Shown piece by piece: positions 1 through 41,489 of a DNA stretch of 41,489 bases. Source of the stretch: Thermodesulfobacterium hveragerdense DSM 12571. GTDB lineage: Bacteria; Desulfobacterota; Thermodesulfobacteria; Thermodesulfobacteriales; Thermodesulfobacteriaceae. The translations under genes and the position numbers were made by a program. How positions within the stretch are numbered: the stretch's first letter is position 1; every line of letters starts with the position of its first letter. A model generated the notes under the pieces. That model searched no databases and was not told the origin of the DNA. It saw only the letters and a program-made list of their open reading frames with translations. The stretch is taken from assembly GCF_000423845.1 (NCBI RefSeq), contig NZ_AUIT01000015.1, forward strand, positions 1-41,489. Reading direction: 5' to 3'.

Positions 1-305
1 ATATAAAGGGACTTTTGAAAAAGAAGGAGCATTATTTTGTTTATAAGAAATATCCTGAGGGGGTGAGGAGGTATATATACACGACGAATGTGGTTGAGAA
101 TATAAATAGCAGGATAGAGCTGATAAGGGTAAATACAGGGGGATATTTTCAATCAATCAAGACAGCAGAGGTTGCGATATACATAACAGTAAGTCGGATT
201 CAGAAAACGAGATGGCAAAAACCACTTCCTTTAATTAAGTCTGCTTTATACGAATTGAGGCAAATGTTTGTAAAGAGATTTTATAAGGAGACACAATTCT
301 CTTGA
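1..305 (+). CDS. IS256/Mutator-family transposase, C-terminal part (cut by window edge)
   Basis: The reading frame is open to the left edge, so only the last ~100 residues of a transposase are present. It shows the Mutator/IS256 C-terminal signature: a YPEGVRRYIYTTNVVENIN block, where the usual form is YPE..R..IYTTNaIE.lN, followed by a conserved Trp (TRWQKP) in the terminal helix. In this family a DDE catalytic core moves the element by cut-and-paste or copy-out. The catalytic residues lie upstream of the window, so integrity cannot be judged. The stop at 303-305 sits inside a short inverted pair, GACAC (290-294) and GTGTC (309-313), which resembles IS256-family right ends. A complete element or a decayed copy are both possible. 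Confidence 0.85.
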   Translation, partial: IKGLLKKKEHYFVYKKYPEGVRRYIYTTNVVENINSRIELIRVNTGGYFQSIKTAEVAIYITVSRIQKTRWQKPLPLIKSALYELRQMFVKRFYKETQFS

Positions 306-313
306 CAAGTGTC
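288..313. mobile_element. putative right end of the IS256-family element
   Basis: The last transposase codons and the bases just after them contain GACAC and GTGTC arms separated by 14 bases, around a TTGACA core. IS256-family right ends commonly show an ACACA...TTGACA arrangement immediately after the transposase stop. The left end is outside the window, so the inverted repeats cannot be paired and the exact boundary is uncertain by several bases. No target duplication can be checked. Confidence 0.4.
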
Positions 314-342
314 ATTTCCTCTTCTAAGGCCTTTTTATCCAT
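309..342 (-). pseudogene. 5' stub of a leftward gene apparently interrupted by the IS element
   Basis: On the minus strand a textbook Shine-Dalgarno GGAGG (352-348) lies 5 bases before an ATG at 342. The first codons read MDKKALEEEMT, then the frame runs into the IS end. Nothing recognisable follows, because the continuing frame is only the antisense of the transposase. The simplest reading is that the element landed about ten codons into a gene whose remainder is left of the window. The product cannot be identified from eleven residues. A chance ATG is the alternative, but the strong ribosome site and the lysine/glutamate-rich start argue for a real gene start. Confidence 0.4.
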
Positions 343-497
343 ACTTGCCTCCGATTGTAAGGCTTGTTTATTTTATGTATAAAATATTTTAAAAACATTG
401 GTTTTAAAATCAATAGGAATAACCCGGAAAATTCAAAATACAGGCTTAACCCGTATAGCCTTTCGATTAAGTAAAAGTTGGGGCGGTTTAAAAAGGT

Positions 498-525
498 TTG
501 ACAAAAGGTTTAATGAGTTTAAAGT
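498..525 (+). promoter_or_regulatory. candidate sigma-70 promoter for the thioesterase gene
   Basis: A perfect -35 TTGACA (498-503) is followed after 16 bases by TAAAGT (520-525), which matches four of six -10 positions. It lies about 57 bases before the ATG at 583. The rest of 343-582 is AT-rich, and I see no other gene in it. Confidence 0.4.
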
Positions 526-582
526 TAGGGAAGAAGGGGGTTGTTAGTAGAGTAAAAATTCAACAAAATAGAGGGTAAAAAG

Positions 583-1032
583 ATGGAAGCTTCAAGAAAA
601 GAACAGGTATGGAACATCGCCAAGTTTATGAGAGACCATGATAAGGTTGCCGTTTGGTTAGGGGTAGATTTGATTGAGGTAGACCTTGGGTATGCGTTAA
701 TAGGAATGAAGGTTAGAGAAGACATGCTTAATGCAGCTGGAGTGTGTCAGGGTGGGGCTATTTTTTCTTTGGCAGATTTTGCTTTTGCCGTTGCTTCAAA
801 TTCTCACGGAAAGTTAGCTTTAGCTATTTCTTCTTCCATCTATTTTTCCTCTGCTGCTAAGTTAGGAGAGTATCTTTATGCTGAGGCTAAGGAAAGAAGT
901 CTTACTAAAAGGACAGGACTTTATGAGGTAAAGGTTTTTGAGAAAGAAACAGGGAGGTTGGTTGCGCTTTTTGCCGGGCAGGTTTATCGGAAAGAGATGG
1001 ACTTAAGGGGTTTAATATCTGAAAAAATGTAG
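583..1032 (+). CDS. PaaI-family hotdog acyl-CoA thioesterase
   Basis: This 149-residue protein has the hotdog-fold layout of the PaaI group. A helix-strand N-terminus ends in LGVDLIEVDLGYALIGMKV. It is followed by the family's active-site stretch with asparagine, glycine and aspartate (LNAAGVCQGGAIFSLADFAFAVA), and then by later strands (SSSIYFSSAAKLGEYLYAEA). PaaI enzymes hydrolyse aryl- or acyl-CoA thioesters in the cytoplasm, often rescuing CoA from dead-end intermediates. The physiological substrate cannot be told from sequence, and no phenylacetate genes are nearby. A GAGGG ribosome site precedes the ATG. The gene stops only 16 bases before the SRP RNA. Confidence 0.85.
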   Translation: MEASRKEQVWNIAKFMRDHDKVAVWLGVDLIEVDLGYALIGMKVREDMLNAAGVCQGGAIFSLADFAFAVASNSHGKLALAISSSIYFSSAAKLGEYLYAEAKERSLTKRTGLYEVKVFEKETGRLVALFAGQVYRKEMDLRGLISEKM

Positions 1033-1038
1033 TATATT
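1033..1038 (+). promoter_or_regulatory. candidate -10 element for the SRP RNA
   Basis: TATATT lies directly after the thioesterase stop codon, 9 bases before the start of the SRP RNA stem. That is a suitable distance for transcription to begin at about 1045-1048. The hexamer 17 bases upstream (TTTAAT) is a poor -35, so the call rests mainly on position. Confidence 0.3.
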
Positions 1039-1047
1039 TTAAACTAA

Positions 1048-1147
1048 GGCTATTGGGGCCTGTGCAACGGATCCTGGTGAACCCCGCCAGGCCCGAAAGG
1101 GAGCAACGGTAGCCAGGCTCTCCGGGTGCCGCAGGTACCCAATAGCC
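1048..1147 (+). ncRNA. ffs: 4.5S signal recognition particle RNA
   Basis: The ends pair perfectly: GGCTATTGGG (1048-1057) with CCCAATAGCC (1138-1147). The apex carries the conserved SRP domain IV elements, with a CCCGAAAGGG tetraloop hairpin (GNRA loop, 1092-1101) followed by AGCAACGG of the asymmetric internal loop that binds Ffh. At about 100 nt with no Alu domain, it is the short 4.5S type. It works with Ffh and FtsY to target nascent membrane and secreted proteins. It is followed by a T-run and then by a tRNA. Confidence 0.92.
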
Positions 1148-1156
1148 CCTTTTTTG
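1138..1156 (+). terminator. terminator at the 3' end of the SRP RNA
   Basis: The closing strand of the SRP RNA helix is immediately followed by CCTTTTTT. The long terminal helix plus T-run can act as an intrinsic terminator. Some read-through to the tRNA 20 bases downstream is possible, since no clear promoter is visible between them. Confidence 0.5.
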
Positions 1157-1167
1157 AGTTAAAATCA

Positions 1168-1260
1168 GGAGGCGTGAGGGGGCTGGTGCCTCTCCCGGGC
1201 TTCAAACCCGGTGCACCCCCAAAAGGGGTGGGTGGGTTCAATTCCCATACGCCTCCGCCA
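1168..1260 (+). tRNA. selC: tRNA-Sec (selenocysteine, anticodon UCA)
   Basis: The 93-nt gene folds with an 8-bp acceptor stem, GGAGGCGT (1168-1175) with ACGCCTCC (1249-1256). It then has a discriminator G and an encoded CCA. The anticodon stem CCGGG/CCCGG encloses the loop CTTCAAA with anticodon TCA at 1202-1204, which reads UGA. A long variable arm (CACCCC/GGGGTG) precedes the T arm. The long acceptor, long variable arm and UCA anticodon together are diagnostic of bacterial tRNA-Sec. SerRS charges it with serine, and SelA converts this to selenocysteine. The host should therefore have SelA, SelB, SelD and at least one selenoprotein. I found no selenoprotein in this window. Confidence 0.96.
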
Positions 1261-1280
1261 AAAAACCTTTATAAAATAAA

Positions 1281-2717
1281 ATGTCCTTTTTCTTTAAGAC
1301 AAAACTGCATCTTCTAATTTTATTTTTAATTTTTCTTCTGGTGTTTCCTTCACAGACAGTTCGAGCCATTATTTCTTTGGAAGAGGAAGAAAAAATCAGT
1401 AAAGACGTTTTGGCTGAGCTTGTCAAAGAAGTCGAGTTTATAGATGATTTAGAGTTAAACCTATATATCAACACCATAGGAGAGGTTCTTAAAAAACAGG
1501 GCTTAACCTTTTCTCCGTTTGAATTCAAGTTTTTTTTGATTAATGAGCCCAGTTTTAATGCTTTTTCTGTGCCTGGAGGATATATTTTTATTAACTCTGG
1601 TATTTTTAACAGTATCGAGTTTGAAGACGAACTTGCCGGGATTATGGCACACGAAATGGCCCATAACCTATGTCGCCACATTGCAAGAAGGATAGAAGAT
1701 ATAAAAAAGATGCAGGTATTGGTTACGGCAGCCACGTTAGCAGGCCTGCTTCTTGGTGGTGAAAAAGCTGCAGCTCTAAACATAGCCTCAGCGGCTATCG
1801 CTCAAACCAAACTTCTTGCCTATAGTCGGGCTGACGAAGAGGAGGCTGATAGAACAGGTTTTCACATCATAACCAAAGCTAACTATAACCCTTGGGGTAT
1901 GGCAACGGTTATGGAAAGACTTTCTAAACAAGGTAATTTAGCCATAGAGCTTGAGTATAAATATCTTTTAACCCATCCGTTACCTCAAGAAAGGGTGGCC
2001 TATCTTATCAGCCTTGCTGAGAGGTATACCTCTGATCGATCTCCGAGGTCTTTGGTTGCCCAAGATCCAGATTATTTTAAAAGACTGGTTATCAGAGCTC
2101 AGGTCCTTTCTAAAAAGAAAGATCTGGCATCTTGGATAACCAACCTGAGGGCAGTCCTCAAAGAAAAGAACGACCCTTGGATAAGATACACCTTAGCTTT
2201 AGCGCTAAAGGAACAAAGGTATTTTAAAGAGGCCCTGGTTGAGCTGGTTAAGGCCCTGCAGGAGCTTCCTTTTAAAACCTATTTTCTCTTAGACTTAGCC
2301 GAAATATATTTAGCCTCAGGAGAACCTGAGCAAGCCTTAAAGATTTTAAACCAAATCTCTCCTTCTACCTCTTCTAAACCATATGAAGGGATATATCTTG
2401 CAAAATTAGAGTATCTTAGGGCTTTAGCCTTAACAGAAACAGGGGAGCCTCAACAGGCTTATGGCATTATGCAAAAACTTTTAAACCTGCAGGCTCTTAG
2501 TTATGACCCATACTTTTTTTATAACTTGGGTAAGGTTGCCTCTCAACTTAACAAGATGGGTGAGGCCCATTTTTATTTTGGTAAACATTACCAGCTTAAA
2601 GGAGATCTAAAGCCAGCCATTTATCACTACGAAAAAGCCCTTTCTTTTTTACCTAAAACAGATAAAATGTATTTAGAGGCTGAAAAAAACATAGCTCAAA
2701 TAAAAAACAAAAAGTAA
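1281..2717 (+). CDS. BepA-like periplasmic M48 metalloprotease with TPR domain
   Basis: This 478-residue protein matches the length and plan of BepA/YfgC, about 487 residues in E. coli. A hydrophobic signal peptide covers residues ~5-29. The M48 protease domain carries the zinc motif HEMAH at 124-128 and a downstream glutamate in the SRADEEEAD stretch near 190. Tetratricopeptide-like helices follow from ~270 to the end. BepA degrades or helps fold stalled outer-membrane proteins in the periplasm. The ATG lies 20 bases after the CCA end of tRNA-Sec with no clear Shine-Dalgarno. The signal peptide nevertheless requires this start, so the leader probably begins at the processed tRNA 3' end. The gene is followed closely by two small uncharacterised genes on the same strand. 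Confidence 0.88.
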   Translation: MSFFFKTKLHLLILFLIFLLVFPSQTVRAIISLEEEEKISKDVLAELVKEVEFIDDLELNLYINTIGEVLKKQGLTFSPFEFKFFLINEPSFNAFSVPGGYIFINSGIFNSIEFEDELAGIMAHEMAHNLCRHIARRIEDIKKMQVLVTAATLAGLLLGGEKAAALNIASAAIAQTKLLAYSRADEEEADRTGFHIITKANYNPWGMATVMERLSKQGNLAIELEYKYLLTHPLPQERVAYLISLAERYTSDRSPRSLVAQDPDYFKRLVIRAQVLSKKKDLASWITNLRAVLKEKNDPWIRYTLALALKEQRYFKEALVELVKALQELPFKTYFLLDLAEIYLASGEPEQALKILNQISPSTSSKPYEGIYLAKLEYLRALALTETGEPQQAYGIMQKLLNLQALSYDPYFFYNLGKVASQLNKMGEAHFYFGKHYQLKGDLKPAIYHYEKALSFLPKTDKMYLEAEKNIAQIKNKK

Positions 2718-2728
2718 GAGGGTGGTTG

Positions 2729-2998
2729 ATGGCAGAAAATTTGTCTTCTATCAGAAAGCACAGTATCAAGATTAAAAAGCCGTTTAAGATCTTATACAGG
2801 GAAAAAATAGTCTGCCCTAACTATCAAAACAGTGAAGATTTCTATGAGGTGATTGAAAATGCAACCATCTTTGTCTATTACCTGCAAAACGAAGACGGGA
2901 GTTTAGAGGCGATAGAAGAAGAAATTGAGGTGTTAGGCCCGGTTAAGTTTTTCTGTGCTAACTGTAATACCGAACTTACTCAATTGAGAAATAAATAA
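2729..2998 (+). CDS. small uncharacterised protein with degenerate zinc ribbon
   Basis: I do not recognise a named family. The 89-residue product has a basic N-terminus (SIRKHSIKIKKP), then VCPNYQNSEDFYEV, an acidic middle (EDGSLEAIEEEIEV) and a C-terminal CANC knuckle. The pattern looks like a two-knuckle zinc ribbon whose first CxxC has lost its second cysteine (CPNY). The ATG at 2729 is preferred over a TTG one codon earlier, because AGAGGGTGG is then correctly spaced. It begins 11 bases after the M48 protease stop and ends 5 bases before the ATP-grasp gene, so the three are probably co-transcribed. Function unknown. Confidence 0.7.
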   Translation: MAENLSSIRKHSIKIKKPFKILYREKIVCPNYQNSEDFYEVIENATIFVYYLQNEDGSLEAIEEEIEVLGPVKFFCANCNTELTQLRNK

Positions 2999-3003
2999 AA
3001 TTT

Positions 3004-3804
3004 ATGCGTCCCTACTATATCATTTTAAGCTCTCAAGCCTTTAGAAAACATTTTTCTGAACTAAAAGAAGGAGACCTTGTGGGGATAAGACTACCGTTAA
3101 AAAAGGAAGAACATGGTCTTATCGTAGACCTTATATACCGAAAAGTAGAGGCTTTTCCTTCTTTTTTAAGCCAGCTTTTATGCAGTTCTAAAACCCTTCA
3201 GGCTGAGGTTTTAAGAGAGTTCATGCCACCCTTTACTTTTGTAATCAGGGATAAAACTTCTCTTCTTGCCAGCTTAGCTAAACTTTCTCGCGAGGAAGGA
3301 TTTACCAAGTTTGTCACCAAAGAGGATCAGGCAAACTGCGGTTTAGGGGTAAAACTGTGGAATTCTTTGGAAGAAATTTTTAACGTAGCAGGCACTCAGG
3401 TTTTACCTTTCCCTTTTGTGTTACAACCCTTTTTTCCTAACATCCGGGACATCCGGGTTATTGTTTTAGGGAATCTTTACGTAGAAGCCTATGAAAGAAA
3501 GAATGAACTTAATTTTAGAAAAAACATTTTTTGGGGAGGTATTGCAGTCCCTTATCAACTTTCTGATGATGAGCTCTCCTTTTGTCAAAAAGTAATGGAA
3601 AGAGGAAAATTCCCGTACGCTCACCTTGATCTTATTTATATATACGGAGAGGGACCTTATCTTTCAGAGATCAACCTTAAAGGTGGAATTAAAGGAGCTA
3701 AGGTTTCTACGGAGGAATATAACAAAATCATCGACACCATCCATCAAGAATTTTATAAAAACTGGGAAAAAACCTATAATCCGGTTCTTTACCTTATGCC
3801 TTAG
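3004..3804 (+). CDS. RimK-like ATP-grasp domain protein
   Basis: The 266-residue product has the ATP-grasp C-terminal pattern. VLQPFFPNIRDIRVIVLGN carries the conserved acidic/Arg strand. It is followed by AYERKN, RKNIFWGG and finally DLIYIYGEGPYLSEINLKGG, where Glu and Asn coordinate magnesium as in RimK and glutathione-synthetase-like ligases. Such enzymes join a carboxylate to an amine through an acyl-phosphate, or remodel peptides. The substrate is unknown. The gene starts 5 bases after the zinc-ribbon-like small protein and converges with rpe 16 bases downstream. The conserved adjacent small protein is a possible partner, but that is inference. Confidence 0.7.
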   Translation: MRPYYIILSSQAFRKHFSELKEGDLVGIRLPLKKEEHGLIVDLIYRKVEAFPSFLSQLLCSSKTLQAEVLREFMPPFTFVIRDKTSLLASLAKLSREEGFTKFVTKEDQANCGLGVKLWNSLEEIFNVAGTQVLPFPFVLQPFFPNIRDIRVIVLGNLYVEAYERKNELNFRKNIFWGGIAVPYQLSDDELSFCQKVMERGKFPYAHLDLIYIYGEGPYLSEINLKGGIKGAKVSTEEYNKIIDTIHQEFYKNWEKTYNPVLYLMP

Positions 3805-3820
3805 GGCCTCATAAAAATCT

Positions 3821-4477
3821 CTATTTAGAGAGCTCAGTTCTAAGGGTTTTCATAAAGCTTTTATAGTCTTTAGCTCCAAAAAAGGCTGACCCCATGACTA
3901 AGATATCTGCCCCGGCGTTAGCTATCTCTTTTGCGTTTTCAAGCTTTACTCCTCCGTCAACCTCTAACAGGGTATTTATTCCCTTTTCTTTTATCAGAGT
4001 TTTGGCTTTTTTAATTTTTTCCAGGCAAAAGGGAATAAACTTTTGCCCTCCAAAACCTGGGTTTACCGACATTATAAGAAGTAGGTCTAAATCTTCTAAA
4101 ATGTCTTCTATCAGAGAAAGAGGGGTTGCAGGGTTTAGGGCTACTCCAGCTTTAGCCCCTGCCTCTTTAATCTGCCATACCGTGCGATGAAGGTGTATGG
4201 AGGCCTCAACATGAACTACCAGATAGTCTGCCCCAGCTTTTATAAAATCACTAACATAGCGTTCAGGAGACACGATCATCAAGTGTACGTCAAGAGGAAG
4301 GTTGGTGGAGGTTTTTACAGCCTCTACTACCAGGGGGCCTATGGTAATGTTTGGCACAAATTGACCATCCATAACATCTACATGGATAAGGTCTGCCCCT
4401 GCCTCTTCTGCCAGTTTTACCTCTTCTCCCAGTCTTTTAAAATCTGCCGACAAGATAGAAGGCGCTATTAAAACCAT
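3821..4477 (-). CDS. rpe: ribulose-phosphate 3-epimerase
   Basis: This 218-residue TIM-barrel enzyme interconverts ribulose 5-phosphate and xylulose 5-phosphate in the pentose phosphate pathway. Family motifs are intact. [10 protein letters not shown] is at the N-terminus, [14 protein letters not shown] and DVHLMI carry catalytic Asp and metal-binding His, [12 protein letters not shown] follows, and the phosphate-binding LEVDGG and [12 protein letters not shown] are near the end. Length is typical. A GGAGG ribosome site precedes the ATG. It follows the glycosyltransferase gene by 13 bases on the same strand, so the two are almost certainly co-transcribed. Confidence 0.95.
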
Positions 4478-4490
4478 ATTTCCTCCGGTG

Positions 4491-6236
4491 CTACAGAGTT
4501 TTTAGATTTTCTAATAAAAACTCCTTTACTACTCTTTCCCAGCTGAGTTTATTTTTGTATTCTTCGGCTTTTTTGGCAAGGTTTTCTCTTTCTTGCCGGT
4601 TTTTAGGTATTTTACCAAAAATTTCCTCTGCTTTGCTTGCCAAAACAAATTCTTCTAACCCAATTCTTTGTTCAGCAGTCAAGTTTTTTAGTCTGGATAA
4701 ACTGAATTTTTCACCTGCTGAAATAAAATCAATTCCATAAAAGGGTTTGAAATCTTTTTCAAAGTTTTTTTCAAGAAAGAAATATACCCCACAGGAGGTA
4801 GAAGGCACAGCAAGGCCACCAAAAGGAAGTACCTCGATGTGGGCTATACCAAAAGGTTCATAGATAGACATTCCCAGCTCAAGGTCAGAGGCAAGCCTTA
4901 AGTCTATGGTTTCTAAATCCTCTTTTTCCATAAAGGGACATTTATAGTTAGAAAAGCCTACTTGGTTGATAAAAAGAGCTTTTAAGTTTTTAGAGGTTTT
5001 GTTAAAAGTTTCTACCCAGCGGTAAACCTCTATTTCATATCCGATAAGGTCAGGCCATCCTTCTCTATGTTCAAACGGCCAGGGATATGACTTTACCATT
5101 TTTTCTACTTCATGAAGAGGCCTCCCCTGAGCTACTAAAGAAGAAAGTAAGATGTAAACTCCCTTAAACTTGTTTTTAACAAAAAGTTCGTCTAAGTAGT
5201 TCAAAAGGACAAGGTCTCTCCAGATACCTTTACTCTTAACTAAACGACAAACATGGGTAATCAAAAGGTCTGGGACAAAACCATAATAACAACTCAGCCA
5301 TTTACCTATCTTCTCTTTAGATATCTCTTTTCTGTCGAAATCTATATGGTCTGACGAAACCCCGTTGTAAACCAATTTTACCTTTTTCTTTTCTGTGCTT
5401 GGACATAGAAAAAGATATTCTTCTACCACCCAATCACCAACCGCAAACACAGAGTCAACCCTTTGTGCAAGCTTAACCAGAGGGGTTCTATACCAGTCAT
5501 CTTGAGGCCCAAAGACATTTTCTAAAGAAAGATTTTCCTCTTTAGCTTTTTTAAGGATGTTATAAAAACTTATGTCTCCACCACCTAAGTTTTCTACTAA
5601 CCTTCTTACCGGTGCTACCTCATGAGCATAAAAAATCCTTTTGTGTTTTTGAGGATGATAATTGGGATGAAGTCCTAAACTTAGCAGGGCTGGCATACCC
5701 ATGTATTCATGCCCAAAAAACACAAATTCCTTAGCGGATGGAAAAAGAAGGTTTATTAAATCTAAAAAAGGTAGCCCAATCCTAAAATACTGTTCATAAT
5801 CCCAGTCTGCTTCATAACGGTCTGAAGCCAAACCAAATTTTTCCCAGAAAAGATACTTATAAAAGTTGAGAACCTCTTTTTTTATATGGTTTATATCTAC
5901 AAGAAGTATGTCTACGGTGGCTTTATTTTTAGGGTTTAGCTCATTAACCACCCTCCTCTTCCCATAAACCACATCTATGTTATATTTTTCCAAAATAGGA
6001 TTAAAGTGTATTCCAAAATGTCCTGTATCGTAGTTATCTTTGCTACTATAAAAAACTATTCCATCTTTTCCCAAACGGCTGCTTGGAGAACCCAGATATT
6101 CGAAAAGTGGACCGTAAAGAAGGGTTTTATCAAAGTATGAGAGGTAGGAAGGAGAGGTGCACAGGTTGTTTATCACCTCTCCTATCCCTCCTATTTTATA
6201 TAAGGCTTCATGGGTTATGTGAACAGCTACCCGCAT
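4491..6236 (-). CDS. glycogen/starch-synthase-like GT-B glycosyltransferase
   Basis: The protein of about 581 residues looks like a GT-B glycosyltransferase of the glycogen-synthase type. The N-terminus [20 protein letters not shown] parallels the KxGGLGDV sugar-nucleotide loop of GT5/GT3 enzymes. The C-terminal half has [27 protein letters not shown], the donor-binding Glu region of retaining GT-B enzymes. The insertions between them are not typical of bacterial GlgA, so donor and acceptor are uncertain. The ATG at 6236 is preferred to an upstream TTG at 6239. There is no strong ribosome site. It lies 31 bases after metE and 13 bases before rpe, with no visible terminator between. Confidence 0.7.
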
Positions 6237-6267
6237 CAACTTTTAGCATACCACAAAAACCCTAAAA

Positions 6268-8523
6268 TTAAACTTCTTGTCTTAGTTCTTGAGCTACCTC
6301 TGCCATGTTTTTAAGGGCAGGTATTACCTCTTCCCATTTTCTGGTCTTTAAACCACAGTCTGGGTTTATCCATAAGAGTTCTTTGGGAAGGATTTTTAAG
6401 GCTCTTTTGACGATTGTTTTCATTTCTTCTTTATCTGGTATGGCTGGAGAATGGATGTCATAAACTCCAAGGCCTACTTGTCTATCCCACCCTGAGAAGG
6501 TTTCAAAGGCTTCGATGATTTCTCCTTTGCTTCTTGAGGCTTCTATAGAAATGACGTCAAAATCCATTGCAGCGATGTAGGAGATGATTTCGTTAAACTC
6601 TGAATAGCACATATGGGTATGGATTTGAGTTTCTGGAAGGGCCTTAGCACACAGTCTAAAAGCCTTTACCGCCCAGTTAAAGTAGGTATCCCACTCCTTT
6701 CTTTTAATAGGAGCACCTTCTCTAAAGGCTGGTTCGTCTATCTGGATAATTTTAATCCCAGCCTTTTCTAAGTCTTTAACCTCATCAAGCAAAGCAAGGG
6801 CTATTTGATAGGCTATCTGTTCTTTCGGTAGGTCTTCGCGGTAGTAACTCCAGTTTAGGATGGTAACCGGACCAGTAAGCATTCCTTTTACTGGTTTTTG
6901 GGTAAGGCTTTGAGCATAGGTAATTTCTTCTAAAGTCATAGGCGCTTTTCTCCATACATCTCCATAGATGATAGGAGGACGATAAACCCTTGACCCATAT
7001 GAAAGTACCCATCCTTGCTTGGTAGTAACGATACCTTCTAATTTTTGGGCAAAAAATTCTACCATGTCAGTTCTTTCAAACTCTCCATGGACCAAAACAT
7101 CAAGCCCAAGCGCTTCCTGTAGTTTAATAACCTCGACTATTTTTTGCCGGATAAAATCTTTATACTCATCGAGGCTTATTTCTCCTTTGTTAAACTTAGC
7201 ACGCATCCCCCTTACCTCTTCTGTTTGTGGGAAAGACCCTATGGTAGTTGTAGGGAAAATAGGAAGGTTAAGGCTTTGTTGTTGGAGTTTTATCCTTTCC
7301 TGATAGGGAAGGTCTCGGGTAAAGTCTTGTTCTGTAAGATTAGAAATCCTGGCTTTTACCTCCTCGTTTTGACCAAAAGAGACCTGTAGTTTGTCTTTAA
7401 AGTCAGCTATCAAATCTAAGGCCCCTAAGTCTCCTTCTAAACCTTTTTTTAAAAGGTTTAACTCTGTTAATTTTTCTTCAGCAAAGGCAAGTTTATTCTT
7501 AAGTTCTATAGGTAGGTGGTCTTCTCCTTCTAAAGAAACCGGAAGATGAAACAGCGGACAAGAGTTGGTTATCACTAAATTTTGATTGATCTTCAAGAGA
7601 AATCCTATTTCTCTAAGTTTAGCTTCTAAATTAGCCCTCCACACCTGTCTTCCATTAATAATACCAGCTATAAGTACCTTGTCCTCTGGGAACCCAAGTT
7701 GTTTTAGGTTGTTAAAGTTTTCTGAATTAGACACCAGGTCCAATCCTAAACCTTTAACCGGTAAATCTATAAAAGCCTGGTAATCAGAAACACTGTCATA
7801 GTAGGTTAAAACCCAAAGGTCTGTAAAACCTGAAAGATTTTCGTAAACCTTTTTAACCAACTTCCATTCCCAAGGTTCTAAATCCATCACTAACGCAGGT
7901 TCCTCAATCAAAACTGCTTGGGGTTTAACCTCCTTAAGAGTCTTAAGGATTTCTTGATAAACCGGGACAAGACTTTCTAAAATTTCTTCAAAAACTTTAG
8001 GATTGGTGATTTTTTCTACGGTTATCCCTTCTGAAGAAGTTTTAATCAGTTTGGCTAATTTTAGAAAGGTAAAGGGACCTACTAACTTAGGAAGGGTGTT
8101 AATCCCAAAATTGTGATAAAAAAGAAAGTCTTTAAGCGGGAAGTTTTCAAAAAGGGAAAAAGCTTTGGTTTCTATCTCTGGGACAAAATAATGGTAGTTA
8201 GTGTTAAACCATTTGGTAAGCTCAAAGGCTTGTTTGCCTTTAGCCATTTTAAAATAAGTTTTTAGCCCCTGATAGGGTTGAAACCTACTTGGGATAGCAC
8301 CCACCATAATGGCAGTATCGAGGATAAAGTCGTATAGAGAAACTTCGTTTGAAGGGAAAAGGTCTACGTTTTTTTGATAGATTTTAGCTCTCTCTAATTT
8401 TAGGTCTTTAATCCCTTGATAAAAGGCTTCCTCTTCAAGGGCTCCTTTCCAAAAGTTTTCAAGCAATTGTTTAAATTCCCTTTTTTTTCCTAACTTGGGA
8501 AAACCATAGGCCAAAGTTTGCAT
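6268..8523 (-). CDS. metE: cobalamin-independent methionine synthase
   Basis: The enzyme transfers the methyl group of 5-methyltetrahydropteroyl-polyglutamate to homocysteine to make methionine without B12. At about 751 residues it has the usual two barrels. The C-terminal catalytic barrel starts at [16 protein letters not shown] and includes the zinc-ligand stretches HTHMCYSEF (His and Cys), [10 protein letters not shown], and [11 protein letters not shown] with the final Cys. The start at 8523 is chosen because AGGAGG (8536-8531) is 7 bases away. The ATG two codons earlier abuts the ribosome site. A cobalamin riboswitch lies in the leader, so expression should fall when B12 is plentiful and MetH can work. 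Confidence 0.97.
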
Positions 8524-8530
8524 AATCATC

Positions 8531-8536
8531 CCTCCT
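8531..8536 (-). promoter_or_regulatory. metE ribosome binding site that fixes the start
   Basis: AGGAGG lies directly against an ATG at 8529, which would give no usable spacing. It is 7 bases from the in-frame ATG at 8523. The second ATG is therefore the likely initiation codon. Confidence 0.7.
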
Positions 8537-8639
8537 GCAATTTTGATGTTTAGAGATTTAAGAACCTCTGTTAGACAAAGATAAAAAGAGATAAAATGAT
8601 TTTAAGGTGGTGTTTTAGCCATAGGTATACCCCCCTCGA

Positions 8640-8905
8640 GGTTTTTAGAGGCTGGATAGGTCTTCCGGCTTCCGGATCAACCTACTTGCCGCACCTTCCC
8701 AGTGTCTTTCGGCACCAGTGGTCTGTCGGCTAAAGGCTGTTTATATCAAGCCTTTAGCCCAAGGAAGGAAGCCTCTTTTCGGGAAATCCCTACTTGGGAC
8801 CTCCTTCCCCAGAGGTCAGGTAGACCTCCAAGCGGCTTTCGTCCCCGGTCACGGCTGCGGGGCAGCGGGGGATTTTCACCCCTCTTCCCTTACATCCAGC
8901 CTGCT
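8640..8905 (-). promoter_or_regulatory. cobalamin (B12) riboswitch in the metE leader
   Basis: Read on the minus strand, the leader shows the standard cobalamin aptamer. First comes GGGTGAAAATCCCCCGCTGC with CCCCGCAGCCGTGACC, then GGGGACGAAAGCCGC, a long variable arm (about 8820-8740), then GCCACTGG-like ACCACTGG and ACACTGGGAAGG. Last is the B12-box region near 8660 (CCGGAAGACCTATCCAGCC). The element sits ~120 bases before the metE ATG, and the intervening leader (8524-8640) must hold the expression platform. That stretch contains two short palindromes (CCTCGAGG and GGTATACC), but I cannot assign terminator versus anti-terminator arms with confidence. B12 binding is expected to switch metE off. 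Confidence 0.93.
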
Positions 8906-8914
8906 TTCCCTAAC

Positions 8915-8942
8915 TTTTTACCACAGCCTGGTTTTATGTCAA
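8915..8942 (-). promoter_or_regulatory. candidate promoter for the riboswitch-metE transcript
   Basis: On the minus strand a perfect TTGACA (8942-8937) is followed after 16 bases by TAAAAA (8920-8915), matching four of six -10 positions. Transcription would begin at about 8908, just upstream of the first riboswitch helix, which is where a riboswitch promoter should be. Confidence 0.55.
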
Positions 8943-9028
8943 TAACTTATGGTTACCCTAATTTGCCGATAGAAATTTATATTCTTTCATGTTTTCCCTA
9001 TTTTCCAATCTGTCTAAACGATTTATAA

Positions 9029-9184
9029 ATAATTTTATGTCTTTACCTGGTTCAAACAGAGGTTATAGCGCCTGGCAATACTTTAACCTATCCTTCTTAT
9101 GCTTATCGGTTGAGGCCATATATGGGGGTTAAAGAGAATAGAGAACAATATTTTTTAGGTCAAGAGGAATCGTTTATAGAATGA
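9029..9184 (+). pseudogene. possible 3' remnant of an unidentified gene
   Basis: Between the metE promoter and tRNA-Arg, one frame is open for about 51 codons without a plausible start. It reads ...LVQTEVIAPGNT then TYPSYAYRLRPYMG and ends GQEESFIE before TGA at 9182. The residue mix (Tyr, Pro, Arg-rich, acidic tail) looks more protein-like than random AT-rich sequence. I recognise no family. The ATG overlapping its stop opens only a 12-residue frame. It may be the end of a deleted gene or chance. Confidence 0.25.
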
Positions 9185-9245
9185 AGTTGTTGGTAGAAAA
9201 TGGAGAAGGTTTTGTTTAGTTTAAAATGAAAGATTTTTGAAAGAT

Positions 9246-9252
9246 AAAAAAA
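9246..9252 (-). terminator. T-run after tRNA-Arg
   Basis: Seven T residues on the minus strand follow the tRNA 3' end within two bases. The tRNA acceptor stem itself would supply the hairpin. Confidence 0.4.
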
Positions 9253-9253
9253 G

Positions 9254-9327
9254 CGCCCCCGGAGGGACTCGAACCCCCAACCTACGGCTTAGAAGGCCGC
9301 TGCTCTATCCTGTTGAGCTACAGGGGC
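9254..9327 (-). tRNA. tRNA-Arg (anticodon UCU)
   Basis: The minus-strand gene folds into a normal cloverleaf. The acceptor is GCCCCTG with CGGGGGC (one U-G pair). The D arm contains TAGCTCAACAGGATAGAGC, the anticodon stem GCGGC/GCCGT encloses CTTCTAA with anticodon TCT at 9293-9291, and the T arm GGGGG-TTCGAGT-CCCTC is standard. The CCA is not encoded. It decodes AGA, a codon used heavily in this AT-rich window. Confidence 0.95.
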
Positions 9328-9380
9328 ACTTAATCAAAGTGAACTTGTCTACAGGTTAAATTTTAATCAAATTTTTTGTT

Positions 9381-9409
9381 TTGACAAGTCTTTTTTTTAG
9401 GTTTATAAT
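9381..9409 (+). promoter_or_regulatory. consensus sigma-70 promoter, TTGACA-N17-TATAAT
   Basis: Both hexamers match the consensus exactly (9381-9386 and 9404-9409) with the ideal 17-base spacing. Transcription should start near 9416, which leaves only about 4 bases before the ATG at 9420. The downstream gene would therefore be read from a nearly leaderless mRNA. Confidence 0.8.
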
Positions 9410-9419
9410 TATTTCTAAT

Positions 9420-10193
9420 ATGATTAAATTAGTAGACTTTTTTGAAGGTTTAGAAAAAGAAAAGATAGTTTCTATTTTTGAGACTGATTTGCCCTGGGAT
9501 GCCTTAAAAAATCTGAAGTCCTTTTTAAACGATATAGTCCCTCCTCTTCCTAAAAAGATTCTTTTAAGATGTCCTTTGCCAGAAACTGTATTGCTTACCG
9601 GAGAAGGAGAGGTCATTCCTTTGAAAGAACTGGAATTTAGAGAAGAAGGATATTATTTTAAAGGGGAAAGGGTAGAAGGGGCTATCCTTATGGCAGGAGC
9701 GTTTTTTGGTAGCGAGAAGATCTTTTTTGAAAAAGGGGTAAAAGTTGAGCCTTTTGCGATGATAGAAGGTCCTGCCTATTTTTCGCAAAACACAGAAATT
9801 CGGCAAGGGGCTTATGTAAGGGGTAGTCTGTATACCGGGGTTGGTTGTGTGGTAGGTCATACCACCGAGGTAAAAAATTCTATCTTTTTAGCTCAAGCTA
9901 AGGCTGCTCATTTTGCTTATGTAGGAGATAGCATACTTGGGGCGCAGGTTAACCTTGGGGCAGGAACCAAGCTGGCTAATCTAAAGTTTAACAAAAAAGA
10001 AATAGTGTTAAACATAGAGGGAGAGACCATAAAGACAGGACTCAGGAAGTTTGGGGCGGTTTTAGGAGATGGTTGCCAGACAGGTTGTAATTCGGTCTTA
10101 CAACCAGGGACTGTTTTAGGCAAATCTTCTTTTGTCTTCCCTGGACGGGTGGCTGGTCCTGGCTTTTTTGGCCCTTTTACTAAAATAAAATAA
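9420..10193 (+). CDS. GlmU-like left-handed beta-helix acyltransferase
   Basis: The ~257-residue protein has an N-terminal region of ~85 residues of unknown fold, then hexapeptide repeats of a left-handed beta-helix. The stretch GHTTEVKNSIFLAQAKAAHF then AYVGDSILGAQVNLGAGTKL closely parallels the acetyltransferase half of GlmU, including the histidine that acts as base (KAGHLxYLGD in GlmU). The N-terminal pyrophosphorylase motif of GlmU is absent, so it is not a bifunctional GlmU. Likely role: N- or O-acylation of a sugar nucleotide for envelope polysaccharide, which is inference. The start at 9420 replaces an upstream TTG that lies inside the -35 box. No Shine-Dalgarno is present, as expected for a leaderless message. 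Confidence 0.75.
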   Translation: MIKLVDFFEGLEKEKIVSIFETDLPWDALKNLKSFLNDIVPPLPKKILLRCPLPETVLLTGEGEVIPLKELEFREEGYYFKGERVEGAILMAGAFFGSEKIFFEKGVKVEPFAMIEGPAYFSQNTEIRQGAYVRGSLYTGVGCVVGHTTEVKNSIFLAQAKAAHFAYVGDSILGAQVNLGAGTKLANLKFNKKEIVLNIEGETIKTGLRKFGAVLGDGCQTGCNSVLQPGTVLGKSSFVFPGRVAGPGFFGPFTKIK

Positions 10194-10206
10194 TCGGAGG
10201 TTTTAA

Positions 10207-11070
10207 ATGAAAAAAGGTTGGTTAGTGGGGTTTTTAGTTTGGATGTTTATCTTTGGAATACAAGCGGTTTATGGAGCAGAACTTAAGGTTTTGGCAGAGG
10301 TTGGCCCATATAAGCTTTATGAAGAAGAGGTCGAGAAGATTCTTAACCAGGACCCTCAGGTTCAGGAGATTCTTAAGTCTTCTCCAGAGGCTAAAGAGAA
10401 GATTAAAAAGACGTTGATAGATAAATGGATAACCTTAAGTTTATTAGGGTTGGCTGCTAAAGAAGAAGGTATAGATAAGCTTCCTGAGGTTCAAAGGGAT
10501 TTAATCAACATAGAAAAACAAATACTTGCTCAAAAATACCTTAAAACCAAGCTCGAAGGTATCAAAATAACCGAAGAAGAGTTAAAAGAATATTATCAGA
10601 AACATAAGGATAAATATGTAGAACCTGAGGCGGTTGAGCTTAGGCATATTTTGTTTTCTCTTCCTTCAAATGCCAAGAAAGAAGAGGTGGAGAAAGTGCT
10701 TAAAAAGGCTAATCAAATTAGGGCGCAGGTGCTTAAAGGCACCAAGTTTGAAGAGTTAGCTAAAATCTATTCAGAAGATCCTAATTCTAAGGAAAAAGGA
10801 GGAAGCTTAGGGATAATTAAAAGAGGAGAGACAGACCCTCAGTTTGAAGCCAAGATCTTTAGCCTTAAGCCTGGAGAAGTAAGTCATCCTATGAGGTCAA
10901 ACTATGGATATCATCTCATAAAAGTAGAAAAGAAGATCCCTGCAAAGGCCTTAACTTTTGAGCAAGCTAAAAAGCAGGTAGAGTATGATTTAAGGGAGGA
11001 AAAGGAAGAGGCTTTGATGAAAGACCTGATAGAAAAGCTTTCTCAAAAATATACTCCTAAGGTGTATTAA
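10207..11070 (+). CDS. periplasmic parvulin-type peptidyl-prolyl isomerase
   Basis: The 287-residue product has a signal peptide (residues ~1-22, ending near QAVYGAE). A SurA-N-like helical region holds the substrate (~30-120). A full parvulin domain follows (~145-245) with VELRHILFSLP, the KFEELAKIYSEDPNS helix, GGSLGIIKRGE and SNYGYHLIKVEKK. Proteins of this PpiC/PrsA/SurA class assist folding of exported and outer-membrane proteins by proline isomerisation. GGAGG precedes the ATG. It begins 13 bases after the acyltransferase, and htrA and a second SurA-like gene follow, forming an envelope-quality-control group. Confidence 0.9.
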   Translation: MKKGWLVGFLVWMFIFGIQAVYGAELKVLAEVGPYKLYEEEVEKILNQDPQVQEILKSSPEAKEKIKKTLIDKWITLSLLGLAAKEEGIDKLPEVQRDLINIEKQILAQKYLKTKLEGIKITEEELKEYYQKHKDKYVEPEAVELRHILFSLPSNAKKEEVEKVLKKANQIRAQVLKGTKFEELAKIYSEDPNSKEKGGSLGIIKRGETDPQFEAKIFSLKPGEVSHPMRSNYGYHLIKVEKKIPAKALTFEQAKKQVEYDLREEKEEALMKDLIEKLSQKYTPKVY

Positions 11071-11096
11071 GACACAAGCTTTTAAAGGGAAAGAAG

Positions 11097-11705
11097 ATGG
11101 TAGATCTTAAAGGTGTAGAAAGTTTAAATTTGGTAGACCTGTGCTTTCTTTGCGCCAAAAATACCACCTCTTTGTTGTTTTTAGACATAGAAACAGAAGG
11201 TCTATCTAAGGAAAAAAACGACATCACCCTTATAGGGGTCTATACTCAGGGGAAATATTTGCCCTTTATTAAAGGTTTAAACTTAGAGCGTTCCCTTTCC
11301 CTTCTAAAGGTTTCTCCTGTCTGGGTTACCTTTGGTGGGGAGAGGTTTGATCTTCCGTTTATCAGAAAACGTTTTCCTGAAGTTTCGATGCCGGTAGTTC
11401 ATTTAGACCTTTATGTAGTCTCTAAATTGGTGGGGTTAAACGGAGGGCTTAAGAAGATAGAAAAAGCTATAGGGATAGCAAGAGAGACAGAGGGTATGAA
11501 TGGGTATGACGCGGTAAAGCTTTGGCAAAGATGGGTGGAAGCAAAAGACAAAAAGGCTCTAAAAAAACTTATCTTCTATAATAAAGAGGATGTGGTAAAT
11601 TTAAAGAAAGTGTTCGATTATGTAGTTAATAAACTTGCTGAGCAAAGAAAAGAAGGGCAAAAAGGAGGAGAGATAGATGAGGTTAGACCTTCAGCGGTAT
11701 TTTAA
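11097..11705 (+). CDS. RNase H-fold exonuclease-like protein
   Basis: The 202-residue protein belongs to the RNase_H_2/YprB-type group of DnaQ-like 3'-5' exonucleases. LLFLDIETEGLS carries the first catalytic Asp-x-Glu. VTFGGERFDLPFIRKRFP holds the second Asp, and YNKEDVVNLKKVF near the C-terminus supplies the last acidic residues. These are metal-dependent nucleases of uncertain biological substrate. The gene overlaps htrA by 29 bases, so translation of the two is probably linked. Confidence 0.8.
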   Translation: MVDLKGVESLNLVDLCFLCAKNTTSLLFLDIETEGLSKEKNDITLIGVYTQGKYLPFIKGLNLERSLSLLKVSPVWVTFGGERFDLPFIRKRFPEVSMPVVHLDLYVVSKLVGLNGGLKKIEKAIGIARETEGMNGYDAVKLWQRWVEAKDKKALKKLIFYNKEDVVNLKKVFDYVVNKLAEQRKEGQKGGEIDEVRPSAVF

Positions 11706-13164
11706 ACAGTATAAAGTTATCTTTCTTATTTTATTTTGTTTTGCCTTAGGGTTTGCCAGCAAGACTTTTTTGGAAAAAAGTAGTTTTAAATCAAAGCTTA
11801 TCGCTCAGGATGGAAAGGTAGTCAACCAAGAAAGTTTGAACTTAGCTCTTAAGCTTTCTGAGGCTTTTTCTTACTTAGCAGAAAAAGCGGCTCCGGCTGT
11901 GGTTTACATAGAAACAGAAAGGACGGTTGCAGCAACTCCTTTTCCCTTTGACTTTTTTAGAGATCCCTTCTTTAGAAACTTTCCGTCTTTACCAAGATAT
12001 AAAGAAAGAGGTGCAGGTTCAGGTTTTATCGTTTCTTCTGACGGGTATATCGTAACCAACAATCATGTAATTCAGCAAGCTCAGAGGATTACAGTAAAAC
12101 TTCTTGATGGCAGAACTTTTCCTGCAGAAAAGATAGGAGCAGACCCTTTATCTGACGTGGCACTGCTTAAAATTAACGCCAAGAATCTTCCAACGCTTTC
12201 TTTTGGTGATTCAGACCTTATTAAAACAGGTGAATGGGTCATAGCTATCGGAAACCCATTTGGTCTTACCCACACCATAACTGTAGGCGTTATAAGTGCT
12301 AAAAGCAGAAGTGGCATAGGAATTTCCGATGTAGAGGATTTTATCCAGACAGATGCAGCGATTAATCCTGGTAACTCAGGTGGTCCACTTATCAATCTTA
12401 AAGGAGAAGTTATTGGCATGAATACTGCTATTTTCAGCCGTTCTGGCGGATACATGGGGATAGGGTTTGCTATTCCAAGTAACATAGTAAAAACTGTGGT
12501 AGAACAACTTAAGTCTAAAGGAAAGGTCGAAAGAGGTTTTTTAGGAGTTACCATTCAAGATTTAACTCCTAATCTTGCCAAGGTGCTTGGGGTTAAAAAT
12601 GTTACCGAAGGTGCAGTAATAACAGAGGTAGTTCCAAACTCACCAGCCTATAAAGCAGGCTTAAAAGAAAAGGATGTTATTATAGGGTTTAACGGAAAGC
12701 CTGTGAAAAATGCTTCGGAGTTAAAAAGTTACATTTTAATTACCAAACCTGGAACAGAGGTTGTGCTTGACGTTGTGAGAGGAAATCGGGTTGAAAAGAT
12801 TAAAGTAGTGGTAGGATCTCCTCCAGAGAATGCTATTCTTTCAAGGGCAGAGGTTGAAGAAGCTCAAGAAATTTTAGAACAGTTAGGGTTTGACGTAGAA
12901 GAACTTACCCCAGCTCTTGCCAAAAGATTAGGGTTAAAACAAACCAAAGGAGTAGTGATTACCGAGGTTATTCCTGAGTCTCCGGCTGATCACGCCAACC
13001 TCACCCCAGGGATGGTTATCGACGAGGTAAACGGAGTTAAAGTTTCCAATCTTAAAGACTTTATCGCAGGCCTTAAAAAAGCCGCTCAATCTAAAACGGT
13101 TTTGCTGGGGATAAAGGTAAACGGAGGAAGAAGGTTCGTTTCTCTAAGTCTTGAGGGGATGTAA
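11677..13164 (+). CDS. HtrA/DegP-type periplasmic serine protease
   Basis: This 495-residue protease has an N-terminal signal anchor (residues ~13-28). The trypsin-like domain carries the catalytic triad His130 (TNNHVI), Asp160 (SDVALLKI) and Ser234 (GNSGGPL). Two PDZ domains follow (about 285-375 and 400-490). It degrades or chaperones misfolded envelope proteins. Length and architecture match DegP/DegQ. A GGAGGAG ribosome site 5' of the ATG lies inside the end of the nuclease gene. It is followed 5 bases later by a SurA-like gene, the classic partner in outer-membrane protein quality control. Confidence 0.95.
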   Translation: MRLDLQRYFKQYKVIFLILFCFALGFASKTFLEKSSFKSKLIAQDGKVVNQESLNLALKLSEAFSYLAEKAAPAVVYIETERTVAATPFPFDFFRDPFFRNFPSLPRYKERGAGSGFIVSSDGYIVTNNHVIQQAQRITVKLLDGRTFPAEKIGADPLSDVALLKINAKNLPTLSFGDSDLIKTGEWVIAIGNPFGLTHTITVGVISAKSRSGIGISDVEDFIQTDAAINPGNSGGPLINLKGEVIGMNTAIFSRSGGYMGIGFAIPSNIVKTVVEQLKSKGKVERGFLGVTIQDLTPNLAKVLGVKNVTEGAVITEVVPNSPAYKAGLKEKDVIIGFNGKPVKNASELKSYILITKPGTEVVLDVVRGNRVEKIKVVVGSPPENAILSRAEVEEAQEILEQLGFDVEELTPALAKRLGLKQTKGVVITEVIPESPADHANLTPGMVIDEVNGVKVSNLKDFIAGLKKAAQSKTVLLGIKVNGGRRFVSLSLEGM

Positions 13165-13169
13165 CAGCT

Positions 13170-14102
13170 ATGAAAAAGGTTTTATTGAAGAACTTGTTTG
13201 TTAGTTTTGTTTTAATGCTTTTTTTCGGGGCCTCTCTTCAGGCTGCAACCAAAATAAATCAGATAGTAGCGGTTGTAGGAGAGGAGTTTTTGACTTTGTA
13301 TGAGCTTGAGGAACTTTGTGCACCGATTTATCAGAGGTTTATAAAATCAGAAATGCCTTTAGAGGAAAAAGAAAAAATAAAAGAGGAGATCAGAAAGAGG
13401 GTTTTAAACGAATGGATAGAGGATACGTTGGTAGGTTTAGAGGCTAAAAAATACGGTTTTAAGGTAGAAGACGAAGAGTTGGAGGCCTATTTAAAAGAAG
13501 AGATTAAAGCCGCAGGAGGAGAAGATAACTTTAAACAAACGTTGAAAGAAAAAGGCTTAACCTTAGAAGAATATAAGAAGAAGGTCAAAGAAAATCTTCT
13601 TAAGATTAAGCTTGTCCAGTTTATGTTAAAGGAAAAGGTGGTGGTTACGGATGATGAGTTAAAGCCACTTTATGCCGAAGAAATCAAAAAATACGATAAA
13701 TCTTTCAGGTACTGGCTTTCTGTTCTTATCACCAAGGAAGAACCTCTGGCTAACACCGTGTATGAAGAATCTATTAAAGGAAAACCTTTGGAAGAGTTGA
13801 TAAAAGGCCTTCCTAAGGAAAAAGTAAGCTTTTTTAATGAAAGTTTTAAAGAGGAAGACCTCGATCCAAAGATTTTAGAAAAGGTTAAAGAGTTAAATCC
13901 TGGGGAGTTGTCAAAACCTTTTAAGGTTGGAGAAAATTTTTATCTTATTAAATTGAGCAAAAAAGGGGAAAACGAGCCTCCTTCTTTTGAGGAGTTAAAG
14001 CCAAAACTTAAACAAAAACTTTTTGAAGAAAAAGCTCAAAAGTTCATCGAAAATTGGATTAAAGAGCTAAAAGAAAAAAGGTATGTAAAGATTTATCTTT
14101 AA
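13170..14102 (+). CDS. SurA-like periplasmic chaperone with degenerate parvulin domain
   Basis: The 310-residue protein has a signal peptide (~1-26) and an N-terminal SurA-N helical domain (INQIVAVVGEEFLTLYELEEL onward, ~29-170). The C-terminal region corresponds to a parvulin but looks degenerate. The usual RHIL strand is FRYWLSVLI, and the central serine/glycine-rich loop is missing, while LNPGELSKPFKVGENFYLIKL keeps the end of the fold. It probably acts as a holdase chaperone for outer-membrane proteins rather than an isomerase. The product of the parvulin gene at 10207 could supply the enzymatic activity. Confidence 0.82.
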   Translation: MKKVLLKNLFVSFVLMLFFGASLQAATKINQIVAVVGEEFLTLYELEELCAPIYQRFIKSEMPLEEKEKIKEEIRKRVLNEWIEDTLVGLEAKKYGFKVEDEELEAYLKEEIKAAGGEDNFKQTLKEKGLTLEEYKKKVKENLLKIKLVQFMLKEKVVVTDDELKPLYAEEIKKYDKSFRYWLSVLITKEEPLANTVYEESIKGKPLEELIKGLPKEKVSFFNESFKEEDLDPKILEKVKELNPGELSKPFKVGENFYLIKLSKKGENEPPSFEELKPKLKQKLFEEKAQKFIENWIKELKEKRYVKIYL

Positions 14103-14107
14103 TTCAG

Positions 14108-14866
14108 ATGTTTTTTTCTGTCGAGGGGTTAGTCCTTTCTAAGGAAAAAATAGGTGAAATAGACGTTTTGGTTGAAATCCTCACCCCTAAAGGAAAACTT
14201 TGGGCGATAGCTAAAGGAGCTCAAAAAAGTAGAAAAAGGTTTGTTAACCTTCTTGAAGAGTTTAATCTACTAAACCTTCATTTAAGAAAAACCCTCAAAG
14301 GTGCTCTTCCTATTTTAGAAAAGGCAGACCTTATTTTTATTCCAGAAAGTATATGGGGTAACTTAGAAAAGTATATTTTTTTCTCTTATATGGGAGAAGT
14401 TCTTTCTAAGGTAAGTTTTAAAGGGTTAGAGGCAGAATATTTTAATTTTATTAAAGACTGGGTTAAATTTTTAGACAGGGAACCTAAGTTAACCTTATTT
14501 CACAAGTTTTTTTTTGAGTGGAAAATGCTTGGATTTTTAGGTTGGAGCCCTCAGATAGAGGCTTGCGTAAGATGTGGTTATCAGCCTAAGAGGATTTTTT
14601 ATTTTTCTGTAAAAGAAGGAGGGATAATTTGTTATCGCTGCAGGCAAGAAGGAGATTTCAGACTTTCAGCAGAACAAGTTGAGGTTTTAAAAATTTTTAG
14701 TAAAATGTCTAAGAATAAGGAAGATTTGAAAAAAGTTATGGAAAAAAAGGCCTTAACCTTTGAAGATTTAAAAATTTTAAACAGCCTTACTGAAAGGTTT
14801 TTTAATTATTTTTTAGTTTTTGAATTCAATTCTTTACAGACCTTAAAAGAAACATTTAGAGTTTAA
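14108..14866 (+). CDS. recO: DNA repair protein RecO
   Basis: The 252-residue protein has the RecO plan. An N-terminal OB-fold starts MFFSVEGLVLSKEKIGEIDVLVEILTPKG-like, a helical domain follows, and a zinc site near residues 155-180 is made of CVRCGY and CYRCR. RecO loads RecA on SSB-coated single strands with RecR in the gap-repair pathway and anneals complementary strands. Start is 5 bases after the SurA-like gene, and the gene is followed by the LOG-family gene with a 15-base gap. Confidence 0.9.
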   Translation: MFFSVEGLVLSKEKIGEIDVLVEILTPKGKLWAIAKGAQKSRKRFVNLLEEFNLLNLHLRKTLKGALPILEKADLIFIPESIWGNLEKYIFFSYMGEVLSKVSFKGLEAEYFNFIKDWVKFLDREPKLTLFHKFFFEWKMLGFLGWSPQIEACVRCGYQPKRIFYFSVKEGGIICYRCRQEGDFRLSAEQVEVLKIFSKMSKNKEDLKKVMEKKALTFEDLKILNSLTERFFNYFLVFEFNSLQTLKETFRV

Positions 14867-14881
14867 AGGGGTTAGGTTAAG

Positions 14882-15562
14882 ATGGAAAAATTGATGAATG
14901 AAAAACTTTTTGAAGAAAAACAGTATGTTCTTGAAGGTCTTGCAGCTAAAGAGTCATGGCGACTTTTTAAAATACTTGCAGAGTTTGTAGAGGGGTTTGA
15001 GGTGTTACCTCGGGTTTATCCTGGGGTAACTATCTTTGGTTCTGCCAGAACTGCTCCTGACCATCCAGATTATCAAAAAGCGGTAGAGTTAGGGAAATTA
15101 CTTGTAAAATCCGGGTTTTCTGTGATAACCGGCGGTGGTCCAGGTATCATGGAAGCTGCTAATAAAGGGGCAGCCGAGGCTAACGGATACTCTGTTGGGC
15201 TAAACATTAAACTTCCTTTTGAGCAGGCTCCGAACCCTTATGCTAATATAAAACTGGAGTTTAGATATTTTTTTGTCAGAAAAGTAATGATGGCAAAATA
15301 TTCAGTAGCCTTTGTGTTTTTCCCTGGTGGTTTCGGTACCTTAGATGAGATGTTTGAGGTATTGACTTTAGTTCAGACTAAAAAGATAAAACCTGTACCT
15401 ATAGCTTTGGTAGGGAAAGACTTCTGGACTCCTCTCCAAAATTGGTTTAAAGATTATCTGCTTATGAATAATAAAATCTCTCCTAAGGACATCGAGCTTT
15501 TTAGGATAGTAGAAACTCCAGAAGAGACTTTAGAATACATAAAGGAATACTTATGGATTTAA
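14882..15562 (+). CDS. LOG-family nucleotide phosphoribohydrolase
   Basis: The 226-residue product has the Rossmann-like LOG/TIGR00730 fold. VTIFGSARTAPDHPDY is followed by GGGPGIMEAANKGA and then PGGFGTLDEMFE, the two motifs that bind the nucleotide phosphate and hydrolyse the N-glycosidic bond. Family members release base from nucleoside monophosphates, for example cytokinin monophosphates or AMP/purine nucleotides. The bacterial role is generally nucleotide homeostasis. Its last 10 bases overlap pyrB, which suggests translational coupling to pyrimidine synthesis. Confidence 0.88.
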   Translation: MEKLMNEKLFEEKQYVLEGLAAKESWRLFKILAEFVEGFEVLPRVYPGVTIFGSARTAPDHPDYQKAVELGKLLVKSGFSVITGGGPGIMEAANKGAAEANGYSVGLNIKLPFEQAPNPYANIKLEFRYFFVRKVMMAKYSVAFVFFPGGFGTLDEMFEVLTLVQTKKIKPVPIALVGKDFWTPLQNWFKDYLLMNNKISPKDIELFRIVETPEETLEYIKEYLWI

Positions 15563-16521
15563 CCTCTAAACCTCAGCATGTTTTAGACATTGCCTCTCTT
15601 TCTTCAGAAGAAATAAAAAGTTTTTTAGAACTCGGTGAGACCCTTAAAGAGATTTTAAAAAGGCCTATTCCTAAGGTTCCGACTCTTAGAGGACGGTTGA
15701 TTGTTTTGTTGTTTTATGAACCTTCTACCAGAACAAGGTTTTCTTTTGACAGGGCAGCAAAAGCCCTTTCCGCAGACACCCTAACTTTTTCTGCCAAAGG
15801 TTCAAGTATAGAAAAAGGAGAAAGTCTGCTTGATACGGTTAAAAACTTAAAGGCTATAGGGGCAGAACTTGTAGTTATACGACATCCGATGGAGGGAGCT
15901 CCTCATTTTATCGCTAAAAATGCCAACATTCCGGTAGTTAACGCAGGAGATGGAACTCACGAACACCCTACCCAGGCGTTGTTAGACCTTCTTACGGTAA
16001 AAGAAAGGTTGGGGGATTTTACAGGCCTAAAGGTAGCGATTTTAGGGGATATAAAACATAGCCGAGTAGCCAAATCAGACATACTGGCCTTTCAAAAGAT
16101 GGGAGCCAAAGTATATGTATCAGGTCCCGCGTATCTTTTACCTACTCCTTTAGAGGAGGAATATTTCAGAATCTATCCCGGAGGTTTTAAAATTTGTTAT
16201 GATCCTAAGGAAGCTATAAGAGATGCAGACATAGTGATTGCTTTAAGGGTCCAAAGAGAACGGCACGGGAAACCTCTTATCCCCAGTTTTACAGAATATC
16301 AAACCTTTTTTGGGTTGACCTTTAAAGAGTTAGAGTTAATAAAAGAAGGTGCTCTTCTTATGCATCCTGGCCCGATTAATTGGGGGGTTGAGCTTTCTCC
16401 AGAAGTAGAGCAATATCCTTTTCAAGTTATTCTTGATCAGGTAGAAAATGGTGTAGCCATAAGAATGGCAATACTCCTTAAACTTTTAACAGGTGGCAAA
16501 ACCTATGAAGTTACTCATTAA
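15553..16521 (+). CDS. pyrB: aspartate carbamoyltransferase catalytic chain
   Basis: The enzyme condenses carbamoyl phosphate with aspartate, the committed step of pyrimidine synthesis. At 322 residues it has EPSTRTRFSFDRAA (carbamoyl-phosphate site), GDGTHEHPTQALLDLLT, GDIKHSRVAKSD and MHPGPINWGVEL. No regulatory chain (pyrI) is adjacent. pyrC follows with overlap, so the two form a coupled pair, as in the PyrB-PyrC complexes of thermophiles such as Aquifex. That physical association here is inference. Confidence 0.97.
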   Translation: MDLTSKPQHVLDIASLSSEEIKSFLELGETLKEILKRPIPKVPTLRGRLIVLLFYEPSTRTRFSFDRAAKALSADTLTFSAKGSSIEKGESLLDTVKNLKAIGAELVVIRHPMEGAPHFIAKNANIPVVNAGDGTHEHPTQALLDLLTVKERLGDFTGLKVAILGDIKHSRVAKSDILAFQKMGAKVYVSGPAYLLPTPLEEEYFRIYPGGFKICYDPKEAIRDADIVIALRVQRERHGKPLIPSFTEYQTFFGLTFKELELIKEGALLMHPGPINWGVELSPEVEQYPFQVILDQVENGVAIRMAILLKLLTGGKTYEVTH

Positions 16522-17788
16522 AAAAGGAAGGATAATCGACCCTTCTCAAGGAATAGACCAGATAGGAGATCTCTTGGTTGAGGAAGGTATTATTAAAGGA
16601 ATAGCAGACGATATTCCTTCAGACCAATATACAAAGGTTTTTTGGGCTAAAGAAAAGTGGGTTTTACCAGGTTTGGTAGATATTCATGTCCATTTGAGAG
16701 ACCCAGGACAGGAGTGGAAGGAAGACATAGAAACCGGGACCAGGGCTGCTCTTTATGGAGGGGTTTTAAGGGTTGCTTGCATGCCAAACACCGTGCCCCC
16801 CAACGATACCCCAGAAATCACCAGCTATATCCTTAAAAAGGTTGAAGAAAAGGGTTACGTAAAGGTATATCCTATCGGTTGTATCACCCAAGGTCAAAAA
16901 GGGGAGGAACTTACAGAGTTTGGAAGACTTAAAGAGGCTGGGGTGGTAGCGGTATCTGACGACGGAAAATGGGTAGCTCACTCAGAGGTAATGAAAAGGG
17001 CTTTACTTTACGCTAAACAGTTTAATCTTGCGGTCATCTCCCATTGTGAAGACCCAACCCTTTCCCAAGGAGGACAGATAAACGAAGGCTTTTTCTCAGC
17101 CAAGTTAGGACTAAAAGGCATACCCTGGTCTGCAGAGGTGGCTGCTGTAGTAAGAGATTTACTTTTGGCTAAAGAAACCGGACAGCCGGTACACTTAGCC
17201 CATCTGTCCTGTAAAGAGGTTTTCCCTTTTTTAAGATGGGCTAAAGAAGAAGACATTCCTTTTACTGCCGAGACCTGTCCTCATTATTTTTGCCTAACAG
17301 AAAAAGAGGTAGACGAATATAATACTTTAGCCAAGGTTAACCCACCTTTAAGAAGAGAAGAAGATGTTTTGGCGATAAAAGAGGCTCTAAAAGAGGGTTT
17401 GATACAGGTTATTGCCAGTGATCATGCTCCTCATAGCGTTTTAGAAAAAGAGGTAGAGTTTAGCTTAGCCTCACCAGGAATGATAGGATTGCAGACTTTA
17501 CTTCCTTTGAGTTTGACCCTGGTAAAAGAAGGGTGGCTGAATCCTTTAAAACTAACAGAGTGTTTGATAACCAACCCAGCCAAGGTAATAAACGTTGAAC
17601 CCCCAAGTCTTAAACCCGGTAAAAAAGCAGAGCTCATCGTTTTTGACCCTAATAAAACCTATGTGTTAGGACCTGATGTTATTCAGTCTAAAAGTAAAAA
17701 TACCCCTTTTCTAAATAAAGAACTTCAAGGAATTACAGTTTTAGCTGTGATCGGAGAAAAAGTTTGGGAATTTAATCAACCTGTGTAG
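16505..17788 (+). CDS. pyrC: dihydroorotase, type I
   Basis: This amidohydrolase of about 427 residues cyclises carbamoyl-aspartate to dihydroorotate. Metal ligands are visible: DIHVHLRDPGQEWKE (HxH), ISHCEDPTLS, HLAHLSC and IASDHAPHS (Asp). It is the long class I form. The ATG at 16505 (MKLLIKKGRIIDPS) is preferred to a GTG at 16493, because AGGTGG then serves as its ribosome site. The gene overlaps the 3' end of pyrB by 17 bases. Its stop codon lies within the terminator hairpin. Confidence 0.96.
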   Translation: MKLLIKKGRIIDPSQGIDQIGDLLVEEGIIKGIADDIPSDQYTKVFWAKEKWVLPGLVDIHVHLRDPGQEWKEDIETGTRAALYGGVLRVACMPNTVPPNDTPEITSYILKKVEEKGYVKVYPIGCITQGQKGEELTEFGRLKEAGVVAVSDDGKWVAHSEVMKRALLYAKQFNLAVISHCEDPTLSQGGQINEGFFSAKLGLKGIPWSAEVAAVVRDLLLAKETGQPVHLAHLSCKEVFPFLRWAKEEDIPFTAETCPHYFCLTEKEVDEYNTLAKVNPPLRREEDVLAIKEALKEGLIQVIASDHAPHSVLEKEVEFSLASPGMIGLQTLLPLSLTLVKEGWLNPLKLTECLITNPAKVINVEPPSLKPGKKAELIVFDPNKTYVLGPDVIQSKSKNTPFLNKELQGITVLAVIGEKVWEFNQPV

Positions 17789-17815
17789 TTTTCTACACAG
17801 GTGTTAAAAATTTTT
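17780..17815 (+). terminator. intrinsic terminator after pyrC
   Basis: CCTGTGTAG (17780-17788) and CTACACAGG (17793-17801) form a perfect 9-bp stem with a TTTT loop. It is followed by an AT stretch ending TTTTTAT. The pyrC stop codon TAG is the last triplet of the left arm. It separates the 9.4-17.8 kb gene run from lpxC. Confidence 0.65.
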
Positions 17816-17922
17816 ATCACCATCCCTTTGTTTTTATCCTTAAACCCTAAGAAATTTCTTAGAAATTTTGGGTATATTTTTTGCTAAAAATTACTCAGAT
17901 AACCTAAGGTTGAGGAGGATTG

Positions 17923-18816
17923 ATGCAATATCAAAAGACTTTATCAGGAAAGGTTAGTTTAGAAGGACAGGGCATTTTTACAGGGAAGACCATAAGGGTG
18001 GAGATAGAACCTGCAGGGATAGATACAGGGATTGTTTTTGTCAGAGAAGATTTGCCTGAGAAACCAGAGATTCCATTAAAGATAGAGAATATCTTCGGTC
18101 TTGATGGTGCTACAGCTATTACCGATGGAACACATTTTATTTATTTAGTGGAACATCTTTTATCTGCTTTACACGGATTACAGATCGATAACGCCATCAT
18201 CAGGGTATATGGAGAGGAGGTTCCTCTTTTAGACGGTTCAGCCTATCCTTGGGTAAGACAAATCCAAGAAAAGGGCTACCAATATTTATTTTATCCTAAA
18301 AAGAAGTTTAGAATAAAAAAGACTTTTAGTTATAAAAACGGGCATGGAACTATCGTGTTTAAACCTTCGGACACCTTGAAGATTAAAGCCTCTATTTCTT
18401 TTGACCATCCTGTGATAGGAGACCAAGAAATTTCACTGGAAATCAATCCTACCAATTATATCAGAGAGGTTTGTTTTGCCCGGACTTTTGGGTTTAAAGA
18501 CATTTTGTTAGAACGAATCAAGAAAGGCATCTTAAAAGGGGGAGATCTTTCAACGGCTATCGTTCTTGATAGAGAAAAGGTAATAAATCCAGAAGGGCTG
18601 AGAAGTGAGGATGAATTTGTGAGACATAAGGTACTTGACCTTGTAGGGGATTTGTTTGGTTTAGGAGGAGGTTTAATAGCTGAGGTAGAGGCAATCTCTT
18701 CTCACCACAGGTTGCACATAGAGGCTTTAAAAAGCCTTTATGCCTCTGGTCTGGTAGAAGAGACAGAAGAGAGGGCTTTAACTTTTTTGTTGGTTTCTAA
18801 AAGAAAGAAATTTTAG
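17923..18816 (+). CDS. lpxC: UDP-3-O-acyl-N-acetylglucosamine deacetylase
   Basis: LpxC carries out the committed step of lipid A synthesis, removing the acetyl group from UDP-3-O-acyl-GlcNAc. The ~297-residue protein has IYLVEHLLSALHGL with the first zinc His, LLDGSAYPWV, the substrate loop CFARTFGF, and EDEFVRHKVLDLVGDLFGLG with the second zinc His and Asp. GHHR-like SSHHRLHIEAL carries the catalytic His near the end. The ATG at 17923 is preferred to a TTG just upstream, since GAGGAGG is then 4-5 bases away. It shows the organism makes lipopolysaccharide. It stands alone and converges with the transpeptidase gene. Confidence 0.96.
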   Translation: MQYQKTLSGKVSLEGQGIFTGKTIRVEIEPAGIDTGIVFVREDLPEKPEIPLKIENIFGLDGATAITDGTHFIYLVEHLLSALHGLQIDNAIIRVYGEEVPLLDGSAYPWVRQIQEKGYQYLFYPKKKFRIKKTFSYKNGHGTIVFKPSDTLKIKASISFDHPVIGDQEISLEINPTNYIREVCFARTFGFKDILLERIKKGILKGGDLSTAIVLDREKVINPEGLRSEDEFVRHKVLDLVGDLFGLGGGLIAEVEAISSHHRLHIEALKSLYASGLVEETEERALTFLLVSKRKKF

Positions 18817-18830
18817 TCTTATCGATTAAG

Positions 18831-19772
18831 CTACTTAGAGATTTTTACCTCTCCTATCTGGTGTACGAGTCCGTCAGGGTTTTCAAACTGTTTTTCAAGT
18901 TTTAAAAGGTCTACCTTGTAGTCTTTTTCATCTAAGAGTTGGTCTAACTTTTTTAGGATATAAACCAGAGGGTTTTTGATTTTATTTTCTATATCAGGAA
19001 AGGCTTGAAGATAGATTTTGTTTTTTTCCACGGTGATTTTATAGGGTTCATAAAATATGAAAACTTTGGTGCCTATGGGTACGTTTTCGTATAAAAATTT
19101 GATGTGTTGGGGATACATCCTAATGCATCCATGGGTGCTTCTTCGACCGATGCTGTAGATTTTGTTGGTTCCGTGGATGGCATAAAGTCCTTTTGATAGA
19201 TAAAGGGCGTATTCTCCCATGGGGTTTTCAGGTCCAGGGGGGACTACATCAGGAAGGGCTGGGTCCTCAGCTTTGATAGAGGGAGGAGGATACCAGTAGG
19301 GTTTTTCTTTTTTTCCTTTGATAAAGTAGGTGTCTAAAGGAGGGAGTTTCCCTTCATCTCCAATACCAATGGGAGCTATAAACATAAAAGGGGGATTAAA
19401 AAAATAAAGTCTCATTTCTGGAAGGTTTACTATAATATAAGGGTCTATGGATTTGAGAACAAACTCTTTAGGGACTAAGACCTGATAAGGAATGATTATG
19501 GTCTGGTTGGTTTTAGGAAGCCAGGGGTCAACTTCGGGGTTGGCAAGCAATAAATGTTGATACCCTACTTCAAAGGTCACTGCCAAATCAACTAAGGTGT
19601 CACCTTCCTTTATGGTATAGGTCTGATTTTTAAGATAAATGTGTTTGTCAGGAACTATAGGAATAAACTGTAAGGGAGAGGTGGCAAAAGCTTGGAAAGA
19701 TGATAATAAGAGGTAAAATAGAAAAATTAACGTTGAGGGGAAGAGTTTATGCGTTTTCATAATGTTTTGCAA
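18831..19772 (-). CDS. LysM-YkuD L,D-transpeptidase
   Basis: The 313-residue exported enzyme has a signal peptide (~10-30). A LysM peptidoglycan-binding domain covers ~50-96 (YTIKEGDTLVDLAVTFEVGY). The YkuD catalytic domain covers ~112-235, with AIHGTN and STHGCIRM (catalytic Cys216), as in ErfK/YbiS/YcfS. Such enzymes make 3-3 peptidoglycan crosslinks or anchor Braun-type lipoprotein. The listed first codon is TTG at 19772, and an ATG at 19760 is equally possible. Neither has a strong ribosome site. Either way its 5' end overlaps the oppositely directed cysteine synthase fusion gene. Confidence 0.92.
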   Translation of the reverse strand: MQNIMKTHKLFPSTLIFLFYLLLSSFQAFATSPLQFIPIVPDKHIYLKNQTYTIKEGDTLVDLAVTFEVGYQHLLLANPEVDPWLPKTNQTIIIPYQVLVPKEFVLKSIDPYIIVNLPEMRLYFFNPPFMFIAPIGIGDEGKLPPLDTYFIKGKKEKPYWYPPPSIKAEDPALPDVVPPGPENPMGEYALYLSKGLYAIHGTNKIYSIGRRSTHGCIRMYPQHIKFLYENVPIGTKVFIFYEPYKITVEKNKIYLQAFPDIENKIKNPLVYILKKLDQLLDEKDYKVDLLKLEKQFENPDGLVHQIGEVKISK

Positions 19773-22070
19773 AAAATAGGTAATACCCCAATAATTAAAC
19801 TATCCAAGCTAAAAGTCAAGCCTTCGATAGAAATTTGGGGAAAAATCGAAAGTCAGAACCCAGGTGGGTCGATTAAGGATCGACCAGCGCTTTTTATGAT
19901 AGAAGATGCCGAGAAAAAAGGACTTCTTACTAAGGATAAAATAGTCATAGAGGCGTCAAGCGGAAACACAGGAATAGGCCTTTCTTTAGTCTGTGCGGTT
20001 AAGGGGTATAGATGTATGATTGCTATGTCTGAGTCAGCCTCTATAGAAAGAAGAAAAATCATGCAGGCCTTTGGGGCTCAGATCCTTCTTACTCCTGCAG
20101 AAAAAGGTACTGACGGTGCTATAGAGGCGGTATATGAACTTTTGAGGAAAGAGCCTGACAAATATTTTTGTCCAGACCAGTTTAACAACGAGGCTAACTG
20201 GAAAAGTCACTATTATACTACAGGCCCAGAGATCTGGAGAGACACTGAGGGTAGGGTCACTCATGTGGTATGTGGGCTTGGAACTACAGGAACAGCCATG
20301 GGAATAGCCCGATTCGCCAAAGATAACAATCTACCTTTTAAAGTAGTAGGGATTGAACCTTATCCAAAGCATAAGATCCAAGGACTAAAGAACATGAAAG
20401 AGTCTTATCCTCCGAGTATTTATAATAAAAAACTCCTTGAGAGGGTAATCAACGTAGAAGACGAAGAAGCCTTTTACTGGGCAAGATGGCTTGCTCGGGA
20501 AGAAGGAATCTTTGTCGGGATAAGTTCAGGGGCAGCTTTGGCAGGAGCTTTAAAACTGGCAGAAACTTTAGACCAAGGTTTGATAGTGGTTATTTTTCCA
20601 GATGGGGGAGAGCGTTATCTTTCTACCCCCCTTTGGTCTTTTGAGGTAAAAGACAAAAAAAGAGAAGAGACATGCCTTATTGTTTTTAATACCCTGTCTG
20701 AAAAAAGAGAACCCTTTTTTCCTCTAAATTCTTCTGAGATTAAGATATACACCTGCGGGCCTACTTTAAATCTGCGTCCTCACATCGGTCTTTATAGAAG
20801 GCTTATTACCGCAGACGTACTTAAAGAGTTTTTGAGGATTAAAGGTTATCAGGTGAGACATCTGATTAATCTTACTGATTTTGATGATAAAATCATAAAA
20901 AAAGCCTTAGAAGAAAAAATCCCCTTACAGGAGATAACCATAAAAGTAGAGGACGAGTTTTATCAAGATGTTGAGTTTTTAAACCTTAGCAAGGCAGACC
21001 TTTATCCCAAAGTAAGCCAACATCTTTCAGAAATGGCGGACCTGGCTTTAAAGGTGGTTGAGAAAGATAAAGCTTACGTAAAATATGGGAGTGTTTATTT
21101 TGATATTTCCAGGCTTGAGGATTACGGAAAACTTTCTAAGGTTGATCTTTCTCGTTTAAAACCTGGGGCTACCATAGACGTTGAAGAATATGATAAAGAA
21201 GAACCTTTTGACTTTGCCTTGCTTAAAAGAGTGCATATTCTTGAGTTAAAGGAGGGGTATTTTGTAGATACCTCTATCGGAAAGGTCAGACCTACCTGGC
21301 ATATCCACTGTGCTGCTTTGATACTTAAGTATTTAGGAGAGGAGATAGATTTCTTTACAAGTGGAATAGACCTTCTTTTCCCTCATCATGAAAACACCAG
21401 GGCGGTTTTAAAAGCATTGACTGGAAAGGAGGGTGCTCGTTACTGGCTTCATACCGGTATGGTGTTTTATCAGGGGAAAAAACTTTCTTCAGAAAATAGG
21501 ATAACCGTTGAAGACATTAAGGCAAAAGGGTTTAGCGGAAGAGAACTAAGGTTTTACTTTTTAAGAACTCACTACAGAAATCCCTTTAATTTTAGTTGGA
21601 AAGGACTTGAGGAAAGTGCAAAAATTTTACAAAAGATCGACCAGCATCTTGGTTTAATAGAGGCTTCAGCAAGAAATAACAAAGAAGATCCTTCTACTTG
21701 GTCTTTTTTAGAAAATTTTGGTAAAAGCTGGGAAAAGGCCTTAAAAGAGGATTTAAACACCCCTGTGGTTATTTCAGAGCTTATCTCTTTCTTAAAAAAA
21801 CTTTATCCTTATTTAAAGCAAGGGATTAGTGTCGAGTTTAAAGAAAAGGTTTTTGAAAATCTTCAAGCCCTTAACAGGGTGTTAAAGGTGTTAAGGTTTT
21901 CTAAAAAAGTCATGGACGAAGAAATACTCAGGCTGGTACGGTTAAGAGATGAAGCCAGAAAAAAAGAAAATTTTGAAGAAGCAGACCAGATAAGAAAAAA
22001 ATTGCTTGCTAAAGGATTTTGGGTGTTTGATTTCCCCTGGGGTACGGAGGTGGTGAGTTTAGAGGTATGA
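19749..22070 (+). CDS. cysteine synthase-cysteinyl-tRNA synthetase fusion protein
   Basis: Residues ~1-300 are a PLP-dependent O-acetylserine sulfhydrylase/CysK-CysM domain. They contain QKIGNTPIIKL, Lys43 in GGSIKDRPA as the PLP Schiff base, the ASSGNTGIGL substrate loop, GLGTTGTAMG phosphate loop and GISSGAAL. Residues ~308-773 are a full-length class I CysRS domain (~466 residues; E. coli 461). CGPT carries zinc Cys336, HIGL stands in the HIGH position, and LTDFDDKII follows. WHIHC carries Cys521, and FPHHEN carries the zinc His. The C-terminus EEADQIRKKLLAKGFW is typical. The KMSKS loop is changed to KKLSSENR near 577-584. No internal stop or frameshift separates the domains. GAGGGG precedes the ATG by 8 bases. 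It overlaps the next gene by 4 bases (ATGA). Confidence 0.93.
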   Translation: MRFHNVLQKIGNTPIIKLSKLKVKPSIEIWGKIESQNPGGSIKDRPALFMIEDAEKKGLLTKDKIVIEASSGNTGIGLSLVCAVKGYRCMIAMSESASIERRKIMQAFGAQILLTPAEKGTDGAIEAVYELLRKEPDKYFCPDQFNNEANWKSHYYTTGPEIWRDTEGRVTHVVCGLGTTGTAMGIARFAKDNNLPFKVVGIEPYPKHKIQGLKNMKESYPPSIYNKKLLERVINVEDEEAFYWARWLAREEGIFVGISSGAALAGALKLAETLDQGLIVVIFPDGGERYLSTPLWSFEVKDKKREETCLIVFNTLSEKREPFFPLNSSEIKIYTCGPTLNLRPHIGLYRRLITADVLKEFLRIKGYQVRHLINLTDFDDKIIKKALEEKIPLQEITIKVEDEFYQDVEFLNLSKADLYPKVSQHLSEMADLALKVVEKDKAYVKYGSVYFDISRLEDYGKLSKVDLSRLKPGATIDVEEYDKEEPFDFALLKRVHILELKEGYFVDTSIGKVRPTWHIHCAALILKYLGEEIDFFTSGIDLLFPHHENTRAVLKALTGKEGARYWLHTGMVFYQGKKLSSENRITVEDIKAKGFSGRELRFYFLRTHYRNPFNFSWKGLEESAKILQKIDQHLGLIEASARNNKEDPSTWSFLENFGKSWEKALKEDLNTPVVISELISFLKKLYPYLKQGISVEFKEKVFENLQALNRVLKVLRFSKKVMDEEILRLVRLRDEARKKENFEEADQIRKKLLAKGFWVFDFPWGTEVVSLEV

Positions 22071-22717
22071 CCAGAAAGATATCAGAGGTATTACAAGAGA
22101 TTTATCAGAGGCTTTTTGAGTTTTTTGGGCCTCAAAACTGGTGGCCTGCTGAGACCCCTTTTGAGGTTTGTGTAGGGGCTATTCTTACTCAGAACGCTGC
22201 CTGGAAAAACGTAGAAAAAGCCATTAGCAACTTAAAACAAAAGGGACTGCTTAGTCCTCCGGCCCTTTATCAGCTTCCTGTAGAGAAATTGGCTGAACTT
22301 ATCAAACCAAGCGGTTTTTACAACCTAAAAGCTAAAAGGCTTAAGTCCTTTGTAGAATTTTTGATGTTAAACTATCAAGGCAACCTTGATCTTATGTTTA
22401 AAAAGCCTATTTCGCACTTAAGGGCAGAGCTTTTAAATATAAAAGGTTTGGGCAAAGAGACGATAGACAGCATCCTTTTATATGGAGGCAACCTTCCTGT
22501 TTTCGTGGTTGACGCCTATACTTATAGAATCTTAAACCGACATTTTCTTGTGCCTGAAGAAACTACTTATGACGAAATCCAAGCCCTTTTTATGGAAAAT
22601 CTCCCTCCAGACCCGCAGCTTTTTAATGAATACCATGCTCTTTTAGTAGCCTGTGGAAAAAGCTTTTGCAAAAAAAACTCCCCTTTATGTGATCCCTGCC
22701 CTCTGAAAGGGCTTTAA
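22067..22717 (+). CDS. MagIII-like HhH-GPD DNA glycosylase
   Basis: The 216-residue protein is an endonuclease III-superfamily glycosylase. GAILTQNAAWKNVEKAI is the first conserved block. The helix-hairpin-helix reads LLNIKGLGKETIDSILLYGG, followed by FVVDAYTYRIL with the catalytic Asp. The lysine that makes Nth bifunctional (GxGxKTA) is Glu here (GLGKETI), as in the 3-methyladenine glycosylase MagIII group, so base removal without strand cleavage is expected. The C-terminus has four cysteines in a C-x4-C-x6-C-x2-C pattern, which may hold an iron-sulfur cluster, though spacing differs from Nth. Start overlaps the fusion gene stop by 4 bases. Confidence 0.85.
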   Translation: MTRKISEVLQEIYQRLFEFFGPQNWWPAETPFEVCVGAILTQNAAWKNVEKAISNLKQKGLLSPPALYQLPVEKLAELIKPSGFYNLKAKRLKSFVEFLMLNYQGNLDLMFKKPISHLRAELLNIKGLGKETIDSILLYGGNLPVFVVDAYTYRILNRHFLVPEETTYDEIQALFMENLPPDPQLFNEYHALLVACGKSFCKKNSPLCDPCPLKGL

Positions 22718-22729
22718 GTTGGGCACTCT

Positions 22730-23617
22730 ATGATAGGATTTATCTTTGCTCTCCTTGCCGGATTCTTGGTAGCTTTAAGCGATGCTTTAAATAAGAAATA
22801 TTTTTCTGATAAAGGGACTCCTTACATGGTGTTTGCAAGGACTGTAGGGAGTGTGCCTTTCCTTTTGCCTCTTTTTTTGTATCTTACCTTTTTTAAAGGT
22901 GTAGGGGTAGGATATTTTTCCCCTCAGTTTATGGTAGTAGTAGGTATTTTGCTTGGTTTAGAAATTTTAGCTACCTTTCTTTATATGAAAGGAATAAAGG
23001 TTTCTCCCCTTTCTGTTTCTGTGCCTTTTCTTTCTTTTACCCCTGTTTTTATCATCCTTACCGGATATTTTTTGCTTGGAGAAAAGGTTTCTTTTGAGGG
23101 TGGTATGGGGATTTTACTGGTGGTAGCTGGTAGTTATGTAATCAATCTTCCTTCTGTTAGGTTAGGGTGGTTAGAACCAATTAGAGCCATCAAAAAGGAA
23201 AAGGGGAGTTTTCTTTTAATACAAGTAGCCCTTATATATTCTATTACGTCTGTGCTTGGGAAAAAGGGCCTTCTTCTGACAGACCCCTTATGGTTTTCTT
23301 CTTTTTATTTTACCTTGCTTGGGATTTCGTCAGGACTTGTGGTTAAGGTTTTTTATCAAATAGAGGTAGGCTCTTTTTTAAAAACTCAAACCAAAGGCAT
23401 ATTATTGGTAGGCCTTACTCAGGCTCTCATGTGTTATTGTCATATGATATCCTTAAGTCAGCTTGAGACTGCCTATATGATAGCTCTTAAAAGAACAAGC
23501 ATCCTTTTTTCGGTGGTTTTAGGTTATTTCCTTTTTAAGGAGTCTTATTTTGGATTAAGGCTGATAGCTGCAGGTTTGATGTTAACAGGGGTTTCTCTGA
23601 TAATGTTTTTTAAGTAG
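22730..23617 (+). CDS. EamA/DMT-family transporter
   Basis: The 295-residue integral membrane protein has about ten hydrophobic segments in two repeats, the drug/metabolite transporter (EamA) plan. The C-terminal parts of the repeats read LLGEKVSFEGGMGILLVVAGSY and FLFKESYFGLRLIAAGLMLTGV. It probably exports or imports a small metabolite, and the substrate cannot be read from sequence. Position between a repair gene and cobO gives no firm clue. The start follows the glycosylase by 12 bases. Confidence 0.85.
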   Translation: MIGFIFALLAGFLVALSDALNKKYFSDKGTPYMVFARTVGSVPFLLPLFLYLTFFKGVGVGYFSPQFMVVVGILLGLEILATFLYMKGIKVSPLSVSVPFLSFTPVFIILTGYFLLGEKVSFEGGMGILLVVAGSYVINLPSVRLGWLEPIRAIKKEKGSFLLIQVALIYSITSVLGKKGLLLTDPLWFSSFYFTLLGISSGLVVKVFYQIEVGSFLKTQTKGILLVGLTQALMCYCHMISLSQLETAYMIALKRTSILFSVVLGYFLFKESYFGLRLIAAGLMLTGVSLIMFFK

Positions 23618-23625
23618 GAGGAAAA

Positions 23626-24141
23626 ATGTTTGCTCGAGGGTATGTTCAGGTCTATACAGGAGATGGAAAAGGGAAGACCACCGCGGCTGTGGGGTTAAGT
23701 ATAAGAGCTTTAGGGGCTGGATTGAAGGTGGCTTTTCTTCAGTTTTTTAAAGATGGAACCTCTTCTGAAGTAAAAATCCTCAAGACTTTCGATAATTTGT
23801 ATTATCAGCACTTTGGGGCGAAGGGATTTGTGTCAGAAGTAACTTCTGATCTAAAAGAAATTATCCAAAAAGGTTGGGAAGAAGCTAAAAGACTGGTATT
23901 TTCTAAAGAGTATAATATAATTGTTTTAGATGAGTTTACGTTTGCTCTTAATTGGGGTTTGGTTGAAGAAAAAGAGGTTTTGCAAGTCTTAAAGGATAAG
24001 CCAGAAGAGATTGAAATAGTCATTACTGGAAGAGATGCCCCAAGAAGTCTTATTGAATTTGCCCACCTGGTGACTGAAATGAAAAAGATTAAACATTACT
24101 ATGATCAAGGGATTAGGGATAGAATAGGGATAGAAAGATGA
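23626..24141 (+). CDS. cobO: cob(I)yrinic acid a,c-diamide adenosyltransferase
   Basis: The 171-residue enzyme attaches the 5'-deoxyadenosyl group of ATP to cobalt of corrinoids, making adenosylcobalamin precursors. It is of the CobO/CobA/BtuR type. The N-terminal P-loop GDGKGKTTAAVGL and the LQFFKDG and VLDEFTFALNWGLV blocks are typical. Length is slightly short of the usual ~190. AGGAGG precedes the ATG. Its stop overlaps the mqnC start by 4 bases. Together with the riboswitch on metE it shows an active B12 economy. Confidence 0.93.
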   Translation: MFARGYVQVYTGDGKGKTTAAVGLSIRALGAGLKVAFLQFFKDGTSSEVKILKTFDNLYYQHFGAKGFVSEVTSDLKEIIQKGWEEAKRLVFSKEYNIIVLDEFTFALNWGLVEEKEVLQVLKDKPEEIEIVITGRDAPRSLIEFAHLVTEMKKIKHYYDQGIRDRIGIER

Positions 24142-25199
24142 TAAAGGATGCGGTAGTAAGAAAGGTAATAGAAGGCATCAGACTAAATAAAGAAGAGGCT
24201 TTAGAACTTTTTAAATTCCCTCTTCAAGAAATTGGATGGTTAGCCCGAGAGGTTAGGTTTAGACTTAAACCTGAACGGGTGGTAACTTATGTGGTTGATC
24301 GAAATATTAACTACACTAATATATGTGTTTCAGGATGTAAGTTTTGTGCCTATTATAAGCCTCCAGGTTCAAAAGATGGGTATGTGCTTTCTTTTGAAGA
24401 GTTGGGAAAAAAGATAGAAGAGACTTTAAGCTTAGGTGGGTATCAAATTCTTTTGCAAGGAGGACTTCATCCTGACCTACCTTTTTCTTTTTATGAAGAC
24501 ATGCTGCGTTTTGTTAAAAGCAACTTTCCTCAAGTGCATGTTCATGGTTTTTCTCCTCCTGAGATAGTGTTTTTCAGTAAACGATTTGGGTTGTCTATAG
24601 AGGAGGTTTTGGAAAGGTTAATCAAAGCAGGTCTTGACTCTATTCCTGGAGGTGGGGCAGAGATTCTTTCAGATAGGGTAAGATGCCTTATTTCACCAAA
24701 CAAGGCTACCACAGAGGAATGGTTAAAGGTGATGGAGGTGGCTCATAACCTTGGACTTAAAACCACCGCTACCATGATGTTTGGACATATCGAGACCCAA
24801 GAGGAAATTATAGACCATCTTCTGAAGATACGATCCCTTCAAGACAAAACAGGAGGTTTTACTGCGTTTATTCCCTGGACTTTTCAGCCTAAAAACACAG
24901 GGTTGAATCACCTGATAAAAGCAGGGTCTGCCTATTATTTAAAAGTGTTAGCTGTATCTCGTATAGTGCTTGATAACGTTAAAAACATTCAGGTTTCTTG
25001 GGTTACTCAAGGTCCTCATATCGCTCAAATTGCTCTTGAATTTGGGGGTAATGATTTTGGTTCTACCATGATAGAGGAAAACGTAGTAGCTGCTGCCGGG
25101 GTTTCTCATAGGATGAGTGAAGAGGAGATCAGACATCATATCTTATCTGCAGGTTATATTCCTAAAAGAAGAAGGATGGATTATACCCTTTTAGAATAA
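24138..25199 (+). CDS. mqnC: cyclic dehypoxanthinyl futalosine synthase (radical SAM)
   Basis: MqnC is a radical-SAM enzyme of the futalosine menaquinone pathway that converts dehypoxanthine futalosine to the cyclic form. The 353-residue sequence has CVSGCKFCAYY (CxxxCxxC iron-sulfur site) and GGYQILLQGGLHPDLPF. SIPGGGAEIL and TTATMMFGHIET follow, and the C-terminus is SAGYIPKRRRMDY, all typical. The paralogue MqnE is similar but longer and lacks this ending. The next genes complete three more steps of the route. Confidence 0.93.
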   Translation: MIKDAVVRKVIEGIRLNKEEALELFKFPLQEIGWLAREVRFRLKPERVVTYVVDRNINYTNICVSGCKFCAYYKPPGSKDGYVLSFEELGKKIEETLSLGGYQILLQGGLHPDLPFSFYEDMLRFVKSNFPQVHVHGFSPPEIVFFSKRFGLSIEEVLERLIKAGLDSIPGGGAEILSDRVRCLISPNKATTEEWLKVMEVAHNLGLKTTATMMFGHIETQEEIIDHLLKIRSLQDKTGGFTAFIPWTFQPKNTGLNHLIKAGSAYYLKVLAVSRIVLDNVKNIQVSWVTQGPHIAQIALEFGGNDFGSTMIEENVVAAAGVSHRMSEEEIRHHILSAGYIPKRRRMDYTLLE

Positions 25200-25201
25200 G
25201 C

Positions 25202-26428
25202 ATGAAAGAAATTCAAGTTCTTCCTTATCATCATTTTTTACTTCGCGCTAAATGGGTAGTCCCTGTAGTCTTGCCTCCGATTTTAGACGGAGCCGTAGAG
25301 ATTAGAGAGGGGAAGATTGTTAGGGTTGGGGAGTTTTCAACCCTGTCTAAAGAAACTGTAGGAGCTAAGTTGATAGATTTTGAAGAAGCGGTGATCCTTC
25401 CCTGTTTAACCAACCTTCATACCCATCTTGAACTCACCAGTTTTAGGTTTAGGATCAAACCTTCGGAAGATTTTATAACCTGGGTAAGACAGGTAATTAA
25501 ACTAAAAGAAGAAACTTCTCCGATAGAGTTAAGGGAGAGCGTAAAATTTGGAATTTTAGAGTTATGGAAAGAGGGAATAGGTCTTATTGGAGAGGTTACT
25601 AATTCAGGGCTTACCTTAGACCTTCTCAAAGGAAGTTCTTTGTATGGGTATGTGTTTCGAGAAATGATAAGTTTTAAAGGAGGGGTTAAGCTGCAACCTC
25701 TTGATAAGCAAGATTTGGACTCAAGGTTTAAGTTAACCTATTCAGCCCACGCACCTTATACCGTTTCTCCCTTACTTCTTCAGGCAATAAAAGCCTACAC
25801 CAGAAAAAGAAATCAGGTTTTTTGTATCCATTGTGCAGAGTCTAAAGAAGAGGTAGAGTTTTTTAAGACTGGCGACGGCCCAATAAAACACTTGTTAGAA
25901 GAAAGAAATCAATGGAACGAAAGCTTTTCTCCTCCTGGGATAAGCCCGATAAAATACTTAGCTAATTTAAATCTTCTTGATTACAAAACTTTGTTAGTCC
26001 ATGTTGTCCAATTAGACGAAGAAGATTTAGAGGTTCTTAAAACCTATAAACCTAAGGTTTGTGTTTGCCCAAGAAGTAATGTTTTTACAGGGGTAGGCCT
26101 TCCCAACTTGCCTTTATTATTAAAGACAGGTCTTGAAGTAGGGATAGGAACAGATAGTTTAGCCAGTAACACCTCTTTATCTATCTGGGAAGAGTTGAAG
26201 ACCCTTTATTCAGCCTTTCCTGAAGTGTCTCCAGAAATCCTTATTCAGATGGCTACCTTAACCGGAGCCAAAATTTTGGGATATGAAAACCTTGGCGCAA
26301 TTGCCCCTGGATATTTACCTAACCTTCTTGTGGTCGAGGTTTTAGATTACCTGATAGATGACCCTCAGGAGACGATGCTATCTCTTATCAACTCTAACAA
26401 GGAGGTTAAGTATAGGATTTATGGATAA
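25202..26428 (+). CDS. aminodeoxyfutalosine deaminase (amidohydrolase)
   Basis: The 408-residue metal-dependent amidohydrolase has NLHTHLELT (HxH). SAHAPYTVSP and FCIHCAESKEEVEF follow, with LLVHVVQLDEED and GIGTDSLASN carrying the catalytic Asp. The family also contains cytosine, S-adenosylhomocysteine and chlorohydrolase-type deaminases. Placement between mqnC and mqnA makes 6-amino-6-deoxyfutalosine deaminase (the MqnX step, producing futalosine) the best call, but from sequence alone the substrate is not certain. It starts 2 bases after mqnC and overlaps mqnA by 8 bases. Confidence 0.85.
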   Translation: MKEIQVLPYHHFLLRAKWVVPVVLPPILDGAVEIREGKIVRVGEFSTLSKETVGAKLIDFEEAVILPCLTNLHTHLELTSFRFRIKPSEDFITWVRQVIKLKEETSPIELRESVKFGILELWKEGIGLIGEVTNSGLTLDLLKGSSLYGYVFREMISFKGGVKLQPLDKQDLDSRFKLTYSAHAPYTVSPLLLQAIKAYTRKRNQVFCIHCAESKEEVEFFKTGDGPIKHLLEERNQWNESFSPPGISPIKYLANLNLLDYKTLLVHVVQLDEEDLEVLKTYKPKVCVCPRSNVFTGVGLPNLPLLLKTGLEVGIGTDSLASNTSLSIWEELKTLYSAFPEVSPEILIQMATLTGAKILGYENLGAIAPGYLPNLLVVEVLDYLIDDPQETMLSLINSNKEVKYRIYG

Positions 26429-27251
26429 ACTAAAAATAGGTATTCCTCTTTACATAAACACGCTCCCCTTACTTTTTTACCTTCCTAAGGAAAATAAGAG
26501 AATAGAACTTATGTTAGAGGTTCCTAAGAAGCTTAATCAACTTATTAGACAGAATGTTTTGTGTGCAAGTCTAAGTTCAAGTGTAGTCTTTGCTAAAAAT
26601 CCTCAAGAATTCTGCATTTTACCAGACCTATCGATAAGTGCCGTAGGAGAGGTAAAAAGTGTAGTGCTTTATCATAAAGAGGACCTTCAAGCCCTTGACG
26701 GACAACTCGTAGGGATAACCCCAGAGACCGAAAGTTCTTTTTGGCTGTTAAGAGTTTTGCTTGAAGAGTTTATAGGTGTAAAACCTAAGTATGTAGAACT
26801 TATTAAAAATTGGGGAGCTCTTTCAGACCCAGAGAGAGAGGAATTAAAGGGCTATTTAGCTATAGGGGATGAAGCTTTAATCCTTCAGCACCAGAAAGAT
26901 GAGAGGTATAAGATCACTGACCTTGCAGAACTATGGTTAAAACATACGCATTTTCCTTTTGTTTTTGCTTTGTTTATTCTAAAAAAGGAGTTTGTATCCT
27001 TTAAACAAGAACTGGCTTATTTTTGCTTAAATCTGTATTCTGCCAGGGCTAAAGCTTTTTCAAACTTAAAAGAGGTGGTAACCCATTCCCATCTTCATCT
27101 TCCTAAGGATTTCGTATACAACTATCTAACTCATTTAGAGTACGATTTTTCAGGGTTAAAACAAAGGGCTTATCTATATTTTTGCGAGATTTTATACAAG
27201 AAAAAACTTATATCTTTTATGCCTGAACTTAACTTTTTTAACTTAGGATAA
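26421..27251 (+). CDS. mqnA: chorismate dehydratase, menaquinone pathway
   Basis: MqnA converts chorismate to 3-enolpyruvylbenzoate, the first step of the futalosine route. The ~276-residue periplasmic-binding-protein-like fold begins KIGIPLYINTLPL and contains ASLSSSVVF, ISAVGEVKSVVLY, ITPETESSF and LAIGDEAL, all family signatures. The ATG at 26421 is chosen over an upstream in-frame start, because it gives the conserved N-terminus and a tight 8-base overlap with the deaminase gene. Confidence 0.92.
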   Translation: MDKLKIGIPLYINTLPLLFYLPKENKRIELMLEVPKKLNQLIRQNVLCASLSSSVVFAKNPQEFCILPDLSISAVGEVKSVVLYHKEDLQALDGQLVGITPETESSFWLLRVLLEEFIGVKPKYVELIKNWGALSDPEREELKGYLAIGDEALILQHQKDERYKITDLAELWLKHTHFPFVFALFILKKEFVSFKQELAYFCLNLYSARAKAFSNLKEVVTHSHLHLPKDFVYNYLTHLEYDFSGLKQRAYLYFCEILYKKKLISFMPELNFFNLG

Positions 27252-27264
27252 GGTTTTAAACGTT

Positions 27265-27945
27265 ATGAAGGTTGAAAAAAACTTTGTCAAAAACAAGTTT
27301 GACCGGATAGTTCGAAGGTATGATCTGGTAAACCTTATAGGAAGTTTAGGTCAAGACAGATTATGGAGACGTAAGGTTGCTTTACTGTTAGCCGAAGCCT
27401 TTCCTCTGCTTGACCTTTGTTGTGGACCTTTTACACTAACCTTAGAGGTCTATCGAAAGAGTAATTTAGCTAAGACCTTTGCCTTAGACTTTAGCTTTGA
27501 GATGCTTGCCTTCGGTAAACCTCGAATAAAAGATACCTTTATCTATCCTGTTTGTGGAGACGCAGAAGAATTGCCTTTCAAGAACAACCATTTTGGAGGG
27601 GTTAGCATAGCCTTCGGGTTAAGAAACCTTCCCAACAAAAATAAAGCTATAAAAGAATTTTTTAGGGTTTTAAAGCCAGGAGGAAAGCTAATCATCCTTG
27701 AATTTTCTTGGCCTAAAAATTTTTTGGTGCAAAGATTTTATGATTTTTACCTAAGTTATTATATGCCCTTTTTAGGAGGGGCCTTAACCGGAGACGAAGA
27801 GGCTTACAGGTATTTAGCCGATTCTATAAAGGCCTTCCCGCCTCCTGAAGAAATAAAGAAAATGCTTTTAAACTCAGGTTTTTCAAAAGTTACCTATAGT
27901 TCTTTAACCTTTGGCATAGTCACCTTATATCAGGCGGTTAAGTAA
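27265..27945 (+). CDS. menG: demethylmenaquinone methyltransferase (UbiE/MenG)
   Basis: The 226-residue SAM-dependent methyltransferase catalyses the last step of menaquinone synthesis. Class I methyltransferase motifs are present. LLDLCCGPFTLTLEV is an unusual motif I (UbiE normally has LDxAxGTGD), and DAEELPFKNNHFGGVSIAFGLRN is the UbiE signature. RVLKPGGKLIILEFS and the late GGALTGDEEAYRYL are family hallmarks. Location at the end of the mqn genes supports menaquinone over ubiquinone. It converges with the chemotaxis gene with 2 bases between stops. Confidence 0.9.
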   Translation: MKVEKNFVKNKFDRIVRRYDLVNLIGSLGQDRLWRRKVALLLAEAFPLLDLCCGPFTLTLEVYRKSNLAKTFALDFSFEMLAFGKPRIKDTFIYPVCGDAEELPFKNNHFGGVSIAFGLRNLPNKNKAIKEFFRVLKPGGKLIILEFSWPKNFLVQRFYDFYLSYYMPFLGGALTGDEEAYRYLADSIKAFPPPEEIKKMLLNSGFSKVTYSSLTFGIVTLYQAVK

Positions 27946-27947
27946 GG

Positions 27948-29171
27948 CTAATTTTTAGCTTTATGTAATCCCACGGCTTCTTTTAGGATTTCACTTTCTT
28001 TTAGCACTTGAGAGGCTACCAGGCTTGTGTTTTCTTGAGCTGTATAAAGGGCCTTTACTCTTTCTGCTATTTCATTGAGATCCTTAGAGATGTTTTCGAT
28101 ATTCACTGAGATGTCTTCACTTGAGGAAGCAATAAAGTTTATCTTTTCCTTTAATTCTTGGGTCTTTTCATAGATGTCTTTTAACATGTTTTCAGTTTGT
28201 TGAGCCATTTCTGCTCCTTTATTAACCTTTTCTATAGACCCTTTTAGAGAATCTTCTACTGAAAAGACTTTCACTTGTATTTCTTTTATAACCTCTTCGA
28301 TTTTATCTGTAGCTTTGGTGGTATTATCAGCTAATTTTCTTACTTCTTCAGCCACAACAGCAAACCCTTTACCATGCTCTCCAGCTCTTGCTGCCTCGAT
28401 AGTTGCATTAAGGGCTAACAGGTTGGTCTGTTCAGCGATGTCTTTTATCAACATCACGATAGAACCTATATGGTCTGAACTTTTTCTTAATTCGTTAACC
28501 ACCATTCCTAACCTCTCAAAGATGTCTTTTAGACCTTTTATTTCTTGTGAGAGATAAGAAGAAAACTCCATCCCCTCTTTAGAACTGTCAGAGGTTTCAC
28601 TGCTAAAATCTCGTATTTGGGATAGATTTTGAACGATGTTAGACAGGGCTTCAGAAATATGGTTGGCAAACATAGTCATCTGAGATGATTTTTCGGTTAA
28701 AAACCTTAGGTTTTCTGTTAGCTCTGTTGAGACCTTAGATATGGTTGTAGAATAACTAAAGAGATTTTCTGAAATATCCTTAGCCTGAGAGAAAAATTTT
28801 CTTCTTTTAAGTATTATCTCATGGAGAAGTTGAGAGGCTATCCCAAGCTCATCGTTACCGTAAACCTGTATGTCAACCGTAAAATCTCCTTTATGAAGGG
28901 TAGCTAAAACCCTTTTGAGTTCTTGGGCACTTTTCCCTATGTTGTCGATAACCCTCCAGCTCCAGACCAGCTCAACCAGAATTGCTATAAAAGAAAAAAG
29001 GGATAAAATAATCGTTCCGTAGGTCAAAAAATCTTTGAGAGGTTTTTCTTTGATACCAGGTTGTACTTTCCAAGATAGGTATAAAAAGACTATGTTAAGC
29101 AAAACCAAGATTAAAATGTTGAAAATCATCAAGTTCCAGAGTTTAGTCTTGATTTTAGTTTTTTCTTCCAT
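27948..29171 (-). CDS. methyl-accepting chemotaxis protein without periplasmic sensor
   Basis: The 407-residue chemoreceptor has two transmembrane segments (~12-34 and ~50-70) separated by only about 15 residues. There is then a HAMP-like region (~72-125) and a long coiled coil. The signalling hairpin near 250-290 is intact: DIAEQTNLLALNATIEAARA then GEHGKGFAVVAEEVRKLA. No ligand-binding domain exists outside the membrane, so it may sense membrane state, redox or an intracellular partner. It is a single gene flanked by the convergent menG and the DsrK-like gene, with no che genes in view. Confidence 0.93.
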   Translation of the reverse strand: MEEKTKIKTKLWNLMIFNILILVLLNIVFLYLSWKVQPGIKEKPLKDFLTYGTIILSLFSFIAILVELVWSWRVIDNIGKSAQELKRVLATLHKGDFTVDIQVYGNDELGIASQLLHEIILKRRKFFSQAKDISENLFSYSTTISKVSTELTENLRFLTEKSSQMTMFANHISEALSNIVQNLSQIRDFSSETSDSSKEGMEFSSYLSQEIKGLKDIFERLGMVVNELRKSSDHIGSIVMLIKDIAEQTNLLALNATIEAARAGEHGKGFAVVAEEVRKLADNTTKATDKIEEVIKEIQVKVFSVEDSLKGSIEKVNKGAEMAQQTENMLKDIYEKTQELKEKINFIASSSEDISVNIENISKDLNEIAERVKALYTAQENTSLVASQVLKESEILKEAVGLHKAKN

Positions 29172-29223
29172 CTAATCCCCCTTCGGAAATCTTAAAAAGG
29201 TTTTTATATTATATTATTTTATT

Positions 29224-30873
29224 TTATATCATTTCTTCAAAGTTTAAAAATGGAGGTATGTCTGTCATCGCGTTTACCACCAAGTCCACCAGTCCGCAAT
29301 GGGTTATTTTATACTTTTCGAATAGGTGATAAGTATGTTCCATCTCCCTTATGGTCCCTTTGCAGTTAGAGCAGGTGGCTACTACCAGTTTTATTTTATC
29401 TTCTTTAAGGACATCTTGAAAGGTTTCCATTATCTGGCAAAGTTTGACTTTGATGCCTACTTTTTTGCGAAAGGTTGGGAAGTTTAAGCTTCCCATTATA
29501 GCAAAACCACTTCCTCCTCCGCAGCAATAGTTTTTAACGCCATTTGGGTTCATCTCTTTAATCCTTCCTTGAGGTACTATTCTGTTTAAAACCTCTCTCT
29601 GAGGCCTTACAATTCCCATAAGCCTTACTATGTTGCAGGAATCATGTAGAGTAAAGTAAAAGTCGTTGCGAGAAGGGTCAAGTTTAAGTTTTCCACTTTT
29701 GACTATTTCCCAAACTAAAGGAAGGCAGCTTTCTCTTTTTATTTCAGCTAAAGGCGAGCTTGCAGGAAGTAATCGATCCAGTACTACGCAGAAAACCTTA
29801 TGTGCATGACCGCATTCACCAACCAGGATCTTTTTTACTCCTAAAGAATGTGCTATCTTTAGATGATTTACCGCAATTCTTGCCAGTTCCACATCGTCAT
29901 ACCATGCACCGTAGTTAACTCCATCATAACCCAAGGGTTCACTGCTTAAGGTATAGTTGATACCTACGGCATCAAATAAGAGAAAAAAGGCTTCCATGTG
30001 GTCTGGCCAGGAAATATATTCTCCAGCATTGTGAATAAAAAGATACTCTGCTCCTTTTTTATCTACAGGAATTTTTATTTTTTTGCCGGTTTTTTCTGCT
30101 ATTTCTTCTTCCAAAAAGGCTATCGTATCTCTTATCCCTTGAGGGTTCATACCAGTTGAAGAACCAGCCTTTAGATGAAGTCTTGTTCCCTTTTGATGTA
30201 CCTCAGGAGGAGCCCATCCCAATTCTTGACTAAAAAGTTTTCTAAGCTCTCTTGCTATAAGCCCATTGTCTACCCCTATAGGGCAATAAAGAACACACCT
30301 TCTACAAAGAGTACACCTATAAGCTAATTCAAAAAGCCTTCTTATGAGATCATAAGTAATGTCTATTTCTTCTCCTAACAAGGCATTCAGCTTGCCGGTT
30401 AAAGTGAAATGTTTTTCGTAGATCTTTCTCAATATTTCTGACCTGAAGTTAGGACGGTAGATCTCTTTACGGCCACTTGCTAAGTATAGATGACAAGCCT
30501 CAGCACAGGTGTTACATCTTACACAGTTTTCTAAAGAAAGCTTAAAAGGTCTTATAAACGTCCAGTTAAACTTTGGGTTAAGCAACTTTTCAAGGCCGTT
30601 TAAAAACCTCTTTACTATTTCTACCTTATCCTCCTCAGAGATAGTATCTGGCTGAGGGAACATACTGTAGCCGTCTAAACTTAGATTATAGGTTTGATAC
30701 CAGTTTTCTGGGGTTTGATCTTTAACTTCTTCTATGCCAGGAATTTTTAACATTTCTTTTTCTTCTAATTTGAACAGAGGTTCCTTCCCAGGTTTAGAAA
30801 GTTCTTTAAAACATACCTTATCTTCTCCGTTTTTTTCTTCTAATTCCTGTCTTATAAAGTTGCAAAGACTCAT
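29224..30873 (-). CDS. HdrD/DsrK-like iron-sulfur oxidoreductase subunit
   Basis: From the ATG at 30873 (GGAGGT just upstream; the longer frame has no ribosome site) this ~549-residue cytoplasmic subunit has two 4Fe-4S motifs, Cys117-127 (CVRCNTCAEAC) and 187-197 (CTLCRRCVLYCP). CCG-type domains follow. The second is complete, with HDSCNIVR, NYCCGGGSG and TCSNCKGT able to hold a noncubane cluster as in HdrB/HdrD and DsrK. The first is partial, with GECGHAHKVFC present and the usual paired Cys replaced. Proteins of this type (DsrK, HmcF, TmcB) pass electrons between a quinone-linked cytochrome b and a disulfide or sulfur carrier. Which partner is used here is unknown. Confidence 0.85.
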   Translation of the reverse strand: MSLCNFIRQELEEKNGEDKVCFKELSKPGKEPLFKLEEKEMLKIPGIEEVKDQTPENWYQTYNLSLDGYSMFPQPDTISEEDKVEIVKRFLNGLEKLLNPKFNWTFIRPFKLSLENCVRCNTCAEACHLYLASGRKEIYRPNFRSEILRKIYEKHFTLTGKLNALLGEEIDITYDLIRRLFELAYRCTLCRRCVLYCPIGVDNGLIARELRKLFSQELGWAPPEVHQKGTRLHLKAGSSTGMNPQGIRDTIAFLEEEIAEKTGKKIKIPVDKKGAEYLFIHNAGEYISWPDHMEAFFLLFDAVGINYTLSSEPLGYDGVNYGAWYDDVELARIAVNHLKIAHSLGVKKILVGECGHAHKVFCVVLDRLLPASSPLAEIKRESCLPLVWEIVKSGKLKLDPSRNDFYFTLHDSCNIVRLMGIVRPQREVLNRIVPQGRIKEMNPNGVKNYCCGGGSGFAIMGSLNFPTFRKKVGIKVKLCQIMETFQDVLKEDKIKLVVATCSNCKGTIREMEHTYHLFEKYKITHCGLVDLVVNAMTDIPPFLNFEEMI

Positions 30874-30901
30874 GTTTACCTCCTTTTTTGGTTTTATCGA
30901 T

Positions 30902-31765
30902 TTAGTTTTGTGCGTTTTCAAGCCAGGTTTTTTCAGGTTTTACATGAGGGCCAGACCATCCTACCTGGTAGCCCAGTTGTTTTTCTATAAGTTTTTCTAT
31001 TTTACTTCCTTTAGACTGAGGCATGTCATCCCACAAAATTTTGTGGTAAGTAAGATACTTGGCTGGACCGTGAAAAAATTTGGAAAAAGGAAGATATAAT
31101 ATAAATATATTAAATATGAAAAAATGCCAGAAAACTACACCTTTAACTTTAGTCTCTTGTGGGGCGAAAGAGAGTATAGCATTAAAGTAAAAAAAAGCGT
31201 GTTTTAACCCCTCGTCTGAAACAACCATCAAAAAACCCGTAACAAATAGGGCCAACAAAAGTAAAAGGTTAACCCGATCTATCGGACTGGTGTAAAGTTT
31301 AAGGGTTGGATGGATAGTCCGTTTAACCAACAGTCCTAAAACCCCTAAACTACCTAACCCGTAGCCTAAAATTCCTGCGGTTTTTATCAACCCTAAAGGT
31401 ATAAAAATTTTTGTGTTTATAAGCATTAAAACTACAAACAAAAACATCAACCATAAACCCCAGTGCAGACAAAAAGACCAAATCCATAACCCATAACGAT
31501 TATACTTTTTAACCCTCTCAAGCCACAAAATCTCCTTTAAAGGTTCAAGCCATTCCCCCACATGGTCTTTTTTGAGTTCCTTTTCATACCAAGCAACATC
31601 CTCTAAGTAAGAACCTCCGTATTGTTTCTTTTCTCCTGGCTCATGAGGCACCGGATAAACTTCCCATCTGATGTTTACAGGAAGTTTATAAAAACGATAA
31701 AATCTATAAGCTATCCCCACTACACAAACCAAAAAAGCTACATAGGTAAAAACCACCATCCCCAT
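30902..31765 (-). CDS. DsrM/HmcE/NarI-like membrane cytochrome b subunit
   Basis: The 287-residue protein has about five to six membrane spans with the nitrate-reductase-gamma plan. An N-terminal span (~3-22) precedes a ~70-residue soluble loop (YPVPHEPGEKKQYGGSY region), and a helical bundle with histidines (FCLHWGLWLMF, FWHFFIFNIFILY, FSKFFHG) can bind two hemes. Such subunits exchange electrons with menaquinol. It precedes the DsrK-like gene by 28 bases, so the pair forms a two-subunit membrane redox module. No c-type cytochrome, DsrJ, O or P homologue is adjacent. AGGAGGG lies before the ATG. A TATAAT (31822-31817) in the 99-base gap upstream suggests its own promoter. Confidence 0.82.
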   Translation of the reverse strand: MGMVVFTYVAFLVCVVGIAYRFYRFYKLPVNIRWEVYPVPHEPGEKKQYGGSYLEDVAWYEKELKKDHVGEWLEPLKEILWLERVKKYNRYGLWIWSFCLHWGLWLMFLFVVLMLINTKIFIPLGLIKTAGILGYGLGSLGVLGLLVKRTIHPTLKLYTSPIDRVNLLLLLALFVTGFLMVVSDEGLKHAFFYFNAILSFAPQETKVKGVVFWHFFIFNIFILYLPFSKFFHGPAKYLTYHKILWDDMPQSKGSKIEKLIEKQLGYQVGWSGPHVKPEKTWLENAQN

Positions 31766-31864
31766 AAGTCCCTCCTTAGTAAATAATTTTCTTTTCTATA
31801 AATACTGCCAAAGTAAATTATAAATACGCAATAAAACAAACATAAAAACTTACCAAGCTATAGT

Positions 31865-32341
31865 TTAGGTAGGGTTAAAGAATTGCCTCCTACATTTAGG
31901 ACAAAGCCTAAGGTAGGGAGGTATGGTTTTAGGAGGTTTTCCTAATAGTCTTCCTAACAAAAGTTCCGGTTTAGGCATTGGTTCGCCGCAGTTTTCACAT
32001 TTTACCAGTTTTATCTCAGTGATTTCCATGTACTCGTTTTTAGAGATAGCTGTACCTATAAGTCGAGGGATAAACTGCATGGCACCAAAAGGACAGGCAT
32101 CAGCACAGTCTTTACAGGCGGTGCACTTACATTTGTTGATGATAAAAAGGCTTCCTTCTATCCTTATAGCATCAGAGGGACATACGTAGATACAAAGCCT
32201 GCAGGCTGCACATCTTTCTCCTCTATGGGTGGGATAACCACGATAAGTAGCCCTTACTGCTTTAAGGCTTTTCCCTTTAAATTCAAAGGTTAAAGGTTTT
32301 TTAAACAAATTGGTTAAAAGCCAACCTATTAACTTTACCAT
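31865..32341 (-). CDS. NuoI/HycF/EchF-like ferredoxin subunit of the hydrogenase
   Basis: The 158-residue protein has two 4Fe-4S motifs (CAACRLCIYVCP and CTACKDCADACP), then a C-terminal zinc-ribbon-like pair (CENC and CPKC). This is the layout of HycF/HyfH and of the MbhN type. It carries electrons from the soluble ferredoxin side to the small subunit of the group 4 hydrogenase. It is the last gene of the hydrogenase block, 15 bases after the NuoH-like gene. Confidence 0.9.
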   Translation of the reverse strand: MVKLIGWLLTNLFKKPLTFEFKGKSLKAVRATYRGYPTHRGERCAACRLCIYVCPSDAIRIEGSLFIINKCKCTACKDCADACPFGAMQFIPRLIGTAISKNEYMEITEIKLVKCENCGEPMPKPELLLGRLLGKPPKTIPPYLRLCPKCRRQFFNPT

Positions 32342-32356
32342 AGGTAGTCCCCATCC

Positions 32357-33286
32357 TTACCAGGTTTTTAAAACCCAGGTTATTACTAAAATCAGCGTAG
32401 CCGATGGTATTAAAAACTTTAGGTAAAGAGCCGAAAATTGCGAAAGTCTTAGCCTGGCAGTAAAGTTTTCAACTAAAGCAAACATGAAGAAAAGGAAAAA
32501 AGCTCCTAATAAAATCAGGCTTAATCCCATTTGAGGAGAGGTTTTTAACACAGGCAAATAAAAAAAAGCAAAGAGGGAACCAAAGATTGCCAGTTCAAGC
32601 AAGTAGTTAAGCTTAAAAAGAGCTAAAGCAACACCAGAAGCCTCGGTTAAAGGTCCTTCTAAGATTTCAGCCTCTGCATCAGGTATGGAAAAGGGATTTA
32701 GTTTTAGTTTAGCTAAAACAGAAAACACAAAAAAGGGTATGGTTAAAATTTTTATCAAGACATCTAAAGAATCCCAGGCCTCAGCTATGCTTTTTAAGCA
32801 AAAAGAATAGGGAGGTCCTTCAAGCAGACATAGCGTGGTGATAACCATGATAAAAACTCCGTTATAATAAAAAAACATTTGTGCTGCTCTTGCTGCACCT
32901 ACCATTCCATAAGGAGATTTGCTAAAATAGCCAAAGATGATCTGGGAAAGAAGAGGTAGTTCTGTAAGGTAAAAAATAAGAATGAGGTCAAAAGAAAAGG
33001 AAGCCTTTTCCTGGTAAAACGGATAGGGCATAAGAAGTACCCCTACCAAAAGCCCTACGGTAGGCACGAAAGGTATTAAAAGATAGGTAAACGAAGATAT
33101 GGTATAAGGTTTGGTTATATTTTTTAGTAACAATTTGCTCAGGTCATAAAAAGGTTGGGTTACAGGGGGACCTTTTCTTAACTGCATCCTTGCTTTAAGC
33201 TTTCTTTTAAACCCTTCTAAAAGCCCCCCTAACACAAACCCAAATAAAAATCCAGGATATAAAAACAGGTCTTTTAGAAACTCCAT
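32357..33286 (-). CDS. NuoH/EchB/CooK-like membrane subunit of the hydrogenase
   Basis: The ~309-residue integral membrane protein has eight or so spans. It carries the family blocks RMQLRKGPPVTQPFYDLSKLL (ARMQLRxGPP..QP..D..K) and the acidic DAEAEILEGPLTEASGVALAL of NuoH/HycD. This subunit links the hydrogenase or quinone module to the ion-pumping arm. The ATG at 33286 is chosen because AGAGGAAG then precedes it; the gene starts inside the 3' end of the small-subunit gene (overlap 13 bases). Confidence 0.92.
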   Translation of the reverse strand: MEFLKDLFLYPGFLFGFVLGGLLEGFKRKLKARMQLRKGPPVTQPFYDLSKLLLKNITKPYTISSFTYLLIPFVPTVGLLVGVLLMPYPFYQEKASFSFDLILIFYLTELPLLSQIIFGYFSKSPYGMVGAARAAQMFFYYNGVFIMVITTLCLLEGPPYSFCLKSIAEAWDSLDVLIKILTIPFFVFSVLAKLKLNPFSIPDAEAEILEGPLTEASGVALALFKLNYLLELAIFGSLFAFFYLPVLKTSPQMGLSLILLGAFFLFFMFALVENFTARLRLSQFSALYLKFLIPSATLILVITWVLKTW

Positions 33287-33732
33287 AGTTCTTCCTCTTC
33301 GCACAAGATTTGTGCTGCTCTTAAAAGGCCTTCTAAAATCATGTTAGGATGGGCAGAACAGCCTCCTATATAAACATGAACTGGAATAAAGTTATCTACA
33401 GGCCCTAAGACATTGTAACTTTTGGCAAAAACTCCTCCACTAAGAGAACACACCCCTACACTAACCACAGCTTTAGGTTTAGGCATCATGTCATAAGCCC
33501 TTAATAAAGGGTCTCTGGATTTAGTGGTTACAGGTCCGGTAACTAACAAAATGTCTGCATGCTTAGGACTTCCAACCAGTTTTATACCAAAACGTTCGGC
33601 ATCGTATTTAGAAGAAAAAAGGGCCAAAATTTCGATATCACATCCATTGCAAGATCCAGTGTTTACATGAAAGACCCAAAGTGATTTTTTTTGAGAATAT
33701 CTTAGAAATTGCTTTATAGCATCTAAAAACAT
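33274..33732 (-). CDS. group 4 [NiFe] hydrogenase small subunit (NuoB/EchC-like)
   Basis: The 152-residue protein has all four ligands of the proximal 4Fe-4S cluster (GSCNGCD, GVCSLSGG and GGCSAHP). The intervening VTGPVTTKSRDPLL is shared with EchC, CooL and NuoB. It passes electrons from the 4Fe-4S chain to the Ni-Fe site in the large subunit. It is short, as in all group 4 enzymes, and has no Tat signal, so the active site faces the cytoplasm. Confidence 0.93.
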   Translation of the reverse strand: MFLDAIKQFLRYSQKKSLWVFHVNTGSCNGCDIEILALFSSKYDAERFGIKLVGSPKHADILLVTGPVTTKSRDPLLRAYDMMPKPKAVVSVGVCSLSGGVFAKSYNVLGPVDNFIPVHVYIGGCSAHPNMILEGLLRAAQILCEEEELWSF

Positions 33733-33745
33733 AACCTACCACCTT

Positions 33746-34849
33746 TTAAAAAGCGATTATTAAACAACCTAAAACTATCGTAAAACTTAAAAGCATGACT
33801 AAAATCAAATCTAATTTAGGTAAAGGAGTTTTAACGGTTTCTGGTCCTTTTTCTCCTAAAAACAGGCTATGGTAAGCCCTTATAAAATACACCAAGGTAA
33901 GACAACCTCCTAATATCATAAGCCCAAAGAGACCCTTAGAAATTTTAAATACCTCCTGATAAAGAAAGAGTTTCCCCCAAAATCCGGGTAAAATAGGTAT
34001 ACCTATCAAGGTTAGAGCGAATACCAAGAAAGAAAAAGCCAAACCAGGATAGTCTTTGGCAAGACCTTTTACCTTTCCTAAGGATATTACAGAAGTATTC
34101 TTTTCTATCCTATAGGCTATGAAAAACAGACCCAATTTTGCTATTAGGTGATTAATCCACAGGATGATAGTTCCATAAAGGCTTACCGGAGAAAAAAGGC
34201 TTAGTCCTATCAAGAGATACCCTGTGTCGTCGATCGTTGCGTAGGCCAAAAGTTTTTTCAAATTCTTTTCGCAAAGGGCAAGCACAGCTCCTAAAAGTAA
34301 GGTTAGAAAACCTATGTATAGAGAAACCTCTCTCAGGTTTTCAAAAAATTGAGGAAACCAGGAAGCCTTTTCCACTGTCCTCCATAACAACACAAAATCT
34401 ACGATTTCAAAAATACATATAAGAAACCCAGCGGTGATAGCATCTATAATTTTTACCACGATCGGTAGCCAGAGAAAAAGTGGGAAAACCGCAAGTTTTA
34501 GAAAGAAAGCTATAACCAATAAAACAATACCTTCAGGGGTATGAGCAAAAACAGTTTTTCCTAAGATAAGTAGAACTAAATAAGAGATTTCTATAACCCC
34601 TAAGATTTTAAAAGCTTCTTTATAACCAAGAACCCAAAACAGCGTTAGCAAAGCTATTACGCTAATCCCATCAAAAAATAGCCCATAAGAAGTCTCTCCC
34701 CAGAGTAAAAAGAGGTTAGAAAAGGTTAAAACCACAAGACAGAGTAAGATCATCAATTTTTTGTTAAAATCTCTGAGGTAAAACACCCCACATAAAAACG
34801 TTATAGCTATATAGATTATGGTTAAGAAGGGGGCTAAAGCCTTCAACAT
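33746..34849 (-). CDS. reduced NuoN/HyfF-like antiporter-type subunit
   Basis: The 367-residue membrane protein has about 11 spans and corresponds to a shortened NuoN/NuoM/HyfF family member (usual length 450-500). The central lysine segment is kept as FFLKLAVFPLFLWLP. The usual His after the Pro and the AP.P loop that follows are replaced (IVVKIIDAITAGFL), so proton transfer through this half may be altered. It overlaps the larger antiporter-like gene by 7 bases. It is probably a second ion channel of the hydrogenase membrane arm, or a structural remnant. Confidence 0.82.
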   Translation of the reverse strand: MLKALAPFLTIIYIAITFLCGVFYLRDFNKKLMILLCLVVLTFSNLFLLWGETSYGLFFDGISVIALLTLFWVLGYKEAFKILGVIEISYLVLLILGKTVFAHTPEGIVLLVIAFFLKLAVFPLFLWLPIVVKIIDAITAGFLICIFEIVDFVLLWRTVEKASWFPQFFENLREVSLYIGFLTLLLGAVLALCEKNLKKLLAYATIDDTGYLLIGLSLFSPVSLYGTIILWINHLIAKLGLFFIAYRIEKNTSVISLGKVKGLAKDYPGLAFSFLVFALTLIGIPILPGFWGKLFLYQEVFKISKGLFGLMILGGCLTLVYFIRAYHSLFLGEKGPETVKTPLPKLDLILVMLLSFTIVLGCLIIAF

Positions 34850-36612
34850 GGTTTACTCCATATCTGTTCTAACTTTTTTATGGAGCTATAAACTTTCAGG
34901 ATTAAGCCTTCAATAAAATTGCAAATTTTTAGGAGGTATTGGTCTGGGTCGGCCTTTTTATAAAAGGTTGCTAAACGGTTTTCTATGTCAGCCACAAAAT
35001 CATCTGCAGTAGGATTAAAAACGGTTTCGTCCTCTCCTCCTTTAAAAACCTCGGTTTCTTTAATAATTTCCTTAGGTTTAAGCCAGGTAAAATAAATTAA
35101 AAGCCCTAAGCCTAAGAACAAAATAAACAAAGCTCCTATTAAAACGGTAGGGAGTTGATAAAAGCTGATGTTAACCCCTTGGAGGTTTAAAAGAGATAAG
35201 GCTGGATTTATAAGAAAGGTTATAGCTATTTGAGGGAAAAGACCAAACACTACACATGGAATGGCCAGGATGATTCCTCCTGTAACCATAAGGTAAAAAG
35301 GTTTTTCAGAAAGCTGTTTATTTTTTTCGTCAATTTTACCCAAAAATGCGGTATCAAGCACTTTGATAAACGAAAGGGTGGTTAGAGTACTTATGAAAAG
35401 TCCTAAAGCTGCAGCTAATGGATGGTTAGCCTCTATCGCAGCCTGGTAAAACATCCATTTACTTACAAAGCCGTTAAACCCAGGTATTCCTGAGATAGAG
35501 GCTGCACCTATCAGGTAAAGAACCGTGGTTTTCGGTAGTTTTGATGCAATCCCTCCCATCAGAGAAAGGTCTCTGGTATGGGTTGCCTGCTGGAGGATCC
35601 CAGCAACCAAAAAAAGGAGGCCTTTAAAAAAGGCATGGTTTAAGGTGTGAAAGAGAGAAGAAGCTAACCCAAGAGAGGTCCCAAGCCCTATTCCTGAGAC
35701 CATATATCCTATCTGGCTAACTGTGTGATAGGCTAAAAGTTTTTTTACGTCAGCCTGTTTTAAGGCAAATAGAACTCCCATAAGAGAAGAAAACATCCCC
35801 AAATAAATCAGAAGGTTTTTCCAGAATTCAGGAAAGCCACCAAGTAAAAGATAAAATTTGAACAAAAGATACACCCCGCATTTTACCAAACAGGCTGCAT
35901 GAAGTAGGGCACTTACCGGGGTAGGAGCGTTCATCGCATATGGTATCCAGGTGTAAAGAGGCCATTGAACTGATTTAGCCAAAACAGCTACCAAAACTCC
36001 AGCCAAAATTAAATGTTGATAAGCCTTAGGGTCAGGAGAAAAGTTAAACACAAGAGCACCTAACAGAAACCCATAACCAGCGATGTGAGTCATCAAGAAA
36101 GCCTTTTTAGCAGAAAAACTTGAAAGGTCAGACTGGTACCAAAAGGCTATCAGTTGATAAGAACATAACCCTGTAAGTTCAAAAAACACATAAGACCAAA
36201 ATAGGTTTTCACTAAGGGTTAACCCCAGATAGGAGCCTATAAATAATTGAATAAAAGCATAAAACCTGCCAAAACCTTCTTTTTCATGGGTCATGTATTT
36301 TATAGCATAAAGATTAATTCCTACACTAACATATGCTCCAAAAAGAGCAAAAAACAGGTTTAACCCATTTGCTTTAAAAATCAGTTCAAGGTTAATAAAG
36401 TCTCTTATCCACCTAAAAAGGGGGAGATGCCAACCAAATTCCCCTGTTTTAAGAAATTCAAAAAAAGTAAGGTTTAAAAAGTATAAGGCTACAGCAGAGG
36501 TAAGAAAGGCTAAACTGCCATGAAACTTTGGACTATTTATCCTGTAACACAAACCAGAAATTAAAGCCCCTAAAAACAGCACCCCAACACTAAAACCAAG
36601 AAACATTTTCAC
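34843..36612 (-). CDS. NuoL/HyfB/EchA/CooM-like proton- or sodium-translocating subunit
   Basis: The 589-residue protein has 14 or more membrane spans. Conserved ion-path residues are present: the TM5 glutamate in SYVFFELTGLCSYQLIAF, and the lysine and amphipathic loop in KSVQWPLYTWIPYAMNAP then TPVSALLHAACLVKCG. HTLNHAFFKGLLFLVAG follows further on. A C-terminal soluble extension of ~90 residues is present. It is the main pump of the hydrogenase membrane arm. Its GTG start at 36612 overlaps the TGA of the polyferredoxin gene. An ATG at 36606 is an alternative served by the same GAGGAG site. Confidence 0.92.
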   Translation of the reverse strand: MKMFLGFSVGVLFLGALISGLCYRINSPKFHGSLAFLTSAVALYFLNLTFFEFLKTGEFGWHLPLFRWIRDFINLELIFKANGLNLFFALFGAYVSVGINLYAIKYMTHEKEGFGRFYAFIQLFIGSYLGLTLSENLFWSYVFFELTGLCSYQLIAFWYQSDLSSFSAKKAFLMTHIAGYGFLLGALVFNFSPDPKAYQHLILAGVLVAVLAKSVQWPLYTWIPYAMNAPTPVSALLHAACLVKCGVYLLFKFYLLLGGFPEFWKNLLIYLGMFSSLMGVLFALKQADVKKLLAYHTVSQIGYMVSGIGLGTSLGLASSLFHTLNHAFFKGLLFLVAGILQQATHTRDLSLMGGIASKLPKTTVLYLIGAASISGIPGFNGFVSKWMFYQAAIEANHPLAAALGLFISTLTTLSFIKVLDTAFLGKIDEKNKQLSEKPFYLMVTGGIILAIPCVVFGLFPQIAITFLINPALSLLNLQGVNISFYQLPTVLIGALFILFLGLGLLIYFTWLKPKEIIKETEVFKGGEDETVFNPTADDFVADIENRLATFYKKADPDQYLLKICNFIEGLILKVYSSIKKLEQIWSKPC

Positions 36613-37007
36613 TTCTCCTCTACAGTAATGGCTTTGGTTCTACAAACTTTAGCACAAGAAGGACTAAACCTTTTATCTTTACATAGGTCACACTTCTGGG
36701 CTATGATAGGGTTATATTTGTTAAAAGATGAGACCATTTCTATGACCCCAAAAGGACAAACATAATAACAGAGCTTACATCCCACACATAAAGAAGGATT
36801 AATAATATAAGCCTCCCCATCTTTGGTGATTGCGCCGACAGAACATACCTTAGCACAAAGACCACACTGATTACAGACAGAAATTTTTACTTTTTCTCCT
36901 TTTTTAACCACAAAAATCCTGGGCGCAGTAGAATTATGTACTTTCATACAGATTTTTTCACAAGCGGTACATCCTTTGCAGAGACCGGGGTCTATTTTTA
37001 ATCTCAC
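36609..37007 (-). CDS. CooF/HycB-like polyferredoxin
   Basis: The ~132-residue electron carrier has four 4Fe-4S motifs: CKGCTACEKIC at 10-20, then CNQCGLCAKVC, CVGCKLCYYVCP, and finally CDLC with CAKVC. This is the HycB/HydN/CooF plan. Those proteins link an oxidoreductase (formate dehydrogenase or CO dehydrogenase) to a group 4 hydrogenase. Here the upstream partner in the same gene string is pyruvate:ferredoxin oxidoreductase. The start is taken as GTG at 37007, because GAGGAG (37019-37014) is 6 bases away and the product then begins directly at the ferredoxin fold. A longer frame from 37034 has no ribosome site. Confidence 0.87.
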   Translation of the reverse strand: MRLKIDPGLCKGCTACEKICMKVHNSTAPRIFVVKKGEKVKISVCNQCGLCAKVCSVGAITKDGEAYIINPSLCVGCKLCYYVCPFGVIEMVSSFNKYNPIIAQKCDLCKDKRFSPSCAKVCRTKAITVEEK

Positions 37008-37013
37008 TTGCGT

Positions 37014-37019
37014 CTCCTC
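37014..37019 (-). promoter_or_regulatory. polyferredoxin ribosome binding site that fixes a GTG start
   Basis: GAGGAG sits over the stop codon of the large-subunit gene and 6 bases before GTG at 37007. The TTG further upstream (37034) would place this site inside the coding region, so GTG is preferred. Confidence 0.65.
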
Positions 37020-38116
37020 TATCTTTGCATACAAGAAAAACAGGGATCTATGCTTCCAGAAATAAGGGTTACATCAGCTACATCTTGGTTTATCAGGATT
37101 CGATTAAGAGCATAGATGTTTACAAAACTCGGTGCCCTTATTTTTACTCTATAGGGAATGTCTGTTCCATCGGTTATACAATAATAGATGAGGCCTCCTC
37201 TTGGGGCCTCCCATCTACTTATCCCGATTCCTTTGGGAATAGGTACAAACTTTTTGGTTAGAATCGTTCCCTTAGGAAGGTCCTTTAAGATCTGTTTTAT
37301 TATTTTAAAACTTTCTACCATCTCAAGGAGTCTTACCTTAACCCGACTTAAAACATCCCCATCTTTTTCTACGACTTTTTCGAATTCAAGAAACTCGTAA
37401 GCTGCACCTGGCATGGCAACATCTTTTCTTAGGTCGAGGTCTACACCTGAAGCCCTTGCTACAGGACCTACTACCGAAAGATCTATTGCATCTTGATAGG
37501 TTAAAACGCCAATCCCTTTGGTTCTGCTGATTAAGATTGAATTGCTAAGAACAGTTTCTATTAGTTGAAAAATCTCAGGTTCAAGACTGTCTATAGATTT
37601 TTTAACCTCATGGATTTCATCTTCAAACAAATCTTTTCTAACCCCTCCTATGGTATTGAAGGCATAATTGCCTCTATGTCCGGAGATGCCTTCCATCAGG
37701 TCTTTGATGTTTTCTCTTGCGTTCATAAACCTTACAAACAAGGTTTTAAATCCTAAAATTTCACAAGTAATGGCGGTGTTTAGAAGATGGGAGTGGATTC
37801 TCTCAAGTTCACCTATCAGAGTTCTTAAATATCTTGCCCTTAACGGAACTTCAATCTCTGCTATTTGCTCAAGAGCCTGAACAAAACAAGTAGGATGGGA
37901 ATGAGAGCAAATTCCACAAACCCTTTCAACCACAATAATTCCTTGATAAAAATCTTTATTAGCTAAAAGAAACTCTATAGCTCGATGTACATATCCTATC
38001 TTAAGCTGCACGTTTTTTACTATATTACCCTCAGTTTCTAACCTTAACTGAATAGGTTCTTCTAAAGCTATATGGATAGGTCCTATAGGCAGGACAAACC
38101 TTTTATTTTTATCCAT
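37019..38116 (-). CDS. group 4 [NiFe] hydrogenase large subunit (EchE/CooH-like)
   Basis: The 365-residue catalytic subunit holds all four Ni-Fe cysteines: Cys67 and Cys70 in ERVCGICSHSHP, and Cys359 and Cys362 in DPCFSCMQR. This marks a true hydrogenase rather than NuoD. The protein stops three residues after the last cysteine, exactly where a maturation protease would cut other hydrogenases, so no C-terminal extension is made and no endopeptidase is needed. The same is known for CooH/EchE-type enzymes. No selenocysteine replaces a ligand. It evolves H2 from reduced ferredoxin and drives ion pumping. It overlaps the NuoC-like gene by 8 bases. Confidence 0.94.
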   Translation of the reverse strand: MDKNKRFVLPIGPIHIALEEPIQLRLETEGNIVKNVQLKIGYVHRAIEFLLANKDFYQGIIVVERVCGICSHSHPTCFVQALEQIAEIEVPLRARYLRTLIGELERIHSHLLNTAITCEILGFKTLFVRFMNARENIKDLMEGISGHRGNYAFNTIGGVRKDLFEDEIHEVKKSIDSLEPEIFQLIETVLSNSILISRTKGIGVLTYQDAIDLSVVGPVARASGVDLDLRKDVAMPGAAYEFLEFEKVVEKDGDVLSRVKVRLLEMVESFKIIKQILKDLPKGTILTKKFVPIPKGIGISRWEAPRGGLIYYCITDGTDIPYRVKIRAPSFVNIYALNRILINQDVADVTLISGSIDPCFSCMQR

Positions 38117-38480
38117 GTTTTTTCTTTAAGAGTTTTTGTTTTTCTACCTCTAAAAGAGGAAAAGGATGGCCCCCCGAAGATAAAAGAAGATTTTTTTCTT
38201 CTTCGGGGTAACCACTAAATTCTATTCCATAAAGTTCCATTACCTCTCGTTCTGACCATTCAACCGCAGGATATACTTCTTTTATACTTTCTAAAGCTCC
38301 TGAGAATTCTGCTTCATAGATTAATTCTTCAAGTTTGCCTTTTAAATCAAAAATATGTTTTACCACTATTTTGTCACCGGTATCAGGGTTTAGATAGGCA
38401 ACCGTAGTAATATAACGAGCTCCTAAGTTTTTAAGTTCTTTTGCTTTGTCTAAAAGGTTATTCCCCATACCTTTACTCAT
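38109..38480 (-). CDS. NuoC/EchD/CooU-like hydrogenase subunit
   Basis: The ~123-residue protein corresponds to the 30-kDa subunit of complex I in its short form. KIVVKHIFDLKGK is followed by YPAVEWSEREVMELYGIEFSGYP, which contains the NuoC signature (P.a.w.ERE..d..Gi.f.gHP). It docks the large subunit. The ATG at 38480 overlaps the porB stop region by 8 bases, so hydrogenase translation is coupled to porB. The larger frame from 38519 is not supported by a ribosome site. Confidence 0.88.
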   Translation of the reverse strand: MSKGMGNNLLDKAKELKNLGARYITTVAYLNPDTGDKIVVKHIFDLKGKLEELIYEAEFSGALESIKEVYPAVEWSEREVMELYGIEFSGYPEEEKNLLLSSGGHPFPLLEVEKQKLLKKKHG

Positions 38481-39444
38481 CTTTTTGTTCTGTTTGAGTT
38501 TCGCCAAAGCTTTCAGCAAGTTTAAGGAGTTTTTCGTATTCCTGGTTTACCCTCTCCTGGATGTAGGCTATTTGTTCAGGGGTAAGGTGTCTAAACCTTC
38601 TTTGGATCTTGAGATATTCTTCTACAGGTTTAGGTTTATCGACTTTACGGTTGATGATGTATTTTCCGTCTATGACCTCATAAAGAGGAAAGACCCTTGT
38701 TTCTACCGCAAGTTTAGCTGTAAGAAGGCTGTCTTCGCTTTTTGTTCCCCATCCGGTGGGACAGGTTGCATAGACATGGATGAAGGCAGGACCGTTTACC
38801 AAGGCTGCTTTTTTAACCTTATTCATGAGATCGATAGGGAAGGCAGGGTTTGCGGTTGCGGCATAGGGTATGTTATGAGCTATCACGATGCCCATCAGGT
38901 TTTTTTTCCAGGTGGTTTGACCTTTGATGATTTTACCTGCAGGGCTTGTGGTGGTGTGTGCTCCAAAGGGGGTAGCTCCAGACCTTTGCACCCCTGTATT
39001 CATGTAGGCCTCGTTATCAAGGCAGATGTAGACAAAGTCATGGCCTCTTTCAAGGGCACCTGAGAGCCACTGAAGACCTATGTCAAAGGTAGCTCCATCT
39101 CCTGCAAACACAACGACGTTTATTTTTTCTTTGGATTTAAGTTTGCCTTTACGTTTAAGAGCTTTGATGGCAGCCTCGATACCTGATGCAACGGTAGCGG
39201 AGTTTTCGAAGGCAACATGGATCCAGGGTACATTCCAGGAGGTATAGGGGAAGGGGCTTGAGACGATTTCCATGCAGCCAGTTGAGGTGACAGCGATGGT
39301 ATTGGGGCCAAGTGCTTTTAGGGCGAGCCTTAGAGGAAGCACGGTGCCACAACCTTGACAGGCTCTATGGCCTTGAGCAAAGCCTTCATATTCAGGTAAG
39401 TTTTTTAAGGTAAAGCCTTTAAAGTTTTTGAGTTCTGGTCTCAT
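38473..39444 (-). CDS. porB: pyruvate:ferredoxin oxidoreductase beta subunit
   Basis: The 323-residue subunit binds thiamine diphosphate and a 4Fe-4S cluster. It shows GHRACQGCGTVLPLRLALKA (cluster Cys) and STGCMEIVSSPFPYTSW. VVFAGDGATFDIG marks the TPP/Mg site, and NEAYMNTGVQRSGATPFGA is followed by HVYATCPTGW. All are characteristic of PorB rather than the 2-oxoglutarate or branched-chain enzymes. It is followed with overlap by the hydrogenase NuoC-like gene. GC content is visibly higher than in the hydrogenase genes. Confidence 0.95.
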   Translation of the reverse strand: MRPELKNFKGFTLKNLPEYEGFAQGHRACQGCGTVLPLRLALKALGPNTIAVTSTGCMEIVSSPFPYTSWNVPWIHVAFENSATVASGIEAAIKALKRKGKLKSKEKINVVVFAGDGATFDIGLQWLSGALERGHDFVYICLDNEAYMNTGVQRSGATPFGAHTTTSPAGKIIKGQTTWKKNLMGIVIAHNIPYAATANPAFPIDLMNKVKKAALVNGPAFIHVYATCPTGWGTKSEDSLLTAKLAVETRVFPLYEVIDGKYIINRKVDKPKPVEEYLKIQRRFRHLTPEQIAYIQERVNQEYEKLLKLAESFGETQTEQKDE

Positions 39445-39448
39445 AGGC

Positions 39449-40618
39449 TTACTCCTTTACACCGTAGATTTCATAAGGTGTGGTTGGTTTTTTGGTTAAG
39501 GTTTCAAAGGTTTTTTCGAAGATTTCAACGAAGTCTTCTTTGGTGACGTCTCTACCGCTAAGACCTGCAATCAGGTTAAGGACACGAGGTCTTTTGTTAG
39601 ACTGATACAGGGCAGAGCGTACCTCTATACCTACTGGTCCACCGGTTGCGCCATGACTGACAGCCCTGTCAACCACGCAGAGGGTTTTGACTTTACCGAT
39701 GGCTTTGAGGAAGTCTTTGGTAGGAAATGGTCTCCAGAGTCTGATTCTTACCACACCTACTTTTTTCCCTTTAGCCCTGAGGATATCAACGGCATTCATG
39801 GCGTTTTCAGCAAGGCTACCCATGATGACGATAGCTACTTCAGCATCTTCCATCTGATAGGTTTCAACAGGGAGATACTTTCTTCCGGTAAGTTTTTCGA
39901 AATCTTTCCAGGCTTGAAGGATTATTTTATAGCTGGCTTTAAGGGCTTCATCCTGAGCTTTTTTAGCCTCGGTGTAGATTTCAGGGACACCGATAGCACC
40001 GATGGTTATAGGGTTTTTGGGGTCAAGTTTGTATTTGATTTTAAGGGGTGGGAGGTATTTATCGAGTAAGTTTTGGTCTAAGAAGGTGACAGGTTCGACC
40101 ACATGGGAGAGGATGAAGCCATCGATGTTTACGGCGACAGGAAGTAGGGTTTTTTCGGCGACTTTATAGGCATGATAGATGAGGTCAACGGCTTGTTGGC
40201 CGTTTTCAGCGAAGAAATGGATCCAGCCAGCATCTCTCATGGACATTACATCGGAGTGGTCGTTCCAGATACTGATAGGAGCAGAGACTGAGCGGTTGAC
40301 AAGAGCCATGACGATGGGTAGTCTCATGCCAGATGCGATGAAGAGGGTTTCGTACATAAGGAGTAGGCCTTGAGCAGAGGTAGAGGTGAAGGTACGAGCA
40401 CCTGTTGCGGCAGCCCCGATACAGGCACTCATGGCAGCATGTTCTGACTCAACAGGTATGTATTCGGCATCGAGTTCACCGTTGTTAACGAGTTCAGCGA
40501 GGTGTTCGACGATGTGGGTTTGAGGGGTAATAGGGTAGGCAGAGATTACGTCTACTTTGCACTGGGCCACAGCCTCAGCCACGGCAATGGAGACTTCTTT
40601 AGCGAATTTTTTAGTCAT
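39449..40618 (-). CDS. porA: pyruvate:ferredoxin oxidoreductase alpha subunit
   Basis: The 389-residue subunit contains DVISAYPITPQTHIVEHLAE, VESEHAAMSACIGAAATGAR and TFTSTSAQGLLLMYE. VSAPISIWNDHSDVMSMRDAGW marks it as a pyruvate synthase/PorA sequence. With beta, gamma and delta it oxidises pyruvate to acetyl-CoA and CO2 and reduces ferredoxin, or runs in reverse to fix CO2. It lies 4 bases before porB. Confidence 0.96.
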   Translation of the reverse strand: MTKKFAKEVSIAVAEAVAQCKVDVISAYPITPQTHIVEHLAELVNNGELDAEYIPVESEHAAMSACIGAAATGARTFTSTSAQGLLLMYETLFIASGMRLPIVMALVNRSVSAPISIWNDHSDVMSMRDAGWIHFFAENGQQAVDLIYHAYKVAEKTLLPVAVNIDGFILSHVVEPVTFLDQNLLDKYLPPLKIKYKLDPKNPITIGAIGVPEIYTEAKKAQDEALKASYKIILQAWKDFEKLTGRKYLPVETYQMEDAEVAIVIMGSLAENAMNAVDILRAKGKKVGVVRIRLWRPFPTKDFLKAIGKVKTLCVVDRAVSHGATGGPVGIEVRSALYQSNKRPRVLNLIAGLSGRDVTKEDFVEIFEKTFETLTKKPTTPYEIYGVKE

Positions 40619-40619
40619 G

Positions 40620-40913
40620 TTATTCCTCCTCTAAGACCATAGTAATGGCTTTTTTAGGGCAGTTAGCGGCACAGATGCCGCAGCCTTTGCAGTAGAAAAG
40701 ATTACAGATGAAGAAGCCATCCTGGTCTTGTTGATAGCAGATGTCAGGGCAGAGGATGTAGCACATACCGCATTTGATGCATTTATCTTTATCAAGGACA
40801 GGCCTAAAGGCTCTCCAGTCACCGGTTTTAAATTTTTTAGAGTTGCCTGGTTCGAGGATATACATACCAGGTGCAAGTTCTTTCCAGCTTATAAGACCTT
40901 GGTCTTTTGGCAT
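40620..40913 (-). CDS. porD: pyruvate:ferredoxin oxidoreductase delta (ferredoxin) subunit
   Basis: The 97-residue 2[4Fe-4S] ferredoxin subunit has CIKCGMCYILCPD and CKGCGICAANCPKKAI after an N-terminal WRAFRPVLDKDK stretch typical of PorD. It carries electrons out of the complex. It abuts porA by one base and follows porG by 12. Confidence 0.94.
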   Translation of the reverse strand: MPKDQGLISWKELAPGMYILEPGNSKKFKTGDWRAFRPVLDKDKCIKCGMCYILCPDICYQQDQDGFFICNLFYCKGCGICAANCPKKAITMVLEEE

Positions 40914-40925
40914 GGCTTAACTCCT

Positions 40926-41474
40926 TTAATAGATTTTGGTTTCATCGATAGCCCTTTTAAGGGCTTTGATGTTTTTTTCAGCGAGGCGACCGAAGCGTGC
41001 GGTGATAGCTTGTTCGATGGCCTCAAGGGAGACAAGACCTGTAGCTTTTAGGAAGGCACCGAGCATGGTGGTGTTGGTGATAGGGAGTCCCAGTTCTTCG
41101 ATGGCTATTTTGGTAGCGTCAACCACAGCGATTTTACCTTGGAAGTTATGAAGGAGTTTACGGAGTTCAGGTTCAGGGAGGTTGGAGTTAAGGATGGCGA
41201 TACCAGAGGGTTTAAGGCCTTGGGTTATGTTAACGATTTTGGGTAGGGTAGGGTCAAGGACGAGGATGACGTCAGGTTCATAGATTTTTTCTCTTGAGCG
41301 GATAGGATTTTTGTCGATTCTTGCGAAGGCCTGAACAGGAGCGCCTCTTCTTTCAGGGCCAAAACTTGGGAAGGCCTGGGCATAATCTCCCTGGGAGATG
41401 GCAGCAACCGCGATAAGCTCAGCAGAGGTAACCGCCCCCTGCCCACCTCTTCCATGCAATCTAATCTCAACCAT
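40926..41474 (-). CDS. porG: pyruvate:ferredoxin oxidoreductase gamma subunit
   Basis: The 182-residue gamma subunit begins VEIRLHGRGGQGAVTSAELIA and has FPSFGPERRGAPVQAFARI and the later NTTMLGAF, all standard for PorG. GAGGTGG (41484-41478) is the ribosome site. It is the first por gene in view. Only 15 bases remain to the window edge, so whether transcription begins here or further upstream cannot be seen. Confidence 0.95.
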   Translation of the reverse strand: MVEIRLHGRGGQGAVTSAELIAVAAISQGDYAQAFPSFGPERRGAPVQAFARIDKNPIRSREKIYEPDVILVLDPTLPKIVNITQGLKPSGIAILNSNLPEPELRKLLHNFQGKIAVVDATKIAIEELGLPITNTTMLGAFLKATGLVSLEAIEQAITARFGRLAEKNIKALKRAIDETKIY

Positions 41475-41489
41475 GTCCCACCTCGTTTT

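Follow-up and report, generated by a model that had tools for sequence, protein, structure and literature searches.

A cysteine synthase fused to a degenerate cysteinyl-tRNA synthetase in Thermodesulfobacterium hveragerdense: a candidate tRNA-reading biosynthetic enzyme

The window analysed here is the whole stretch of 41,489 nucleotides of contig NZ_AUIT01000015.1 from the thermophilic sulfate reducer T. hveragerdense DSM 12571. At positions 19749-22070 on the forward strand it contains a single open frame of 773 codons which joins a CysK/CysM cysteine synthase to a full-length domain resembling cysteinyl-tRNA synthetase (CysRS). Pfam assigns PALP to residues 7-285 (E 1e-73) and tRNA-synt_1e to residues 325-623 (E 5e-79) of the product. 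The NCBIfam cysS model TIGR00435 matches residues 311-768 over model positions 2-463 of 466 with 354.5 bits, above its cut-off of 340 bits. Motifs read in the protein are GGSIKDR with Lys43, HIGL, PTWHIHCAA, FPHHENTR and GKKLSSENR. A previous sequence-only reading had described one uninterrupted frame with both domains, an intact PLP lysine at position 43 and the altered motifs HIGL, KKLSSENR, WHIHC and HHENT, all of which the translation and the domain searches bear out. The features of the locus are as follows.

19749..22070 (+): fused gene, cysteine synthase (CysK/CysM-like) plus CysRS-like pseudo-synthetase, 773 aa (open reading frame, Pfam, NCBIfam, homologues)
19767..20636 (+): PLP cysteine-synthase half, CysM-type, residues 7-296 (TIGR01136 above cut-off; Foldseek TMt 0.94 to CysM 2bhs)
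19875..19877 (+): Lys43, the PLP lysine (108/108 in the fusion family)
20388..20390 (+): Lys214 in QGLKNMKES, predicted contact to the phosphate of O-phosphoserine (108/108; aligned with CysM R210 and Mtb CysM 220)
20637..20675 (+): linker, residues 297-309, low confidence (pLDDT <50 at 297-304; variable among homologues)
20676..22067 (+): CysRS-like half, residues 310-773 (Pfam, NCBIfam, Foldseek)
20781..20792 (+): degenerate HIGH motif, HIGL, residues 345-348 (alignment)
20796..20801 (+): R350-R351, of which R351 is a fusion-specific invariant adjoining the HIGH site (alignment)
21228..21230 (+): R494 in LLKR, a fusion-specific invariant (alignment)
21396..21398 (+): Thr550 in place of the fourth zinc ligand, E238 of E. 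coli (alignment with E. coli CysRS)
21480..21494 (+): degenerate KMSKS motif, KLSSE, residues 578-582 (alignment)
21918..22052 (+): C-terminal anticodon-reading domain with R737, D746, R749 and D761, corresponding to E. coli R427, D436, R439 and D451 (alignment)

The AF2 model of the fusion protein is confident inside the domains (mean pLDDT 90), and the arrangement of the domains is uncertain (pTM 0.62). With Foldseek, the CysRS-like half was matched to the CysRS of the tRNA complex 1u0b with a TMt of 0.81 over 481 alignment columns. Downstream of the fusion, same-strand genes extend over 22067-27945 (+). The first encodes an HhH-GPD repair protein whose start overlaps the stop of the fusion, and further genes encode an EamA-type transporter, CobO-like and CofH/MqnC-like proteins, an amidohydrolase, a VitK2_biosynth protein and a UbiE-like protein. 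In E. coli, an EamA-family protein exports cysteine.

A search of the T. hveragerdense genome for a canonical cysS revealed a second, separate CysRS with HLGH, KMSKS, WHIEC and HHENE. The fused copy is therefore a paralogue and not, as had been considered, a divergent sole CysRS; the other option offered, a paralogue with another job, is the one borne out. A separate CysRS-family match was present in all 32 fusion genomes examined, in one of them (G040) split over two frames. In that genome canonical cysS lies in two overlapping frames (L174), and the fusion has a decayed CysRS half. In another genome (G058) a CysRS-like protein of 729 aa (L172, 1845-4031, minus strand) continues into a C-terminal region that looks like a glycosyltransferase.

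A sample of 297 genomes from the phylum yielded full-length fusions in 114 and truncated ones in three more, with 39-99% identity. Since over 100 other genomes, including several assembled as a single contig, have the same full-length frame, the fusion is neither a chance event nor an assembly artefact, and the possibility that the halves are always separate in close homologues is likewise dismissed. Among the best 80 of 159 matches considered in a contig scan reaching beyond the phylum, the nearest named relative was Thermodesulfobacterium thermophilum (99%). The frame is broken near query residue 594 in one member (L173, G014), and the fusion of G066 seems cut at contig ends. G066 excepted, no second CysRS paralogue was evident in 24 genomes with unfused CysM relatives. 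In an Acetoanaerobium (Clostridia) record, cysK-, cysE- and cysS-like genes are unfused neighbours. No described CysK-CysRS fusion was found in the limited literature collection searched, and a description elsewhere is possible.

Phylogenetically, the CysRS halves form one clade (support 100/100) that excludes the E. coli enzyme and the canonical CysRS encoded in the fusion genomes, and the CysK halves group together (SH-aLRT 92). Three members (L169-L171 of kinship family f42), which we label Desulfovibrio-type, have a very long branch in the CysRS-half tree, and in the CysK-half tree they fall within the rest, which argues for one fusion with later decay of the synthetase. The CysRS-like half is a descendant of CysRS by duplication and a single ancient fusion. 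Purifying selection acts on both halves (dN/dS 0.03-0.04 and 0.09).

To compare the synthetase halves, residues of 111 fusions and of 30 canonical CysRS encoded in these genomes were scored in E. coli CysRS numbering. Following the E. coli structures, we take the zinc ligands to be C28, C209, H234 and E238, and the anticodon-reading residues to be those at the R427, W432, D436 and D451 positions. The complete catalytic set was present in none of the fusions and in all canonical enzymes. Both histidines of HIGH were retained in one fusion, both lysines of KMSKS in three, and K266 plus K/R269 in 27; GG225-226 was absent from all 111, as opposed to its presence in 29 of the 30 canonical CysRS. 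The anticodon set (R/K427, W/F/Y432, D436, D451), in contrast, was kept in 110 of 111 fusions and in 30 of 30 canonical enzymes. W205 and H206 remained in 108 fusions, all four zinc ligands in 74. In the T. hveragerdense protein, aligned with E. coli CysRS, C336, C521 and H546 remain while Thr550 occupies the position of E238, so that, contrary to the earlier statement, not all zinc ligands are kept. Of the features of a CysRS enzyme, this fusion thus lacks HIGH and KMSKS as well as a full set of four zinc ligands, and has the anticodon residues.

The Desulfovibrio-type proteins lack C28, C209, H206, E238, T68, HIGH and KMSKS, and hence three of the four zinc ligands. They retain R427, D436, R439 and D451 together with the fusion-specific invariants P338, R351, T475, Y481, R494, L500, K501 and G503. 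At the other extreme, some fusions look nearly competent, such as L097 (HLGH/KPSKS) and L028 (KMSRS and four zinc ligands). Loss of aminoacylation by the synthetase half is well supported by this census, and, judged by its residues, the half is no longer able to make cysteinyl-adenylate.

Three activities suggested previously found no support. Direct hand-over of cysteine to tRNA by the protein's own synthetase conflicts with the absence of the catalytic set from every fusion. A persulfide function, as in CPERS-type CysRS (cysteine persulfide synthase), is tied to the lysines of KIIK and KMSKS, which are not conserved across the fusions: KIIK is present in the T. hveragerdense protein and not conserved in the family, and KMSKS is lost. 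A cysteine ligase of the MshC kind was rejected because the MshC model scores 137 bits compared with 354 for CysRS and its match ends at residue 681, beyond which the fusion retains the anticodon-reading domain.

Among known systems, CysRS (TIGR00435; E. coli 1LI5/1U0B) shares with the fusion the full-length fold with anticodon domain and the anticodon residues. The fusion differs in the loss of HIGH, KMSKS and the ATP-site glycines, a variable zinc site, new invariants and the attached synthase. HisZ is likewise derived from an aminoacyl-tRNA synthetase, devoid of charging chemistry and tied to biosynthesis of the same amino acid (PMC9437257). However, HisZ is a separate subunit of class II origin, whereas the fused half is class I, covalently attached and equipped with anticodon-reading residues. 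MshC is a CysRS paralogue like the fused half, but the match to its model is much weaker and stops before the anticodon domain. The CysRS* of some Desulfobacterales, which pairs with SelC*, is another noncanonical CysRS from the same phylum (PMC9437257); it lacks an anticodon domain and charges SelC*, whereas the fusion has that domain and a synthase.

As in a cysteine synthase, the N-terminal half has the PALP fold, and neither Lys43 nor the SGNTG phosphate loop varies within the family; its function as such a synthase is well supported. Of the 32 fusion genomes examined, 15 have no CysK/CysM besides the fusion, which supports its beta-replacement activity indirectly. All of these 15 lack CysE, and the 15 fusion genomes with an additional typical CysK all have it. 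Two further genomes show other combinations: CysE-like genes without an extra CysK (G142, 9% contaminated), and a second CysK-like gene (335 bits) without CysE (G128). SerA was found in 15 of 16 genomes searched, all of which lack CysE. SepRS and SepCysS were looked for and found absent, which ruled out the route that depends on them.

The invariant Lys214 aligns with R210 of E. coli/Salmonella CysM and, ungapped, with residue 220 of Mtb CysM. R210 of CysM has been noted for O-phosphoserine selection (PMC3805590), and the role falls to Lys188 in the O-phosphoserine-using CysK of T. kodakarensis, opposite Arg297 of A. pernix (PMC5120207). A basic residue at the phosphate position may not suffice for an O-phosphoserine enzyme: C. 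jejuni CysM, if it carries one there, is a counter-example, as O-phosphoserine was not among its substrates (PMC9855970). GLKN also occurs in standalone CysM-like relatives from CysE-bearing genomes. Standalone CysM-like relatives (L144-L166) carry a short Cys-containing C-terminal tail (CxxCPP, or longer). Two features expected of an O-phosphoserine sulfhydrylase are found, namely the basic residue and, in the 15 fusion-only genomes, independence of CysE; O-phosphoserine is the most likely substrate. The O-phosphoserine sulfhydrylases Mtb CysM and A. pernix and T. kodakarensis CysK resemble this half in PLP fold, catalytic lysine, basic residue at the phosphate position and CysM-length loop. 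To our knowledge none of the three carries a CysRS domain, as the fusion does.

Because the fold and the anticodon-reading residues are kept, the C-terminal half should bind tRNA-Cys. The parts for loading an amino acid are lost while those for recognising tRNA are kept, and the protein therefore probably tunes cysteine production to cysteine-tRNA. Our preferred reading, which we regard as having an even chance of being right, is a main cysteine synthase working on O-phosphoserine and sulfide that is regulated by a tRNA-Cys-binding pseudo-synthetase. The N-terminal half would make free cysteine by PLP beta-replacement from sulfide and the O-phosphoserine of the SerA/SerC pathway, without CysE. 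The C-terminal half would bind tRNA-Cys, and perhaps cysteine where the zinc pocket survives. As an on-board gauge, it could turn the synthase on in response to uncharged tRNA-Cys, or off in response to cysteine or charged tRNA, and so stand in for the feedback that CysE gives elsewhere. O-phosphoserine as the substrate, binding of tRNA, regulation of the synthase and the sign of this regulation are what we infer. Two precedents are documented: feedback on HisG runs through HisZ, a HisRS paralogue that carries out no adenylation (PMC9437257, PMC9734150), and in CysRS a communication path leads from the anticodon site to the active site (PMC9976931). Like HisZ, the fusion combines the absence of a charging signature with a canonical synthetase elsewhere. 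Among the gene neighbours of the fusions, no conserved one pointing to regulation and no functional operon was seen; the families of putative DciA-like, Tmk, SurE and GlnA proteins and of one unknown protein recur in subsets only.

More tentatively, the synthase could read tRNA-Cys directly, which would serve either to gauge charging or to provide a platform for making cysteine. If true, this would be a third way of tying cysteine synthesis to translation, besides CysE-CysK and SepRS-SepCysS. Cysteine synthesis without CysE misses the usual feedback point, and the fusion family is a possible solution: a retired tRNA synthetase welded to a biosynthetic enzyme and retained for tRNA reading.

Several alternatives were weighed. 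A strict HisZ analogue, in which cysteine bound to the CysRS half controls the synthase by feedback and tRNA plays no part, is unlikely: it would fit the retention of W205/H206 in 108 of 111 fusions and the common zinc ligands amid decay of the ATP site, but such a sensor alone would not need anticodon residues, and the Desulfovibrio-type proteins kept these while losing the pocket (T68, H206, C28, C209, E238). A purely structural or localising domain, which would keep the synthase attached to tRNA-Cys or close to canonical CysRS, or only set its oligomeric state, without any gauge, appears quite unlikely. New invariants unrelated to CysRS catalysis, the kept anticodon residues and the lack of an operon partner are consistent with it and nothing speaks directly against it, yet the preservation of anticodon-reading side chains is hard to account for by simple scaffolding. 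The main idea of the earlier reading, an active bifunctional enzyme that makes cysteine, charges tRNA-Cys despite its altered motifs and channels cysteine between the sites, is improbable. The fold and most of the cysteine pocket remain (W205, H206; the zinc set in 74/111), K266 plus K/R269 occurs in 27/111 and the TIGR00435 cut-off is passed; against this stand the lack of a full catalytic set in all fusions, the loss of GG225-226 in 111/111, the three missing zinc ligands of the Desulfovibrio-type members and canonical CysRS in the same genomes. Finally, tRNA-dependent cysteine synthesis, in which the pseudo-synthetase would hold tRNA-Cys and the PLP half would convert the amino acid that this tRNA carries, would suit a tRNA-reading module joined to a predicted phosphoserine-using enzyme, but is highly improbable given that canonical CysRS is present and that SepRS and SepCysS are absent, which leaves no known source of Sep-tRNA-Cys.

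For annotation, TIGR00435 passes the fusion as a cysteine--tRNA ligase, and the catalytic set occurs in no member examined. Elsewhere in the window, an SRP RNA (1051-1148) and a tRNA-Sec gene (1168-1260, plus strand) were detected, and the organism probably makes selenoproteins. A cobalamin riboswitch lies at 8638-8914 on the minus strand.
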